Assembly (NCBI GenBank): GCA_029782365.1
Contig: JAKOUW010000014.1
Location: 1-64,000 of the forward strand
Length of the DNA: 64,000 nucleotides
Direction of reading: 5' to 3'
Source of the DNA: Chloroflexota bacterium
Lineage (GTDB): Bacteria > Chloroflexota > Anaerolineae > Anaerolineales > UBA4823
Part shown: piece after piece, positions 1 to 64,000 of the stretch
Position numbering within the stretch: position 1 is the first letter of the stretch
Layout of the letters: each line of letters begins with the position of its first letter
Translations under genes and position numbers: made by a program
Notes under the pieces: model-generated
The model's input: the letters and a program-made list of their open reading frames with translations, nothing else
What the model was told of the DNA's origin: nothing
The model's database searches: none

Positions 1-205
1 ACGGTATCCTCTGCCCTGGCAACGGTGTTCAGGTGGCGCTCAGGTTGCTTTCCAGCAGAGCCTTGTCCTCCGCCCGAACAAACTCATTCTACCATGCCGG
101 ATCGCCTGAAATAATGTTAAAGAATTGCACCGGACATCTCGCCTGACTAAAAGTGGACATTCCGCCCGATTTTTTAAGTACTTCTTATTCCGTTCTTGAC
201 AACGC
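1..205. other. No gene recognised at left edge
   Basis: I see no coding sequence or RNA gene here. The Rhs core homology begins abruptly at base 207, so this is the unrelated DNA onto which the first Rhs cassette was joined. No complete Rhs gene precedes the cassette within the window. Confidence 0.4.
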
Positions 206-568
206 GTGGCGCTGCGCACAAGCGTGGGCGTGCGCTACCTGTTTGGCGACCACCTGGGCAGCACGAGTGTGACAGCGGATGTGAGCGGGGGGAGCGTGAC
301 GAAGCAGTTGTACAAGGCGTGGGGAGAGACGAGATTTACCTCGGGCAGCCTGCCGACGAGGTACCAATACACAGGGCAATACAGCTATGCAACAGGGGCA
401 ACGGGGGACTTCGGGTTGCTGTTTTATAACGCACGCTGGTTTGATCCTGCACTGGCCAGGTTTACCTCGGCAGACAGCATAATCCCTGATGCATCCAATC
501 CAGTTGACTTTGATCGTTACTCCTATGGCCGGAATAACCCTCTTTGTTTTAATGATCCAACTGGCCAT
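206..568 (+). repeat. Rhs core DNA repeat, copy 1
   Basis: Homologous to 2705-3055 and, in its second half, to 4921-5148. Copies 1 and 2 share an unbroken 38-nt run in the stretch encoding VRYLFGDHLGST. Both copies begin at the same base of the core, TGGCGCTGCGCACAAGCG. All are in direct orientation. Confidence 0.85.
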
Positions 569-1234
569 TGGCCGAATGGCATGGCGGTTGAGGGAGACCC
601 CCAAACACCGTACCAATTTTGGGCTTTGATTACAGATGTCACAAAGCCCGTTGCATTAATGGGTAAGAAGGGCCTTGAGGCTCAATATATCGTAGTTGAG
701 TCACCTAATTATTTTTCGACAGTTAAAAGCTATTCTGACAAAAATCACTATAATTTATGTGGTCAACTGTCGTTCGCGTCTATTTATGAATCTCAAGAAG
801 GCGGAAATTCTTTAGCAATGATCTGGGAATTGTATCCAACATTACCAGAAGAAGGAACAGATGTCAATGAATGGGCAAAAAAAATTAATACACTGCCAGG
901 GTGGAACGCTGAAGAAATCTACTTTAACTCAAGCAATCCTTACCAAGAGATTAAATCAACCTTGGATAAGGGAGCCAATATTATGTTTTTTTGTACATTA
1001 GATACAATAACGGGAAAGATTGTAAGTAATTCCAATTTGGGAAAAGGTAGTAATTTTGTGCGTCATTATGTATCAGTGAAAGCAGTGAATTCTGATTTTA
1101 TACTGATCTACAATCCATATATAAATGATTTTCAACGCTACTCATGGGATGATTTTACAAATTCCTGGGGCCCAGCAATTGTAATTACACATCATCACTA
1201 TAGGGCACCACAAGTGAAGGATCGAACAACATGA
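206..1234 (+). CDS. Rhs C-terminal tip cassette 1, papain/C39-like toxin domain
   Basis: This is the end of an Rhs/YD-repeat polymorphic toxin without its long N-terminal barrel. Residues 1-121 are the last part of the conserved core, with GDHLGSTSV, QYTGQYS, ARWFDPALARFTSAD and the closing NPLCFNDPTGH. After that comes a variable, more AT-rich tip. In the tip I see Cys185 in NLCGQLSF, His287 in VRHYVSVK and Asn303 in YNPY, the order and spacing of a papain-like (C39-type) cysteine peptidase; the fold is inferred. The start is GTG 206, the first codon of the segment shared with cassette 2, and no good ribosome site is visible. It may therefore be a silent donor rather than an independently translated gene. 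Its stop overlaps the next gene by ATGA (1231-1234). A full-length Rhs protein is normally above 1000 residues; this piece has 342. Confidence 0.75.
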   Translation: MALRTSVGVRYLFGDHLGSTSVTADVSGGSVTKQLYKAWGETRFTSGSLPTRYQYTGQYSYATGATGDFGLLFYNARWFDPALARFTSADSIIPDASNPVDFDRYSYGRNNPLCFNDPTGHWPNGMAVEGDPQTPYQFWALITDVTKPVALMGKKGLEAQYIVVESPNYFSTVKSYSDKNHYNLCGQLSFASIYESQEGGNSLAMIWELYPTLPEEGTDVNEWAKKINTLPGWNAEEIYFNSSNPYQEIKSTLDKGANIMFFCTLDTITGKIVSNSNLGKGSNFVRHYVSVKAVNSDFILIYNPYINDFQRYSWDDFTNSWGPAIVITHHHYRAPQVKDRTT

Positions 1235-2691
1235 AGTGCCTTAGTAGATCAAGAAACTTTTTATTGGAGATCAAAATTTCATTTTTTTTCGCGTACTGTG
1301 TGTGTCTTTCTGCCTGTGTTGTTCCGATACCCGATTTGCGCAATCCTACAACGCAAATTCAGAACACCACTCAAGTTTCCAGTTATCATCCGTCACCTAC
1401 CTTCGGTGCACCAATTACGGGAACTGCTTCTCAAACTCAGAAATTGACGGAGCAAATCCATCAGGAAACCTCAACCCTACCGGTAGAGAGCAAAACATTG
1501 GAACCTGTTTATTCAATGACCCCAACACTTGAATTAAAACCTACGCCGACATTTCTCACAATTACCCCGACACCGAAACCCAATATTTTTGGATGGCTAG
1601 CATTTTCCAGCATGAAAAATGGTGTTGATGGAATCGCAATTATGCGGGTTGATGGCCTTGGTTGGCGTATGGTTATGGAAGATAGTACCACCACTGGCCA
1701 ACATCCACACGCACCAATATGGTCACCAGATGGGAAATGGATTGCTTTTTTGGAGCATGGAAAAAATGGCGAAGATATATACCTGATGCATCCAGATGGA
1801 ACAAATATTGTGCGGTTAACGAACACTCCAGGCATTAAATCGGGGTTCTCTTGGTCAGCAGATGGAAAATCTATTTTATATGCTTCTATTATTCCCTTGG
1901 AGAATGAAATCGGTGAATGGCTTGGTGATCGATACGAAGGTCTTCAACTGGTAAATATTGGAACTGGAAGAATCACTCAATTAAAGATTCTGCCAAGCCT
2001 CAACATAGCGTCTCCTAAATTTTCGCCTGACGGAAAGAAAATTGCATTTGCAATACAATCCAAAGATAACGCCGACGAAGGTCTTTTCGTAAGCGATATA
2101 GACGGCAATAATCTTCAACAGGTGAGTAATCTACCAGTACGCAGTTATTCCTGGTCGCCTGATGGGCAGCAAATTGTGTTTGCTACATTCCATTATCCAT
2201 TTTGTGATCACTTATATATTGTAAATTTAAATACGCATGAATCGCGTCAAATTACCGATGGACCAGGAGTAGAATTTGACCCATCATGGTCTCCGGATGG
2301 AGAATGGATTGGTTTTAGCTCAGATGAAATTTGTCATATACAAAGTGGAAAATTTTTTCTTATTCGCAGTGATGGCAGTGGATACCAACTATTAAGGGTC
2401 CCAAAGTTCCAAACTTGGGAAGACAACTTAGAATGGTCGCCTTTTCCTGCATTGAATATAGGGAGCACGTTCACGATTACAGAATCTGGTAATGGGATAG
2501 GCTTACAGGCAGAACCCTCATTGAAGGCTGATATTGTGGAAAGGCTTTTGCCTGGAGAACAGATTCTGGTTTTAGATGGACCCCAGAATGCAAATTCATA
2601 TGATTTCTTGTGGTGGCGGGTCCGGCTTGTGGAAAGCGGCATCGAAGGATGGATCAATGAGGTGCCGGGCTGGTTTGCCAGGAAATGGTAA
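1231..2691 (+). CDS. Lipoprotein with PD40/TolB-like propeller and SH3b domain
   Basis: 486 residues. The N-terminus is a lipoprotein signal with lipobox LSAC (Cys29). Residues ~30-115 are a Pro/Thr-rich linker. Residues ~118-405 hold several PD40 (WD40-like) blades with SPDGKWIAF, SADGKSILYAS, SPDGKKIAFA and SPDGEWIGFSSD. The last ~75 residues are a bacterial SH3 domain (ITESGNGIGLQAEPS to IEGWINEVPGW). It would sit on the outer face of the cell membrane. It starts inside the stop of Rhs cassette 1 (ATGA), which implies translational coupling. A close architectural paralogue (5797-7215) follows cassette 3, whose tip is of the same type, while cassette 2 has a different partner. A role as partner or immunity protein for the tip is inference; PD40-SH3b lipoproteins may also have general envelope roles. 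Confidence 0.8.
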   Translation: MKCLSRSRNFLLEIKISFFFAYCVCLSACVVPIPDLRNPTTQIQNTTQVSSYHPSPTFGAPITGTASQTQKLTEQIHQETSTLPVESKTLEPVYSMTPTLELKPTPTFLTITPTPKPNIFGWLAFSSMKNGVDGIAIMRVDGLGWRMVMEDSTTTGQHPHAPIWSPDGKWIAFLEHGKNGEDIYLMHPDGTNIVRLTNTPGIKSGFSWSADGKSILYASIIPLENEIGEWLGDRYEGLQLVNIGTGRITQLKILPSLNIASPKFSPDGKKIAFAIQSKDNADEGLFVSDIDGNNLQQVSNLPVRSYSWSPDGQQIVFATFHYPFCDHLYIVNLNTHESRQITDGPGVEFDPSWSPDGEWIGFSSDEICHIQSGKFFLIRSDGSGYQLLRVPKFQTWEDNLEWSPFPALNIGSTFTITESGNGIGLQAEPSLKADIVERLLPGEQILVLDGPQNANSYDFLWWRVRLVESGIEGWINEVPGWFARKW

Positions 2692-2704
2692 ATTCCCTTC
2701 AGTC

Positions 2705-3055
2705 TTGGCGCTGCGCACAAGCGAGGGTGTGCGCTACCTGTTTGGCGACCACCTGGGCAGCACGAGCGTCAGTGCGGATGTGAGTGGGGGGAGCGTGACG
2801 AAGCAGTTATATAAAGGATGGGGTGAAATCCGGTATGCCTCGGGCAGCCTGCCGACGAAGTATCAATATACCGGGCAGTATTCGAACATGAGCGATTTTG
2901 GGCTAATGTTCTACAATGCGCGCTGGTTTGACCCGGTTTTGGGACGCTTCTCTTCGGCAGATACAATCGTGCCCGGGACTGGCAACCCGGCCGCCTGGGA
3001 TCGTTATGCAGGTATGCTCAATAATCCTCTGAGGTATCGGGATCCGTCGGGACAT
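2705..3055 (+). repeat. Rhs core DNA repeat, copy 2
   Basis: The longest and best conserved copy together with copy 1. Its first half matches 206-340 and its second half matches 4930-5110 nearly base for base, for example around the codons for SGSLPTKYQYTG and SNMSDFGLMFY. Confidence 0.85.
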
Positions 3056-3739
3056 AATGTTTGTTTGGAAGATGGATATTGTTTTAACGGAAAATACTCT
3101 GTAGAAAACCATTTGAAGAAATATGGGATCACCTTAAGAGGAATCTGGAAAGATGAATATAAGTGGGCTGTGTTTTTTGCAGTCTCAGCAGTTGGTGAAA
3201 TGATTGATGGAATTATGAGAAGGAACTCCCCAATGATGGAATTTAAAAGGTTGTATAGTTATGTGGAAATGGAAATGGGAGGTTGCCCTGAATGTCAAGG
3301 AGCTGGTGCATATACACATAGTGCGCACCATATTGAATTCTATAAAGAAAATCCTTTTTGGCGCGTGACTATCGGTTCAGACGGAAAATATCAGCGTTCT
3401 CCAGATTTAGCATTATTGTTAAATAGAAATGAAGTTGTCCATGAACTTGGTCATGCTTTTGCAAAATTATTTTCAGGTCCTAACAGTCCTTCAAGTAAAT
3501 CATTTCCTGATTCTAAATATTTGACCAATGAAGGCTTTAAGGAAGGCTCAAGTTATGCCGGGGATTTATGGCGACAACACCCTGATCAAGGTCTAGGTGT
3601 AGAGGATGATAGCATTCGTCACCATGAAGCTTTTGCGGATATGTTCTTGGGTTATACCTTTGGGCAATGGGCCGGAGATAAAATGGGACAAAATCGCCAT
3701 CAGTATATGGAAACTAATATGGCTGAATGGGTTAAGTAA
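2705..3739 (+). CDS. Rhs C-terminal tip cassette 2, HExxH metallopeptidase toxin domain
   Basis: 344 residues counted from TTG 2705, the codon that aligns with GTG 206 of cassette 1. The frame is open back to 2576, but that part overlaps the end of the preceding lipoprotein and is not Rhs. Residues 1-117 are Rhs core (YLFGDHLGST, QYTGQYSNMSDFG, ARWFDPVLGRFSSAD, NPLRYRDPSGH). The tip contains EVVHELGHAF (zinc ligands His246 and His250, Glu247), and further on HHEAFADMF, where an acidic third ligand is expected. It is probably a zinc metallopeptidase effector. An adjacent CPECQGAG segment precedes it. The next gene is a lipoprotein 36 nt downstream. No ribosome site fits TTG 2705 convincingly, so it too may be a silent donor cassette. 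Confidence 0.72.
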   Translation: MALRTSEGVRYLFGDHLGSTSVSADVSGGSVTKQLYKGWGEIRYASGSLPTKYQYTGQYSNMSDFGLMFYNARWFDPVLGRFSSADTIVPGTGNPAAWDRYAGMLNNPLRYRDPSGHNVCLEDGYCFNGKYSVENHLKKYGITLRGIWKDEYKWAVFFAVSAVGEMIDGIMRRNSPMMEFKRLYSYVEMEMGGCPECQGAGAYTHSAHHIEFYKENPFWRVTIGSDGKYQRSPDLALLLNRNEVVHELGHAFAKLFSGPNSPSSKSFPDSKYLTNEGFKEGSSYAGDLWRQHPDQGLGVEDDSIRHHEAFADMFLGYTFGQWAGDKMGQNRHQYMETNMAEWVK

Positions 3740-3775
3740 TATTTCAATCCTAAAAAAGAAACCGAAGAAAACGAA

Positions 3776-4879
3776 ATGGTGACAATTAAGGTAAATACTC
3801 TTAAAATAATTATTGTGGTTTTACACCTCCTGATATTATGTGGATGCGAAGGAAGACAAATATCAGATCAATCTATTTCTTCAAATTCAACAATTCAGGC
3901 CACAATCTTTTCTCAACCAACCTATACGATACTCAATACATCAATCGAGGAACCTACTACCCAACCTCATTACACCGGGACATCAACCAGCATTCCTACT
4001 CCATCAAAAGTAGCCTCAAACGAAATCGGTTTTACTCGTGTGCCAGAAACTCCTGCTCCAATACTCACACCAGCACCAACCTTGTCACTTCTAAAGTCAA
4101 AGGAGTTGTTCCACTATTTCTTGAATACGAATGGAAATTGTGATTTACCTTGCCTTTGGGGGGTTGTTCCGGGAGATACCGATGTTGAAACATTCAAGAG
4201 ATTTGTGTCTCAGTTTGGAAAGATTGAAGCTGACAATTTTATTTCTCAGGGTGATTGGTCCGAACAAGAGGCATCCCTCTTTTTCGAGGAGAAGGTTGGT
4301 ACTTATGGATATGATGTCACGATGAGTGGTAAGTATTCCCAGCGTATAAATTTCTTATTTTTAAGAATCGACGGGCCTAAAATATCACATCAAACTTCCT
4401 TAATAAACAATATCATTGTTAATTATCAATTATCTACAATACTCTCAAAATTCGGCAAACCTTCGCAAGCGCAGATTGCACCATGGCCAGACGAACCCTC
4501 TCGTCCAAATGAATGGTTACCTTTTAATCTTCTCTTATTCTATCCAGAAAGAGGTTTCAGCATCGAGTATATTTATTCAAAAGAGGAGAGTAAAAATTTC
4601 TTTATTGGTTGCCCGAATCAACTTGTTGGGCTATCAATTATTACCTGGACTCCTAAAAGCTCTTTGATGCTTTCTGAAATTGCGGCGATAAGTGTTTATT
4701 TCTATGGAATGAATAAGGAGATTATTGATCAATATTACAAGCCTATTACAGATGCAATCGGCTTGAGTGAAACCGAATTGGTTGAACAATATGGAAATAA
4801 CAATTCGCAAACCTGTTTTAAAGCCCAAAGATCGAAATGGCCTTACGGCTATTTATCGACAGAAACAGCTTCACCTTAG
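3776..4879 (+). CDS. Lipoprotein of Chloroflexota type, partner of Rhs cassette 2
   Basis: 367 residues with a signal peptide and lipobox LCGC (Cys24), then a Pro/Thr/Ser-rich linker to about residue 105. The C-terminal domain begins LLKSKELFHYF and contains NGNCDLPCLWGVVPGDTDV. Similar Cys-x-Leu-Pro-Cys-x-Trp-Gly-x-x-Pro-Gly stretches are, as far as I recall, common in uncharacterised lipoproteins of Anaerolineae. It has neither PD40 blades nor an SH3b domain, unlike the lipoproteins after cassettes 1 and 3. That difference parallels the different tip of cassette 2. I do not recognise a function; a specific partner or immunity role is inference from position. Confidence 0.7.
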   Translation: MVTIKVNTLKIIIVVLHLLILCGCEGRQISDQSISSNSTIQATIFSQPTYTILNTSIEEPTTQPHYTGTSTSIPTPSKVASNEIGFTRVPETPAPILTPAPTLSLLKSKELFHYFLNTNGNCDLPCLWGVVPGDTDVETFKRFVSQFGKIEADNFISQGDWSEQEASLFFEEKVGTYGYDVTMSGKYSQRINFLFLRIDGPKISHQTSLINNIIVNYQLSTILSKFGKPSQAQIAPWPDEPSRPNEWLPFNLLLFYPERGFSIEYIYSKEESKNFFIGCPNQLVGLSIITWTPKSSLMLSEIAAISVYFYGMNKEIIDQYYKPITDAIGLSETELVEQYGNNNSQTCFKAQRSKWPYGYLSTETASP

Positions 4880-4920
4880 GCTATAAATACATTTAATTTT
4901 CGACAAATGACAATGGAAAT

Positions 4921-5148
4921 GTGAAATTTACCTCGGGCAGCCTGCCGACGAAGTATCAATATACCGGGCAATATTCGAACATGAGCGATTTTGGGCTAAT
5001 GTTCTACATTGCGCGCTGGTTTGACCCTGCGCTGGGCAGATTCTCTTCGGCAGATACCATTGTGCCAGGGGCCGGCAACCCGGCTGCCTGGGATCGCTAT
5101 GCTGGAATGTTGAATAATCCAATTAACTATATTGATCCTACAGGTCAT
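4921..5148 (+). repeat. Rhs core DNA repeat, copy 3 (short)
   Basis: Homologous to the second half of copies 1 and 2. Similarity starts at TTTACCTCGGGCAGCCTG (4926) and continues to the DPTGH codons. The 5' border therefore differs from that of copies 1 and 2. Confidence 0.8.
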
Positions 5149-5778
5149 GGTTGCATAATGACATTAAACGGAAAAGTATGTTCAGATTTATATCCCGACA
5201 TAGGTTTTACCGTTAATGTAGCTGAGGATAGAAAAGCTAATACTAAACAATCCCAATACGCAATAATAGGCAATAAGTACCTAACAGGTAACGCGTGCGG
5301 CTTTATAGCGGTTGAAATTGTTGCAGAAGCTATCTTTGGCTTTAAAGTCCCGTTGGTAAGCATATATACTAAGTTTATTACTACAGGTCTGATAACCCCC
5401 TATCACGTGGCTAATTTGGTGCAGCAAACGGTGCCCTTCGCTATGGCTCAAGTCAGGGCATGGCGAAAAGATGCAATAAACGAGATTATAAGTTGTCTCA
5501 ACCATGAAAAGCTTGTAATAGCATATGTGCGAGTTGACCCTGAGACGGGTAGACTCATTGCACAAGAATTTATCAAAATCGAACAAGGAGTTTATGATCA
5601 GACTAAACTTGCAAATCATTATGTTGTGGTAAAAGAAATCAACCATGAATACGTAATTGTAATAAACCCTTTCAATAATGCTGAAGAAAAGTACACTACA
5701 ACTGAGTTTTCGGCCAGCTTTGCTGAAACTTATGTGGTAATTACTCCACCGCCAAACAAGAATCCCATTCCAGTATAG
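4921..5778 (+). CDS. Rhs C-terminal tip cassette 3, papain/C39-like toxin domain
   Basis: 285 residues from GTG 4921. Only about 75 residues of Rhs core are left (SGSLPTKYQYTGQYSN, ARWFDPALGRFSSAD, NPINYIDPTGH), so this cassette is cut further into the core than the other two. The tip has Cys126 in GNACGFIAVEIV, His233 in NHYVVVKEI and Asn249 in VINPFNNAEEKY. This matches the Cys-His-Asn arrangement of cassette 1 (NLCGQ, RHYVSVK, YNPY), so the two tips appear to be divergent members of one papain-like family. The tip DNA is AT-rich compared with the core piece. Only a weak GGAAA precedes the start. The lipoprotein gene follows 18 nt after the stop. Confidence 0.7.
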   Translation: MKFTSGSLPTKYQYTGQYSNMSDFGLMFYIARWFDPALGRFSSADTIVPGAGNPAAWDRYAGMLNNPINYIDPTGHGCIMTLNGKVCSDLYPDIGFTVNVAEDRKANTKQSQYAIIGNKYLTGNACGFIAVEIVAEAIFGFKVPLVSIYTKFITTGLITPYHVANLVQQTVPFAMAQVRAWRKDAINEIISCLNHEKLVIAYVRVDPETGRLIAQEFIKIEQGVYDQTKLANHYVVVKEINHEYVIVINPFNNAEEKYTTTEFSASFAETYVVITPPPNKNPIPV

Positions 5779-5796
5779 ACGGTTGGAGGAAGCATT

Positions 5797-7215
5797 ATGG
5801 CTCAATTAATTCTTCTTTTATTTCTTGTTTTGTTCACAGGTTGTTCGCCTGTTACTTTCGCTCCAGCCTATCCGAAGGCAACCGAAGGCGCTATACAGGC
5901 GCATAGTGCTACAATAACGCAAGGATTGACGATCGTTACAACCAGTCCAAGCGAAACGGTTCTTCGAACGATTACACCGACCATTGCACCAACGGAATCG
6001 CCTACAATAGCAGCAATTCCAGCCATCCAACTGCCTGCGCTGTTACAATCCACGTGGATTGCGTTTATAGGCAATGGATATTCAGGGGTATATCTTGTGC
6101 GCCCGGATGGTTCTGATGTGCGAAATATTTATTTTAATCCAGGAACCTTTGTAAGCGAACCTTCCTGGTCTCCAGATGGTCATAGATTGGCAATTACATA
6201 TTCTATCCCTTATGACCTGAATTGGAACGGAGATTTCCAAATTTTCATCATCGATATCGATGGCAAAAACTTACGTCAACTGACTTATGAAAAAGGTCGA
6301 GTGAACTCTTATCCTTCCTGGTCGCCAGACGGTAAATGGATCGCATATCAAAGCATGTATTTTCTCAATAATCAAGCTTTTTCGGACATTGAAATCGTGG
6401 CTTCTGGAGGAGGAACCCCAAGGGTCCTTGTTAAAAATGGTTTTGTTAACACGAGTCCGATCTGGGCGCAAGATGGAAAATCGATATATTATATGGCCTC
6501 TCGTTCTCTGGATGATATACATATATTGATGTCAATTGACCTCGATAGCTTTCATGAGCGGGTGGAATTCCATCCTCCAGATTCGACCTTTGGATTTCGT
6601 ATTTCATCCATCGCGTATGATGAAGGTAAGATATTATTGGATAATGGTAATCTTTCTGGTTCTGGAGATGAATGCTTAGGGATAATGGAGTTTTCATTAA
6701 AGAATGAAAGCCGGAAAATATTACCTTTTAAAGCTTGGACATTGGCAATGCCCACCTTTTCGCCAAATTCAAGATACATTGCACTACTCATTGATACAGG
6801 AAAAGCTTGCAGAGGATATGCAGATGATTGGGGTTTATATATCATGGATCTTCAGACAGGTACGGTTAAGCAAGTGATTGAGGAAATTATCGGTCATGCA
6901 GATACTCCATCCTGGCATCCAGATACTCCCGCGTGGTCACCAGTACCCACCCTACAGCATCAGCAGAATTATTTAATCACAGCATTGGGAGACAGGTTAA
7001 ACCTGCACAGCAAGGCTGCCATTGGATCAAATGTAATCCAGCAGCTCAAGCAAGGAGAAAAAATTATCGTTCTTGAAGGCCCGGTAGATGCGGATGGCTA
7101 CTACTGGTGGCGCATACGCACAGCGGACGGCGTCGAGGGTTGGGCGGTCGAGGTGGCGGGCTGGTACGCTCCGCTTGAGCAGCCTGGCACTTCGACGGTA
7201 ACGCCTGCGCCGTAA
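5797..7215 (+). CDS. Lipoprotein with PD40/TolB-like propeller and SH3b domain
   Basis: 472 residues, preceded by GGAGG at a good distance from ATG 5797. It has a short signal with lipobox LFTGC (Cys16), then a Thr/Pro-rich linker to about residue 80. PD40 blades follow (SPDGHRLAITYS, SPDGKWIAYQSM, AQDGKSIYYMAS, SPNSRYIALLID), then a C-terminal SH3b domain (ITALGDRLNLHSKAAI to VEGWAVEVAGWY). It has the same architecture as 1231-2691, and both follow a papain-like Rhs tip. It is predicted to be anchored outside the membrane. Partner or immunity function is inferred from that pairing only. Confidence 0.8.
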   Translation: MAQLILLLFLVLFTGCSPVTFAPAYPKATEGAIQAHSATITQGLTIVTTSPSETVLRTITPTIAPTESPTIAAIPAIQLPALLQSTWIAFIGNGYSGVYLVRPDGSDVRNIYFNPGTFVSEPSWSPDGHRLAITYSIPYDLNWNGDFQIFIIDIDGKNLRQLTYEKGRVNSYPSWSPDGKWIAYQSMYFLNNQAFSDIEIVASGGGTPRVLVKNGFVNTSPIWAQDGKSIYYMASRSLDDIHILMSIDLDSFHERVEFHPPDSTFGFRISSIAYDEGKILLDNGNLSGSGDECLGIMEFSLKNESRKILPFKAWTLAMPTFSPNSRYIALLIDTGKACRGYADDWGLYIMDLQTGTVKQVIEEIIGHADTPSWHPDTPAWSPVPTLQHQQNYLITALGDRLNLHSKAAIGSNVIQQLKQGEKIIVLEGPVDADGYYWWRIRTADGVEGWAVEVAGWYAPLEQPGTSTVTPAP

Positions 7216-7256
7216 TGGTTGGTCTTAGCTGGGACAACCGAAGGATTTCATGATCA

Positions 7257-7757
7257 TCAGGCTTTCCGCTGCGCATCATCGATGATCTCCGCCACGATTT
7301 CGGCGGCGGGGCGGGCGGCGCCGCACACCAGGGCGTCCGCCGGCTCTTCCAGCGCCGCGAACTGGCTTTTCAACATTTCGGGCTGCATGTAATGCCCCTG
7401 GCGGGCCGCCATGCGGGACCAGAACAGCGCGTAGCTGCCTTTGAGATAGACGATCTGCACGCCCGCCGCGCCGGCGACCAGCGTCTGCCGGTAGCGCTCT
7501 TTGAGCGCCGAGCAGGCCAGCACCCCCGGGCGGTTTTCTGCCAGGCAAGCGGCGATCAACTGGCGCAAACGCGCCAGCCAGGGCGCACGATCCTGGTCGT
7601 CGAGCGGGATGCCGGCAGCCATCCTGGCGATGTTCTCCGGCGGGTGAAAATCATCCCCGTCGTAGAAATCCCAGCCCAATGCCTGGGCCAGCGCCTGGCC
7701 AACCGTGGTCTTGCCGCAGCCCGAGACGCCCATGACCAGGTAAAATCTTGGCTTCAT
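7257..7757 (-). CDS. gntK: Gluconokinase (GntK family)
   Basis: Phosphorylates D-gluconate to 6-phosphogluconate with ATP, feeding the pentose phosphate pathway. The 166-residue protein has the P-loop GVSGCGKT near its start, then DGDDFHPPENIARMAAGIPL, ACSALKERYR and GHYMQPEMLKSQFAALEEP, all hallmarks of the thermoresistant gluconokinase family. ATG 7757 is preferred over TTG 7772 because GGAA lies at a suitable distance. It follows the MutS-like gene on the same strand after 23 nt. The glucose dehydrogenase-like gene at 55786 could supply its substrate. Confidence 0.88.
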   Translation of the reverse strand: MKPRFYLVMGVSGCGKTTVGQALAQALGWDFYDGDDFHPPENIARMAAGIPLDDQDRAPWLARLRQLIAACLAENRPGVLACSALKERYRQTLVAGAAGVQIVYLKGSYALFWSRMAARQGHYMQPEMLKSQFAALEEPADALVCGAARPAAEIVAEIIDDAQRKA

Positions 7758-7780
7758 GCGTGTATGTTCCAACGATCGAA

Positions 7781-9520
7781 CTAGCTTTCCAGCGCCCCGC
7801 GCTCTGACAGCACCTTTTCCAACTGCTCATACTGGATGCCGTAGCGCGCCGCGATTTCCATGGCGTAACTCTGGCCGAGCGGAGGCCGTCGCTCGATCTT
7901 GTAAGTCCGTTTGATTTCTGGCGAGGTCATCTGAGGATGCGCGTCGACCGGAGAGGAGACCACGCTGATGATCTGGCTCTCGCCCGCCACCGATTGGTTG
8001 AGCTCTGCGCTGCGGGCAGCCAGCTCGTGGAGATGGGTGGTGTAAATTGCCCGGGCGCCAACCCGCCGCAAGGCCCTGACGATATCTTGCGCAATGTACA
8101 GGCTTTCGCCAAAACTGGTGCTGGAAAGCGATTCATTCAGCAGCACCAGGCTGCGGCGCGTAACCTGCTCGAAGATCTTGCCCAGGCGCAGCGCTTCCTC
8201 CCCAAATCGGCCGGCGTCCGTTTCCGGCTTTTCTTCGAGTGGAAAGTGGGTGAGGATCTTGTCCACCAGGCTGATGCGAGCTTCTTCCCCCGGGACAAAA
8301 CAACCCACCTGCGCCAGCACCTGCAAGATTCCAACCCCGACCATGTACGTTGTTTTGCCGCCCTGGTTGGGGCCGGTCAGGATGAGGATTTGCCCCTCCG
8401 GCCCGATTTCGATGTCATTCGTGGTGATCGCAGACGCCAGCGCATTTTCCCCTCCCTTGTCTCTCAGGCGCAGCGCCAGCTGAATGTTGAAGGCATTGCG
8501 CACCTGGCATACGCGTTCCTCTGCGCCAGAAATGACGGGCCGGCACATGGGCAGACCAGCACGCTGGATGGTCCGGACGAGCTGCGCCGCGCCCAGGTAA
8601 AAAATCAAACCCTGGCGCAGGGTGATGACCAGCTCGCGTTTCAGCATGGCATATTGCTTGAGCTTTTTCACCATCGGCGTGACTGCTTTTTCCAGCACTT
8701 TTGCCAGGTCGGCGATCAAAGGCACCATCAGCGGATCCACCGCCCCTCCCAGGTCCGACAGGGTGTGTTCAGGGGCCGAATGCAGCTCGGCGATGCCTTC
8801 ATTTTCTTGCGTGACCCCAAACAGCCTGTTCAACAGAGACTGGTCGGTAAAGGGCCTGTCATTCACGGATAACAGCGCCGCCTGGAAAGGGCGCAAATTG
8901 GTATCCAGGTTGACGCCGATGGTGATGCTGGCGCACGATCTAAGTTTGGAGAGCAGACCGGGCAGCTCTTTGACCAGATTCTGGAAAACCGGATGCGCCT
9001 GGACGTTGAGAATTTCCACCCATAGATTGCGCAGGGCCTGGGATTTCAGGTTGCCTTTCGCCTTCGAAAGGACTTTTTCCAATCCCTGGATGCAATCGAG
9101 GATGCCCTGGAGCTCCCCAACCCGCCAGGTGACCTGATCGAGATTATTCCTGGCTTGATTGGAGTGGTATGAAAATGCGGCGAGCGAATCGATCACGGGG
9201 AGTAAGGAAGTGATCTGTTCTACCAGCTCGGAATTGTCCAGCAGATCTGCGATGATTTCCTGGCGATATTGGATTACTTCGGGAGCCAGAACCAGGCGCC
9301 CAAAAATTTCCCGGATTTCTTTTTGCCGGCCCGTAACGCCGCTGAAGGCCAGTACGATTTGTTCTATGCCAAGATCGTGGAAGACATCGAAAGAAAGGGC
9401 GCAGGAAACCTCTGTTGAATTCAACACCGATCCAGGGGGGTACAAGAGGTTCGTATGGAGCGATAAATCTCCATCCTGCGAGGTTGGAGAGTCAGGAATT
9501 GCCGGGTCGCCTGCTTTCAT
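7781..9520 (-). CDS. MutS-family ATPase (domain III/V only)
   Basis: 579 residues, shorter than MutS (about 850). It lacks the N-terminal mismatch-recognition domain and the MutS2 Smr tail. The helical core occupies roughly residues 60-350. The ATPase carries the Walker A LTGPNQGGKTT, a DAGRFGEE region, Walker B LVLLNESLSSTSF and the switch YTTHLHELA. Such short MutS-like proteins are usually called DNA mismatch repair protein MutS domain V family; their substrate is unknown. AGGAAA precedes ATG 9520. Walker B has Asn-Glu in place of the usual Asp-Glu. It is followed by gntK, probably by chance. Confidence 0.8.
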   Translation of the reverse strand: MKAGDPAIPDSPTSQDGDLSLHTNLLYPPGSVLNSTEVSCALSFDVFHDLGIEQIVLAFSGVTGRQKEIREIFGRLVLAPEVIQYRQEIIADLLDNSELVEQITSLLPVIDSLAAFSYHSNQARNNLDQVTWRVGELQGILDCIQGLEKVLSKAKGNLKSQALRNLWVEILNVQAHPVFQNLVKELPGLLSKLRSCASITIGVNLDTNLRPFQAALLSVNDRPFTDQSLLNRLFGVTQENEGIAELHSAPEHTLSDLGGAVDPLMVPLIADLAKVLEKAVTPMVKKLKQYAMLKRELVITLRQGLIFYLGAAQLVRTIQRAGLPMCRPVISGAEERVCQVRNAFNIQLALRLRDKGGENALASAITTNDIEIGPEGQILILTGPNQGGKTTYMVGVGILQVLAQVGCFVPGEEARISLVDKILTHFPLEEKPETDAGRFGEEALRLGKIFEQVTRRSLVLLNESLSSTSFGESLYIAQDIVRALRRVGARAIYTTHLHELAARSAELNQSVAGESQIISVVSSPVDAHPQMTSPEIKRTYKIERRPPLGQSYAMEIAARYGIQYEQLEKVLSERGALES

Positions 9521-9626
9521 GTTGTTTTCCTTTTGAATTTGGCTTGGTCAACCGTGCCCAGGTCGCTATACTCGTCGTCTTCAGGATTACCGTATATTGA
9601 TCTTTCGTTAGGAATAATCCTTCTGC

Positions 9627-10055
9627 TCACTCAAGTAGATAAGCCATCTGTACTTTCCTGGCGGCTTCTATCAGTTGGACGTCGAACGAGGCCAGTGTGA
9701 CTGGCATCCCCAAGGTTTCCTGCCAAATGAGTGCGCAGGCCAGGTGGGTAGCATCATAGCCCCTCAGGTTATACTCGACAGCCAGGTTGTCGCCGCGCGC
9801 CACCGTATTTTCGGTGATCGGCAATCGCTGAAAGCTCTCCCATTCCAGGCGGAACTGGCGCAGTGTGGTGAGGGCTTCTTTGGATGTGATCAGCTGCATT
9901 CGGTTGGCGCGAGCAATCGCCGCAGCGACCTCAACCCGGGTAATCAGAGCGGTCACGACCATATCGGCGGCCTCAATCCAGGCGTTAACATCCTGTGAAG
10001 CATTTTCTTGAATATAGCGTTTCACCAGCGCGCTGGCATCCAGGTAGAGGATCAC
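9627..10055 (-). CDS. vapC: VapC-like PIN-domain toxin
   Basis: 142 residues, PIN-domain ribonuclease of a type II toxin-antitoxin pair. Acidic metal ligands expected of the fold are present: Asp6 in YLDASALVKRY, Glu42 in TRVEVAAA, Asp100 in YDATHLACAL, and Asp119 near the end in LASFDVQL. GTG start overlaps the antitoxin stop as GTGA (10052-10055), typical of translational coupling. Target RNA cannot be read from sequence. Confidence 0.88.
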   Translation of the reverse strand: MILYLDASALVKRYIQENASQDVNAWIEAADMVVTALITRVEVAAAIARANRMQLITSKEALTTLRQFRLEWESFQRLPITENTVARGDNLAVEYNLRGYDATHLACALIWQETLGMPVTLASFDVQLIEAARKVQMAYLLE

Positions 10056-10327
10056 TCGCGCATCTCCACCAGGAGATCCGCGACTTGCCGGTCGCCGCGG
10101 TTTACAGCCACCGGCCTGACAGGTTTCAGTTTCTCACCATTCCAGGCGACTAACCCGGCAGCCTGCAGCGCCTGAAGCCGTTCATTGATAGGCTGATCAA
10201 CCGGCGACAGGCGACCGACCGGGCGTCCATGATCCGTGATGATGACCGTCTGTCCCTGGCTGACCTGGCGAAGGTATTCGCTCAATCGCGCTTTCAGATC
10301 GCGGACACCAACCCGTAATTCATTCAT
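10052..10327 (-). CDS. vapB: Phd/YefM-type antitoxin of the VapBC pair
   Basis: 91 residues. The N-terminal half (VGVRDLKARLSEYLRQV, GQTVIITDHGRPVGRL) is the DNA-binding Phd/YefM antitoxin domain. The C-terminal half is a variable toxin-binding tail. A strong ribosome site (GGAGG) precedes ATG 10327. The gene is first in the operon, directly behind a promoter overlapped by a 9-bp inverted repeat, so autorepression by the antitoxin or the complex is likely. Confidence 0.88.
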   Translation of the reverse strand: MNELRVGVRDLKARLSEYLRQVSQGQTVIITDHGRPVGRLSPVDQPINERLQALQAAGLVAWNGEKLKPVRPVAVNRGDRQVADLLVEMRE

Positions 10328-10341
10328 ATCTCGCCTCCAAT

Positions 10342-10379
10342 TGTGACTATATTATATCAATAATAGTCACATAAAGCAA
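10342..10379 (-). promoter_or_regulatory. vapBC promoter with palindromic operator
   Basis: On the - strand, TTGCTT (10374-10379) and TATAAT (10351-10356) are separated by 17 nt. A perfect 9-bp inverted repeat, TGTGACTAT at 10342-10350 and ATAGTCACA at 10363-10371, spans the -10 box. That is where antitoxin binding would block RNA polymerase. Confidence 0.75.
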
Positions 10380-10430
10380 TTAGAAGCGGGAAAGTGGAAA
10401 TCCGGCCGGAAAACCAGCATATGCAGGACC

Positions 10431-10459
10431 ACAAAAACAAAACCCCCATATATGGGGGT
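10431..10459 (-). terminator. Terminator after tRNA-Lys
   Basis: The palindrome ACCCCCATATATGGGGGT (10442-10459) is followed on the - strand by a T-rich tract. It ends the tRNA-Lys transcript. Confidence 0.85.
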
Positions 10460-10462
10460 CAG

Positions 10463-10534
10463 TGAGCGTGGAAGGACTCGAACCTTCAACCAATGGCTTA
10501 AAAGGCCACTGCTCTGCCATTGAGCTACACGCCC
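10463..10534 (-). tRNA. tRNA-Lys (TTT)
   Basis: Cloverleaf read on the - strand: acceptor GGGCGTG/CACGCTC (one G-T pair), D arm GCTC...GAGC, anticodon loop CTTTTAA with anticodon TTT, T arm with GGTTCGAGTCC. The 3' CCA is not encoded. Confidence 0.95.
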
Positions 10535-10548
10535 GTGAAGCGAAGTGC

Positions 10549-10577
10549 ATTCTATCATGCAAGGCATAAAGCGTCAA
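10549..10577 (-). promoter_or_regulatory. Promoter of tRNA-Lys
   Basis: TTGACG (10572-10577) and TAGAAT (10549-10554) with a 17-nt spacer on the - strand, 14 nt upstream of the tRNA 5' end. Confidence 0.75.
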
Positions 10578-10608
10578 CGTGTTTTGCTGCGAATTTTTCT
10601 CCCAGTCG

Positions 10609-10617
10609 TGATAGAAT
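10609..10617 (+). promoter_or_regulatory. Possible extended -10 of thioredoxin gene
   Basis: TGATAGAAT lies 24 nt before the thioredoxin start. No clear -35 element is present. Confidence 0.35.
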
Positions 10618-10641
10618 TCAGGGCGTCGGAAGGAGATCTTT

Positions 10642-10968
10642 ATGGAACTGGCGACTCTCAGCGAAGCAACTTTTGAGCATGAAGTGCTGCAGTCCGAGCA
10701 GCCCGTGCTGGTGGAATTTACGGCGGTGTGGTGCAGTCCGTGCAAAATGTTGGACCCAATTGTCAAGCAGTTGGCGGATGAGTGGCAGGGCAGGGCCAAA
10801 GTAGTCAAGCTGGATATCGACGATAACCCGTACATCACCCAGGAATACGGCGTGATGGGGGTGCCGACCCTGATGCTCTTCAAGCAGGGCAAACCGGTGG
10901 AGCGCGTCAGCGGTTACCAGCCAAAGGACCGCCTGGTGAAAAAATTTTCTCCCATGATCAGTGCTTGA
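10642..10968 (+). CDS. trxA: Thioredoxin
   Basis: 108 residues, full length. General cytoplasmic protein-disulfide reductase. The active site reads WCSPCK rather than the common WCGPCK; the Ser variant should tune redox potential. The conserved Asp before the active site of E. coli-type thioredoxins is replaced in VEFTAVWCSPC, but the cis-Pro loop is kept (GVPTLMLFKQG). AGGAG precedes ATG 10642. It stands alone between the divergent tRNA-Lys and the convergent metK. Confidence 0.93.
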   Translation: MELATLSEATFEHEVLQSEQPVLVEFTAVWCSPCKMLDPIVKQLADEWQGRAKVVKLDIDDNPYITQEYGVMGVPTLMLFKQGKPVERVSGYQPKDRLVKKFSPMISA

Positions 10969-10992
10969 TGGGATTTGCAATCGTTTAATGAA

Positions 10993-11026
10993 GCGGCGGG
11001 CGCTTCAATCTGAAGACGCCCGCCGC
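10993..11026. terminator. Hairpin between convergent trxA and metK
   Basis: GCGGCGGGCG (10993-11002) pairs with CGCCCGCCGC (11017-11026), with extra TTCA/TGAA pairs inside. A short T run follows on the + strand. It probably serves both genes. Confidence 0.65.
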
Positions 11027-11043
11027 ATTTGTTATGGATATCG

Positions 11044-12249
11044 TTAGATGCCTGCCGCCTGCCGCAGGGCATCGACCTTGTTGGTCTGCTCCCAGGGCAG
11101 GGTGAGGTCGTCGCGGCCGAAGTGACCGTAAGCAGCCACCTGGCGGTAGAGCGGGCGGCGCAGGACCAGGTCGCGGATGATGGCGCCGGGGCGCAAATCG
11201 AACACCCTGGTCACCAGCGCGGCGATTTTCTCGTCGGCGATTTTCCCCGTGCCAAAGGTTTCCACGTTCACACTCAGCGGGTGCGCCACGCCGATGGCGT
11301 AGGCTACCTGGATCTCGCAGCGCTCGGCCAGTCCGGCTGCCACCACGTTCTTGGCGGCCCAGCGGGCGGCGTACGCCGCCGAGCGGTCTACCTTGGTGGG
11401 ATCCTTGCCGCTGAAAGCGCCGCCGCCGTGGCGGCCCATGCCGCCGTAGGTATCGACGATGATCTTGCGCCCGGTCAGGCCGGCGTCGCCCATCGGCCCG
11501 CCGATCACGAAGCGCCCGGTAGGGTTGACGAAGATCTTGAGCTTATCGTCCACCATGCCGTCGGGCAGCGAGGGCAGGATCACGTTTTCGATCACGCCTT
11601 CGCGAATGTCGGCGTGCGAAACGTCCGGCGAATGCTGGGTAGAAACGAGCACGGTGTCGATGCGCTTGGGCTTGCCGTGCGAATACTCCACGGTGACCTG
11701 GGATTTCCCGTCCGGCCGCAGCCAGGGCAGTTCGCCCGATTTGCGCACCTCCGCCAGGCGGCGCGCGAGCTTGTGCGATAGATAAATGGGCATCGGCATG
11801 AGCTGGGCCGTCTCATTGCAGGCGAACCCGAACATCATCCCCTGGTCGCCAGCGCCGATCCGGTCGATCTCGTCCTGGTCGCCGCCCTTGGCTTCCAGGG
11901 ATTTGCTGACACCCAGATCGATGTCCGGGCTCTGGCTGGCGATAGCGGCGATCACGCCGCAGGTGTTGCCGTCGAAGCCTTTCTGGCTGTCGTCGTAGCC
12001 GATGTCTTTGATCACTTTGCGGGCCAGCTCGTCGAAATTGACGAAGGCGTGGGTGGTGATCTCACCCAATAGAATGACGAACCCGGTCTTGGCAGCCGTC
12101 TCGCAGGCGACGCGTGAATAAGGGTCCTGGTCCAGGCAGGCATCCAGCACAGCATCGCTGATCTGGTCGCACAGCTTGTCGGGGTGGCCCTCTGTCACCG
12201 ATTCGGAGGTGAAAAGCAGGCTCTCCGCATTCATGAATGTATTGCTCAT
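11044..12249 (-). CDS. metK: S-adenosylmethionine synthetase
   Basis: Makes SAM from methionine and ATP. The 401-residue protein begins [20 protein letters not shown] and has the family signatures [28 protein letters not shown] and [19 protein letters not shown]. Start ATG 12249 is chosen because GGAGG lies just upstream and homology starts there. The frame is open further, into the leader. A SAM-I riboswitch and a terminator lie in the leader, so the gene should be shut down when SAM is plentiful. Confidence 0.96.
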
Positions 12250-12268
12250 TGAAAATCCTCCAAAACTT

Positions 12269-12303
12269 AAAAAATTTGCCCTTTCGGCAGTCGAAAGGGC
12301 AAA
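12269..12303 (-). terminator. Intrinsic terminator of the SAM riboswitch
   Basis: On the - strand, TTTGCCCTTTCG pairs with CGAAAGGGCAAA and six T follow (12269-12274). It lies between the aptamer and the metK ribosome site, so it is the expression platform for transcription attenuation. Confidence 0.88.
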
Positions 12304-12322
12304 CCATACACTCAGGATCACC

Positions 12323-12441
<119 letters not shown>

Positions 12442-12507
12442 CGCACTCAGGGCTATTCAGTTATCGGGGCAATATTACCATGCTTCGCCGGGCATGTCAA
12501 TTTTAAC

Positions 12508-13344
12508 TCAGCGGTACCACAGCCAGGAGATCAGGTAATAGCTGATCACGCCGGCCCACAGCCAGGAATCGATGCGGTCGAAGGCGCCGCCGTGCCCGGG
12601 GATCAGCGCGCCGGAGTCCTTGGCATGCGCCAGGCGCTTGATCATGCTCTCGCCCAGGTCGCCAAAGACAGTTAAAACGCCCATCACCAGGCCGACGAGG
12701 GCCGAAGCCGGCGCCGTGACGGCGGAACCCGGCCCGGCGCCCAACTGCCAGACCAGCCCAAACAGCCAGCCGAAGCCGATGCCAAAGACAATGCCGCCGA
12801 AATACCCTTCCCAGGTTTTCTTGGGGCTGAGGCGTGGGCTGAGCAGGCGGCGCCCGAAGCGCTTGCCGAAGAAGTAGGCGCCGCTGTCCACCAGCCAGAC
12901 CGAAGGCAGGACGGCGTAGACCCACCACTCTCCCGAGGGCAGGAAGCGCAGTGACAATAAGTACGACCCAATCCAACCCAGGTAGGCAATCCCGGCGATG
13001 GTGATGCCGAAATCGACCGCCGCCTGCTCGCGGCCGCGCTCGAATTCCACCAGGTGAAATGCCATCGCCAGCAGGATGAGCAGGTTCAGCGTGACCAGGC
13101 TGGTGTTGGCCTGGTTAAATCCATCCCAGGCGCGCGCCACGAAGAGCAGCGTCACCCCGCCCACCACCAGGATGGCGGAGGGCTTGTGGCCGCTGGCCTG
13201 GAAAAGCTGGACATATTCCCAGGCGGCGGGGATGAAAAAGACCAGCAGCATCAGCAGGTAGAGCCAGCCGCCGACATGGATGGTGAACATCCCGATGGGG
13301 ATCAAGATGATGGCGGCCAGGATGCGCTGTGCGAAGGAACTCAT
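12508..13344 (-). CDS. cdsA: Phosphatidate cytidylyltransferase
   Basis: Makes CDP-diacylglycerol from phosphatidate and CTP, the branch point of phospholipid synthesis. 278 residues with about seven hydrophobic segments. The C-terminal signature SMIKRLAHAKDSGALIPGH continues into GGAFDRID. Start ATG 13344 overlaps the uppS stop as ATGA (13341-13344). It is the last gene of the rpsB-to-cdsA cluster. Confidence 0.93.
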   Translation of the reverse strand: MSSFAQRILAAIILIPIGMFTIHVGGWLYLLMLLVFFIPAAWEYVQLFQASGHKPSAILVVGGVTLLFVARAWDGFNQANTSLVTLNLLILLAMAFHLVEFERGREQAAVDFGITIAGIAYLGWIGSYLLSLRFLPSGEWWVYAVLPSVWLVDSGAYFFGKRFGRRLLSPRLSPKKTWEGYFGGIVFGIGFGWLFGLVWQLGAGPGSAVTAPASALVGLVMGVLTVFGDLGESMIKRLAHAKDSGALIPGHGGAFDRIDSWLWAGVISYYLISWLWYR

Positions 13345-14075
13345 GGGGTGGTGGGGGTCAGGCCGTAGCGCCGGTCGCGGTGGCTGTATTCGAACAGGGC
13401 CTTCAACAGCTCCTGCCGGTCGAAATCGGGCCAGTAAGTGGAGGAAAAATACCACTCCGAATACGCGCCCTGCCAAAGCAGGAAATTGCTGACCCTCAGC
13501 TCGCCGGAAGTGCGGATGATCAGGTCTGGGTCGGGGACGCCGGCGGTAAAAAGGTATTTGTTGACCAGCTCGTCGGTCACTTCGGGCGGCCTGACGCCGT
13601 CTTCGATCATGCGCTGGATGGCGCAAATGATCTCATCGCGCCCGCCGTAGTTGAAGGCGATGTTTAAGATCAGGCGGTCGTTTTTCTTGGTGAATTCAAC
13701 CGCCTGGAGCACTTTTTTCTGGAAGGAGGGTTTCAGGCCATCCAGCCGGCCGATGTGGCGCAACTGCACCCCCATGTCGTACAACTGCTGCAGCTCGCGG
13801 TCGATCACGTTTTCGAAGATGCGCAGCAAGCCTTGCACCTCTTCCTGCGGGCGCCCCCAGTTCTCGGTGGAAAAGGCGTAAATGGTCAGGTAGCGGATGC
13901 CAAAATCGATGCAGGCCTCAATGACCCGGCGCAGGTTCTCTGTGCCGGCGCGGTGGCCGGCCATCCTGGGCAGGCCGCGGGCGATCGCCCAACGGCCATT
14001 GCCATCCATGATGATGCCAACGTGAGTCGGGATTTTGGGAGGCAGTTCGGTCTTATCTTGGGGCATGAGCAGCAC
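13341..14075 (-). CDS. uppS: Isoprenyl transferase (undecaprenyl-PP synthase)
   Basis: cis-Prenyltransferase that builds the undecaprenyl carrier of cell-wall synthesis. 244 residues with HVGIIMDGNGRWA (catalytic Asp), GHRAGTENLRRV, YAFSTENWGRP, FNYGGRDEI and DLIIRTSGELRVSNFLLWQ, all diagnostic. It overlaps cdsA and follows frr after 12 nt. Confidence 0.95.
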   Translation of the reverse strand: MLLMPQDKTELPPKIPTHVGIIMDGNGRWAIARGLPRMAGHRAGTENLRRVIEACIDFGIRYLTIYAFSTENWGRPQEEVQGLLRIFENVIDRELQQLYDMGVQLRHIGRLDGLKPSFQKKVLQAVEFTKKNDRLILNIAFNYGGRDEIICAIQRMIEDGVRPPEVTDELVNKYLFTAGVPDPDLIIRTSGELRVSNFLLWQGAYSEWYFSSTYWPDFDRQELLKALFEYSHRDRRYGLTPTTP

Positions 14076-14087
14076 TCGGTGGAAGCG

Positions 14088-14645
14088 TTAGACTTCCATA
14101 ATCTCCTTTTCTTTGTGCGCGCCAACGTGGTTGATTTCTTCGATATATTTATCTGTGTACTTTTGAAGCTCTTCTTCGGCGCGCTTCAGCTCGTCTTCGG
14201 AGATCAATTTTTCTTCTTCAAACTCGCGCAGGTCTTTGATCGAATCGCGGCGGATGTTGCGGATCGCCACGCGCGATTCCTCCAGGCGGTGGTGGACATG
14301 CTTCACCAGCTCGCGGCGGCGTTCTTCGGTCAGGGGCGGCAGATTCAGGCGGATTGCTTTGCCATCATTGTTGGGCGTCAGCCCCAGGTCGGAAGCCAGG
14401 ATCGAGCGCTCAATGGTTTTGAGACTGGACGGGTCAAAAGGTTTGATCAACAGGGAGCGCGCTTCCACCACGCTGATGGTTGCCAGCTGCATGAGCGGGG
14501 TTGGCATGCCGTAATAATCGATCGGCAGCTTTTCCACCAATGCAGGGCTGGCTCGCCCGGTGCGGATGGTTGCCAGGTCATCTTCCAATGCCTGGATGGC
14601 GCTTTTCATGCGCGACTCTGCATCATGGTATGCGTCTTTGAGCAT
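14088..14645 (-). CDS. frr: Ribosome recycling factor
   Basis: 185 residues, normal length. Splits post-termination ribosomes with EF-G. Recognised by [51 protein letters not shown] and the helical end with [19 protein letters not shown]. It lies 95 nt after pyrH, the usual neighbour. Confidence 0.97.
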
Positions 14646-14740
14646 GGATGCCTCCTATTTGAGCAAGGAAATTGGAACTGCTTATAGGATAACCGAAAAT
14701 TTGAAATTGCGCTATGTAAAAAATCTGAATGGACGGCGCG

Positions 14741-15520
<780 letters not shown>

Positions 15521-16120
15521 TTACTTATGCTCGCCCAGTTCCCAGCGAGCAAAGCGGCGGATGACAATATTTTCACCTGCGGAGACGATTAACGAGCTGA
15601 GCAGTTTTTCGACCGTCAGGGTTTCATCACGGATGTAAACCTGGCGCATCAGGCAGGCTTCGTCTTTGAATTTTTCCAACCGGCCAGCCACGATGCGATC
15701 GACGACGGCGGCGGGCTTGCCTTCTTCCAGGGCGCGCGTCTTCGCAATTTGCGCTTCGCGTTCAAAGACATCGGCGGGGATTTCTTCCGGGCGAATGTAG
15801 AGGGGAGCCGCCGCCGCAATCTGCAGAGCCACTTCATGAGCGAACTTGCGGAAAGGCTCAGAGCGGGCGACAAAGTCGCTTTCGCAGTTGACCTCGACCA
15901 TGACGCCGATGCGGCCGTTGGCATGCGAGTAAATTTCCACGGTGCCTTCAGAGGCTTCTTTATCGGCGCGCTTGGCGGCCTTGGCCAGGCCTTTCTCGCG
16001 CAAAAAGTCGACGGCTTTCCCATAATCGCCGCCGGCCTGTTCCAGGGCTTTTCGACAGTCCAGGATGCCCGCCCCAGTCGCTTCACGTAGCTCTTTAATC
16101 ATTTCGGTAGTAATTGCCAT
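15521..16120 (-). CDS. tsf: Elongation factor Ts (short form)
   Basis: 199 residues, the short form common outside Proteobacteria. Nucleotide exchange factor of EF-Tu. Signatures: LREATGAGILDCRKAL, GKAVDFLREKGLAKAAKRA, VEVNCESDFVARSEPF, and CLMRQVYIRDETLTV. It follows rpsB after 26 nt. Confidence 0.96.
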   Translation of the reverse strand: MAITTEMIKELREATGAGILDCRKALEQAGGDYGKAVDFLREKGLAKAAKRADKEASEGTVEIYSHANGRIGVMVEVNCESDFVARSEPFRKFAHEVALQIAAAAPLYIRPEEIPADVFEREAQIAKTRALEEGKPAAVVDRIVAGRLEKFKDEACLMRQVYIRDETLTVEKLLSSLIVSAGENIVIRRFARWELGEHK

Positions 16121-16146
16121 TGATACGATCCTCGTGCTTTCAAATA

Positions 16147-17094
16147 TTAGCTGTTTTCTTCGCCAGCTTCTTCAGGTTTTTCAGTTTCTTCTGGTTCTTT
16201 TGCTTTTTCAGTTTCTTCGCTTACATTGTCCGCTTCGATTTCATCAATCAGGACAGCTTCTTCTTCAACTGGCTGCGGCTTGCTGCCAATCTTCGCCAGC
16301 GTGGCTGCGCCCAACAGCTCATCATCCGTCAGTTCGTCTTCATCGAGCATCGACTTGGGGGCGATGCGCAGCTCTTCCTCAACCTGTTCCTGCTCCGTCA
16401 CATCGTCCTTGCGCATGGCTTTTCCTTCCAACGCCGCATCAGCCATTTTTCCGACCACCAGCTTGATGGCGCGGATGGCGTCATCATTGGAGGGGATGAC
16501 ATAATCGACAGCCCGCGGGTCGCAGTTGGTATCCACCATGGCGACCACCGGGATGTTCAGCAGGTTGGCTTCGTGAATGGCAGTAGCTTCGCGGTGCACA
16601 TCGACCACGAACAGGGCTTCGGGCAGGCGGCTCATGGTGCGCACACCGCTCAACAGGCCTTCCAGGCGCTCAATTTCGCGGTTGATAATCAAGATTTCTT
16701 TCTTGGTCTGATCTCCGAAATTGTTGGTATCGCGCATCTTGCTCAGGCGCTCCAGCTCGTTGATACGGCTGCGGATGGTGCGCCAGTTGGTCAGCATGCC
16801 GCCCAACCAACGGTTTGTGACAAAAGGCATGCCCGAGCGGGTGGCCTCAGCCTGGATCGTTTCCTGGGCCTGGCGCTTGGTGCCCACAAAGAGCACCGTG
16901 CCGCCGTTCATGACGGTATCGCGCACCAGCGCATAGGCCTGTTCGATGGCCTTTGCGGTCTTCTGCAGGTCAATAATATGAATACCATTGCGCTCGGTAA
17001 AAATATACGGCTTCATACCCGGGTGCCATTTGTGCGTGCGGTGCCCAAAGTGAACACCACTTTCGAGTAAAGCCTTCATCGAAATAACAGCCAT
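16147..17094 (-). CDS. rpsB: 30S ribosomal protein S2 with acidic tail
   Basis: Start ATG 17094 follows AAGGAG and gives MAVISMKALLESGVHFGHRT. Core signatures are RNGIHIIDLQKT, NRWLGGMLTNW and PVVAMVDTNCDP with VIPSNDDAIRAI. The protein has 315 residues against about 230-250 for typical S2. The extra C-terminal ~75 residues are low-complexity and rich in Glu (for example SEETEKAKEPEETEKPEEAG), probably disordered. Confidence 0.96.
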   Translation of the reverse strand: MAVISMKALLESGVHFGHRTHKWHPGMKPYIFTERNGIHIIDLQKTAKAIEQAYALVRDTVMNGGTVLFVGTKRQAQETIQAEATRSGMPFVTNRWLGGMLTNWRTIRSRINELERLSKMRDTNNFGDQTKKEILIINREIERLEGLLSGVRTMSRLPEALFVVDVHREATAIHEANLLNIPVVAMVDTNCDPRAVDYVIPSNDDAIRAIKLVVGKMADAALEGKAMRKDDVTEQEQVEEELRIAPKSMLDEDELTDDELLGAATLAKIGSKPQPVEEEAVLIDEIEADNVSEETEKAKEPEETEKPEEAGEENS

Positions 17095-17435
17095 TTCTAT
17101 TCTCCTTGTGCGTTTGGCCTCCGCTTTCTCCATTCTATGCGGGACTGGGGTCTTGCGACCGCAGCACGCTCCGCCTGGTCAGAAAGCGTGTGAATTAGCG
17201 CCCTGAAGGGCACGGTTGGGGAGTATATCACAGGAATGACTCTTGCGCCAGGGTTTTTTCTCTCTTAATTTGAGGATGGCAGCAGCATTTGCTGCTGCCA
17301 TCTCCAAACCCCTGGGCTGTCAATCTTTCTCGAAAAAGCCATATAAAACCGACCTGGCTGGCGGGTGCTATCCCAATCTCCGTGCTGAGTGTTCAAGACC
17401 GTCAGATCGCTTATAAACAATCAGCCTTGCTGGAG
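17095..17435. other. Intergenic region: rpsB leader and hairpin
   Basis: No gene seen. On the - strand an extended -10 (TGATATACT, 17222-17230) could start the rpsB transcript with a leader of about 120 nt. A perfect 12-bp hairpin lies at 17275-17302. 17303-17435 holds nothing I recognise. Confidence 0.4.
17275..17302. repeat. Perfect 12-bp inverted repeat
   Basis: GATGGCAGCAGC and GCTGCTGCCATC flank a 4-nt loop. No T run follows on either strand, so it is not a classical terminator. It lies downstream of the acylase gene and could still stabilise or end its mRNA. Confidence 0.6.
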
Positions 17436-19949
17436 TTATGGCACGAGGCGCAGGCGGTCGGGCGCGTGGGATTCGACCTGGCTGCGTTCCCAATACATCG
17501 GGTGGTATTGGATCAAGCGCCACGGATCGATCTGGTCAGCGTAATGCGGGTGGTAGGCGTGCCCCGACTGCCCGGTGGTGATCACCGATTGTGAGTTTTG
17601 CAGATCAGACAGGTCGACGATCATGCGTTCGGAAGGCAGCGAGCGGACGGCGTAGCTGCCGGCGGTGGTGCTCCAACCGGTGGCGTTCACAATCTCTGAG
17701 CCGCCGGAGGCCGGGAAGGGACCACGGTTGAAGATGTTTTCGATCAGGCTGACCCCCGATTTTCCCAGGCTCTGGTTGTGGAAGGTGATCGTGTGCACGC
17801 TGCCCCATTTCCATTTCGCCGGGTCGCTGCCCATCTGCTTTTCCAGATCGGCAACCGCTTCGGCGAAGGCGGCCTGGAAGATCTGATCACGGTTTTCTTT
17901 TTGCGGGGTGGTGACATTGTCCCACCAGGCGCTGTCGGGTTTTTCCACCAGGTTGCGCATCACTTCAAACCAGCGCCCGCCGCCTGGGGGTTGGTCGTTC
18001 GGCAGCTCGTCATTGAAAGTGTCGGCTAATAAATATTTCCAAAAGGCATTGAACAAGGCTGCAGGCGCCGAATCCATCTGATCCTGGTAATCCCAGCCCT
18101 GCAAAATCTGGCGCACTTGCGCCAGGTGAGCATCGCTCAGCGAGACGTTCATCAAGACGGGTGTCAGGGCGGCGGCGTTCCAATTCTTGTCATCTCCATG
18201 AATCTTTTTGACGTAATCCACGGTGATCGGGCCGGGCGCGTTCTCGATCATGCTGACAATTTCACGTGCCCGGAATCCATATGCCCAGGAGCGGGAAATC
18301 GAATACGGGTAATCTGGGCCGACCACTGCGTTGTTGGCGGTCGCCACGTAACCCTGCGGCGGGTTGTAAGTATGGGGAAGCTGCTCGAATGGGATATAGC
18401 CCTGCCATTCATATTCGCCTGTCCAACCCGGCACCGGCAGCAATCCATCATCCCCGGCGGCCCGCACCGGGATATTGCCGGGCGTCTGGTAACCGATGTT
18501 GCCATCCACGTCTGCAAACACCATATTTTGAGAGGGAACGGCAAAATAACTGGCTGCCTTGCGGAAATCATCCCAATTTTGGGCCAGGTCAAGCCCCATC
18601 AGCGCCTGGATCACATTGTTCGGTTCCAGGGCTGTCCAGCGCATAGCGATGGCGAACTTGCCTGGCAGATCGATGCCTGCCTGGTCTTTGAAATTATCCA
18701 GCGCACCGTACACATCTGAGATAATCGGGCCGTGGCGGGTAACCTGAACGGTCATTTCTACGTTTGGACCGCCTGCCACTTTGAAAGTTTCCTGGCGTGT
18801 TTGCATATCGACCCATTGGCCCTGGTACTCGTACTGGTTGGGATTATCGGGGTTGATTTTTTCGATATACAGATCTTGCACATCGGGGCCGACATTGGTG
18901 AAACCCCAGGCGACGCGCTGGTTGTGCCCCACGATAACACCCGGCATGCCGGCGAAGGTGAATCCGGTGACGTCGAACGGGCACCCGGGACCAACTGGCG
19001 TGCATTCCAGGTGCGCTTCATACCAGATGGCCGGCATTTGCTCGCTGAGGTGCATATCATCGGCCAGGATAGGCTTGCCGCTGGCGGTGCGCGAGCCGGC
19101 AATCACCCAATCGTTGGAGCCAATGTCTGCGCCTGTGTTCCCCAGCAGTTCCTGCACCTGGCTCAACTGCTGGCCGGTGCTTTCGAACAATCCGGTGAGA
19201 GCGGCGTAATTGAGCGCTGCGCCTGTAGATGCGCTCTGGCCGGCCGAATTGATCTTGAAACCTGGCACAATCACCGGGTTATCCGCCGGGTAGGGTGGGT
19301 TGAGCTCGGCTATTTGGGCGGCGCTGAACGTTTTGAGCAGGATGGCATTCTCTATCTCCTGGCCCATGTTCCCACCCAGGTCCCAGGCCATCACTTTCGG
19401 CCAGGCGATGGATTGCTGCGGCAGCCAGGGCTCGATTTTATAATCGCGGTTCAACAAAGACAGCACAGCATACTCCAGGCTGAGCGCCGTCCCCTGGTGG
19501 CCGGCCAGGTAGGCGTTGACGCCATCGGCGTAAGCCTGGAAGATTGTGCGTGTATCCGCTGGCAGGCTTTGCCATTCCTGCTCGGCGATGTCCATCCACC
19601 CCATTGTGCGCAAGAACTTATCGTTGGCGAGTTGGCTTTTGCCGAACATTTCAGCCAGCCGCCCGGCGCTCAGGTGGCGCCAGAAATCCATCTGCCAGAA
19701 ACGATCCTGGGCATGAACGTAGCCTTGGGCAAAGAATAGATCGTGCGCGTTGGCGGCGTAAATGTGCGGTATGCCGTTTTCATCGCGCATCACATCCACC
19801 GGCCCATTCAAGCCCCTGACCTGAATTTGCCCGCTCACCTGGGGAAAAGATTGGCGCGGCAGAACGTATGCCGCAGTGCACAGAACAATCCCCAAAATTA
19901 CCAAAACACTGACCAGTACGTACGTCACACGGCGAAGCTTGGATTTCAT
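17436..19949 (-). CDS. Penicillin acylase-like Ntn hydrolase (S45)
   Basis: 837 residues in the precursor layout of penicillin/acyl-homoserine-lactone acylases. There is an N-terminal membrane or signal segment (residues ~8-30), then an alpha part with GIPHIYAANAHDLFFAQGYVHAQDRFWQMD, a spacer, and the beta part that should begin at Ser278 in IGSNDWVIAG after self-cleavage at Gly-Ser. FAGMPGVIVGHN and VAWGFTNVGPDVQDLY follow as in the family. It would act outside the cytoplasm on an amide substrate that cannot be told from sequence. It stands alone with no partner genes. Confidence 0.88.
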   Translation of the reverse strand: MKSKLRRVTYVLVSVLVILGIVLCTAAYVLPRQSFPQVSGQIQVRGLNGPVDVMRDENGIPHIYAANAHDLFFAQGYVHAQDRFWQMDFWRHLSAGRLAEMFGKSQLANDKFLRTMGWMDIAEQEWQSLPADTRTIFQAYADGVNAYLAGHQGTALSLEYAVLSLLNRDYKIEPWLPQQSIAWPKVMAWDLGGNMGQEIENAILLKTFSAAQIAELNPPYPADNPVIVPGFKINSAGQSASTGAALNYAALTGLFESTGQQLSQVQELLGNTGADIGSNDWVIAGSRTASGKPILADDMHLSEQMPAIWYEAHLECTPVGPGCPFDVTGFTFAGMPGVIVGHNQRVAWGFTNVGPDVQDLYIEKINPDNPNQYEYQGQWVDMQTRQETFKVAGGPNVEMTVQVTRHGPIISDVYGALDNFKDQAGIDLPGKFAIAMRWTALEPNNVIQALMGLDLAQNWDDFRKAASYFAVPSQNMVFADVDGNIGYQTPGNIPVRAAGDDGLLPVPGWTGEYEWQGYIPFEQLPHTYNPPQGYVATANNAVVGPDYPYSISRSWAYGFRAREIVSMIENAPGPITVDYVKKIHGDDKNWNAAALTPVLMNVSLSDAHLAQVRQILQGWDYQDQMDSAPAALFNAFWKYLLADTFNDELPNDQPPGGGRWFEVMRNLVEKPDSAWWDNVTTPQKENRDQIFQAAFAEAVADLEKQMGSDPAKWKWGSVHTITFHNQSLGKSGVSLIENIFNRGPFPASGGSEIVNATGWSTTAGSYAVRSLPSERMIVDLSDLQNSQSVITTGQSGHAYHPHYADQIDPWRLIQYHPMYWERSQVESHAPDRLRLVP

Positions 19950-20046
19950 TCAGTTGCCTCCAATATTGGTATATTCCATTAACCCTGCTCCACCCTTTGA
20001 GTGGCGCTGGCAGGAAAACTGAACGATTTGTTTTCGCGGCGAATTC

Positions 20047-20952
20047 TTATTGGTTGCTGCGTTGCAATAACGGAATGCGAGGCAAGTTGACCACCAGGAT
20101 GCCGCTGATGATCAGGATGCCGCCCAGCACGCTCTCCAGGTACAGGCGTTCATGAAGGAAAAGGGCGCCCAAGACAACGCCAAACAACGGCAGGGTGTAG
20201 GTCACCATGGTAGTGCGCGTTGGGCCGATATCGTGCAGGAGGGTAAAAAACAGCAGATAAGCGACAAATGACCCCAGCAGACCCAGCCAGAGTAAAGCCA
20301 GCCAGGTCAGGGGCAGCATAGGCAGTTTCAGAGGTCTTTCCACGCTCAATGTGACGGTCCAGATGATGGTCGTCGCCACGATCAATTGTAAAAAAGACTG
20401 TGAGGCAGCCGGCAAGCCCTTGCTAGCTCGCCGGGCATACACCGTGGCAATCGCATAAGAAAAGGTTGCCAGCAGCATGGCGCCTTGGCCGATCAAATTT
20501 GGGCTCATTTTTTGGCCCAGCTCAGGCGACAGCAGGACGAAAACACCCAGGAAACCGACTGCCAGCCCGGCGAATTTCCGCCAGGTAAAAGGATCATCTT
20601 TGAGCATGATGGGGGCGAGAATGATCGAGAACAGAGGCGTGGTGCTGTTCAGAATCGAGGCGATGCCGGAATCGATAAACTTTTCTGCCCACGAGATCAA
20701 AGTAAAGGGAACGGCCACGTTAAACAAACCGATAATGATGAACGGCCCGATCGCCTGGCGCAGGGCCTGGCGGCCTGGCCGGGCTGCCGGGTTTACCAGC
20801 AGTACCACGGCTAGGCCCAAGGCGCCAAACAGGGTGCGAAAGCTGACCAAGACGAAGGGGCTTACCTCGTTGACGGCAATTTTTATCCACAAAAAAGAGG
20901 TACCCCAGATGACGCCCAGCAGCCAGAACCAGGTCCAATTCTTTTTATCCAT
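20047..20952 (-). CDS. EamA/DMT-family transporter
   Basis: 301 residues with about ten hydrophobic helices in two EamA repeats. The first begins WFWLLGVIWGTSFLWIKIAV and contains FRTLFGALGLA. The second half contains GQGAMLLATFSYAIATVYAR and ends LGGILIISGILVVNLP. Probably exports amino acids or other metabolites. Its start overlaps the ada stop by 8 nt, so the two are likely co-transcribed. Confidence 0.88.
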   Translation of the reverse strand: MDKKNWTWFWLLGVIWGTSFLWIKIAVNEVSPFVLVSFRTLFGALGLAVVLLVNPAARPGRQALRQAIGPFIIIGLFNVAVPFTLISWAEKFIDSGIASILNSTTPLFSIILAPIMLKDDPFTWRKFAGLAVGFLGVFVLLSPELGQKMSPNLIGQGAMLLATFSYAIATVYARRASKGLPAASQSFLQLIVATTIIWTVTLSVERPLKLPMLPLTWLALLWLGLLGSFVAYLLFFTLLHDIGPTRTTMVTYTLPLFGVVLGALFLHERLYLESVLGGILIISGILVVNLPRIPLLQRSNQ

Positions 20953-22018
20953 GAACAGTTTCCTTCACATGCTGTTTTTCGCGCGCCAGCAGAGATTGTT
21001 TGCGCTCCAATCCCCAGCGGTAGCCGCCCAAGCCGCCGTCGCTGCGCACCACGCGGTGACAGGGCGTGACCAAGGCTGTGGGGTTGGAGGCGCAGGCGTG
21101 GGCCACGGCGCGCGCGGCTGTCGGCTGTCCGATGGCCACAGCCACCTGGGCATAGGTGTTGGTTTGCCCGTAAGGTATCTGGCGCAGAGCTTCCCAGACG
21201 CGGATTTGAAATGCGCTGCCCGTGACATCCATAGGCAAGCCGCTTGTCATAGGCGCGCCCTCCAGGTAAGCGGCAATTGCCTCCAGCCAAGGAGCAACCT
21301 TGTTATTATCCTTCTCCAGGCTGGCTGCCGGGAATTCTCTGCGCAGAGCGGCTTCTAACTGCTGGGGTTCGTCGCCCAATTGAACGGAACACAATCCCCG
21401 GTCGGTGGCTGCCACCAGCATCCACCCCAGGGCGCAGGGCGCTATCGTGTAATTAATCAACATGCCGTGCCCGCCGCGCCGGTAGGTGGAAGGTGTCATG
21501 CCCAGGTGGCGGGCAGCCTGCTCATACAGGCCGCGCGCCGAGCCGTAACCCGCGGCGTACTGTGCGCTGGCGACATTGCCCATGGCCTGGGCCTGGTTCT
21601 TAAAGCGCGCCATGCGGCGGGCTGCTGCATACTGGCGTGGGCTGAGGCCGGTGTTGGCTTTGAATACGCGCTGCAAGTAGGAGGCGCTGAGGCCCAACTG
21701 TTGGCCCAGCGCGCGCAAAGAGAGCTGTTCATCGGCATTGTCCAAGATGGAGCAGATCCGCTCGACTAATGCTTCGGCCGGGGCTGAGGATTGGTTTGGC
21801 TGGCAGCGTTTGCAAGCGCGGTAGCCGGCCTGTTGGGCTTCGCCTGGCGAAGCAAAATAGGCTACCCCATCTTGAGCTGGCTGGCGCGAGGCGCACGAAG
21901 GGCGGCAGTAAATACCCGTCGAATGCACGCCGTAATAAAAAACGCCATCGAATGCTTTGTCGCGGGTCATAATGGCTTGCCAGCAAACTTCGGGTGTTGG
22001 TAAAGTGTTCTTGTTCAT
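20945..22018 (-). CDS. ada: Ada: methylated-DNA repair and AraC-type regulator
   Basis: 357 residues with three parts. An N-terminal zinc domain holds the methylphosphotriester acceptor (VHSTGIYCRPSC, with CKRC further on). An AraC-type helix-turn-helix follows at ~80-180 (LRALGQQLGLSASYLQRVFK). The C-terminal O6-alkylguanine alkyltransferase carries the acceptor Cys in NPTALVTPCHRVVRSDGGLG. It should repair alkylated DNA and activate its own regulon. The transporter gene follows with overlap. Confidence 0.94.
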   Translation of the reverse strand: MNKNTLPTPEVCWQAIMTRDKAFDGVFYYGVHSTGIYCRPSCASRQPAQDGVAYFASPGEAQQAGYRACKRCQPNQSSAPAEALVERICSILDNADEQLSLRALGQQLGLSASYLQRVFKANTGLSPRQYAAARRMARFKNQAQAMGNVASAQYAAGYGSARGLYEQAARHLGMTPSTYRRGGHGMLINYTIAPCALGWMLVAATDRGLCSVQLGDEPQQLEAALRREFPAASLEKDNNKVAPWLEAIAAYLEGAPMTSGLPMDVTGSAFQIRVWEALRQIPYGQTNTYAQVAVAIGQPTAARAVAHACASNPTALVTPCHRVVRSDGGLGGYRWGLERKQSLLAREKQHVKETVHG

Positions 22019-22129
22019 TGTTAAGTCTCCTCATGATACCATTGAGTGTGGTGGTCGTCACGTTATTGTTTGATCTGATCTTATCGAAAATAACGATCCA
22101 CGACTATCCGAAACTTGCACTCTTATTGG

Positions 22130-22158
22130 TTGACGGCATGCCCATTTTTTGACATAAT
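22130..22158 (+). promoter_or_regulatory. Promoter of the hybrid kinase gene
   Basis: TTGACG (22130-22135), 17-nt spacer, CATAAT (22153-22158). 28 nt before the start codon. Confidence 0.6.
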
Positions 22159-22186
22159 CAATGTAATCTGACCACGGAGATGCTTG

Positions 22187-25100
22187 ATGGATAAAACAGA
22201 CTGGATAAACGCCCTCAGGAGCCGCACAACGCTGTTTGGGATTGTTTTTGGATTGCTGTTTCCGTTGATAGCCACGCCGATTCAAGTGCTGGTGCTGCGT
22301 CTGCCATTCACGCTGTCCAACATAGTAGAGGCCCAACTCAGCCAACCTTTGTTGTGGCTCGTGGATACTGCCCCTTTATTCCTGGGATTGTTCTCATTCT
22401 TCTCCGCCTTGCAAGAAGAACGGTACCGTCATCTGAGCGAATCCCTTGAAAATATCGTTGTCCAGCGCACCGCAGATATTACCAAGATGAACCAGCAGCT
22501 CACAACAGAAATCGCAGAACGTACGCATATTGAAGCGCAGATTTCCCGGGCGAAAAAAGATTGGGAAACCACGTTTGATGCCGTGGAAAACCCGATTTTG
22601 ATCGTCGACTCGGCCGGCATCCTGATCCGCTGCAACCGGGCGCTGACGGTAATTTTGGGGCGCACTTTTCAGCAAATCCTGCAGAAACCTGCCGTCAGCC
22701 TGTTTTTTGAGGGCCAGACAGACATTGAGATGCTGCAACGGTATGTAGGAAAAGATGTTGAATTTCCCAATCTCTCAGGCTGGTATAACGTTGCCATGTT
22801 CCCTCTGCCGCAGGTTGACGGCAAGCAAAATTTGATCTTTATCCTGCGTGATGTGACCGACCTGAAGAAGACGGAGCTGGAAATTCGCCAGCAAAAACGC
22901 TTTTTTGAGGCTCTGGTGGAAAACAATCCGGTGGCGATTGTGACACTGGATAGAGATGAGAGGATCGTCTCGTGCAATCCGGCTTTCCAACATTTGTTTG
23001 GTTTCAACCAGCAAGAGGTGGTCGGGAAAAATATTGACAGCCTGATCGTTTCGGAGCAGATTCGCAGCCAGGCGCATGATTACACCAGTCAGTTGCTGCA
23101 GGGCGGCACGATTCATGGATTCGGAAAACGCCACCGGAAAGATGGTGTTGAGCTGGATGTGGAAATTTACGGTGTGCCAGTCATTGTAGATGGTGAAACG
23201 TTGGGCTTTATCGCCCTATACCATGATATCAGCGAGCTGGAAGAGGCCCGACGAGACGCTGAAGCAGCCGACCGAGCCAAGAGTGAGTTCCTAGCAAACA
23301 TGAGTCACGAAATCCGCACGCCAATGAACGGTGTGATCGGTATGTTGGACTTAACCCTGGATACTCAGCTCAACCCTGAGCAGCGCGATTTTCTTGAAAC
23401 CGCGCGCGACAGCGCCGACGCCCTGCTGGTTTTATTGAATGATATTCTCGACTTCGCCAAGATCGAAGCCGGAAGGCTGGATCTGGACATCATTGATTTT
23501 GATTTGCGCTCAACGGTGGAGGGCGTCGCCACCACTATGGCGCAGCGCGCCCAGGCCAAAGGCTTGGAAATGGCCTGCCTGATCTACCACGATGTCTATT
23601 CCAACCTGCGCGGCGATCCGGGCAGGCTGCGACAGGTATTGGTTAACCTGGTTGGCAATGCCATCAAGTTCACCCAAAAAGGAGAGGTTTTAATTCGCGT
23701 GCTGCGCGAAAAAGAGGATGAGAAGCAAGTCACCCTGCGTTTCTCGGTGACGGATACGGGCATTGGCATTCCGAAAGAGCGCCAGGCATCAGTTTTTGAG
23801 CGCTTTGTCCAGGCAGATTCTTCGACCACACGCAAATATGGCGGCACCGGGTTAGGCTTGACTATCTCCAAGCAGTTGGTAGAAATGATGCACGGCCAAA
23901 TTGGCCTGGAAAGCGAACCGGGTAAGGGCAGTACATTTTGGTTTACTGCGGTGCTTGAGAAGAACCTCGCGGAGCAAGAAGCTCCCGAAGCCAAGCCAGT
24001 GGATATCCAGGGATTGCATGTGTTAGGGATTGACGATAATTCCACGAACCGCATGATCCTGACCCGCATGCTGGAGAATTTTGGCTGCCGGATCGACACT
24101 GTGCCGGGCGGCCGCGAGGGAGTGGAAGCTTTGCTGCAAGCCGCCGATCATGATCCTTATAACCTGGTGTTGCTGGATATGCAGATGCCAGAAATGGACG
24201 GCGAACAAACGCTGCAGTTGATCAAAACAAATCCCCGCATTCGCCAGGTTCCCGTGATTATCCTAACATCGATGGGGCACCGGGGCGATGCTAACCGCCT
24301 GGAGCAAATGGGCTGCGCAGGCTACTTGCTAAAGCCGGTGAAGCAGTCACAGCTAAACGAAGCCATTCTTGCCGTCTTGAGCCGCACGAAAGAGAACGCC
24401 CGGAAGCAGCACCCTGTGCCAATCATTACCCGCCACACGCTGAAAGAAATGACCCACCACGGCGTTCGCTTACTGCTGGTGGAGGATAACGCCACCAACC
24501 AAAAATTGGCTGTGACACTGCTGCAGAAACAGGGCCTTTCCGTGGATGTGGCTGATAATGGCTTGCTGGCTCTGGAAGCGGTCCAAACCAAGAAATATAA
24601 CCTGGTGTTGATGGATGTGCAGATGCCTGAAATGGATGGCCTGGAGGCAACGCGGCGCATCCGGGAATTTGAAGGCAGCTCCCGCCATACGCCCATCATC
24701 GCCATGACCGCCCATGCCATGAAGGGTGACCGCGAACGCTGTCTGGCCGCCGGTATGGACGATTATGTCACCAAACCACTCGAACCCAAACAGGTGTTGG
24801 CAACGATCGAGCTCTGGTTGAGCGGAGACCAGAGCCTGCAGGTAGAAATGGAAGGCCCGGCAGTCGAAAAAGCCGCGCCTGCTGTGCCGTTGATTGACCT
24901 GGATAAGGCGCTGCCGCGCTTTGGCGATGACAAAGAATTTTTCCTTGAAATGCTTGCCGAGTTCATCCAAACCATCCCTGAACGAACGCAGGCATTGCGC
25001 CAGGCAGCAGCAGAAGCGAATTGCGAAGAAGTCTCACGCCAGGCGCACACTTTGAAGGGGGCAGCCTCGAATTTCAACGCTGAACCCCTGACCACTCTGG

Positions 25101-25222
25101 CGAAAGAACTGGAATTGGGCGCCCGGAACGGCAGCCTGGACAACGCCGGAGAGCGGATTGACCAAATCGCAGCGCAGGTAGAGCAGTTAATTGCTTTCCT
25201 GGCCAGCCAGCCAAAAGCCTGA
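22187..25222 (+). CDS. Hybrid sensor histidine kinase with two receivers and HPt
   Basis: 1011 residues from ATG 22187 (GGAG upstream). Two hydrophobic segments lie at ~13-38 and ~54-75, then two PAS domains (~110-235 and ~240-355). HisKA has phosphoacceptor His374 in MSHEIRTPMNG. The ATPase has NLVGNAIKFT, DTGIGIP and GGTGLGLTI. Receiver 1 has Asp664 in LVLLDMQMPEMDG, receiver 2 has Asp810 in LVLMDVQMPEMDG, and the C-terminal HPt domain has His954 in AHTLKGAASNF. This is a BarA/ArcB-like phosphorelay kept in one protein. No cognate response regulator lies next to it. The PAS ligands are unknown. Confidence 0.93.
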   Translation: MDKTDWINALRSRTTLFGIVFGLLFPLIATPIQVLVLRLPFTLSNIVEAQLSQPLLWLVDTAPLFLGLFSFFSALQEERYRHLSESLENIVVQRTADITKMNQQLTTEIAERTHIEAQISRAKKDWETTFDAVENPILIVDSAGILIRCNRALTVILGRTFQQILQKPAVSLFFEGQTDIEMLQRYVGKDVEFPNLSGWYNVAMFPLPQVDGKQNLIFILRDVTDLKKTELEIRQQKRFFEALVENNPVAIVTLDRDERIVSCNPAFQHLFGFNQQEVVGKNIDSLIVSEQIRSQAHDYTSQLLQGGTIHGFGKRHRKDGVELDVEIYGVPVIVDGETLGFIALYHDISELEEARRDAEAADRAKSEFLANMSHEIRTPMNGVIGMLDLTLDTQLNPEQRDFLETARDSADALLVLLNDILDFAKIEAGRLDLDIIDFDLRSTVEGVATTMAQRAQAKGLEMACLIYHDVYSNLRGDPGRLRQVLVNLVGNAIKFTQKGEVLIRVLREKEDEKQVTLRFSVTDTGIGIPKERQASVFERFVQADSSTTRKYGGTGLGLTISKQLVEMMHGQIGLESEPGKGSTFWFTAVLEKNLAEQEAPEAKPVDIQGLHVLGIDDNSTNRMILTRMLENFGCRIDTVPGGREGVEALLQAADHDPYNLVLLDMQMPEMDGEQTLQLIKTNPRIRQVPVIILTSMGHRGDANRLEQMGCAGYLLKPVKQSQLNEAILAVLSRTKENARKQHPVPIITRHTLKEMTHHGVRLLLVEDNATNQKLAVTLLQKQGLSVDVADNGLLALEAVQTKKYNLVLMDVQMPEMDGLEATRRIREFEGSSRHTPIIAMTAHAMKGDRERCLAAGMDDYVTKPLEPKQVLATIELWLSGDQSLQVEMEGPAVEKAAPAVPLIDLDKALPRFGDDKEFFLEMLAEFIQTIPERTQALRQAAAEANCEEVSRQAHTLKGAASNFNAEPLTTLAKELELGARNGSLDNAGERIDQIAAQVEQLIAFLASQPKA

Positions 25223-25246
25223 AAGGCATTGGCTTTTCTGATGCAA

Positions 25247-25275
25247 TTGACTTTAGAACGTTTGTTCAGTATAAT
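25247..25275 (+). promoter_or_regulatory. Strong promoter before the radical SAM gene
   Basis: TTGACT (25247-25252), 17-nt spacer, TATAAT (25270-25275), 38 nt before ATG 25314. This is close to consensus and marks 25314-28514 as an independent two-gene operon. Confidence 0.8.
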
Positions 25276-25313
25276 TCAGGCTGGCACTATATGATTTCTA
25301 CAGCCGGACATCT

Positions 25314-25961
25314 ATGTTGAATTTAGACTCACTCGACGCCTCTGAAGAGTTCACACTCAACCTGGCTGCTTTTAAGAGCGAAACCAGGGCTCTGGGGCCC
25401 GGATTGCGCTCGGCGGTTTGGGTGCAAGGCTGCCCTTTTTCTTGCCCGGGCTGCATCGCTCCTGAATGGATCCCACAGCGTTCGGCAAATCAGGTGTCCA
25501 CCCGACAACTGGCAGATATGATCCTGAACTGCGCAGAAGTGACCGGTATTACTCTCTCAGGCGGCGAACCGATGCAGCAGGCGGCTGCACTGGCGGACCT
25601 GGTCCGGCGCGTGCGCGCTCAGCGCGAAGTGGATGTGATTTGTTTTACCGGCTTTTTCCTGGCGGATCTGGTGGTGAATGATGCAGGCCCGGGCGTCAGC
25701 AGCCTGTTAGCTGAAATCGATGTCCTGGTGGATGGACCATATATTGCCGCGCTCAATGACGAACGCGGGCTGCGCGGCAGTAGCAACCAGCGCTTCCACT
25801 ATTTGACTTCCCGCCTGAAGGATATCCCTTTCGAAACGATGCCGCGCAAAGTTGAGATCACGATCCAGGAAGGGAATATGCTGTTAGCCGGTATACCTAC
25901 CCGGAAAAACCTGGAGGCGATCGATGGCGCGATCAAAGCTTTGCGGGCGGTAGGCCATTAG
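25314..25961 (+). CDS. Radical SAM activase-like protein (NrdG-like)
   Basis: 215 residues. The iron-sulfur motif is C-x3-C-x2-C (Cys40, Cys44, Cys47 in QGCPFSCPGC), preceded by GPGLRSAVWV, as in 4Fe-4S single-cluster and NrdG-type activating enzymes. ITLSGGEPMQQ is the SAM-binding GGE motif. There is no class III ribonucleotide reductase gene nearby. Instead a double-AAA protein gene follows after 3 nt, so this pair probably works together. The target of activation is unknown. Confidence 0.82.
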   Translation: MLNLDSLDASEEFTLNLAAFKSETRALGPGLRSAVWVQGCPFSCPGCIAPEWIPQRSANQVSTRQLADMILNCAEVTGITLSGGEPMQQAAALADLVRRVRAQREVDVICFTGFFLADLVVNDAGPGVSSLLAEIDVLVDGPYIAALNDERGLRGSSNQRFHYLTSRLKDIPFETMPRKVEITIQEGNMLLAGIPTRKNLEAIDGAIKALRAVGH

Positions 25962-25964
25962 CCC

Positions 25965-28514
25965 ATGACAATCGAACGGATCAAGCAAGTTTTTTCTTCC
26001 TCTGCCAGCCATCGCTTCACTATTCTACACGGCGAAGGCCTGGAAGATATTTTCGTGAATCAGAAGCTGCAGGAGTTGACATTTGAAGAAGCCATTTATG
26101 AAGAGTTGAAACGTCAGCGCTTTGAGCGCGTGGTGTTCTATTCGCCTCACCGTTCGATTTTCTTTTTCGATGAGAAATCCGCTGACCTGTCTCGCCTGAG
26201 CGGCGTGTCGCCAAAGGCGAAAAGCAGTCCGGCCGAGCTTTCCATGGGTCCGCTGCAGGAGGTTAAGGTTTTTCGAGGCCAGGCTGTCCAGGTGGAGGGG
26301 CCGCGGCGAGGCATTGGGGATGTTCACGCCTTGCGAATGCTGGACAAAATCTTGCGTGAGACCAGCGCGGGCCAGGCGGCGGTGGTCTTTTTGCAGGCCG
26401 AGACCAGCCTGCGTTTCTTCGAAGATCTGCGCACCCTGGCGGGCCTGGTCGGCGATTGGAGCCGCTTGCCCTCTACCAACCCTAACAGGGTGTATTTTGC
26501 CTTTTCCGTGGATGATTTTGCTGGTTTATCCAGCATCGCCAATGAGATTGCCATCCCTGAGCTGCGCAGCGCAATTTTGCGGAAAACCACTCAACCAACA
26601 CAGGCTTTTCATATCAAGAAAATCGGCACTCCGGAATTGGATGAGATACAGCGCATCACCGCCCTGGTTCAGAAGCGCACCGGTCTGACAATTGTCGAAG
26701 TGGAATTTGACCATATTTGCCACCGCATGGTGAACGAAGGCCGCCAGGCGCGGTTTTGGATGCGCAAGCTGGTGGAAATTCAACGCCTGGATTGGGAAAC
26801 TGTGCGGCAGTTGGGCTGGTTCACAGCGATTAAAGACAGTTTAACCAGCGTTTGGGAACGGTTGGATAACCTGGTTGGCCTCGAGGCGGTCAAACTGCGC
26901 ATCCGGGAGATCGCTGCCTGGCTTAAAATTGCCAGGCAGCGGGGCGATTTCGAGTCGGAGAACGCCGATTTTCCCAATTTGCATATGATCTTCACTGGCA
27001 ATCCAGGCACCGGCAAGACGACCGCCGCCCGCCTGTTTGGTGAGTTGTTTTTTGAGCTGGGCCTGCTCAAAAGGGGACATCTGGTCGAGGTGCGCGCCAG
27101 CGATCTGATCGCAGAACACGTTGGCGGCACGGCGATTAAGACCAACGGAGTGGTCGATCGCGCCCTGGATGGGGTATTGTTTATCGACGAAGCTTATGCG
27201 CTGGTGGAAGATGAGCGCGGCGGTTTCGGGCGGGAAGCCGTGGATACATTGCTCACGCGGCTGGAAGATGACCGCCGCCGGTTGGTGGTGATCGCCGCCG
27301 GCTACCCCGAAAAAATGGAACATTTTCGCCAGGCCAATCCAGGGCTGGCGCGCCGTTTTCCGGCGGAAAATATCATTTTCTTCGCCGATTTTTCTGCGAA
27401 TGAGCTTTGGACGATCTTGCGCCAATTTCTGGAAGCAAAAAGTATACCGTTATCCCCGGAATTTGAGCCAGTATTGCGGGATGTGGTTATCGAGCTCCAT
27501 CGCCGCAAAGATGCTGCCTTTGGAAATGCGGGTGAAATGCGCAATCTGGCCGAAGCTTTGGATCAAAAGCGAGCCTTCCGAATAGCCAACTCAGCCGGCG
27601 AAGCCCACCCAGAGTTGCTGGTAGAAGACCTGCCTGCAACTTACCAGTATTTGCTCGCCAAGCCGAATTTAACCAGCAGCCAGGTGTTTTTACAGGATTT
27701 GGATCGGTTGACTGGCCTGGCTCAAGTAAAGCAAAGGCTGAGTGAGCTGGCCCAGCGAGTGGAATTTGAATATACCCGGTATATGCTGACCGGCGGGAAA
27801 TCGCGCCGGCCGGCGTTGCAGCACCTGTTATTTACAGGCAAGCCAGGGACTGGAAAGACCAGTGTGGCCAGGCTGGTCGGTCAATTTTATAAGAATTTAG
27901 GGCTACTGCGCAAAGGCCACTGCATCGAAGTGTCGCGCGCCGACCTGGTGGCTGGTTATGTCGGGCAGACAGCCATGAAAACGATGGAAAAAATCCGCTC
28001 GGCGCTGGACGGCGTACTGTTTATTGACGAGGCCTATGCTCTTGACCGGGGTGCAGATAATGATTTTGGCGCCGAAGCTATCGATGTGCTCGTCAAAGCG
28101 ATGGAAGATTATCGTGACCGCCTGCTCGTCATTGCGGCCGGATACCCGCGCGAGATGAAGAATTTTGTCCGCCGTAACCCAGGTTTACAGTCGCGCTTTG
28201 GGCCGCCGCTGGTTTTTGAAGATTTTACAGCAGATGAACTGGCGCAAATTTTTTCCCAAGCGCTGATCGATGAAGGGTATGAATTATCGGATGAAATCCT
28301 GGTCAAAGCTAGGGAGTATCTGTTGGAAGAAAAGAACCAGGAAAATGAACGCTTTGGCAACGCCCGCTCTGCCTTGCGCCTGGCTGACCTGGTGAAGACG
28401 CGCCTGGCCCAGCGTGTCCTGCCGCAAGCGGCTGGCCTGGATCAAAGCGCCATTATCTCTCTGATGAATATTGTGCAGCTTGAAGATGTGCCGGGTAAGG
28501 CGCAAGCCGAGTGA
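25965..28514 (+). CDS. Double CbbX/SpoVK-type AAA ATPase
   Basis: 849 residues. The N-terminal ~320 residues form an uncharacterised region (starting ITILHGEGLEDIFV-like, with RFERVVFYSPHRSIFFF). Two AAA modules of the CbbX/SpoVK/EccA type follow. The first has Walker A GNPGTGKTT (Lys351) and GVLFIDEAYALVEDE. The second has GKPGTGKTS (Lys631) and GVLFIDEAYALDRG. Both keep AAGYP after Walker B and the RRFP/QSRF arginine region. It probably acts as a hexameric remodelling motor. Coupling to the radical SAM protein immediately upstream is inferred from the 3-nt spacing. It converges on the M16 genes with a gap of only 5 nt. Confidence 0.8.
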   Translation: MTIERIKQVFSSSASHRFTILHGEGLEDIFVNQKLQELTFEEAIYEELKRQRFERVVFYSPHRSIFFFDEKSADLSRLSGVSPKAKSSPAELSMGPLQEVKVFRGQAVQVEGPRRGIGDVHALRMLDKILRETSAGQAAVVFLQAETSLRFFEDLRTLAGLVGDWSRLPSTNPNRVYFAFSVDDFAGLSSIANEIAIPELRSAILRKTTQPTQAFHIKKIGTPELDEIQRITALVQKRTGLTIVEVEFDHICHRMVNEGRQARFWMRKLVEIQRLDWETVRQLGWFTAIKDSLTSVWERLDNLVGLEAVKLRIREIAAWLKIARQRGDFESENADFPNLHMIFTGNPGTGKTTAARLFGELFFELGLLKRGHLVEVRASDLIAEHVGGTAIKTNGVVDRALDGVLFIDEAYALVEDERGGFGREAVDTLLTRLEDDRRRLVVIAAGYPEKMEHFRQANPGLARRFPAENIIFFADFSANELWTILRQFLEAKSIPLSPEFEPVLRDVVIELHRRKDAAFGNAGEMRNLAEALDQKRAFRIANSAGEAHPELLVEDLPATYQYLLAKPNLTSSQVFLQDLDRLTGLAQVKQRLSELAQRVEFEYTRYMLTGGKSRRPALQHLLFTGKPGTGKTSVARLVGQFYKNLGLLRKGHCIEVSRADLVAGYVGQTAMKTMEKIRSALDGVLFIDEAYALDRGADNDFGAEAIDVLVKAMEDYRDRLLVIAAGYPREMKNFVRRNPGLQSRFGPPLVFEDFTADELAQIFSQALIDEGYELSDEILVKAREYLLEEKNQENERFGNARSALRLADLVKTRLAQRVLPQAAGLDQSAIISLMNIVQLEDVPGKAQAE

Positions 28515-28519
28515 TTTTA

Positions 28520-29788
28520 TCAGGAACCAGCGATTCCGATAGCCATGCGGCTGGTGTCAAGGTAACGCCGTGCGGTTTCGAGAACATCTTCCTTCGTAAT
28601 TCTCCTCACCATACCCGCATAGCGGTAATAGTAATCTAGGCCCAGCCTGTGCCTTTCCAAATAACAGAGCCCTCCGGCGACCCCACCGTTCGATTCCAAT
28701 CCCAACGGCAGCCTACCGATGAAATTGTCCTGCGTATCCGCTAATTCTTCATCAGCGACCAGTTCTTCGCTGAAGCGTTTAAACTCGATCTGGATCAAAT
28801 CGATGGCTTTGTTAACATTGGCCGGGTCAACGCCAGCGCCGGCAAACCACACGCCAGGCCCGATGCCGCCATTCATATGACTGAAGGCATAATATGCCAG
28901 GCCGGCTTTTTCGCGCACGTTGCGGCCAATCCGGCCGTACATGCCGAACTGCCCAAGGATGTTGTTGCCCACGGAGGCAGCCACATAGTCTGGAGATGCC
29001 CGGTGCGGACCGATGGTCCCAATAATCACATCGCTCTGGCTTTTCCCAGGCAGTGTTACCTGTCGGCGGACGGTTTTTTCAAGAGGCGTGATCGGGGGTA
29101 GAGAGAGAGCGTCTGGCTGGTCTGGATTGGTCCAGTCACCCAGGTATGCCTGAGCTTTTTCGACGGCTTTCTGCGGCTCCACACCGCCGACGATAGCGAT
29201 GACACAGCCTTTTGGTCCATAGAAGCAGTTGTGAAAATTGAGGATATCCTGGCGCTGGATTGCCTGTACGCTTTCGACGGTGCCATCCTCTGGGCGGCTG
29301 TAAGGATGACCAGCGAAAATAATTTCGTCGAATGCCTGGCTGGCCATTTCACCTGTATTCTGGGCACGGATTGCCAGGTGGGTTAGAAATTGCGTGCGCA
29401 GCCGTTCGATGTGCTCGCTTGGGAACACCGGCCCTTGTACCGATTCGCGAATCAGGCCCAGGAGTAAATCCAGGTCTTCTACCAGGGCGCGACCGCCGAA
29501 AGAGGTGGTATGCACCCCGCTGGAGAATCCCAGGCTGGCCCCGGCGCTTTCGAGGGCCTCGTAGATCTGCTGAAAAGTGCGCTGCTGGGTGCCACGCAGC
29601 AAGGCTGCTGCTGTAAAATTGGACAGCCCGGCCAGCTCCGGCGCTTCGAACAGGCTGCCTGCCCCGAAATAGCCGTTGACGACCACCGATGGGCTGTTAA
29701 AGTTCGGGCGCGCCAGGATCACGATCCCGTTCGGCAGTGTCACTCGCGTAATATCTTCTGGTCCGGGCAGGCTTTGCTTGACAGTCAT
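28520..29788 (-). CDS. M16 peptidase-like subunit, catalytically inactive
   Basis: 422 residues with the two-domain M16 (insulinase/processing-peptidase) fold, for example LPNGIVILARPN, GRIGRNVREKAGLAYY. The zinc motif HxxEH is absent; at its place stands LAGLSNFTAAALLRG. It should be the non-catalytic partner of the protein encoded just upstream, with which it overlaps by 4 nt. Confidence 0.87.
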   Translation of the reverse strand: MTVKQSLPGPEDITRVTLPNGIVILARPNFNSPSVVVNGYFGAGSLFEAPELAGLSNFTAAALLRGTQQRTFQQIYEALESAGASLGFSSGVHTTSFGGRALVEDLDLLLGLIRESVQGPVFPSEHIERLRTQFLTHLAIRAQNTGEMASQAFDEIIFAGHPYSRPEDGTVESVQAIQRQDILNFHNCFYGPKGCVIAIVGGVEPQKAVEKAQAYLGDWTNPDQPDALSLPPITPLEKTVRRQVTLPGKSQSDVIIGTIGPHRASPDYVAASVGNNILGQFGMYGRIGRNVREKAGLAYYAFSHMNGGIGPGVWFAGAGVDPANVNKAIDLIQIEFKRFSEELVADEELADTQDNFIGRLPLGLESNGGVAGGLCYLERHRLGLDYYYRYAGMVRRITKEDVLETARRYLDTSRMAIGIAGS

Positions 29789-31110
29789 GCTTCTTTCTCC
29801 TCTGCGAAGTCTATCGCCTCGTCCGGGAGGTCGGGTGTGGAGCCGGTCGGCAAGTAACAGCCGGTTGTGCGCTGTTGTGGGCGCAAGTAGGTTTGAGCGG
29901 CCTGCTGCACCTGCTCGGCCGTTACCGCCGCCAGATTGTCAAGGTAACCGGTAAACCAACTGTAATCGGCAAACATCTCCGAAAAGCCCAGCCAACTGGC
30001 CTGGTTGCTGATCGATTCGCTGCCGTAGGCGAACAGCGCCCGTGCTTGTTTGACTGCCCGCTGCACCTCTGCTTCGGGCGGTGGCGCGTCCTGCAGGCGC
30101 TTGATCTGCTCTTCGACTGCCTGGATAACCTGCTGCTGCGTTCGGTCAGGGCGGACAGTGACGCTGATACTGTATAAATAGGGATCAATCGTAGCAGGCA
30201 TGCCGCCCGACACCCCTACCGCCAACTCGCCTTCTACCAGCGCGCGATAGAGCCGTGAAGTTTTGTTGGAGATGCCGCCGCCAAACATGTTCAAGCTCGA
30301 AGCGCCAGTCAGCAAGCTGTCCAATACCATTAATGGGAGGAAATCATCGTGGTCAGCCTGCGGAGCGTGGTACGCCAGCTCGATATACGTGGTTTCCCCA
30401 GGGCCTTCGACCGTCACCTGTCGTTCGCCGACCTGCGCCGGCTCCGGGCGGTACAGCCTCTGAACCGCAGGCCCGGCTTGCAGTGGATCATAAAGCTGGC
30501 GAATGCGCTCCAGCATTTTCGTGGAATCAAAATCACCTGCCAGGGCCAGGACTGCGTTGTTCGGGTTGTAGTAAGTGCGGTAGTGTTGGAATAGATCAGC
30601 CCGCTGGATGGTTTTTAAATCAGCCATATCGCCAACCGTATCGTGGTGATAGCTGTGGACGCGGAACGCCGCTGCCTGCACTTCTTCGGCCAATTGAAAG
30701 AGCGGGTCATTCTCGCTGCCCTGGCGTTCGCTGATGATCACCGTGCGCTCGGATTCAACGTCAGAATCTTTGAATAAAGAATTCTGCATGCGGTCTGCTT
30801 CCAGGTCCAGCGCCATGTCAATGTGTTCGGCGGGTAAAATTTCGTAATATGTGGTCCAGTCCATGAAGGTGGATGCGTTCCACGAACCACCCAGGCGGGC
30901 GATTGCCCGGTCCAAAGAGCCGGCTGCAAAGCGCGGAGTGCCTTTAAACTGCATGTGTTCGGTCCAATGTGAAATCCCTGTCCGCCCTGGGACTTCATCC
31001 TTGGAACCGACGCGGTACCAGACCCACTGGCTGATAATCGGCGCTGTATGAATTTCTTTTAGTAAAACGAGCAGACCATTTCCGAGCGTTAGGCGTGTTA
31101 TTGAATTCAA
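29785..31110 (-). CDS. M16 zinc peptidase, catalytic subunit
   Basis: 441 residues. The inverted zinc motif HxxEH is present in ISHWTEHMQFKGT, with the downstream Glu ligand expected near ESERTVIISE. GGGISNKTSRLYRALVE is in the C-terminal domain. Paired active and inactive M16 subunits form a clamp that degrades or processes peptides. No signal peptide is visible, so a cytoplasmic site is likely. Confidence 0.9.
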   Translation of the reverse strand: MNSITRLTLGNGLLVLLKEIHTAPIISQWVWYRVGSKDEVPGRTGISHWTEHMQFKGTPRFAAGSLDRAIARLGGSWNASTFMDWTTYYEILPAEHIDMALDLEADRMQNSLFKDSDVESERTVIISERQGSENDPLFQLAEEVQAAAFRVHSYHHDTVGDMADLKTIQRADLFQHYRTYYNPNNAVLALAGDFDSTKMLERIRQLYDPLQAGPAVQRLYRPEPAQVGERQVTVEGPGETTYIELAYHAPQADHDDFLPLMVLDSLLTGASSLNMFGGGISNKTSRLYRALVEGELAVGVSGGMPATIDPYLYSISVTVRPDRTQQQVIQAVEEQIKRLQDAPPPEAEVQRAVKQARALFAYGSESISNQASWLGFSEMFADYSWFTGYLDNLAAVTAEQVQQAAQTYLRPQQRTTGCYLPTGSTPDLPDEAIDFAEEKEA

Positions 31111-31131
31111 TATTGTAAGCTTCCCACAGGT

Positions 31132-31809
31132 TTATTTAAGATCAAAAATCCAGGCGCACAGCCAGCGGGCTCCTGGTCCACAGACGCCGCTTTGCTCCCA
31201 TGAATTGGGCAATTCTCCCAGGTACCTGCGGTAAGGCGCCAAAACCTGCTGCAGACCGCTGAAGGGTTCGTGCAGTTCGGTTTTTGCCAGGGGAATGTCC
31301 ACATGCACGGGCAGGTTCACCTGGATGGTGTTGCTCACCGGCACATTGATGGATAAACGAATATCAAGGGGTGTATTTTCGGGTAAGGTGATATTGGCCG
31401 GGGCGTTGATGCTTAAATTAATCCCGGCTCCAGCCGTGGTGAGAGAAACATAGGTGTTGGGAATGGAAATATCGCGGGTCAAGATCACCGTAGTGTCTGT
31501 TTGCACCGGCAGGTTGAAGCGCACGGGTATGGGCGCGGAGACCTGGATATCGGTGATAATATGCGCCTGGTCCATTTTTACAAAATTGTCATACAACCCA
31601 CCGATCAGATCGCCCTGAATCAGGGCTTTGATAGCAAAAAGCTGGCGGCTGAGCAAGATGATAACAATCATCAGCACCACATTGACGCATAAGGAAATCA
31701 CGCTGGAAACCGTCCAAAAGGCGGGAGCGATTCTCCCCTGCCAAACCCAGCCCGGCAGGCGCCAGCGTGGTTTCGGCGTAGGCGCCTTATCTATTTCGTC
31801 TTCATTCAT
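31132..31809 (-). CDS. Membrane-anchored protein of unknown function
   Basis: 225 residues from ATG 31809, which has AGGAG at the right distance; GTG 31827 would add six residues. There is one transmembrane helix at about 35-60 (WTVSSVISLCVNVVLMIVII). The outside part has repeated beta-like strands ending in IPV-type turns (FNLPVQTDTTVILTRDI, INLSINAPANITLP, LDIRLSINVPVSNTIQVNLP). No family recognised. It lies just behind the M16 genes on the same strand. Confidence 0.65.
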   Translation of the reverse strand: MNEDEIDKAPTPKPRWRLPGWVWQGRIAPAFWTVSSVISLCVNVVLMIVIILLSRQLFAIKALIQGDLIGGLYDNFVKMDQAHIITDIQVSAPIPVRFNLPVQTDTTVILTRDISIPNTYVSLTTAGAGINLSINAPANITLPENTPLDIRLSINVPVSNTIQVNLPVHVDIPLAKTELHEPFSGLQQVLAPYRRYLGELPNSWEQSGVCGPGARWLCAWIFDLK

Positions 31810-31877
31810 GAGGGTCTCCTGAGGCACATTCTATCGAATATAGCATAAACACCAGGATTAGAAAAGGATTTATAAAC

Positions 31878-31905
31878 TTGTGAAATACTCCTGCCATGCT
31901 ATACT
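31878..31905 (+). promoter_or_regulatory. Promoter of the FAD oxidoreductase gene
   Basis: TTGTGA (31878-31883), 16-nt spacer, TATACT (31900-31905), 46 nt before the TTG start. Confidence 0.6.
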
Positions 31906-31951
31906 ATGGATGTAACATCGATTATTATATTAATTATATTAAGGAGGAGCT

Positions 31952-33295
31952 TTGAGCCAGGTAACTTCTCAAAAATTTATTGTTGCTGTGATTGGCGCGG
32001 GTCCTGCGGGTCTTTTTGCCGCCCGCCAATTAGCTGCTGGCGGCGCCTACGTGGTATTGATCAACCGGGATATCAAGCCAGGTGGGTTAGCCGAATACGG
32101 CATCTATTATGAAAAATATAAAATGAAAGTCGGGCTGCGCAAGCAGTTTCGCCAGATCCTTGACACAACTTCAATAGAATATTTCGGCAACGTGACGATC
32201 GGTCAAAATGCGGACCTGACCCTGGACACGTTGAGGAGCATGGGCTTTCATGCCATCCTGGTGACAGTGGGCGCCCAGGGGACCAAATGGCTGGGTTTGC
32301 CAGGCGAAGAGCTGGCAGGCGTTTACCATGCCAAGGATCTGGTGTATCACTATAACCGGCTGCCGCCTTTCAGCCAGAAAACTTACCCGATCGGTGAGCG
32401 CGTTGCCCTCATCGGCGTAGGAAATGTCAGCATGGATATCGCCCATTGGATGGTGCATGATATTAAAGCGAAGGAAGTCATTTCCGTAGCCCGGCGCGGA
32501 CCCGCTGAGGTCAAGTTCACCAAGGCCGAAATGGAAAACGTCGGAAAGAACCTGGATATCGCTGCGCTGGATGCCGAGCTGGAACGTGTGCGCCCGGTGA
32601 TGGAAGCGCTGGGCCAAGATGTTGCTGCCGCGCGCGACTTTATCCTGTCTGGTGCGCTCAAGGCGGTTGATCCGGTTTCGAACACCCGCATGCGTTTCGA
32701 TTTTCTCGCCTCGCCGGTGCGCATCCTGGGAGACGCCAACGGCAAGGTATGCGGGCTGGAGGTGGAAAACACCACGCTGGTGGGAGATAGATCTGATCCA
32801 AAAGCCAAGGGCCTGGGCACCAAAAGGGTGATCGATGTCGATACGGTGGTTTTCTGCATTGGCGATAAGGTGGATGATCATTTCGGCTTGCCGGTGCAGT
32901 GGAATGCCTTTGTCAAGAACCCGGCTCCGCAGTACCCGGTGGCGGGCAATTCGTATGAAGCCTATGACCCGGAAAGTCAGCGCCCTCTGCCTGGCATTTT
33001 TGTTGCTGGTTGGTCGCGCGAAGCCAGCAGCGGCCTGGTCGGTATAGCCCGTAAAGATGGTGAAAACGGCGCTCAGGTTGTCATGGGATATTTACAGAGC
33101 CTGGCTGATTTGTGCCCGCCCGCTCAGGTGTTGGATAATTTTCGCTCTGCCATCAGTGAGTTGGGTGGAAAAATTATCACCCAACAGCATCTGAAAGTTT
33201 TGGAACAGGCCGAACAGGCCGAAATAGAGCGCCTGGGCGCTGATGATTTTAAGTTTGACTCCAACGAGGCCATGTTCAAGGTTTTGGGATTATAA
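31952..33295 (+). CDS. FAD/NAD(P)-dependent oxidoreductase, FNR/GltD-like
   Basis: 447 residues. It starts at TTG 31952, justified by a perfect AGGAGG a few bases upstream. The FAD-binding GAGPAGLFAARQLA is at residues 15-28, and the NAD(P) motif GVGNVSMDIAHWMV is in the middle. A second flavin motif lies near GIFVAGWSREAS. The layout is that of adrenodoxin-reductase-type ferredoxin-NADP reductases and the small subunit of glutamate synthase. It has no N-terminal ferredoxin domain and no large subunit nearby, so electron transfer with ferredoxin is the likelier role. Confidence 0.82.
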   Translation: MSQVTSQKFIVAVIGAGPAGLFAARQLAAGGAYVVLINRDIKPGGLAEYGIYYEKYKMKVGLRKQFRQILDTTSIEYFGNVTIGQNADLTLDTLRSMGFHAILVTVGAQGTKWLGLPGEELAGVYHAKDLVYHYNRLPPFSQKTYPIGERVALIGVGNVSMDIAHWMVHDIKAKEVISVARRGPAEVKFTKAEMENVGKNLDIAALDAELERVRPVMEALGQDVAAARDFILSGALKAVDPVSNTRMRFDFLASPVRILGDANGKVCGLEVENTTLVGDRSDPKAKGLGTKRVIDVDTVVFCIGDKVDDHFGLPVQWNAFVKNPAPQYPVAGNSYEAYDPESQRPLPGIFVAGWSREASSGLVGIARKDGENGAQVVMGYLQSLADLCPPAQVLDNFRSAISELGGKIITQQHLKVLEQAEQAEIERLGADDFKFDSNEAMFKVLGL

Positions 33296-33329
33296 GAAGA
33301 GCGGCGGATAAACCCGCCGTTCTTCTTTT
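33294..33329. terminator. Terminator between convergent genes
   Basis: AAGAAGAGCGGCGG pairs with CCGCCGTTCTTC, with T residues after it on the + strand. It overlaps the stop codons of both flanking genes. Confidence 0.8.
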
Positions 33330-33777
33330 ACTTCTTCCTGGCGCTGAAGGGTATAGTCAACAAAAAGCCCAGGCCCACCAGGAATTCACCGAACAAAACC
33401 CCCAACGTTTGCAAAAAACCGAAATAAGGGACGACCGCCGGCATGTGTTCGCTGCCAAAGCCAAACACATCGGCTAGGCCTGTGAAAATTGCGATCACAT
33501 AACCGGTGCTCACCAACCGCAGGCCGATATCGGCTGAGATTGTGCGCGGTTTACCCCGGCGCAATGTGTCCAGGCTGATAAAACCGCCCAAGGAAATGAA
33601 GCCCAGGCCAATTAGAAACACGGATATTTGTACGAAGCCAACCACCGAACTGCGGTCAAGCCCAACCCACTGCGGTGCAGCGCCGAGGATAAAAACTGCC
33701 AGCCCGAAGAACGTGGTTACCAGGCCCACCCGAGCCCGGTTGCGGGTCAATGGATTACGCGAAATTTTATTCCTCAT
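33328..33777 (-). CDS. Small four-helix membrane protein
   Basis: 149 residues from ATG 33777, which overlaps the dipeptidase stop as ATGA. Hydrophobic helices lie at about 18-36, 46-66, 86-106 and 118-142. The N-terminus is basic. No family recognised. Tight coupling to the dipeptidase suggests co-expression. Confidence 0.7.
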   Translation of the reverse strand: MRNKISRNPLTRNRARVGLVTTFFGLAVFILGAAPQWVGLDRSSVVGFVQISVFLIGLGFISLGGFISLDTLRRGKPRTISADIGLRLVSTGYVIAIFTGLADVFGFGSEHMPAVVPYFGFLQTLGVLFGEFLVGLGFLLTIPFSARKK

Positions 33778-34865
33778 CGAACCTCCGGCAAGGTCGCGCG
33801 CAGGACGCCTAGCCAGTTGCCCCCCAATACTGCTTCGATATCCTGATCCGAATATCCTTTGGCCTGCAGCAGCGGCTGCAGTTTTTGCAGGTCGGCAATC
33901 GTATCGATCTCTGGCGCTACGGATTGAACGCCAAAACCACCATCGAAATCGGAACCAATGCCGACATGCCTGGCATTGCCGGCCAATTGGCAAATATAGT
34001 CGATCTGGTTGGCGACAACAGCCAGCGGTACTTCACTGCGGTCATGGCCGCGCTTCCAACCCGTCTTTAGGAATGAATTTAACGGCACGATGCCGATTAC
34101 CCCATCCCGCTGCAAAATGCCCTGGATCACTGCATCTGGCAACAGGCGGTTGCTTTCCCAGCCTTTGATGGGGGTGATCGCATTGGCATGAGTGGCGATG
34201 ATGCGCCCGGGGTAATGATCTATTGACTGTAAACAGGCTGGAGCATCCATATGGCTGAGATCAAGTACATACCCAATCTTAGCCATCCAATCGAGCAGCG
34301 CATAGCCTTCCTTTGTCAAGGGTCCCGGTTCGCGCGTCCCGCCGCAAAAGCGGTTGCCAGCCCAGGCTGGACCGAGGATGTGCAGCCCTGCCTGCCACCA
34401 TTCTTCCAGGTCTGCGGGGCTTTGAATGGCTTCAGCACCCTCCATCAACAGAACCAGGCCCAGCGGATTATCCTTGGAGCCAGCCTTCCAGGGTTTGATG
34501 ACAATTTCCAGGTCTTGCCTGGTGCTCACCAGACGGAAATAATCGGACTGTTCGGCGAACATGCGCTGGTATAACTCGAGCTGCTGGCGGTAAAGCTGCC
34601 TGGCCTGTTGTGTATCGGCATAGCAGATTTTGTCCCACTCGCCCATAGAGGCGCGCTGTGGTGCAGCAAACACAGTTGCAAATATCACGCCCACGCCGCC
34701 GGCCTGGTATTCAGGCCAGCCCATCAGGCAGTCGCCGTTCCAGGTTGGGACAAGCGTGTGCTGTTCCAATTTTCTCGTCTCGTAGGCAGAGCGGCGGTAA
34801 TCGCGGCCAAAAGAGAGCATGTTATAAGCGATATCTTGGTGGGCATCAACAAGCAAGGTGGTCAT
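33774..34865 (-). CDS. Membrane dipeptidase (M19, renal dipeptidase family)
   Basis: 363 residues. Zinc ligands of the family are visible: His and Asp in LVDAHQDIAYN, Glu in LLMEGAEAI, His in LDLSHMDAPA and His in IIATHANAITP. Asp in GIGSDFDGGFG and the end EAVLGGNWLGVLR also fit. Probably cleaves dipeptides with a D- or dehydro-residue. No signal peptide is seen. Confidence 0.9.
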   Translation of the reverse strand: MTTLLVDAHQDIAYNMLSFGRDYRRSAYETRKLEQHTLVPTWNGDCLMGWPEYQAGGVGVIFATVFAAPQRASMGEWDKICYADTQQARQLYRQQLELYQRMFAEQSDYFRLVSTRQDLEIVIKPWKAGSKDNPLGLVLLMEGAEAIQSPADLEEWWQAGLHILGPAWAGNRFCGGTREPGPLTKEGYALLDWMAKIGYVLDLSHMDAPACLQSIDHYPGRIIATHANAITPIKGWESNRLLPDAVIQGILQRDGVIGIVPLNSFLKTGWKRGHDRSEVPLAVVANQIDYICQLAGNARHVGIGSDFDGGFGVQSVAPEIDTIADLQKLQPLLQAKGYSDQDIEAVLGGNWLGVLRATLPEVR

Positions 34866-34874
34866 TTTATTCTC

Positions 34875-35993
34875 TCATTCAACAGGTATGCTCAGTTGAG
34901 CGGCTGGGGGTTGTTTTGAACGCCTGGTTGATGCCTTGCCCTGCAGACGGAGGGAGATTTGACGGTCAACCTTACCCATTGGATATTGGTCAAGATCGGC
35001 GGGCTTGACCCAGTTCAAATCGCTGGCTGCCAGCGGCTGCGGCTCGCCCTCAACCAGAGCGCATTGAAATGCGTGCAGGGTTATTTTGAAATGGGTAAAG
35101 GCATGGCGGTAAATTCCAAACGGTTCACCCACCGAAATTTCGGCGCCCAACTCTTCGCAAATTTCGCGTTTCAGGCAAGCCGACAGGCTTTCGCCGTCGT
35201 GGGCTTTTCCGCCAGGGAATTCCCACAATCCGCCAAGCAAACCATTTTCAGGGCGGCGGGCGATCAGGACGCGGCCATGTCTGGCAATGACTGCCGCTGT
35301 GACCGTATAATGCGGTACGACCTGCCGGATAGGGAGCACCGGCCGCTGCTCTTGCACCCCCAACAGCCTGGCCTGGCAGTGTTCTGCCAGCGGACACAGT
35401 CCGCAGGCAGGCTGGCGAGGCGTGCAGATCAGCGCGCCCAGGTCCATCCAGGCCTGGTTGTAATCGCCAGCCTGGCCAGGCGGCAAGTGTTCTGCCGCCA
35501 GCCCCCACAGGCGCTTTTCGCCTTCCGGTGAGCGAGCCGGAATGTCCACATTAAAGATACGCGCCAGTACGCGCCGGATATTGCCATCCAGGGCGGCTTC
35601 ATCCTGGTGAAAGGCCAACGAGGCAACTGCGGCGGCTGTGTAGCGGCCTACGCCCGGCAGCTTGATTAACGCTTCGACCGTTTGCGGCAGTTCGCCTTGA
35701 TAATCATTCATCACCATGCGGGCGGCGCGGTGCAGGCTGCGCGCCCGTGAGTAATACCCCAGCCCTTCCCAGGCAGCCAGCACATCCTGCAGGTCGGCTT
35801 GCGCCAGGTCGGCAAGGGAGGGAAAGCGTTCCATCCAGCGGGAGAAATAACCCAAGACCGTTTCCACGCGCGTTTGCTGCAGCATAATTTCAGAGACCCA
35901 AACAGCATAGGGATCTGGGTGTCCACGCCAGGGCAGACGGCGTTGATTGCGCTGATACCAGCTTAGCAATTGGCTGGATATAGGAGAGATCAT
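34875..35993 (-). CDS. mutY: A/G-specific adenine DNA glycosylase
   Basis: 372 residues. Removes A paired with 8-oxoguanine. WRGHPDPYAVWVSEIMLQQT is the start of the HhH-GPD domain, with the hairpin and Asp region in LPGVGRYTAAAVASLA. The iron-sulfur ligands are C-x6-C-x2-C-x5-C (ICTPRQPACGLCPLAEHC). The C-terminal NUDIX-like domain reads 8-oxoG (GLWEFPGGKAHDGES). It has the full usual length. Confidence 0.95.
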   Translation of the reverse strand: MISPISSQLLSWYQRNQRRLPWRGHPDPYAVWVSEIMLQQTRVETVLGYFSRWMERFPSLADLAQADLQDVLAAWEGLGYYSRARSLHRAARMVMNDYQGELPQTVEALIKLPGVGRYTAAAVASLAFHQDEAALDGNIRRVLARIFNVDIPARSPEGEKRLWGLAAEHLPPGQAGDYNQAWMDLGALICTPRQPACGLCPLAEHCQARLLGVQEQRPVLPIRQVVPHYTVTAAVIARHGRVLIARRPENGLLGGLWEFPGGKAHDGESLSACLKREICEELGAEISVGEPFGIYRHAFTHFKITLHAFQCALVEGEPQPLAASDLNWVKPADLDQYPMGKVDRQISLRLQGKASTRRSKQPPAAQLSIPVE

Positions 35994-36006
35994 TGCTCGC
36001 AGGCTG

Positions 36007-36309
36007 TTAAATTTGGAATCCGCCGCGGGAGGTCACGATCTTGTAACGGTAATTGGTCACGTAATCGAGAAGCTGATTGATGAGCGATTTCCATTCTTCA
36101 GAATTGATGGTTTTTTTCATTTCGGCCAGCGTGGGCATTTGCGCGCCTGCCATGATCTGAGGCTGCTCGCCATACATTGTGTACCAGGCATCGCTGGGTT
36201 CCAGGCCCAAGCGCTGCATGCCGGGCACGAAATCGCGCACGACAAACTCAAAATACTCTTGCTCGCGGCCAGTTATGATATCCCAGGTCATCAACAATTT
36301 GACAGTCAT
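36007..36309 (-). CDS. Conserved small protein of unknown function
   Basis: 100 residues, no transmembrane helix, AGGAAG before the ATG. It begins MTVKLLMTWDIITGREQEYF and ends YRYKIVTSRGGFQI. The pattern of strands and helices (LLMTWDI, EYFEFVVRDFVPGM) recalls dimeric alpha-beta barrel (NIPSNAP/ABM) proteins. That is only an impression. It lies between mutY and the metallo-hydrolase gene, all on one strand. Confidence 0.6.
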   Translation of the reverse strand: MTVKLLMTWDIITGREQEYFEFVVRDFVPGMQRLGLEPSDAWYTMYGEQPQIMAGAQMPTLAEMKKTINSEEWKSLINQLLDYVTNYRYKIVTSRGGFQI

Positions 36310-36326
36310 GTTGATTCTTCCTATTC

Positions 36327-36971
36327 CTAATGTTCGTAGGTCAAAACGACGACGCGCGTCTCTTCGGGGATGGATGACACCGTTACCTTTAAGGAGGGCT
36401 GTGCTTCTACAGAGTCCAGGCCCATTTCCTTGATAAACTTATTCAAAGGTGCAAAGTTTAGAGCGCTTTTTGGCGTCGCATAGTGCATTGGGATGACGAT
36501 CCCCGGTTCTAACATGCTGACCACCTCGGCTGCTTTGGCCGCGTTTAGACCACCTCCGCCGCCCACCGGCACGAGGGCGACATGGACATTGCCCAGCGCT
36601 TCAATTTCGGTCTGAGTGGGCACGCGGCTTAAATCACCCAGGTGCGCTACATTTACCCCCTCATATTCGAACACATACAGTGTATTCCTCGGATCTGTTG
36701 TGCTGGTTTTGGAATGCCCATTTGTCTGGATGCCTGTGACGAAAACATTGCCGATCTCGAACTCACCGGGGCCGGTAATCAGGTGTGAATAGCCTTTGAC
36801 GGCTGAAGTGAAGTTGTGCCCGGGCGCATCGTGGCTGACCGTGACGATATCGGCGCGCAATTTGAGCGCCTCATAGCCTGCCACGCGGTGATCATACGGA
36901 TCGGTGACCACGGTCGCCAGGCCACGTTCGGTCAAGCGAAAACACGAAAGCCCATACCAGGTAATTTCCAT
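36327..36971 (-). CDS. Metallo-beta-lactamase-fold hydrolase, UlaG-like
   Basis: 214 residues from ATG 36971 (GGAGG upstream). ITWYGLSCFRLTERG, TDPYDHR, VTVSHDAPGHN, ITGPGEFEIGNVFVTGI, VAHLGDLSR and IVIPMHYATPKS follow the UlaG/YycJ-like MBL pattern. The usual HxHxDH is degenerate (SHDAPGHN), so metal binding may be partial. Substrate unknown. Confidence 0.82.
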   Translation of the reverse strand: MEITWYGLSCFRLTERGLATVVTDPYDHRVAGYEALKLRADIVTVSHDAPGHNFTSAVKGYSHLITGPGEFEIGNVFVTGIQTNGHSKTSTTDPRNTLYVFEYEGVNVAHLGDLSRVPTQTEIEALGNVHVALVPVGGGGGLNAAKAAEVVSMLEPGIVIPMHYATPKSALNFAPLNKFIKEMGLDSVEAQPSLKVTVSSIPEETRVVVLTYEH

Positions 36972-37083
36972 GCAACCTCCAAAAAACACGTTCCCAGGGC
37001 GCCTTTCCAGCACAATCAGGCACGGCTGGTTTGTAGGGTGATTATATCAGAAGAGAGCAGGCCAAAAGTGGTATATTCAAGGC

Positions 37084-37851
37084 ATGCAGCTCCAACCTAC
37101 CTGCACTCCCAGGGCCGCTGTGAGCGAAGAATTCACCGGTCATTGGCGTTTCTCAATCCCACCTGGCCCGTCTGGGCAGTACCGCCTGGCGCAGTTGGAC
37201 GATTACCGGGCGCTGAAACGCAGCCAATTCCGCTGGACGGCTCCACAAAAGCTCACCTTACGGGCGCGTGTTTCGTCGATCAACGTACCTGGCACCTGGG
37301 GTTTTGGCTTCTGGAACGATCCGTTCACTCTGTCTATGGGCCTGGGCGGGATGGCCCGGCGCTTCCCCGCGTTGCCTGATGCAGCCTGGTTTTTCTTCGC
37401 CTCGCCTGAAAATTACCTGTCACTGCGCGACGACTTGCCAGCGCAGGGCTTTTTGGCGGCGACTTTTCGCTCCTCGGCTGTCCCGGCGCCTGTGCTGGCT
37501 TGTGGGGCGCTGGCGCTGCCTCTGTTGGCTTTCCCGCCTGCCGCCCGGCTCGCGCGGCCGGTTTTACGCGCCTGGATCAGGCAGGATGCCGCCCGCGTGC
37601 CAGTGGATCCGCAGGAATGGCATGATTACGAATTGGAATGGCAGGTAAAGAGGGTGCGCCTGGCGGTGGACGGGCAGGAGATTTTAGCGACAGGCATTGC
37701 TCCTCAAGGCAGGTTGGGGCTGGTGATCTGGATTGACAACCAGTTTGCCGCTTTCTCAGGGCAGGGCAGTGTGCGTTTCGGCGCTTTAGAAAATCCCCTG
37801 GCAGCCTGGTTAGAAATTGAGCATTTGCACCTGGCGTCACAAGTACGTTGA
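37084..37851 (+). CDS. Concanavalin A-like lectin/glucanase-fold protein
   Basis: 255 residues. Strand-rich protein with LTLRARVSSINVPGTWGFGFW, HDYELEWQVKRVRLAVDG and GRLGLVIWIDNQFAAF, resembling GH16/ConA-like jelly rolls of unknown function. There is no signal peptide, and I see no catalytic ExDxxE motif, so it is probably not an active GH16. It is divergent from the MBL gene. Its stop overlaps the -35 box of the next gene's promoter. Confidence 0.55.
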   Translation: MQLQPTCTPRAAVSEEFTGHWRFSIPPGPSGQYRLAQLDDYRALKRSQFRWTAPQKLTLRARVSSINVPGTWGFGFWNDPFTLSMGLGGMARRFPALPDAAWFFFASPENYLSLRDDLPAQGFLAATFRSSAVPAPVLACGALALPLLAFPPAARLARPVLRAWIRQDAARVPVDPQEWHDYELEWQVKRVRLAVDGQEILATGIAPQGRLGLVIWIDNQFAAFSGQGSVRFGALENPLAAWLEIEHLHLASQVR

Positions 37852-37876
37852 CGCTCTTTCGAAACGGGTCTACACT
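37848..37876 (+). promoter_or_regulatory. Promoter of the aminotransferase gene
   Basis: TTGACG (37848-37853), 17-nt spacer, TACACT (37871-37876), about 68 nt before ATG 37945. A ribosome site AAGGAG follows. Confidence 0.65.
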
Positions 37877-37944
37877 TGTAATACTACACCCGCCGCGGCG
37901 ATCTGCCCGCGGCGAACCCATCCACCCCAATTCAAGGAGAATTC

Positions 37945-39177
37945 ATGTCCATCAGCCAATTAGCACGCAACATTGCTGAATCGCCCACGCTCGCTTTGAA
38001 TGAAGAAGCGCGCCTGCTGCGCGAGCGCGGTGAAGCGGTTATTAACCTGGGCATTGGCGAACCCAAGAACAAAACGCCTATTGCTGCTGTCCTGTCTTCC
38101 GCGGCGCGCCTGACCGGAGGAGAGGTGAAATATACCCCTCCGGATGGCGCGCCCTCGATGAAAAAAGCCATCATCCGCTATACAGAAGAAAATTATGACC
38201 GCCTGGTGGCTCCTGAAAACGTGATTGTCTCTTACGGCGCCAAGCAGTCTCTGTATAACGTGTTGTTTACCCTGCTCAATCCGCAGGATGAGGTGATCAT
38301 CCTGGCGCCCTATTGGGTAAGCTACCCGGAAATGGTGAAGATGTGTTACGCTGTGCCTGTCATCGTCACCCCGCTGGACGGCACTTTCCAGCCGCGCTTC
38401 GAAGACATCGAGCGGGCCGTCTCGGGTTACACCAAGGCGATCATCATTAATTCACCTAATAACCCCTCCGGCTGTGTTTTTGAAGACGAGTTCATTGCAA
38501 AGATTGTGGATTTTTGCGAACGAAAGCACATTTATCTCATCATGGATGATATTTACCACCGGCTGGTGTTCGATGGCCGTCACGCCACTCCGGCGTATCA
38601 CTTTACCAAAGTGCCTTTAGAAGATTCTATGGTGATCGTGGTCAATGGTGTGTCCAAGCTGTATGGAATGACCGGCTTCCGCATTGGTTGGGCAATCGCG
38701 CCGCGCAGCCTGGTGCAGGTGATGACCAACGTACAAGCGCAAACCACCTCGTGCACTTCGGTGGTGCTGCAGGCAGCCGCCGAAGGCGCCCTGACCGGTC
38801 TGCAAAACGTGGTGGAGAACTTGCGCCTGGCTTTTCAAAACAACCGGGATGTGATTTACCAGGAATTGAAATCATTCAACGGCTTGCGGGTGCAAAAACC
38901 GGACGGCACGTTTTATATCCTGCCCGATTTTCGCGCCTTCCTGCCATCAGCTCAGGCCAGGGATTCGGTTGAATTGGCGCGTTTTTTACTGCGCAAGACC
39001 ATGGTAGTGACTGTGCCAGGCAGGGACTTCGGTATGGAAGGTCACCTGCGCCTTTCGTTTGCCGGCACGATCAAAGAGCTTACCACGGCTGTAGAGCGCA
39101 TGAAATGGGCGCTCGATCCCAATTCACCCAACGAAATCTACATCGGTGACCGCAAGCTGATCCGGGATTGGATGTAA
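37945..39177 (+). CDS. Class I/II pyridoxal-phosphate aminotransferase
   Basis: 410 residues, aspartate-aminotransferase fold type I. INLGIGEPKNKTPIAA is at the start, then SYGAKQSLYNVLFTL, NSPNNPSGCVFEDE (substrate Asn), DDIYHRLVFDG and the PLP lysine in VNGVSKLYGMTGFRIGW. The C-terminal Arg region is present near GHLRLSFAG. Most likely an aspartate or broad-specificity aminotransferase, supplying oxaloacetate to the PEP carboxykinase encoded next; that link is inference. Confidence 0.88.
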   Translation: MSISQLARNIAESPTLALNEEARLLRERGEAVINLGIGEPKNKTPIAAVLSSAARLTGGEVKYTPPDGAPSMKKAIIRYTEENYDRLVAPENVIVSYGAKQSLYNVLFTLLNPQDEVIILAPYWVSYPEMVKMCYAVPVIVTPLDGTFQPRFEDIERAVSGYTKAIIINSPNNPSGCVFEDEFIAKIVDFCERKHIYLIMDDIYHRLVFDGRHATPAYHFTKVPLEDSMVIVVNGVSKLYGMTGFRIGWAIAPRSLVQVMTNVQAQTTSCTSVVLQAAAEGALTGLQNVVENLRLAFQNNRDVIYQELKSFNGLRVQKPDGTFYILPDFRAFLPSAQARDSVELARFLLRKTMVVTVPGRDFGMEGHLRLSFAGTIKELTTAVERMKWALDPNSPNEIYIGDRKLIRDWM

Positions 39178-39182
39178 ACGCT

Positions 39183-40823
39183 ATGAATAATTTATTGAAT
39201 ATCGCAACACCAGCTGAGGCGCAGTCTGCGGCGCTCAAGGCTGATTATGGGTTAGATAACCACGGCCTGACCAACCTGCGCAAGGTCTATTGGAACCTGC
39301 CGATGGAGGCGCTTTATGAAGAAGCTGTGTTCCGCAACGAAGGTAAGCTGAGCGCCTGGGGTCCGTTGGTGGTCAACACCGGCAAGCACACCGCCCGGGC
39401 GGCCAACGACAAATTCATTGTGCGCGACACGGCTGTGGAAGAACACGTTTGGTGGGGGCAATATAACCGGCCGTATGCTGCCGATAAATTTCATGACCTG
39501 TACAACCGCGTGCAGGGTTATTTGCAAGGCCGCGATATCTTCGTCCAGGATTGTTACGCCGGGGCGGATCCGAACTACCGCCTGCCGGTGCGCATCATTA
39601 CGGAATTCGCCTGGCATTCGATGTTTGCCCGCAATATGTTCCTGACCCCTCGTTCAGCCGAGGAATATCACCGGCATATGCCCGAGTTCACAGTGATCGC
39701 AGTGCCCGGTTTTCAATCTTTCCCTCAGGTGGACTGCACCCCCACACAGACCGTGATTGCGCTCAGCTTTGAGCAAAAGCTGTGCATCATCGGCAATACT
39801 GGCTACGCAGGCGAAATCAAGAAGTCGATTTTCACGATCATGAACTACCTGCTGCCGTTGGAGGGTGTGATGACCATGCACTGCTCGGCAAACCAGGGTG
39901 AGAAGGGCGATGTGGCTTTGTTCTTTGGCCTGTCTGGCACAGGCAAAACCACGTTGAGCGCCGATCCGCACCGCCGCCTGATCGGCGATGATGAGCACGG
40001 CTGGTCGGACGACGGGGTTTTCAACTTCGAAGGCGGCTGCTACGCCAAGGTGATCGCCCTTTCGCCGACCGCCGAGCCTCAGATCTACGCCTGCACGCGG
40101 CGCTTTGGCACCATATTGGAAAATGTGCCCTATGATCCCATTTCGCGCCTGATCGATTTGAATGATGACACCCTGACGGAAAACACGCGCGCTTCCTACC
40201 CTTTGGAGTTTATCGATAATGCCCTGCCCGAAAAGATGGGCGGGCATCCGCAGAATATCATCATGCTCACGTGCGATGCCAGTGGCGTGATGCCCCCGGT
40301 CGCCCACCTGACGCCCGACCAGGCCCTCTACCATTTTATCTCTGGCTATACCGCCAAGGTGGGCGGCACCGAAATTGGGCTGGGTAAAGAGCCAGAGATT
40401 ACATTCTCCGCTTGTTTTGGCGGACCGTTTATGGTGCATCATCCCGCGTTTTATGCGGACATTTTGAAGCGGAAAATCCTGCGTTACGGCGCAAACTGCT
40501 GGCTGCTAAACACCGGATGGGTGGGCGGTCCCTACGGGGTGGGCAAGCGCATCAGCATTGGCCATACGCGTGCCCTGCTTAACGCAGTTTTAAATGGCGA
40601 GCTAACTAATGTTGAGGCGGTGATTGATCCGGTCTTTGGTTTCGCCGTGCCGCAGCACTGCCCGGGCGTGCCCGACAGCGTGCTGGATCCGGCCTCGTCC
40701 TGGAGCAGCCGTGAAATTTACATGAAACGCTATCGAGCGCTGGCCTCACGTTTCATCGATAATTTCAAGCGCTTTGAAGATGGCGCGCCGGCGGAAGTAA
40801 CTGCCGCAGGTCCGAAAATATAA
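39183..40823 (+). CDS. pckA: ATP-dependent phosphoenolpyruvate carboxykinase
   Basis: Converts oxaloacetate and ATP to phosphoenolpyruvate, CO2 and ADP. 546 residues from ATG 39183; TTG 39168 would overlap the preceding gene. Signatures: VNTGKHTARAANDKFIV, the kinase-1a loop FGLSGTGKTTLSADP, GDDEHGWSDDGVFNFEGGCY with metal ligands, and ENTRASYPLEFI. It follows the aminotransferase gene by 5 nt, so the two form an operon ending at the terminator at 40835. Confidence 0.95.
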   Translation: MNNLLNIATPAEAQSAALKADYGLDNHGLTNLRKVYWNLPMEALYEEAVFRNEGKLSAWGPLVVNTGKHTARAANDKFIVRDTAVEEHVWWGQYNRPYAADKFHDLYNRVQGYLQGRDIFVQDCYAGADPNYRLPVRIITEFAWHSMFARNMFLTPRSAEEYHRHMPEFTVIAVPGFQSFPQVDCTPTQTVIALSFEQKLCIIGNTGYAGEIKKSIFTIMNYLLPLEGVMTMHCSANQGEKGDVALFFGLSGTGKTTLSADPHRRLIGDDEHGWSDDGVFNFEGGCYAKVIALSPTAEPQIYACTRRFGTILENVPYDPISRLIDLNDDTLTENTRASYPLEFIDNALPEKMGGHPQNIIMLTCDASGVMPPVAHLTPDQALYHFISGYTAKVGGTEIGLGKEPEITFSACFGGPFMVHHPAFYADILKRKILRYGANCWLLNTGWVGGPYGVGKRISIGHTRALLNAVLNGELTNVEAVIDPVFGFAVPQHCPGVPDSVLDPASSWSSREIYMKRYRALASRFIDNFKRFEDGAPAEVTAAGPKI

Positions 40824-40834
40824 CCTCGCTCTAC

Positions 40835-40876
40835 CAGGGGCTGTCTTGATTGAAAACAGCCCCTGAAATATTTTTT
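40835..40876 (+). terminator. Terminator after pckA
   Basis: CAGGGGCTGT (40835-40844) pairs with ACAGCCCCTG (40856-40865), followed by AAATATTTTTT. Confidence 0.88.
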
Positions 40877-40951
40877 AAGCAGCAATTCGTGTTTCTTAAA
40901 ATACTGGAGCAGGATTGCTTGTGAAAAGCGTGACCAAAGCGCCGATTCTTC

Positions 40952-40980
40952 TTGACAATCCATGCCCATGTGTGTAAAAT
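40952..40980 (+). promoter_or_regulatory. Promoter of the tRNA array
   Basis: TTGACA (40952-40957), 17-nt spacer, TAAAAT (40975-40980), 39 nt before tRNA-Phe. Confidence 0.8.
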
Positions 40981-41019
40981 TAGCGGGCGTTGGCAAACAG
41001 GTAAGGCTGGCGCTTACCG

Positions 41020-41092
41020 GCCGAGATAGCTCAGTTGGTAGAGCACGCGACTGAAAATTGCGGTGTCGCCAGTTCGATCCTGGCTCTCGGCA
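41020..41092 (+). tRNA. tRNA-Phe (GAA)
   Basis: Acceptor GCCGAGA/TCTCGGC, D arm GCTC...GAGC, anticodon loop CTGAAAA (GAA), T arm CCAGTTCGATCCTGG. CCA not encoded. Confidence 0.95.
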
Positions 41093-41117
41093 CTGTGTTC
41101 GAGGAAGGCCGAAATAT

Positions 41118-41190
41118 GCGGGCATGGTTCAGTTGGTAGAATGCCTCCTTGCCAAGGAGGAGGTCACGGGTTCGAGTCCCGTTGCCCGCT
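41118..41190 (+). tRNA. tRNA-Gly (GCC)
   Basis: Acceptor GCGGGCA/TGCCCGC, anticodon stem CCTCC/GGAGG around loop TTGCCAA (GCC), T arm CGGGTTCGAGTCCCG. Confidence 0.95.
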
Positions 41191-41194
41191 CTAT

Positions 41195-41229
41195 AGCTGA
41201 CAGTCGTCGAGCTGTCAGCTAGTTTTTTA
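41195..41229 (+). terminator. Terminator after tRNA-Gly
   Basis: AGCTGACAG (41195-41203) pairs with CTGTCAGCT (41212-41220), followed by AGTTTTTTA. Confidence 0.85.
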
Positions 41230-41246
41230 TAAATGATGGTTGAAAT

Positions 41247-41337
41247 GGCGTTGTGATCGGGCGTGACATACACGCCTGGGCAAGGCAAGGTCTGCAAAAC
41301 GGTAAGCGCAGCTACGAGCACGGGTTCAAATCCCGGC
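41247..41337 (+). pseudogene. Degenerate tRNA-Cys-like sequence, copy 1
   Basis: Starts like the neighbouring tRNA-Cys (GGCGTTGTG against GGCGTCGTG), keeps GGCAAGG, CTGCAAAAC and the T arm ACGGGTTCAAATCCCG. It has an extra hairpin (GGCGTG-ACATA-CACGCC) in the D region and about a dozen extra bases in the variable region. The 3' acceptor strand does not pair with the 5' strand. It resembles 45679-45770. Confidence 0.55.
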
Positions 41338-41356
41338 AAAATGGAATAGTGTAAAT

Positions 41357-41427
41357 GGCGTCGTGGCCAAGTGGCAAGGCAAGGGTCTGCAAAACCCTGA
41401 TCACGGGTTCAAATCCCGTCGACGCCT
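41357..41427 (+). tRNA. tRNA-Cys (GCA)
   Basis: Acceptor GGCGTCG/CGACGCC, anticodon stem AGGGT/ACCCT around loop CTGCAAA (GCA), T arm ACGGGTTCAAATCCCGT. From base 41382 on, this copy is repeated exactly at 45596, so its 3' half may have been supplied by an integrating element. Confidence 0.95.
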
Positions 41428-41433
41428 CTGAAA
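41382..41433 (+). repeat. 52-bp direct repeat (attachment-site like), left copy
   Basis: Covers the anticodon arm to the 3' end of tRNA-Cys plus six bases. Identical to 45596-45647, 4.2 kb to the right. A tRNA 3' half repeated at the far end is the usual trace of tyrosine-recombinase integration. Confidence 0.75.
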
Positions 41434-41564
41434 AACAAATAATTTACCCGTTGGCTCATAGCCTGCACAGGGTCGTCGAATTAGACATGTGAGATAATTC
41501 TACACCCTGTCGGGGACGGCCTGCAAGGATTTTTCTCTTCCGAAAAGCCCCTGTGGGCGATCAG

Positions 41565-41595
41565 ACTCTCGTTTTCTGCGAGAGTTTGTTTTTCT
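41565..41595 (+). terminator. Terminator downstream of tRNA-Cys
   Basis: ACTCTCG (41565-41571) pairs with CGAGAGT (41579-41585), followed by TTGTTTTTCT. It would now end tRNA-Cys transcripts, since the terminator next to the right-hand repeat is 4 kb away. Confidence 0.75.
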
Positions 41596-41629
41596 ACTCC
41601 CCTGGTTTCTCTGCGCTTACCCTATAAGC

Positions 41630-42030
41630 GGGTATTGCAGAATCTCAAGCACCGACCAGGGCATGGTCGGTCAACCGGCAGCCATCGCCGGGGTGCGGGG
41701 GCGCCGCTTGCGCAGCCTGCCGCGCGGGGAGTACTCATCATTAGTAAGCGCAACGCGTAAACTTTGATGAGGATGGGCAAAATGGTAGTAGGCGCGAAAC
41801 CAGGCCTGAGATGCATTCAGCGAGCGAGTGGAGCAGGGCAGGCTCCAGGTGCGGCGGGCCAGAAAAGAAATGCTGTGCCGCAGGGTCAGGTTGAGACGTT
41901 CAACGAAGGACGTCTGGATCCGACCCGACAGGTCAACCGCCTTGAGCCGGGAGCGCAGATCTGCCAGCGAACCCAAAGCATGTGGTGTTCGACATTCAAC
42001 AGACGGTCGCGGCGCTGAATTTTTTGACAT
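41630..42030 (-). pseudogene. Transposase remnant (DDE, C-terminal part)
   Basis: The frame from 42030 to 41671 encodes VDLSGRIQTSFVERLNLTLR, FLARRTW, FRAYYHFAHPHQSLRVAL and RTPAMAAG, the C-terminal part of a DDE transposase. The N-terminal two thirds are missing. After the stop at 41671 the same frame goes on with PWSVLEILQYPL, the expected end of such proteins, so a small frame disturbance produced the stop. I cannot name the IS family. Confidence 0.65.
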
Positions 42031-42223
42031 ACCTTAGCGTTTAATGACTTGGCCCACAGGTGCAAAAATACTATTTTTTCGACCCATAGAGGTGCGGAAT
42101 GTAGGCTATGAGTAACGATCTATGGTACACCTCTGGCGAATGAGAGGAGTTTTTAAGCCTGGTTTACAATTATCCGATGAGTTGGCCGCCAAATTGTCCC
42201 GCGCCTGTGAGGCGATCCATTTA

Positions 42224-42264
42224 TTAACCTAAGCGAATGGGTCGCTCCCCCTCGCTTAGGTTAA
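42224..42264. repeat. 13-bp perfect inverted repeat upstream of promoter
   Basis: TTAACCTAAGCGA (42224-42236) and TCGCTTAGGTTAA (42252-42264) with a 15-nt loop. It ends 8 nt before the -35 box of the ATPase gene, so it could be an operator. It could also be the end of an old element. Confidence 0.6.
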
Positions 42265-42272
42265 CACCATTC

Positions 42273-42301
42273 TTGACTCGCTGCTGCATGGGCCGTATAA
42301 T
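42273..42301 (+). promoter_or_regulatory. Promoter of the ATPase gene
   Basis: TTGACT (42273-42278), 17-nt spacer, TATAAT (42296-42301), 42 nt before ATG 42344. Confidence 0.8.
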
Positions 42302-42343
42302 CTCTATGTAAAGATTATTAGAATTATTGTATAGGGATTCGCT

Positions 42344-43774
42344 ATGAATAAATTTGTTGGCCGGCAGGCTGAAATCATCGAACTAAACAGGTTGTTGAAA
42401 GATCGTACCAGGTTGGCTCAATTTGTTGTCGTGTACGGACGACGCAGAGTCGGAAAAACATCCTTACTGCTACATTGGGCACAGCAAACCGGGCTACCGT
42501 ATATGTATTGGGTCGCTCACCGCGAGACCGCCGAGTCAGCTCGTTATAGTCTGGCGCGGGCTTTTTGGAAATACGCTTTTCCTGGGCAAACCCCACCCCG
42601 CTTTGATACCTGGGAAGCCTTGTTCGAGTATATGGCTGGAGAAATCGGAGATAACCCGCCGATCATGATCTGGGATGAATTCCCTTACGCGGCAGAATCG
42701 GATCCGTCCCTTCCCTCTCATCTACAGGCTGCCTGGGATCACCTTTTCAAGCAAAAGCCGATGATGTTGATCCTTGCAGGTTCTCACGTCGGGATGATGG
42801 TTGATATGATGAGCTATCAGGCTCCGTTATACGGGCGTTTTAGCGGACAGTTTTTTCTCAAACCGCTGAACTTTGCCGCTCTCAGTGAGTTCTTTCCCCA
42901 CTACGATGCCGCTGAGCGCGTCGCTACATATGCTTGCCTGGGTGGGGTTCCAGCTTATCTGGAATGGTTCAATCCGGCTCAAAGCCTGGTGGCCAACATC
43001 AAACAACACTTGTTTTCGCCAAGCGGGATGTTTCGCAGTGAACCGACCCTGCTGGTCGGCGATCTTGTTCGTGAAACACGTCTGTACGAAGCCATTATTC
43101 GCGCCATTGCCAACGGCGCCCATACGCCGGGCGAGATGACCACAGAAACCAGTATCTCATCGCCCAACTTACAGCCATACCTTAAGCGATTGTTGGAACT
43201 GCATCTGATCGAACGCAGGGTGCCGGCAACCATTCCCCATTTGCAAAGGGAAACCACTACTCGCAGTCGTTATCATATCAGTGATCCCTATCTACGTTTC
43301 TACTATCGCTTCATCGAGCCCGATTTGGATCTGATTGAACTGGGCCAGACGGATGTCGTCTGGAACAAAATCAGCGAGCAGTTTCGAGCTTTTGTGGGTG
43401 TAACCACTTTTGAGGAATTATGCCGTGATTGGGTGGCCAATCAGACCCGCAAGGGTAAGATGCCTTTCCTATTTCAGTTTTTGGGCAGCCACTGGTCAGG
43501 GGATGCCCAGGTAGACGTAGTTGCGATTAACTGGCGCGAAAAAGCCATTCTGCTGGGTGAGTGCAAATGGGGTCTGGAGAGTGTTGGACGGAACGTCGTT
43601 CGGGAATTGATCGAGAAATCACCCCTGGTTGTCCCCGATAAAGATTGGCAGGTACATTATGCTTTCTTCGCCCGAGCTGGTTTTACAGAAGCTGCGCGCA
43701 CTGAAGCAGAGTCGGTTAATGCACAAATGATTGACTTGACCAGATTGGATCATGATTTGAGAGAAACAGCCTAA
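42344..43774 (+). CDS. Archaeal-type ATPase with DUF234-like C-terminal domain
   Basis: 476 residues. NKFVGRQAEIIELNRLL leads into Walker A YGRRRVGKTSLL (residues ~29-40), and MIWDEFPYAAES is the Walker B region. ILAGSHVGMM and YGRFSGQFFLKPL follow. The C-terminal ~150 residues (SRYHISDPYLRFYYRFIEP to WREKAILLGECKWGLESVG) are the DUF234/restriction-endonuclease-like domain, with an E-x-K element in GECKW. Such proteins are common in archaea and Chloroflexota and are often mobile; their role is unknown. It is the only intact large gene inside the tRNA-Cys-bounded segment. Confidence 0.88.
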   Translation: MNKFVGRQAEIIELNRLLKDRTRLAQFVVVYGRRRVGKTSLLLHWAQQTGLPYMYWVAHRETAESARYSLARAFWKYAFPGQTPPRFDTWEALFEYMAGEIGDNPPIMIWDEFPYAAESDPSLPSHLQAAWDHLFKQKPMMLILAGSHVGMMVDMMSYQAPLYGRFSGQFFLKPLNFAALSEFFPHYDAAERVATYACLGGVPAYLEWFNPAQSLVANIKQHLFSPSGMFRSEPTLLVGDLVRETRLYEAIIRAIANGAHTPGEMTTETSISSPNLQPYLKRLLELHLIERRVPATIPHLQRETTTRSRYHISDPYLRFYYRFIEPDLDLIELGQTDVVWNKISEQFRAFVGVTTFEELCRDWVANQTRKGKMPFLFQFLGSHWSGDAQVDVVAINWREKAILLGECKWGLESVGRNVVRELIEKSPLVVPDKDWQVHYAFFARAGFTEAARTEAESVNAQMIDLTRLDHDLRETA

Positions 43775-44000
43775 ATTAACGCCTGAGCACAATACCCGAA
43801 AACTATGGACATAGCTTCTGATTGGAGATGAAGCGCGTCAAACGTTCGCCTTTTAAGAAATTTCACCAACCGATCGTATTCCAGGCGGCTGTTGATAAGG
43901 TTTTTCGGGGGGAAATTCTCTCAGATGCGTTTTGAGATCCTCTTGTTGGTAGTGACACGGTGTTACCGTTCTCGTCGAACCTATACGCCAGGAAATTATT

Positions 44001-44140
44001 CTATTCCATCTCGTAAACAGCGCTAAGGACGGCATTGATTTGAGACATATTAATCGGCTTTGTCAGATAAGCCGATGGATTTAGAGCATTTGCACGTTCT
44101 TTCAAGCGAGGTTCTGAATAACCGGTTGTGAAAATGACAG
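44001..44140 (-). pseudogene. Fragment of a response-regulator receiver domain
   Basis: VIFTTGYSEPRLKERANALN, SAYLTKPINMSQINAVLSAV is the last third of a receiver domain, with the conserved Thr/Lys region (FTTGYS and TKP). The phosphoacceptor Asp half is absent. It is fused in frame to the end of an unrelated remnant (FLDNGC-ASVIF), showing a deletion or rearrangement joint. Confidence 0.7.
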
Positions 44141-44149
44141 ATGCGCACC

Positions 44150-44500
44150 CATTATCTAGGAAATGCGGCGGGGCATATAACCTGCGTTTGCGCAGCGGTT
44201 CTGGCGGTTGAGTCTCACACAATGCCCTGAGACGTTTCATATTCGCAGCAGATTCAACACGAAAAACGGCTCTGCTAAAGCTCCGATACTTTCGACCACG
44301 CCGGCGGGGATTGTTGCTGGTGCAAAGCAAGTAAATCAACCAGAGCGGCTGACATCACCAGGCACATTCTGATCGGTGGTCTTTGGATGCACCAGGCTGG
44401 CTATAGGAACATTTGAGCTTACCCAGTCTTGAACCAGGCTTCGTAAGCGCAAAGAATCGCGTGCCAGGGCTGCCTCAGCCATTGGTTCAATGATTTCCAT
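44150..44500 (-). pseudogene. Broken hypothetical gene
   Basis: Two pieces in different frames. 44500-44336 encodes 54 residues starting MEIIEPMAEAALARDSLRLR. The second piece contains SRAVFRVESAANMKRLRALC and EPLRKRRLYAPPHFLD. Together they look like the two ends of one uncharacterised protein whose middle is lost. I recall similar ends in proteins of filamentous bacteria but cannot name a family. Confidence 0.45.
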
Positions 44501-44577
44501 AGAGTGGGACAGCCTGCAAGCTGGTTTAAGCGGCAGCAGGCCGCTGCCAGTGAAATGTATTCTCTGGCTGAATTGCT

Positions 44578-45171
44578 TTACTCATTTTCCTTCAGAGCGC
44601 GTTGGAGCAAGTCGGTGACCTTCAATTCTGCTGCCCAGTGGTGCAGATAACCCATATCCAAAACCCCAGTTTGTACCTTGAGTACGCCAAGCACATCCCG
44701 CCATTGCCGTTCGGATACATCACCTCCCAGCCGGTACCATTGCATCTTCGCCAGTAAAATATCCTCGGGCGAGGCGACCATTGCCGCAATCTCGGGGCTG
44801 GACGACAAAGTTTCCATGCGGGCGCGAGCAAATTGCATCTGGATGAAATTGCCTTCACGTGGGATAAACACATCTACTTTGAACATGCTTTCGCTATGGA
44901 TGATATTGAAACTGGAGCGCCGCGTAATCGCATTGGCGATCATCTCGTCATCTACGTAAAATTCACCTTCCAATGCCTGGACAAACGATGGCAAGTGTTC
45001 CAGACGTAGATTTGCAATTATGTCTGAATCTTGCGTAGTTCGCACCATTCCGTATAAGGTGCTGGCTAACGAGCCCCCGATAAAATACGGCACACCCAGC
45101 CTTTCAAGCACCTCAGTAACCCGCACAGTAACCATAATCGCATCAAGCTGCATCTTCTGTTCTTGCTCCAT
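44578..45171 (-). CDS. Nucleotidyltransferase-fold protein
   Basis: 197 residues from ATG 45171; ATG 45153 is an alternative. VLERLGVPYFIGGSLASTLY followed by RTTQDSDIIANL is the GS-x(n)-DxD core of the DNA polymerase beta-like nucleotidyltransferase fold, seen in MNT/AbiEii-type proteins. FKVDVFIPREGN gives the third acidic strand. VASPEDILLAKMQWYRLGGD is typical of this subgroup. It overlaps the small upstream gene by 29 nt. The arrangement is reminiscent of toxin-antitoxin pairs, but neither partner is HEPN. Confidence 0.75.
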   Translation of the reverse strand: MEQEQKMQLDAIMVTVRVTEVLERLGVPYFIGGSLASTLYGMVRTTQDSDIIANLRLEHLPSFVQALEGEFYVDDEMIANAITRRSSFNIIHSESMFKVDVFIPREGNFIQMQFARARMETLSSSPEIAAMVASPEDILLAKMQWYRLGGDVSERQWRDVLGVLKVQTGVLDMGYLHHWAAELKVTDLLQRALKENE

Positions 45172-45400
45172 AAACTTTGGCAGCCAGGGTTTCCCCAAAT
45201 AAAATGTCCGCCAGGCGGCGGCGCAGTTCGTTTTCGTCGGCATTGGGATAGCGCCGTCGCAACCCGGCCAGGGCCAGTTCCCTGGCAGAAGCATTCAGAC
45301 TGACCAACATTTCCATTTTGCGCCAGGGGGGGGCCTGCCGTAACAGCCTGATTTGCAACGCTTCCATTTTTGGGTCGGTGTCTGAATAGTAGGCTTCCAT
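45143..45400 (-). CDS. Small protein paired with the nucleotidyltransferase
   Basis: 85 residues starting MEAYYSDTDPKMEALQIRLL. Basic, predicted helical (LNASARELALAGLRRRYPNA, ELRRRLADILFGETLAAKVY). No family recognised. Its end overlaps the next gene by 29 nt. The -10 box lies only 6 nt before the ATG, so the mRNA is probably leaderless. A decayed second copy with the same promoter lies at 45781-46073. Confidence 0.65.
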   Translation of the reverse strand: MEAYYSDTDPKMEALQIRLLRQAPPWRKMEMLVSLNASARELALAGLRRRYPNADENELRRRLADILFGETLAAKVYGARTEDAA

Positions 45401-45406
45401 AATTTG

Positions 45407-45435
45407 AGTATAGCCCACCTGCGAGAATTTTACAA
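45407..45435 (-). promoter_or_regulatory. Promoter giving a leaderless mRNA
   Basis: On the - strand TTGTAA (45430-45435), 17-nt spacer, TATACT (45407-45412), then CAAATT and the ATG at 45400. Transcription would start at or next to the A of ATG. The same boxes are kept at 46046-46073 in the decayed copy. Confidence 0.65.
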
Positions 45436-45595
45436 TCGCACCTGGACAATCGTTGACATTCCGATTCAAGGTGGATAGAATTACCTTACTCGACCGAACA
45501 AGCCCATACCGTGGGGATTGATTACTGCGCATACTGGTTTCCCAATCATGTCTCCATCTCCCCAAAAGCATCGCCAAAATAAGAATCGCGATGTC

Positions 45596-45647
45596 AGGGT
45601 CTGCAAAACCCTGATCACGGGTTCAAATCCCGTCGACGCCTCTGAAA
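45596..45647 (+). repeat. 52-bp direct repeat, right copy (tRNA-Cys 3' fragment)
   Basis: Exact copy of 41382-41433. Only the part from the anticodon arm to the 3' end is present, so it is not a functional tRNA. It is followed directly by a terminator, as an original tRNA end would be. Confidence 0.75.
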
Positions 45648-45672
45648 GCTGCTCGAAGGAGCAGCTTTTTGT
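45646..45672 (+). terminator. Terminator next to the tRNA-Cys fragment
   Basis: AAGCTGCTC (45646-45654), loop GAAG, GAGCAGCTT (45659-45667) and a T run. Probably the original terminator of tRNA-Cys before it was split off. Confidence 0.8.
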
Positions 45673-45678
45673 TTACCT

Positions 45679-45770
45679 GGCATCCTGGCCGGGCGCGGCA
45701 TACACACCTGGGCTTGGCAAGGGTCTGCCAACAAGTAAGCATAGCGGCGAGCACTGGTTTAAATACCGTA
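45679..45770 (+). pseudogene. Degenerate tRNA-Cys-like sequence, copy 2
   Basis: Aligns along its length with 41247-41337 (shared GGGCG, CATACAC, CCTGGGC, GTCTGC, CGAGCAC, GTTTAAAT/GTTCAAAT), with substitutions that break the T arm (CTGGTTTAAATACCG). Confidence 0.5.
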
Positions 45771-45780
45771 ACGGTAATTG

Positions 45781-46039
45781 CATCAAACTGCATCTTCTGT
45801 TCATTCCCCATAAACTTTAGCAGCCAGAGTTTCCCCGAATAAAATATTCGCCAGGCGGCGGCGCAGAACTTATTCACAGGCATTGGGATAGCGCCGGCGC
45901 AGTCTTGCCAGGACCAGTTCCCTGGCAGAAGCGTTCAGGCTAACCAGCATTTCCATTATGTGCCAGGTGGCGCCTGCCGTAAAAGCCTGATTTGCAGCGC
46001 TTCCATTTGCGGGTCGGTATCTGAATAGTAGGCTTCCAA
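45781..46039 (-). pseudogene. Decayed second copy of the small-protein gene
   Basis: Reads LEAYYSDTDPQMEALQIRLL and RQAP, then breaks. The later part (FCAAAWRIFYSGKLWLLKFM, NEQKMQFDAITVTV in another frame) matches the end of 45143-45400 and the start of the nucleotidyltransferase gene. The ATG has become TTG (46039). The nucleotidyltransferase copy is cut off after its first codons at about 45781. Confidence 0.75.
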
Positions 46040-46277
46040 AATTTGAGTATAGCCCTCTTGAAAGATTTTACAATTGGCAATGGCGTGTGGTATCAGCATC
46101 CAGTTTCCTCTGCCACCGCGCGGGTGCCCGTTCCGTCGCAGCCTTGCTTTTAGTCGAACGAGCAATTTCCCTGGATTTCCTGTATACTGATTATATGCGC
46201 CGCAGTCGATGAACCATCGTGTGCTGCCTGCCAGGCAGCAGCAGCTGCTTCTCGCTGTGTGCTCATTGGAGCTCAAA

Positions 46278-49200
46278 ATGAATAAGCCTTCTGGTCTGGA
46301 GCTTGCCTATCGCCTCCTGATTGTGTTGGGGTTGTTTGCATTCTCCATGGGTAATGCAGAGACAGTAATTCTGGCTCGGGCCAGAATGTCCGGCTCATTT
46401 GTGCGCTATGTCAGCCCGGGAGGCCAGACCAGCGGCGCCTGCGATTCGTAGCCCAATGCCTGCGAACTGCAAACGGCGCTGCGGCTGGCGGCGGCGGGAG
46501 AAGAAGTGTGGGCGCAGCAGGGCGTTTATAAGCCGACGAAGGGTGCAGACCGCACGATCTCATTCGAACTCAAGAACGGTGTGGCGCTCTACGGCGGTTT
46601 TGCCGGTTCGGAAACCGTCCGCGAGCAGCGTGATTGGGGAATCCATGCGACTGTGCTGAGCGGCGATATTGATAACAATGACCTTACCAATGCCGCCGGC
46701 CTGGTGACAGATACTGCCAACATCAGCGGAGCGAACAGCTACCATGTGGTCACCAGCAGCGAAGTGACCGGGACGGCGGTATTAGATGGTTTCTTCATTA
46801 CCGCCGGGCAGGCGAAGGGCGATTTTCCGAATGATCACGGCGGCGGGATGCTAAACACCTCTGGCAGCAGCCCAATGCTGACGAACCTCACTTTCAGTGG
46901 TAACTCGGCAGCCTACGGCGGTGGTATCTACAACAACAGCACACTGTTGGTAACGAACAGCACATTCTCTGACAATTCTGTTACCTACAATGGCGGCGGT
47001 ATCTACAATAGCGGGACGCTGATAGTAATGAACGGCAGGTTCCCCAGAAATTCTGCCACTACCTATGGCGCCAGTTGGGGCGCCGGTATCTACAATAATG
47101 GGACGCTGACGGTAACAAACAGCACGCTCTCCGGCAATTCTGCCACTTACGGCGGCAGCATCGCCAACTTCGGCACGCTAACAGTAATTAACAGCACGCT
47201 TTCTGGTAACCACGCCGATTGGGGCAGCGGGATCACTAACTACGGCGCTCTGACGGTAACGAACAGCACGCTCTCCGGCAATTTTGCTGCTAATTGGGCC
47301 GCCGGCATCTACAACAATACAACCAGCGCTCCATTTATTCAAAACAGCATTTTCTGGAATGAGGCAGACGCAGCGACGCAAATCGGTAACACGGGTTCCA
47401 GTGCCAGTCCAGTGATCCGCTTCAGCCTGGTGCAGGGCTGCAAGCCGGGCGGCGTCTGGAACGCGGCCTGCGGGACAGACGGCGGGAACAACCTGGCCGA
47501 CGCCGACCCGCTCTTCGTTGCCCCTGAGCCTGCCAGCAGCGCCCCCACCACGGCCGGCAACTATCGCCTGCAAGACGCTTCCCCGGCGATCAACATGGGC
47601 GATAACGCGGCAGACCTTGATAATCCTTCAGGGCTTGGGACGGCCACCATCAGCAGTATTTTTTCTGATCTTGATGGGAATCCTCGCTTTGTGCGTGTGT
47701 TCGTGGACCTGGGGGCATACGAAAACCAAACTTTTCTCTGCCCAGCAGGCGGGGTGCTTTACGTGGATCAGGATGCTTCTGGCGCGCAAACCGGCGCCTC
47801 CTGGGCGGATGCGCTGGTGACTTTGCAGGATGCGCTGCAGGTGAGCGAAGCCTGCAAAGTTTGGGTTACGGGAGGCGTGTATTACCCGGATGTGGGTGGC
47901 AGCCACGCAAAGGGCGATCGCAACGCTGCCTTCCTACTCAAAACTGGCATGCAGCTCTACGGCGGTTTCAGCGGGACAGAAACTGCCCGCGACCAACGCA
48001 ATTGGCGAGGCAATGTCACCGTGCTGAGCGGGGATATAGACGGCAACGATCGCACCGATCTCACTGGTGTGATCACGACGACCACGGCAATCACTGGAAC
48101 AAACAGTTATACTGTGGTCAGTGCTCGTTCTACCGATAGCAGTGCGCTATTGGATGGGTTCAGCATCACCGGGGCGTGGCCAATGCCTGCAAATTGGAAC
48201 GCCGGGGGTGGAATGTACACCCAGTACAGCAATGCAACCGTGAAGAATGTCATTTTCACCGGCAACCAGGCTACTTTTGGCGGCGGATTGTACAACAGCA
48301 ACAGCAGTCCCTCTCTGTCGAATGTCACTTTCTCTGGCAACCAGGCTGGCGAGGGTGGTGGATTGTACAATGCGTCCAGCAGCCCATTGTTGACCAATAT
48401 TACCTTCTTGGGCAACCGGGCCGATTCGGGTGGAGGCATGTATAACTGGGGATCTTTTCCAACCATCATCAATGCGGCTTTCATTGATAATCAGGCGGAG
48501 GCCGGCGGTGGCGGCGTGTACAATATCTTTAGCAACCCAGTGTTGGTGAACACCACTTTTTCTAGCAACCAGGCCAATTCTGGAGGTGGGATGCACAACT
48601 TTTGGAACAGCAACCCCCGTCTCCAAAACAGCATCTTGTGGGGCAATGGTGGATTGCAAGTGTATAACGACAATTCCACCGTTCCCGAATCTCCCAGCAT
48701 TCCAGTATTCACGTCCAGCCTGGTGCAAGGCTGCCACCCGAGCGGGATCTGGGATAACGCCTGTGGCACTGACGGCGGCAATAATTTACCAGACGCTGAC
48801 CCTCTTTTCGTAGATTCATCCTCCGGGAATCTGCGCTTGCGACCCAACTCCCCAGCCATTGACGCTGGAAACAATTACTCAGTCACGGTCACCACCGACC
48901 TGGCGGGCAGCCCGCGCTTTGTAGATATCCCGGCCGCTCCAGATACCGGCCTGGGCACTCCGCCGCTGGTAGACCTGGGCGCTTACGAGGCCAGCTTTGT
49001 GGACGCGGGGATCCTCAAAACGGTTTACCCGCTCGAGGCCGTGCCCGGGCAAACCATCACCTACACATTGACTTTCTCCAATGGCGGCAGCCTGCCGGCT
49101 GTGGGCGTGGTGATCACGGATGTTGTGCCAGCCTTCTTGACCATTCAGGGGGTGGAATTTGGCGGCGCGGCGATCACGGATACGGGTCACCTCCCACCTT

Positions 49201-50567
49201 ATGCCTGGGCAGTGCAGACACTGGCGGCTGGTCAGGAGGCCAATATTACCCTGACTGCCATCTTGTCTGCGCCGCTGTCTGCCGGTGTATATACCAACAA
49301 CGCGAGCATTACTGCAAGGGAAGATGCCGTGGCGGGCAACAATCATTCTGAAGTCCGTATTCGGGTGCTCAATGTCGCTCCATTGGCAGTTGGCGACAGC
49401 TACACCACATTGGAAGATACTCCACTGCAGATCATGCCAGACTCCGTGTTGGCCAATGACAGCGACAATAATGGGGATGCCCTGACCGCTTTCAAGAACA
49501 GCAACCCAGGGCATGGGTTGTTGCTCCTCAATCTGAATGGCTCATTTGTCTATACTCCCACGCTAAACACCAATGGCCCGGACAGCTTCACCTACCGCGC
49601 TCGCGATGGAGCGCTGAACTCGAATATCGCCATGGTCAATCTCAGCATTCGCTCAGTGAATGACGCTCCCGCGGGTACGAACCAGACCGTCATCACACTG
49701 GAGGATGCGGACTACATGTTTGCAACACTGGACTTTGGTTTTACCGATCCGAGCGACAGCCCAGCAAACACCTTCAACCGGGTGAAGATCACCAACTTAC
49801 CGGGGAAGGGAACGCTCAAACTGAATGGGACGGCCGTTAAGGTTGGACAGTTCGTGAGGGCCACGGATATCACAGCGGGATTATTGACCTTCACACCTGC
49901 GTCAAACGCCTGGGGTGCGCCATACACCAGCTTCACTTTTCAGGTGGAAGATGATGGAGGCACGGCCAATGGGGGAGTTAATCTAGATCCAACACCGAAT
50001 GCGATGACGATATCTGTTCCATCGGTAAACGATGCACCGATCGCGGCAGGCGATCGTTACACAACGACTCAATACACCTCCCTGAAGCTAGCCGCTCCAG
50101 GCATTCTGGCCAATGATACGGATATTGAAAGCAGCCCACTCACTGCCATCCTGGACGGCGCTCCAGCGCATGGCTTGCTGAGCCTCTACCCAAATGGTTC
50201 TTTCGTTTATACCCCCACGCTCGGTATCTACGGCTTAGACAGCTTCACCTACCACGCCAGTGATGGGGTGCTGAATTCGGAAATTGTCACGGTCACACTC
50301 ATCGTCCAGCGAGGGTACCGGATTTTCTTGCCGATCGTGCAGCCGAATTACAAGCCGCCGCCAAGTAACGATTTGATTGTTTTACTGACTAATATTTCGC
50401 CAAAAAATTTTCCATTGGCGAAATATCTCTGCCTATCGATACTTGAGTTGAAGGGCACAGGCATAACCCATGCCTGGTTTTCAATGCCCTTTGCCAGCCA
50501 CGGCGAGGGTTGGCCGTGCGGCGGGGAGAGGGCGCCGGGTGGTGGGCCGGGCGTTGTTGATGGATGA
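46278..50567 (+). pseudogene. Secreted beta-helix/DUF11 surface protein, interrupted by amber codon
   Basis: From ATG 46278 the frame encodes a hydrophobic signal-like segment, then YVSPGGQTSGACDS, a TAG at 46449-46451, and PNACELQTALRLAAAGEEVW. In related proteins a Trp usually follows CDS, so TGG to TAG is the likely change. The rest is open to 50567 (1430 codons in all). Two right-handed beta-helix modules with repeated GGGIYNNGTLTVTNSTLSGN- and GGGLYNSNSSPSLSNVTFSG-type coils span ~46850-47340 and ~48220-48600. A DUF11 domain follows at ~49000-49370, then cadherin/VCBS-like modules (VLANDSDNNGDALTA, ILANDTDIESSPLTA). GYRIFLPIVQP at ~50320 is the normal end of such proteins; about 70 further residues run into the antisense of the chemoreceptor gene. 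As it stands, translation from ATG 46278 would stop after 57 residues. Confidence 0.8.
50392..50426. repeat. 12-bp perfect inverted repeat near the end of the surface-protein gene
   Basis: ATATTTCGCCAA (50392-50403) and TTGGCGAAATAT (50415-50426). It lies after the FLPIV end motif and before the stop at 50567. No T run follows. It may have ended transcription before the frame was extended. Confidence 0.55.
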
Positions 50568-52181
50568 TACGGGGGCGGCGCGATTGAGCGTGAAGCGGCT
50601 CATGGCTTGCTGAAGCTCGCCAGCCAGCCCGCTGAGCGCCTGGGCAGAATTTAGCATGCCGCCGATCTGGGCTTGCATCTCTTCGGTGGAGGCGCTGACT
50701 TCTTCAACTGAGGCGCTGTTTTCTTCGCTGACTGCAGCGATCGTGGCGGCGGAATCGCGCACTTCGCTGGCGCTGGCGTCGATCTCCTCGATGGCTGTCA
50801 GGTTCAGCTCAACCGCAGAGGAGAGCTGCTCGATACTGCTGACCATGGTAATGGTGGAACCTCCCACCTGCTGAGCGGTGGCAGCTATCTCATCCATCTT
50901 CTGGCTGACCGCTTCCACCGCCTGTAGGATGCCCGCCAGGGCGGAATTCGCCTGGCTGGCGCGCTGCACACCATTTTCCACCTCAGAGGCGCTGGATTCC
51001 ATGGCAGTCATGGCTTCAGAAACGGAGGTTTGGATTGCTTTGACCAGCCCGCCGATCTCACGCGTGGCAGAGGCGGAGCGCTCCGCCAGCTTGCGCACTT
51101 CGTCGGCAACCACCGCAAAGCCCTTTCCGGCTTCGCCCGCGCGGGCTGCTTCGATGGCGGCGTTGAGCGCGAGCAGGTTGGTCTGGGCGGCAATGTCTTC
51201 GATGGTCTCGATGATCAACCCGATCTCGCCGGAGCGGGCGCCCATCTCTTTGACGCGCTCGGAGGAGTTACCCACGCGGGCTTTGATCGTCTGCATGCCC
51301 TGGATAGTCTCGGCGACGATGCGGGCAGAGTCGTGGGCATTCTTGGCGGCCTGGGCGGTGCTGCCGGCACCCTCGGTGGCATTGGCGGAGACCGCGCGGA
51401 TATCTCGGCTGATGCGGTCGGCAAGCGCCAGAACGGCTTTGATCTCAGTAGATTGGTCGTTAGAGCTCTGCGCCACGCCGTTCATCGCGCGCGACATGTC
51501 CTCGGTGGAGGCGACTGAGCGGGTGATAGATTCGGTCTGGTTGGTCACACCGGCTGCTACCTGCTGGATCGTAGCCGAGATTTGCGCGGTTGCCTGGTTT
51601 GACTGAGTGCAGGATTCCGTCAGGGTCGTGGATGCGTCGTTGAGTTGGCTGGCGATGGCGTAAATCGCGCCGACCATCTCGCCGAGGCTGCCGGTCATCT
51701 GGTGGGTGGAGGCGTTGATGCGCCCCATGGAAGCCGCCAGGGAGTTGTAGGCAGCCTGCATCTGGCTCACTTCGCCCCACGAATTGACGGGCAGATTTTG
51801 CAGATTGATGCAGAGGCTGGCGGTGAGATCGCCGCCGGCGACGGCCTGGACGGTACGGTCAAGTTGGGGCAGCTCGGTGCTCACCAGACTTTCCATGGCG
51901 GCGGATAGAGAGCGCAGCGGCAGTATCACCATGCGGACCACTGCCATGACCACGACGGTGTTCAACGGAGCAACCAATATGATGCCAACCAGGGTAGCCA
52001 GGCTGAAGATGCCATAAAGGCCGATGATGAAGCAAATCAAGCCGCTGGTGAACGAAATGACGACCATCGTGCCGATCAGGTAGAGCGCAACCCCTCGGCG
52101 GAAGTAGAAATAAGTGACAAGAAAGGCAGCGGAACAGACAACCGCCAGGATTCCAGCTAATTGAAGGATTTGAACAAACAT
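50481..52181 (-). CDS. Methyl-accepting chemotaxis protein
   Basis: 566 residues. The N-terminus has three hydrophobic segments in the first ~85 residues ([60 protein letters not shown]) with only short loops, so there is no extracytoplasmic ligand domain. A HAMP-like stretch follows ([14 protein letters not shown]). The signalling hairpin [40 protein letters not shown] is perfectly recognisable. The tail [18 protein letters not shown] is Pro/Arg-rich. No che or flagellar genes are in the window. Its 3' end overlaps the opposite-strand surface-protein frame by 87 nt. Confidence 0.92.
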
Positions 52182-52355
52182 AAGGCACTTCCGGAGAAAA
52201 GGTCCGAATCGTTTGGGTTATAGACAGGCAAACGATTAGGGAAAGCAAACCAGTGGTGAAAACCACACTTATTGTAGGCGGCTGTGTGAAGTAAATCAAT
52301 AAAGAACGCGTAAATTGATTAAGTGAAGCGGTGTTGATCTGCACACGCTACGCCC

Positions 52356-52911
52356 TTACTGAATGCGGTTAAGGCGCCCCCAATCCATATTTATATCATT
52401 CATTCGCTGCCAATCGCCGCTGCCCGTGCGCCCCTCGGCCACGCCATTGGCGATGCGCATTTCAATTGTCTTAGGGGATGTGGCAGTAAATGACGAACTC
52501 GTCAGGGATTTGCCTGCCGCAGCACCAGGCAATTTACCATCCTGCGTCAGTAACAAGTGCAGGCTTTGAGCTTTCAGGTCAGTTTGCCCCTGCATGCTGA
52601 GCTTCTGTACCTGGGCAGGGCGGCCGACATTGGTCACTTCTGGAGTGGAATAGGTAGTTTGTTCGATCTCGGTCTGGAAAGTATAGGCCCCGGACTGCCT
52701 CGCCAGCAGCCAACTGTGCTGGACGGCGAGGGCGGCATCCCCTTCGGCAGCCAGTTTTGGCCATCTGATCGCTCGCCCAGGCGCTCAACGGCGCTGCTGG
52801 AGCGGTCGCCGGGTAAAGCGCCCTGGTGATGAAAGTCCTACCGAGCAGCAGCACCACACGAGCTCCGATGAAGCCGGTAACGGCGACAGTGAACCAGGTC
52901 ATTGTGTTCAT
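52356..52911 (-). pseudogene. Frameshifted membrane-anchored protein gene
   Basis: Frame 1 from ATG 52911 has a transmembrane helix (MNTMTWFTVAVTGFIGARVV) and runs to DQMAK. Removing one base of the AAAA run (52755-52758 as TTTT on the + strand) continues it as LAAEGDAALAVQHSWLLARQ, SGAYTFQTEIEQTTYSTPEV, and on to the stop at 52356. The restored product has about 183 residues. Its C-terminal part resembles the start of larger Chloroflexota lipid- or envelope-related proteins, so it may also be truncated. I do not recognise a function. Confidence 0.65.
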
Positions 52912-53196
52912 GGCGCACTCCCTTAAACGAGCAGAAAAGGCTGTTGAGAAGCTATCCCGGCGTACCTGGCAGATCCGGTAAAAAGGGCATCTCCAAAAAA
53001 TAGGGAGCGAATTGCCTATTGTAAAGAGATCACAAAACTTAGAGAGCCTAGCAGGAGTAGGACCTTTGCTATTATATTAATGAATTTAATTAAATCACCA
53101 ATCCCTATAAAAACGACGAACTATATCCGATTAATTGGCGGTGAAAATCGTGGTTCCAGGCGGCAAAAGAGATGGAATTGTATATCTTGCGGAAAT

Positions 53197-55260
53197 TTAA
53201 GGCGTAACTTCCTGGAAATTGTGGTGGTGGGTGTGCTCATCACGCAGTTTGTCGGCCTCGCGAGCGTATTTCGGGTTCCCGCAGGTCGGGCATAGGTCCA
53301 GCTCCGAAAGTTTGTCCAGGTATTCCAGCACGGTGGTAGCAAACGCGGCGTGGCTCCAGGTGAGGGGTGAAACGCTCAGTGGGGCATCTGTATAAGGATG
53401 CACCTGTTCTGCCAAGACACCGCTTGCCAGGGCATGGCCAGCCACCCACTGCATCAACTCCAGGGCAGGCTGTAGGTCGCCAGGGTTTTTTGCTTTCGCG
53501 ATGTGCCAGGCTGCCATCCACAATGTGCAGATAAACCAGGGATTGCCGGGCACGTTCTCGATGTCCTGGCTGACCTGGTGGTAATAATCGTTCTCATAAC
53601 GCGCCATGCCGCCCACGCTGGATTTGATCCACAGGCGATCGTGCATATTCTGCATGGTAGCCAGGATGCGCGGATCATCCGGGGCGTACATGCCAAACTG
53701 GAAGAGAGCGTAAGCGGCAGAGTCGATCACCCAATCGACCTCATACTGCGCCGGGCCGGTTTGGATCAGGCGGCGCACAAAACGATTGGCCTGCGGCTGC
53801 CACAGGTATCGGTCGCAGGCGGCCTTGACTTCGGCGGCGGCGGAGCGATATTTCTGAGCATTGGCATTTTCGCCAAACGCCTCGGCGAAGTTGGCTGCTG
53901 CGATCAGCCCGGCCCATACCGCTGCAATGCTGAAAGCGTGCACCCCGCGCCGCTCTTCCCACAGATCGTAAGACGGCAAGGGCAGCTTGCTCACCGAGTC
54001 GCGGTAGTCGCACATCCAATCGGCGGCGCGGATGATCAGCGGGCGGTAGAACTGCTTGACTTCTTCTACGTCACGAAATTTGGCAAAATGCTCCCACAAT
54101 GACCACAGCACCAGGCCGGTCTCGTCTTCCTGGACGGGCAGTTCTTTTTCATTGTTGCTAAACCAGGGATGCCACGAACTGGCCAACGAACCATCCGGGT
54201 TGTATTTATGGAGGAAATAACCTTCCGCAGTGATCACGCTGTTGCAGAACTCGAAGAAGCGCCGGGAAAGGTTGACCTGGTCGGCCAGGTCAAGGGCGTG
54301 TGCCACCAGAGCGCCGTCGCGCTGCCAGATGTAGGAGTATGTGTCGCGCACCAGACTGGCAATGTCGCTGTCATTGGCAGCCACAATGCCGCCGCCGTTG
54401 TCGATCTGAGTGCGTAAGATCAACAGCGAGCGCTTGAATTCGCTCACGATCTCTTTGGGCAGGCTGCCGAAGTTAAAGGCATCTTTATTGACCCACAGCC
54501 GCCAGTAAGCCGCAGCCCGGTCGAGAAAGATCTGCGGCCCGCGTTCGCGCAGCATGCGGTTCAGCAGGGTGACAGCCTGGAAGTCCTCGCCAACGCAGAT
54601 CCAATAATACAACGTCCTGGTTTCACCTGGGCCCAGATCAATGTGCAGGCCGATGGTGGAATCAACCGAGCCCTGGGCAATAGGATTGCCGCCAAGCTGG
54701 CCGTCCTCAGCGTCTGCCCAGGTGCCCTGGTGCCCGTCAATCTCTTTCAAACCGGTGGCCCATTGGTCAATTTGCGGCGACTCACCGGCCCGGCAGCCGT
54801 TGATCAGAAACCAGCGCTTGCCCTTGTAATGGAAAAGCGCTTTGCGTTGGGGCTCGTAGTAGGCCGTGTCGCCCACTTCATTTTCTGAGATGTGGAAGTC
54901 ATGATTGAAGAACAGGCGCACCTGCCGGGTGTGGCCAGCGTGATTGGTCGCATCGATGCGCCGCAAGTAGATATTCTCGTGAAAATCCACCGCATCCTGG
55001 CACAGCAGCCCAACTTGCAGATCTGTATTTTCCAGTTCCACGCGCGTCACCAGGGTGTCTTCAGCGTAATCTAGCTGGAATTGCCAGCCCTCGCCGGTGG
55101 TCCAACGGAATTGGTCCTCAACCCACACGCCGAAACGAAAAGGGTGGCCGAGGGAGTGATTTTCTTTGCCAACGCGCGGGTAATAAAAATCGCGCAGTTG
55201 GTAAGAGGCGTCGAAATTGATCAAGAGAGAGCCATTGCCAATGGGCAGATCACGGGGCAT
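53197..55260 (-). CDS. Glycoside hydrolase family 15 (glucoamylase-like)
   Basis: 687 residues, AGGAG before ATG 55260. The N-terminal beta-sandwich runs to about 250 (MPRDLPIGNGSLLINFDASY, RDFYYPRVGKENHS). The (alpha/alpha)6 barrel follows, with TYSYIWQRDGALVAHALD, EDETGLVLWSLWEH and SYDLWEERRGVHAFS, where the two catalytic Glu of GH15 are expected. SPLTWSHAAFATTVLEYLDK is near the end. A CPTCGN pair sits in the tail. It should release glucose from starch, glycogen or isomalto-type glucans. No signal peptide, so it acts in the cytoplasm. It is third in an operon with the dehydrogenase and DUF2721 genes. Confidence 0.9.
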   Translation of the reverse strand: MPRDLPIGNGSLLINFDASYQLRDFYYPRVGKENHSLGHPFRFGVWVEDQFRWTTGEGWQFQLDYAEDTLVTRVELENTDLQVGLLCQDAVDFHENIYLRRIDATNHAGHTRQVRLFFNHDFHISENEVGDTAYYEPQRKALFHYKGKRWFLINGCRAGESPQIDQWATGLKEIDGHQGTWADAEDGQLGGNPIAQGSVDSTIGLHIDLGPGETRTLYYWICVGEDFQAVTLLNRMLRERGPQIFLDRAAAYWRLWVNKDAFNFGSLPKEIVSEFKRSLLILRTQIDNGGGIVAANDSDIASLVRDTYSYIWQRDGALVAHALDLADQVNLSRRFFEFCNSVITAEGYFLHKYNPDGSLASSWHPWFSNNEKELPVQEDETGLVLWSLWEHFAKFRDVEEVKQFYRPLIIRAADWMCDYRDSVSKLPLPSYDLWEERRGVHAFSIAAVWAGLIAAANFAEAFGENANAQKYRSAAAEVKAACDRYLWQPQANRFVRRLIQTGPAQYEVDWVIDSAAYALFQFGMYAPDDPRILATMQNMHDRLWIKSSVGGMARYENDYYHQVSQDIENVPGNPWFICTLWMAAWHIAKAKNPGDLQPALELMQWVAGHALASGVLAEQVHPYTDAPLSVSPLTWSHAAFATTVLEYLDKLSELDLCPTCGNPKYAREADKLRDEHTHHHNFQEVTP

Positions 55261-55271
55261 GCTGAGCTCCT

Positions 55272-55779
55272 TTATTGCTTGAGAGACGAACGCAGGGCAA
55301 TGACCCGCTTGGTTTCAAACTGCACAGCGCTGTGCGAAGAGCGGACTTCGCCAATGGCGATCACCACCCCGCTGAAAAGCGCCAGCGTGCCACCCAGGAA
55401 GGTTGCCAGCACCACGGCAGGCATGAAGAGCAGCCCAGGAGCGGCTGCGGCGACTGCGATAGCGAACATGCACAACAGAAACAAGCCGATCGAAATGTAA
55501 ATCACCAATACAGCGTTGTGCAGCAAGGTGTGGTGGCGCAGCAGGTTCGGGAGCTGAGCATTGATCTCACCAAGGCGCTCGCTGGTGAACGCTGAAGATG
55601 GGCCGCCATTTGGCGCGGGATAGAACAGTTCCAGTTTTTCGTGGGCCATGGCGCGCAGGCGATCATTGACCGATCCATAGCGGCTGAGTACCCCCCCCCA
55701 AAGCCAGGGAGCAGCTGGTGATCATCACCACGGGGGCGAGGATGAGCTGGATAATGCGGGTGACCAGGTCGAGGTTCAC
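55272..55779 (-). pseudogene. DUF2721 membrane protein gene with frameshift in a C8 run
   Basis: From GTG 55779 the frame encodes NLDLVTRIIQLILAPVVMIT and ends early after the G8 run of the - strand (C8 at 55691-55698). Changing that run by one or two bases restores VLSRYGSVNDRLRAMAHEKL, then the rest to 55272 with two C-terminal helices (VLVIYISIGLFLLCMFAIAV, FLGGTLALFSGVVIAIGEV). This is the full DUF2721 pattern of about 168 residues. The long homopolymer makes a sequencing error plausible. Function unknown. Confidence 0.75.
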
Positions 55780-55785
55780 GGCAGT

Positions 55786-56862
55786 TCAAGGCGCGCTGAT
55801 CTCGATGGTTGTCTTGACGCCAATTCGATGATCGAGGATATCCAGGCTGAACTCGGCGATGGGCACGCGGCGGGTCAGGCAGCGCGCCAGCAGGCCAGGC
55901 CAAAGGCTCTCGAATTTCTGCAGATCATGCACGCCCATATCGTAATATTTCTTATTGGCGTTGACCGTGCCGAAGGCGACCATGTTGCCCAACACCATGC
56001 GCTGGTTGACCTTATCGGCCTGAAAGTCCACATGGTGGTCGCCGCCGGTGACAGAGGACAGGATGGTCACGCCGTTCACCCCCAAGATCTCGAAGGTTTT
56101 CATCGCAATCGAGCTGGAACCGGTGGCCTCGAAAATCACATCGATCGGTCCCAGCATTTTGGGCAAGTCATCCAGCGGCGTTTCGGCGGCTGAGATGTAG
56201 TGCGCCCCGGCGGCCTCGGCGATATCAGAGCTCAGTGTGCCGTGGGCTGGCAGCGCCACAATGGCTACCTGCAGGCCACGCGCTCGAAGCGCCAGGGTAG
56301 CCAGCAAACCGACCGCCCCTGCGCCAAATACCACGGCTGTCTTGGGCTGCCAGACCATGCGCTCCTGCATTTTAAAGGCCTGCCAGATACCTTTCTCGGC
56401 GATCGTCAGCGGCTCCAACAACACCGCGACATCGGCCAGCTCAGGCGGGATGCGCACCAGATATTCCGGCACTTCGACATAATATTCAGCCAGGAAACCA
56501 TGCTGGGCTTTGATGCCCCGCTCGGTGTACTCCCCTTTGATACACATGTCCGACTCGCCATGGGCGCAGTTGATACAATCGTCGGGGCGGCGCACGGTAG
56601 CCACCACCCAGTCGCCTGGTTTGATTGAACGCACGCTGGCGCCGATCGCTTCAACTCGGCCCAGGTTCTCGTGGCCGAGGATCAGGTAATCACAGCCGTG
56701 CGGCGCTTCACCGTACAAGCCCTGGTTGATTTCGGCGTCTGTGCCGCACAGGCCGCAGCGCACCACGCGCACCAGAGCGCCATGCTCGTGCAGCTCGGGT
56801 TTCGGCACATCGGCCAGGCGGGCAGATTCTGGGGATTTGGGGGTGACTATAATGGCTTTCAT
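55786..56862 (-). CDS. Zinc-dependent glucose 1-dehydrogenase-like enzyme
   Basis: 358 residues from ATG 56862. MDR-superfamily dehydrogenase: catalytic zinc site CGLCGTDAEINQG and LILGHENLGRVEA, and VFGAGAVGLLATLALRARG for NAD(P). The stretch GDWVVATVRRPDDCINCAHG, with few of the four structural cysteines in spaced form, is typical of archaeal-type glucose dehydrogenases. It should oxidise glucose to gluconolactone, which fits the GH15 gene two positions downstream and gluconokinase at 7257. Other sugars are possible substrates. Confidence 0.85.
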   Translation of the reverse strand: MKAIIVTPKSPESARLADVPKPELHEHGALVRVVRCGLCGTDAEINQGLYGEAPHGCDYLILGHENLGRVEAIGASVRSIKPGDWVVATVRRPDDCINCAHGESDMCIKGEYTERGIKAQHGFLAEYYVEVPEYLVRIPPELADVAVLLEPLTIAEKGIWQAFKMQERMVWQPKTAVVFGAGAVGLLATLALRARGLQVAIVALPAHGTLSSDIAEAAGAHYISAAETPLDDLPKMLGPIDVIFEATGSSSIAMKTFEILGVNGVTILSSVTGGDHHVDFQADKVNQRMVLGNMVAFGTVNANKKYYDMGVHDLQKFESLWPGLLARCLTRRVPIAEFSLDILDHRIGVKTTIEISAP

Positions 56863-57065
56863 CTCATATCGATCTCCTATACCTGCCAATAATGGATTTA
56901 TCTTACCATTTTTCCCGATTATGGCGGTGAAAAATTAAAGGCTTTTCATCACCGGACGTGTGTTACATAGGCAGCACAAATAAAACGAATCGAGGTTAAA
57001 ACCAATTCCATGCAGGTTCAAACTCGATTCGCTTTGCAGGTGAAAGTTATCTTGATAAAGGCGAA

Positions 57066-57563
57066 TTAGCCTTGTAAAATGCGGTCCACTCCGCGGTCGA
57101 TCTCCCAGGGATAAACGATGTGGGCATCGGTTACCGCGGCATAGTAATCGGGGCGCTGGGCGCCGAACAGGCTGCGATAGGGGTTGAAGTGCATGACGCA
57201 CGACGAAGTAAAACCACCGGCTGCCGAGATGCGATTTTTAACCGCGGTGATCGTACGGCCAGAGCCCCAAACATCATCCACCACCAGGCAGCGCCGGCCG
57301 CGGATCAGGTTATCTTCGGGGAATTGGATGAAGCGCGGCCAGACAAACAACCCGGTGCGCTCGCGCTCGATCTCGGCCGGGAAATCCACGGCGGCGGTCA
57401 GGATATGCGTGATGTTCATCGCTTCAGAAAGCAGGCCTCCGGGGATAATCCCGCCGCGCGTGATCATCACCATCGCATCGAACTCGCCCTCAAATTGCGG
57501 CAATAAATACTGGATCAAACGGTCAACATCCTCCCAACTGACTAACTCTCGACGTGTTGGCAT
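57066..57563 (-). CDS. Phosphoribosyltransferase, xanthine-guanine type
   Basis: 165 residues from ATG 57563 (GGAGG upstream). RRCLVVDDVWGSGRTI is the PRPP-binding loop. VSWEDVDRLIQYLLPQF and MVMITRGGIIPGGLLSEAM match gpt-like phosphoribosyltransferases. Likely purine salvage. It follows the DUF6159 membrane protein gene's 3' end closely on the same strand, which may be coincidental. Confidence 0.85.
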   Translation of the reverse strand: MPTRRELVSWEDVDRLIQYLLPQFEGEFDAMVMITRGGIIPGGLLSEAMNITHILTAAVDFPAEIERERTGLFVWPRFIQFPEDNLIRGRRCLVVDDVWGSGRTITAVKNRISAAGGFTSSCVMHFNPYRSLFGAQRPDYYAAVTDAHIVYPWEIDRGVDRILQG

Positions 57564-57584
57564 CGCGGTCCTCCGTTCCAATGT

Positions 57585-58508
57585 TTACAGAACCGCAGCC
57601 AGGGGGGCTGGCGCGGGCACAGGCTGGCCCAATTGACCGCTTATTCCTCCAGATCCCTGGCGGGCACTTTCTACGTTGCGCGCCCAAAGGTACAGGCAGG
57701 TGTGGTAGGCGGTGGTTGTATAAGTGCCGATCAGCGTGGCGATGATGATAAACACGCTGGCGATGAGCACACCCAGGCTGACCCCGCTGACAATCCCAAT
57801 CGTTGCTCCGCCGCTGATCGAGACAATCCCTAAGCCCACACCGATCCCCAAGGCAATGCCGGTGGCGCCGAGCAAGAAGCCGATCAACCCGGTAACAAAA
57901 CCGACGCCCACCGTGCTCACACCCACCAGCAGCAGGTTGTCTTTAACGATTTTGAAGACGCGCTGCAGCCCATCTTTTAAGCTGACATCTTCTATTACCA
58001 TCACGGGCAATACCAGGAAGGTGGTCTCGCTCCACAACACACCCAATGTCGCCGCCAGCCAGCCAGCCAGCGCGCCAAAAATAGCATTGCCGCCGCGCCC
58101 TCCCCTGCGTCCTTCGAGGAAAGACTTGAGCATGTGGACAAGCAGTGAAACGGCCGCCAGGCTGGCAATATCCCAAAAATCTCGCCGCACCACGTTCCAG
58201 GCTTTGTCCATGCGCCCGTCGCCTTCAGTGAGAAAGGCATAGATCAGCTCGATCGTCATGGCGGAAAAAATGTATCCTACCATGTACTGCAAGAAAACCA
58301 GTACTAACCCCAAGATGCCCAGCAGGCCCTGACCAATGCGCGAATCACCGAGTACAAGCCCGGTGATGCCCATCGGAACCAGCATAACCAGCGTGACCAG
58401 GAAGCCGGCAATCATCGCCAGGATGGATGGTTTGATCAAATCGTGATCGGCCAGCGCCATTTGCCAGGACTGTTTAAAAAATGCAAATCCTCGTTGAATG
58501 CTTTCCAT
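57585..58508 (-). CDS. DUF6159-type membrane protein
   Basis: 307 residues with about six hydrophobic segments. MESIQRGFAFFKQSWQMALA and LIKPSILAMIAGFLVTLVML are at the start, YAFLTEGDGRMDKAWNVV in the middle, and long Gly/Ile-rich helices in the second half (LIGFLLGATGIALGIGVGLG). The end is Pro/Ala-rich. Function unknown. It lies directly downstream of priA on the same strand. Confidence 0.75.
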   Translation of the reverse strand: MESIQRGFAFFKQSWQMALADHDLIKPSILAMIAGFLVTLVMLVPMGITGLVLGDSRIGQGLLGILGLVLVFLQYMVGYIFSAMTIELIYAFLTEGDGRMDKAWNVVRRDFWDIASLAAVSLLVHMLKSFLEGRRGGRGGNAIFGALAGWLAATLGVLWSETTFLVLPVMVIEDVSLKDGLQRVFKIVKDNLLLVGVSTVGVGFVTGLIGFLLGATGIALGIGVGLGIVSISGGATIGIVSGVSLGVLIASVFIIIATLIGTYTTTAYHTCLYLWARNVESARQGSGGISGQLGQPVPAPAPLAAVL

Positions 58509-58544
58509 ACATCACCTTTTGAGATGAATTTTGACTCGCTTCTA

Positions 58545-61187
58545 TTATAGCAAAGAAGGCGGATCTACTTCAATTTTCCAGCCTTCTAAAATGCGCCCAC
58601 GCAGCAAGCCGGCCGGGTCTGGGCCACGCAAGATGATCTGCCAGCGGTACAGCCTGTCCTGGCGGGCGAAGAAACACGGCGCCGGGCCGATCAGCTCGGT
58701 GAGCTGGCGCTTTTCCGCCTCTAACCAGGTTTGCAACTGCCCGGCAAGGCGGCGCGCGGCCTGCTCAGCTTTCGTGTTGTCTGCACTGCGGTATTCCAGC
58801 CGCACCAGGCGCGCAAATGGCGGGTAGCCCAGGCTGCGGCGCATCGAGAGCTCATGCTCATAAAAAGATTCGTAGTCGTGCCGGGCGGCGTTTTGAATGA
58901 CGTAGTTATCCGGCTGGAAGGTCTGTAGAATCACCTGCCCCCCCAGCGGACTGCGCCCGGCGCGCCCGGCAACCTGGGTGAGCAGTTGGAAGGTGCGCTC
59001 AGCGGCGCGCAGGTCGGGGAGCTGTAGGCCGACATCAGCCAACACCGCACCTACCAGGGTAACCAGGGGTAGATCGAGCCCTTTAGCGATCATCTGTGTG
59101 CCCACGAGCACATCTGCCTGGTGGCTGCTGAAATGCCGTAAGATGATTTCGTAGGAGTCCTTTTGGCGGGTGGTATCATAATCCAGCCTCAACACATGCG
59201 CCTCGGGCAGCAACTGCTGCACCTCAGCCTCCACTTTTTCGGCTCCTGTGCCGAACTGGCGAATCTGGTTGCTCTGGCAGTTTGGACACGCCGATGGAGA
59301 GCGGCGTGCGTAACCACAGCGGTGACAGAGAAGTGAATCCACCCGGGTGGCAGGGGTTGGCCCTCCGGGAGCATCGCCAACAACACTTGTATGGTATGTC
59401 AACGGTGTATCACAGCGCGGGCAGCGGACAACATAGCCGCAGGAACGGCAAAAAACATAGGTCGCCGTGCCGCGGCGGTTAATAAACAATATCGCCTGTT
59501 GTTGGGCAGCGAACACCGTCTTCAACGCGCTCTGCAAGGCGCGGCTGAAGATTGAGCGGTTTTCCGATTGAAGCTCCAGGCGCATATCGACGATTTGCAC
59601 CGGCGGCAGATCGGTATACTGGACATCCAGCTTTTCTGCTTCACCCAGCTGGACGGTAGGATCCAGCGGCCGGTAGCGGCTGCCCGGCTGACTCTCTGGC
59701 GCTTTTAGTGCAGGATTATCGGCTTTTATTTTGGCCATTTGCTGGGCAATGGCGGAGCGGTGCGCCAGGATGCGCGCTGGCAGATGAATATACTGATATT
59801 GGCCTTCCTCAGCCAGCCGGCGAGTGACAATATCCGGGGTCGCCGAACCCAGCAAGCACAGCGCCCCGCTCAACCTGGCATAAGCCGCGGCGGTTTCGCG
59901 GGCATGATAATAGGGCAGGAATTCGCCATTATGATAAGAGTCGTCGTGACATTCATCCACAATGATCAAGCCTGGACGCTCCAACGGGACAAACAAAGCG
60001 CTGCGCGGGCCGACAATGATCGAGAGATCTCCCTGGCGGGCCCTGCGCCAGGTGTCGTAGCGCTCGCCTTCCGAAAGATTAGAATGGACCAACCCGACCT
60101 GACCGGCGAAGCGAGCGCCAAAACGGTGTACGATCTGAGGTGTCATGCCGATCTCAGGCACCAGGATAACCACCTGCTTGCCCTGGCGCAAGGCTTCATT
60201 GGCCGCCTGCAAGTAAATCTCGGTCTTACCCGAACCGGTCACGCCGTGCAGCAGGATTGGCGCCGGTGAACTGCCGCTCTGCATGGCGTGTGTGATGACA
60301 TCGACGGCCTGCCGCTGGTCTGGGGTCAGGCGGGGGGGCAGCGAGGGTGTGAAAACCAGGTCTGCCAGTGGGTCGCGCCAATTTTCCGTCTCGCCCAGGC
60401 TGACCAATCCCAGCTCTTCCAGGCGCTGGATATCGGCGGGAACTCCCGGCCCGCTGTGTTCACTGGCGGCAACAGCGAACAACCAGGCGGTTTCGACCGG
60501 GCGGCTTTCCTGGATTAAATATTCCAGCATGGCCCGACGGCGAGCGCTGGCGGTGGAACCAGCGCGCCCCAAGCGATCATAAAACTGGCGCGCTTCCTCG
60601 GCGCTGCACGCCAGGCGGGCTGTGCGGCTGTATTTGGGGCGAACGCTGGGCGGCATCAGCACGGGTTGGGTGGACAGTGCCCGCTTCAGCTCGAGCCGCC
60701 GAGCAGCATCTCTCCAATTGCGGCCGTGGAATGCGCTCTCAATTTGGCGGCCGCGCAGTGGGCCGCGCTCTGCCAGCAGGCGAACAAGTCGTGCCTCGAT
60801 TGTTTTTCCCTCTGGAATGGGCGTTTCTGATCGTGCGCTGTTCAGCGTGTATAGCGTGTCCGCTTGTTTTTCCAGTCCCGGGGGGATCATCAACCCGACG
60901 CAAGTGGAGAGTGGAGCGAGGTAATGGTTGGACATCCAGCCTGCCAGCTCCAATTGGTAAAGAGTCAACACTGTATCCGCATCGACCAAGCTCAAGACCG
61001 CCTTTGTCTCGCTCACTGCTGGGTGGTCGATGAAGCGCAGGATAACACCCTGCACGATCTTAGCGCCAAAAGGTATTGTCACCAGGTGCCCCGGCCTCAC
61101 GCGATCTGCTAACTCGGGCGGTAGATTGTAGTCGAATGCACCGCTCTGAGTAGGCACATTCACCGCAATTTGAACATATTGGGGCAT
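58545..61187 (-). CDS. priA: Primosomal replication restart helicase PriA
   Basis: 880 residues from ATG 61187 (AAGGGG upstream). The N-terminal DNA-binding domain starts MPQYVQIAVNVPTQSGAFDY. The helicase has Walker A LLHGVTGSGKTEIYLQAANE, the DEAH-type box IVDECHDDSYH and GSATPDIVTRRLAEE. Zinc cysteines occur in YVFCRSCGYVVRCPRCDTPL and LLCHRCGYARRSPSACPNC. VAGRAGRSPLGGQVILQTF is motif VI. It restarts stalled replication forks. Confidence 0.96.
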   Translation of the reverse strand: MPQYVQIAVNVPTQSGAFDYNLPPELADRVRPGHLVTIPFGAKIVQGVILRFIDHPAVSETKAVLSLVDADTVLTLYQLELAGWMSNHYLAPLSTCVGLMIPPGLEKQADTLYTLNSARSETPIPEGKTIEARLVRLLAERGPLRGRQIESAFHGRNWRDAARRLELKRALSTQPVLMPPSVRPKYSRTARLACSAEEARQFYDRLGRAGSTASARRRAMLEYLIQESRPVETAWLFAVAASEHSGPGVPADIQRLEELGLVSLGETENWRDPLADLVFTPSLPPRLTPDQRQAVDVITHAMQSGSSPAPILLHGVTGSGKTEIYLQAANEALRQGKQVVILVPEIGMTPQIVHRFGARFAGQVGLVHSNLSEGERYDTWRRARQGDLSIIVGPRSALFVPLERPGLIIVDECHDDSYHNGEFLPYYHARETAAAYARLSGALCLLGSATPDIVTRRLAEEGQYQYIHLPARILAHRSAIAQQMAKIKADNPALKAPESQPGSRYRPLDPTVQLGEAEKLDVQYTDLPPVQIVDMRLELQSENRSIFSRALQSALKTVFAAQQQAILFINRRGTATYVFCRSCGYVVRCPRCDTPLTYHTSVVGDAPGGPTPATRVDSLLCHRCGYARRSPSACPNCQSNQIRQFGTGAEKVEAEVQQLLPEAHVLRLDYDTTRQKDSYEIILRHFSSHQADVLVGTQMIAKGLDLPLVTLVGAVLADVGLQLPDLRAAERTFQLLTQVAGRAGRSPLGGQVILQTFQPDNYVIQNAARHDYESFYEHELSMRRSLGYPPFARLVRLEYRSADNTKAEQAARRLAGQLQTWLEAEKRQLTELIGPAPCFFARQDRLYRWQIILRGPDPAGLLRGRILEGWKIEVDPPSLL

Positions 61188-61197
61188 GAAATTCCCC

Positions 61198-62610
61198 TTA
61201 TTCTGCCGCGCTGGTCGGGGGAGAGGTGGGAGCGCTGCTTGATTCATCCGCATCTAGGGCGGACGGCAGGCGGGTCAGCGATATTTGAGCAATGCGCAGG
61301 TCGTCCATCACTTCGACCCGTATTTTTACACTATTTTGCTCCACCTCGTCACCGACCTTCGCCATGCGCTTAAGCCTACCCAATACGAAACCGGCGATGG
61401 TGTCATAATCAGGATCCTGTAAATCCAGGCCAAGCTGGGCATTGACTTCTTCAATTTGTGCCATGCCATCGATCAAGATTGAGCCATCAGCCTGCTTTTG
61501 GATCACTGGCGAACCTGGATCAAACACATCACCCACTTCGCCTACGATCTCCTCCAGCAGATCTTCCAGGGTAACCAGGCCGGCAGTGCCGCCGTATTCG
61601 TCCAGTACAATGCCGATATGCTGGCGATTGTCGCGAAACTGGCGCAGGAGAGCATTGACAGTAATGGTTTCGGGAATAAACAAAGCATCGCGCATCAACT
61701 GACGCGGTGAAAACTGGCTGGCGGATTCCAATGGGTTACCCTTACCGTACAGGCTGCGCAAAAGGTCTTTGACATGCAATATGCCAATAATCTGATCCAG
61801 GCCGCCTTCATACACCGGGTATTTGGTGTACGTAGCGTGTGTGACCAACTCTAACAACTCGTCTCCCGGCATGTCGGCCTCGACCGCCTGGATTTCAGTG
61901 CGTGGTACCATCACCTGCCGGACAACCAGCTCGTTCAGGTCAAAAATCGATTCGAGCATTTCGCGCGCCGGGGTTTCAATCACACCTTCTTCTTCAGAAT
62001 CGGTCAGAATCTGCTTGATTTCATCAACCGTATAAACAGACAAATGTTCTCCCACCATTTGAAGACCAACCAACCCGAGGATCTGGCGCGTCGTCCAATC
62101 CAAAATGCTGATCAACCCTTTGAAGACCGTAGAAAAGAGGTGCATGGGCTGCGCGGCCAATAGGGCAAACCGTTCCGGGGTGTGGAGCGTGGCTACCTTG
62201 GGCACCTGCTCGCCGAACACAACATGCACGCTGGTGATAAGGAGCAAGGAGATCACCAGTGGAAGAGCGGAGAGCACCGGCCGCAGGAGACTTCCCGCCA
62301 GGCTCCAGCTTTCAGGAATCACGATCACCTTAAAATATGGTGCCAGCAGCTTTTCAAATGCATTTTCTCCCACCGCGCCCAAGGCCAGGCTGACGATCGT
62401 GATGCCCAACTGCGAAGCGGCAATCAAGCGATCGCGCGCTGCGGGGTTCTCCAGCCAGGTACCGACGATTTTGGCTGCGTTATTGGTAGGTAAAGATAGC
62501 TGTTCAAGGCGCACCTTCCGAGACGCGACGGCGGCAAATTCGACGCTGACGAAAAACGCGTTCAGCATCACCAGAATTAAAATAAACGCCAGGCTGAGCA
62601 AGGTAGCCAA
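61198..62610 (-). CDS. Hemolysin/CorC family CBS-domain membrane protein
   Basis: 470 residues. DUF21 (CNNM) membrane domain at ~1-195 with four helices, CBS pair at ~210-335 (VRQVMVPRTEIQAVEADMPG, YPVYEGGLDQIIGILHVKDL, EYGGTAGLVTLEDLLEEIVG), and a CorC/HlyC C-terminal domain at ~350-435. The tail is Ser/Pro-rich. Usually a magnesium or divalent-cation exporter, despite the hemolysin name. It lies between the MEMO gene (4-nt gap) and priA. Confidence 0.92.
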   Translation of the reverse strand: MATLLSLAFILILVMLNAFFVSVEFAAVASRKVRLEQLSLPTNNAAKIVGTWLENPAARDRLIAASQLGITIVSLALGAVGENAFEKLLAPYFKVIVIPESWSLAGSLLRPVLSALPLVISLLLITSVHVVFGEQVPKVATLHTPERFALLAAQPMHLFSTVFKGLISILDWTTRQILGLVGLQMVGEHLSVYTVDEIKQILTDSEEEGVIETPAREMLESIFDLNELVVRQVMVPRTEIQAVEADMPGDELLELVTHATYTKYPVYEGGLDQIIGILHVKDLLRSLYGKGNPLESASQFSPRQLMRDALFIPETITVNALLRQFRDNRQHIGIVLDEYGGTAGLVTLEDLLEEIVGEVGDVFDPGSPVIQKQADGSILIDGMAQIEEVNAQLGLDLQDPDYDTIAGFVLGRLKRMAKVGDEVEQNSVKIRVEVMDDLRIAQISLTRLPSALDADESSSAPTSPPTSAAE

Positions 62611-62614
62611 TGGA

Positions 62615-63463
62615 TTATGCGCTTTTTATCACGACAGCCGCCCCATAACCGACGACTTGCGAGAAATCACCTGTGACATCGCCTGACGTGGCGTGATGCA
62701 AAATCTGCACCTGGTCCGCGCCCAAATCCTCAGCGGCCCATAAAACCGCCGCGATCGCGCTGCGCCCGCAAGCAAAGCCTTTGCCTTCATCCTCTGCGCT
62801 CAGCACAGTGCGCGGATCAAAAGCTTCGATCCGCCGGAGCATTTCCTCGTCCAGCGCATTTGCGATAGACTGCGGGTAGAAATGCGACAAGTCGCTGCTT
62901 GCGACCAGCAGGCTGCTGCGCTTGCCCAGCACCCGGCTCAGGGTGCTGCCCAATACTTGCAGATCGTGCGCATCAGTGGCGCGCACCATAATCGGCAGCA
63001 GTTGAAACGGCTCCGCCAGGGCGCGCTGCAAGAAAGGCAGTTCGATTTCCAATGAATGCTCCCGGTCTCGCTGGATACGATGCAGCCCATACCCAAGCTG
63101 GCTGCGCAGTAAGCCATCCAATTCTTCCACTGCCTGCAAGTCAATCGGGACCTCTCCGAGAGGCGTGGCATAAGCATTGTGGGCGCTGGTCAGCAGGGGT
63201 TGGCTGTGAAATTCATGGAGAGGCGAGACTACAGCCACCAATTTGGGGCTTAAACCGCGCAGAGCGGCAAACGCATACCCTGCCACAGGGCCTGAGTATA
63301 TATGGCCCGCATGAGGAGCGATAATTGCGATCACTTTGCCCTGCAGGGAGGGCAGCCTGGCGTTGGCGATATAAGCGTCGACGCTTTCAGCCAGACGAGT
63401 GTAGTTGCCAGGATACCACTGCCCAGCAATGGGTGATGGACGGATGTCATGAGCTTTCGACAT
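62615..63463 (-). CDS. MEMO1-family protein (AmmeMemoRadiSam system B)
   Basis: 282 residues. RPSPIAGQWYPGNYTRLAES, IIAPHAGHIYSGPVAGYAFA, DREHSLEIELPFLQ, LVASSDLSHFYPQ, and HHATSGDVTGDFSQVVGYGA are the family landmarks. The fold is that of class III extradiol dioxygenases, but its reaction is unknown. The AMMECR1 and radical SAM partners often found with it are not adjacent here. Confidence 0.92.
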   Translation of the reverse strand: MSKAHDIRPSPIAGQWYPGNYTRLAESVDAYIANARLPSLQGKVIAIIAPHAGHIYSGPVAGYAFAALRGLSPKLVAVVSPLHEFHSQPLLTSAHNAYATPLGEVPIDLQAVEELDGLLRSQLGYGLHRIQRDREHSLEIELPFLQRALAEPFQLLPIMVRATDAHDLQVLGSTLSRVLGKRSSLLVASSDLSHFYPQSIANALDEEMLRRIEAFDPRTVLSAEDEGKGFACGRSAIAAVLWAAEDLGADQVQILHHATSGDVTGDFSQVVGYGAAVVIKSA

Positions 63464-63676
63464 ATCCGCGCCTCCTTTATTTATATAGAAATTTTACCAG
63501 TAACTTATTTTCCGCAAGAATCAATTCGCCTGATTTATATTATCACGGCATCGTTTATAATTTGCAGATAGATATTTTCTTGAGTTACCGGGGCGGCATG
63601 CGAAACCTATACGCCGTTCCTGTATGTTCGCCCGGGAGCATGTCTCAAATCTTTGGTCGCAAAACTGAGGTGAAGG

Positions 63677-63922
63677 ATGAAAATCCAGATTGTTTATTGC
63701 CAGGTCTGACATTACACCAGCCGGGCTGTCGGTCTGACAGCGGAATTGTTACAGGAATTAGAAGCGGAGATCGACGAAATTACGATGATCCCTTCTGACG
63801 GCGGGCGTTTCGAAGTGAGCGTTGATGGCGGTTTGCTGTACTCTAAACTGCAAACGAACCGCCATGCCGAATCGGGAGAGGTTTTGGGCCTGGTGAAAAA
63901 TTATCTGGCAAAGAAAAAGTGA
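63677..63922 (+). CDS. SelT/SelW/SelH-family selenoprotein (Rdx), Sec at TGA 63707
   Basis: 81 residues if TGA 63707-63709 is read as selenocysteine. It begins MKIQIVYCQVU, so Cys8 and Sec11 form the CxxU redox motif at the place where cysteine members have CxxC. HYTSRAVGLTAELLQELEAE follows, then IDEITMIPSDGGRFEVSVDG, all matching the thioredoxin-like Rdx fold in length and order. A hairpin with a GGTCT loop lies 21 nt after the TGA (63725-63741). AAGG precedes ATG 63677. The frame closes at TGA 63920, and the next gene starts 13 nt later. Standard gene finders would miss it or split it. The alternative, a decayed CxxC gene, does not explain the hairpin. Selenocysteine genes (selA, selB, selC, selD) are not in this window. 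Confidence 0.85.
63725..63741 (+). promoter_or_regulatory. Bacterial SECIS-like element
   Basis: GCTGTC (63725-63730), loop GGTCT (63731-63735), GACAGC (63736-63741): six perfect pairs. The loop matches the GGUCU of the E. coli fdhF SECIS that SelB binds, where it starts 19 nt after UGA; here it starts 22 nt after. The element lies inside the coding sequence, as bacterial SECIS elements do. Confidence 0.75.
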
Positions 63923-63935
63923 AGCGACCAGTACA

Positions 63936-64000
63936 ATGAGAGTTTTGTTGCAGCGGGTACAATCTGGGAAGGTGACCGTCGGAGACAGGTTGGTAGGCGC
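63936..64000 (+). CDS. dtd: D-aminoacyl-tRNA deacylase, N-terminal end (cut by window)
   Basis: The first 21 codons read MRVLLQRVQSGKVTVGDRLV and on, the start of D-Tyr-tRNA deacylase, which removes D-amino acids from tRNA. Starts 13 nt after the selenoprotein gene, so probably the same operon. The rest is outside the window. Confidence 0.8.
   Translation, partial: MRVLLQRVQSGKVTVGDRLVG

Follow-up and report, generated by a model that had tools for sequence, protein, structure and literature searches.

Orphan Rhs tip cassettes with predicted lipoprotein immunity genes in a most likely monoderm bacterium of the class Anaerolineae

The DNA analysed here, a stretch of 64,000 nucleotides to which we refer as the window, forms the leftmost part of contig C32 in a Chloroflexota assembly of 6.8 Mb in 261 contigs that is rated 100% complete with 8.67% contamination. 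Near its left edge, three plus-strand segments match the Rhs_assc_core model (TIGR03696) at positions 311-568, 2810-3055 and 4936-5148, with E-values of ~8e-15 each. All three cores cross the D/SPxGH boundary and run into tips of 212-230 amino acids, which bears out the initial annotation of this DNA as three plus-strand Rhs-core cassettes, each with its boundary and tip. The lipoprotein genes that the same annotation placed behind the tip genes at -4, +36 and +18 nt (cassettes 1, 2 and 3, respectively) lie at exactly these distances. All three products carry a lipobox, judged by inspection to be LSAC, LCGC and FTGC in lipoproteins 1, 2 and 3; lipoprotein 3 has the weakest signal peptide, which is devoid of a basic residue in the n-region and fails a strict lipobox rule. 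The features of the locus are as follows.

1-201, plus strand: putative IS-like element end, multi-copy, with near-identical sequences of 199-203 bp bordering contigs C32, C30, C14, C39 and C22; it divides cassette 1 from whatever lay upstream
206-1234, plus strand: cassette 1, a truncated Rhs core (match 311-568; TIGR03696, 7.8e-15) and a C39-like tip (~560-1231) with homology to the C39 tips of contig C213 and cassette 3 and with the NxCG, H and N residues
1231-2691, plus strand: lipoprotein 1, a PD40 beta-propeller (3.2e-31) with a weak SH3_3 match and the lipobox LSAC, overlapping the tip gene by 4 nt; predicted immunity protein of tip 1
2706-3739, plus strand: cassette 2 (orphan), a truncated Rhs core (2706-3055; TIGR03696, 8.1e-15) and a predicted zincin tip (3047-3736) with HELGH and a distal ExxAD
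3776-4879, plus strand: lipoprotein 2, of an undescribed four-cysteine family (CxxPCxWGxxPG) with invariant cysteines and class-wide adjacency to zincin tips (24/30); predicted immunity protein of tip 2
4921-5778, plus strand: cassette 3 (orphan), a truncated Rhs core (4936-5148; TIGR03696, 7.6e-15) and a C39 tip (~5140-5775; Peptidase_C39, 8.9e-8)
5797-7215, plus strand: lipoprotein 3, a PD40 beta-propeller (5.3e-15) with an SH3 domain (SH3_3, 3.7e-10), a GGAGGA ribosome-binding site and the lipobox FTGC; predicted immunity protein of tip 3
7072-7300, plus strand: 3' homology block made up of the SH3 end of lipoprotein 3 and its flank, 94% identical in DNA to the end of the C213 cassette; likely right-hand recombination site

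Further into the window, on the minus strand at 9627-10327, a PIN-like and an antitoxin-like ORF were recognised by eye as a probable VapBC-type toxin-antitoxin pair. A search for anti-phage defence families found none.

Copies of the leftmost 201 positions (199-203 bp) occur at five places in the genome and are followed by different sequences where these were read; the segment resembles the terminus of an IS-like element. The Rhs core homology of cassette 1 begins right behind it. With the contig edge and the IS-like end sitting directly upstream, cassette 1 may be an orphan or may represent the end of a full-length Rhs gene interrupted by the IS. On contig C30 the IS-like end likewise abuts Rhs-like sequence. 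Cassettes 2 and 3, which start 15 and ~42 nt past the stop codon of the preceding lipoprotein gene, are genuine orphans, with a truncated core, neither an N-terminal export part nor a translation start, and homology to other Rhs genes; no plausible ribosome-binding site was found ahead of their possible starts. Such sites do precede lipoprotein genes 1 and 3, with GGAGGA located shortly upstream of the latter. The initial observation that no N-terminal Rhs barrel is present therefore holds for cassettes 2 and 3, but cannot be extended to cassette 1, which has the contig start and the IS-like end upstream of it.

Tip 3 is recognised by the Pfam model Peptidase_C39 (PF03412) at 8.9e-8. Tip 1, which no Pfam model recognises by itself, is C39-type by homology (blastp 2.9e-10 to the C213 tip), the NxCG, H and N residues being conserved across three C39-type tips, tip 1 included. 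Since tips 1 and 3 are of the same family, the window contains two tip types, and the earlier impression that both look like peptidases agrees with their sequences: a C39-like cysteine peptidase in the case of tips 1 and 3, and, going by its motifs, a predicted zincin in the case of tip 2. The partners of the two C39-type tips, lipoproteins 1 and 3, are both PD40 propellers with an SH3 domain. We considered the PD40 fold as a marker of Rhs partners and dropped it, as the propeller repeats are found away from Rhs as well. When the 249 genomes of the class were searched, C39 tips outside of the source genome gave weak matches at most.

Both the HELGH and the distal ExxAD motif of tip 2 are conserved in six relatives (alignment A1). 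No Pfam model matched this tip, and a PDB search returned non-significant matches to the active-site motif alone. In profile searches the family of lipoprotein 2 had no significant Pfam match and no PDB relative; its members share four invariant cysteines, as expected of proteins that reside outside the cytoplasm. AlphaFold2 predictions run on single sequences of the zincin tip and lipoprotein 2 yielded pLDDT values of 37-38, which are unusable as support for a fold. The appearance of the four-cysteine family might suggest a BamE/BLIP-like protein, a resemblance that we do not claim. Going by these searches, the putative partner of the zincin tip is an undescribed four-cysteine family.

The pattern extends well beyond the window. 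The source genome contains 34 Rhs-core matches, and we counted the 31 places at which a tip of more than 100 amino acids has a following gene. That gene encodes a lipoprotein at 21 of the 31 places according to the strict lipobox rule, and at ~24 if three borderline signals are added by eye; the background rate is 3 lipoproteins in 74 ORFs, and the difference between 21/31 and 3/74 (Fisher p ~1e-11) rules out chance adjacency of common lipoproteins. The remaining places comprise four membrane-anchored or membrane-spanning partners (C250, C144, C201:7972 and C1), one cytosolic partner (C24), the Rhs gene of C89 and one remnant. Homologous tips go with homologous partners in four groups, namely zincin, C39, and families A and D, the latter two without a Pfam match. 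Other tips match Phage_lysozyme (GH24, 1.1e-18) and Peptidase_M23 (2.6e-16 and 7.9e-4), and a Tox-REase-7 tip (7.4e-21; C24 588-2122, L085) is followed by a soluble partner of HEAT-like type; no other pair in the genome is clearly cytosolic. At least four tip families plus M23, GH24 and REase-7 are thus carried on the same core in one genome. Copy numbers and linkage should be taken as approximate, since the assembly is fragmented and 8.67% contaminated and repeats interrupt its Rhs contigs. The Rhs gene of C89 (118000-134000, L093) lies within a contractile-injection-system-like cluster and has a different zincin-like tip with no lipoprotein behind it. The suggestion made from the window, that of a peptidase system with lipoprotein partners, fits the window but is too narrow for the genome, in which non-peptidase tips as well as transmembrane and cytosolic partners exist.

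Profile searches of the 249 genomes of the class, run separately with zincin tips (A1) and with lipoproteins (A2), converged on the same loci. An Rhs zincin tip lies directly ahead of 24 of the 30 full-length lipoprotein matches, and a lipobox is recognisable in 21 of these 24 paired partners, or in 22 if one counts a frameshifted copy whose preceding frame contains the lipobox. Sequence identities among tips and among partners are correlated (Mantel r = 0.85, n = 22; r = 0.59 for 18 nonredundant pairs; p = 2e-4), a correlation that partly stems from the common ancestry of whole cassettes and that shows, as far as sequences go, that the pairs are inherited as units and not reassorted, without implying binding. 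Lipoproteins occurring elsewhere without tips had been named in the initial annotation as counting against its reading; six of the 30 are indeed solitary, two of them with a doubled domain, and they fit stand-alone immunity genes. In the latter two (G238:C554, L202, and G248:C78, L205) the four-cysteine domain is present twice in tandem, and these may be broad or stacked immunity genes. A scan of a genome collection with the tip returned one named locus, JAQUKQ010000143.1. On this contig (L217), which is labelled Desulfobulbaceae, is short and thinly covered and is possibly mis-binned, orphan nuclease-like tips with soluble partners sit beside a zincin/lipoprotein cassette.

Among the relatives, the location of the partner follows the type of the tip. 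Lipoproteins accompany an Amidase_6 tip, a hydrolase tip and additional zincin tips; the partners of the Tox-ART-HYD1 (ADP-ribosyltransferase) and CDI-type nuclease tips are soluble, and those of several hydrophobic tips are membrane proteins. In a hand-compiled count, a lipoprotein partner was assigned to ~33 of 35 envelope-type enzyme tips versus none of 4 nuclease or ADP-ribosyltransferase tips (p ~2e-4), a result that is supportive and not blind because the tip classes were assigned after the data had been seen. The Tox-REase-7 control family had too few members in the class for statistics of its own.

The cassettes are mosaics. Rhs cores from different loci are mostly 70-94% identical in DNA, and cores and 3' flanks that are up to 94% identical enclose different tips. 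A 2.06 kb block of the window (851-2889), running from the last part of tip 1 through lipoprotein 1 into the following core, has a 93% identical counterpart at C1 2386-4443 (L087); this is either a duplicate or a variant from another strain, and it sits behind a different tip with a membrane-protein partner. Similarly, 229 bp around the end of lipoprotein 3 share 94% identity with the C213 cassette, while over most of its remaining length the protein shares 28-52%. These homology blocks fit recombination at conserved flanks that would shift a tip together with its guard. Contamination of the assembly or a mixture of strains could mimic some of the duplicates. In an Rhs ORF on contig C123 (3347-5530, L084) the start of a tip continues in frame into the terminal part of a PD40-like propeller, in what looks, from the reading frame, like a deletion that joined toxin and immunity genes.

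How the tips might reach their site of action is indicated by longer Rhs genes. Contig C166 encodes a 1648-aa N-terminal half of an Rhs protein, cut by the contig end, in which a signal peptide is followed by SpvB and then an Rhs repeat. In a relative, G263, a single frame encodes a 2082-aa protein with SpvB, Rhs repeats, the core and a zincin tip, with the lipoprotein following. LptD and Omp85 were absent from the source genome, which is rated 100% complete, in a search with positive controls; the host is therefore most likely a monoderm.

Taken together, these observations make it quite probable that the three units are tip/immunity cassettes with extracytoplasmic action. The basis of this reading is the anatomy of the locus, the genome-wide and class-wide pairing, the paired divergence and the mosaic homology blocks. 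The idea of surface-acting orphan tips with lipoprotein immunity in a monoderm, already put forward from the window, gains support from the lipoprotein enrichment, the co-segregation of tips and partners, their class-wide adjacency, the M23 and lysozyme tips, the absence of LptD and Omp85, and the Sec signal on the C166 half-gene. In the mechanism that we propose, a full-length Rhs protein with Sec signal peptide, SpvB and Rhs repeats would display a variable tip on the exterior of the cell. The majority of the tips (zincin, C39-type, M23 and GH24) would act as hydrolases of peptidoglycan, of surface proteins or of other material beyond the cytoplasmic membrane. The lipoprotein encoded behind the tip would sit, lipid-anchored, on the outer side of the membrane, where it is predicted to bind and block the cognate tip and so protect producers and their kin. 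The window cassettes would most likely form a silent store of donors, because their cores are truncated and good start sites are lacking; recombination, on the left in the conserved core and on the right in the 3' end or flank of the lipoprotein gene, would place a tip and its guard behind a full-length Rhs gene. Whether this monoderm lineage conducts its Rhs warfare mainly in this way, via extracytoplasmic tips and lipid-anchored inhibitors (four-cysteine proteins for zincins, PD40-propeller/SH3 proteins for C39-type tips) that are kept as exchangeable cassettes, is a broader proposition that we hold to be evenly balanced between right and wrong.

Other functions can be imagined for the same genes. 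The lipoproteins are surface proteins that adjoin secreted Rhs proteins, and lipobox partners are known for secreted polymorphic toxins (PMC3482391), so they might serve as export or anchoring partners of Rhs, as the lipobox protein MafA does with MafB in Neisseria, rather than in immunity. We regard this as unlikely: an adaptor should track the conserved Rhs body, yet the partner family tracks the tip family, and the partner lies downstream of the tip, accompanies orphan cassettes devoid of the export portion, and gives way to transmembrane or cytosolic proteins behind other tips. A role for the tips as surface hydrolases in the turnover of wall or polymer, with the lipoproteins as regulators or substrate-binding partners and no weapons involved, draws on the facts that lysozyme, M23, C39 and zincin domains serve in housekeeping enzymes too and that PD40 repeats are not confined to Rhs loci. 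It is made about equally unlikely by the hallmarks of polymorphic toxins, foreign to housekeeping enzymes, that the loci display: strong diversification of tips behind a constant core, orphan arrays, cassette mosaicism and a Tox-REase-7 nuclease tip with a cytosolic partner in the same series.

The least probable of the alternatives, in our judgement, is that the array is a graveyard of remnants damaged by IS elements and recombination and left over passively. Truncated cores, the want of good start sites and the IS-like end at 1-201 all suit it, as do the frameshifted or fused Rhs remnants found elsewhere in the genome (C14, C123, C143:865 and C204). Yet all six reading frames of the window are intact, their catalytic motifs and lipoboxes are conserved, and lipoproteins 1 and 3 have plausible ribosome-binding sites. 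The 93% identical block copy in another context, moreover, suggests use as a donor, and for the orphan cassettes of Salmonella recruitment through recombination has been proposed (PMC3967940).

Given the precedents of VgrG2b/Tpe1, WapA, Salmonella orphan Rhs and Imm65, the class of mechanism is already known. The orphan rhs-CT/rhsI of Salmonella LT2, for which recruitment by recombination has been proposed, shares the truncated core, the DPxG boundary, the tip with its adjacent partner, the absence of start and export signals and the homology to full-length genes; it differs in being one orphan behind one main gene in a diderm, whereas here several stand in series in a monoderm with mostly lipoprotein partners genome-wide (PMC3967940). 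The type VI pairs VgrG2b/PA0261 and Tpe1/Tpi1 likewise combine an HExxH metallopeptidase tip acting outside the cytoplasm with an extracytoplasmic immunity protein, which in Enterobacteriaceae is a lipoprotein; these systems, however, are VgrG-delivered and found in diderms, and the four-cysteine partner described here, which has no Pfam match, is likened to them by architecture (PMC6899460). Closer in envelope type is WapA/Rhs of Streptococcus suis, a Sec-exported monoderm Rhs with variable tips and orphan duplications, some tips of which act in the periplasm and are toxic only if exported; lipoproteins are absent from the main text of that study, and the N-terminal part found here, in one half-gene, is SpvB-type (PMC12704120). 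TelC/TipC of Streptococcus intermedius is also a monoderm system, with a toxin that has an extracellular wall-precursor target and is toxic only when exported, but it is a single pair with LXG/Esx (type VII) export and a lipid II phosphatase fold, described without mention of lipoproteins (PMC5555719).

The 2012 survey of polymorphic toxins recorded Rhs proteins tipped with C39-type and HExxH domains, as we find here, under the names Tox-PLC39, noted in Chloroflexi, and Tox-MPTase1-5, which are widespread, and listed no immunity protein for either; its Imm65, with signal peptide and lipobox, provides a lipobox precedent but pairs with Tox-JAB-1 in Bacteroidetes (PMC3482391). In the open-access literature we found no paper on Rhs toxins in Anaerolineae. 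New here are the extent to which lipoprotein guards dominate a single genome, the scale, the lineage, the specific pairs and the four-cysteine family. The partners that we describe would fill the immunity gap for the Tox-PLC39 and Tox-MPTase tips (PMC3482391), one of them being an undescribed family with consistent pairing. The pairing predicts that each lipoprotein guards against its own tip only. If our proposal is true, this organism would be a monoderm in which toxin-mediated competition takes place chiefly at the exterior of the membrane and within the wall.
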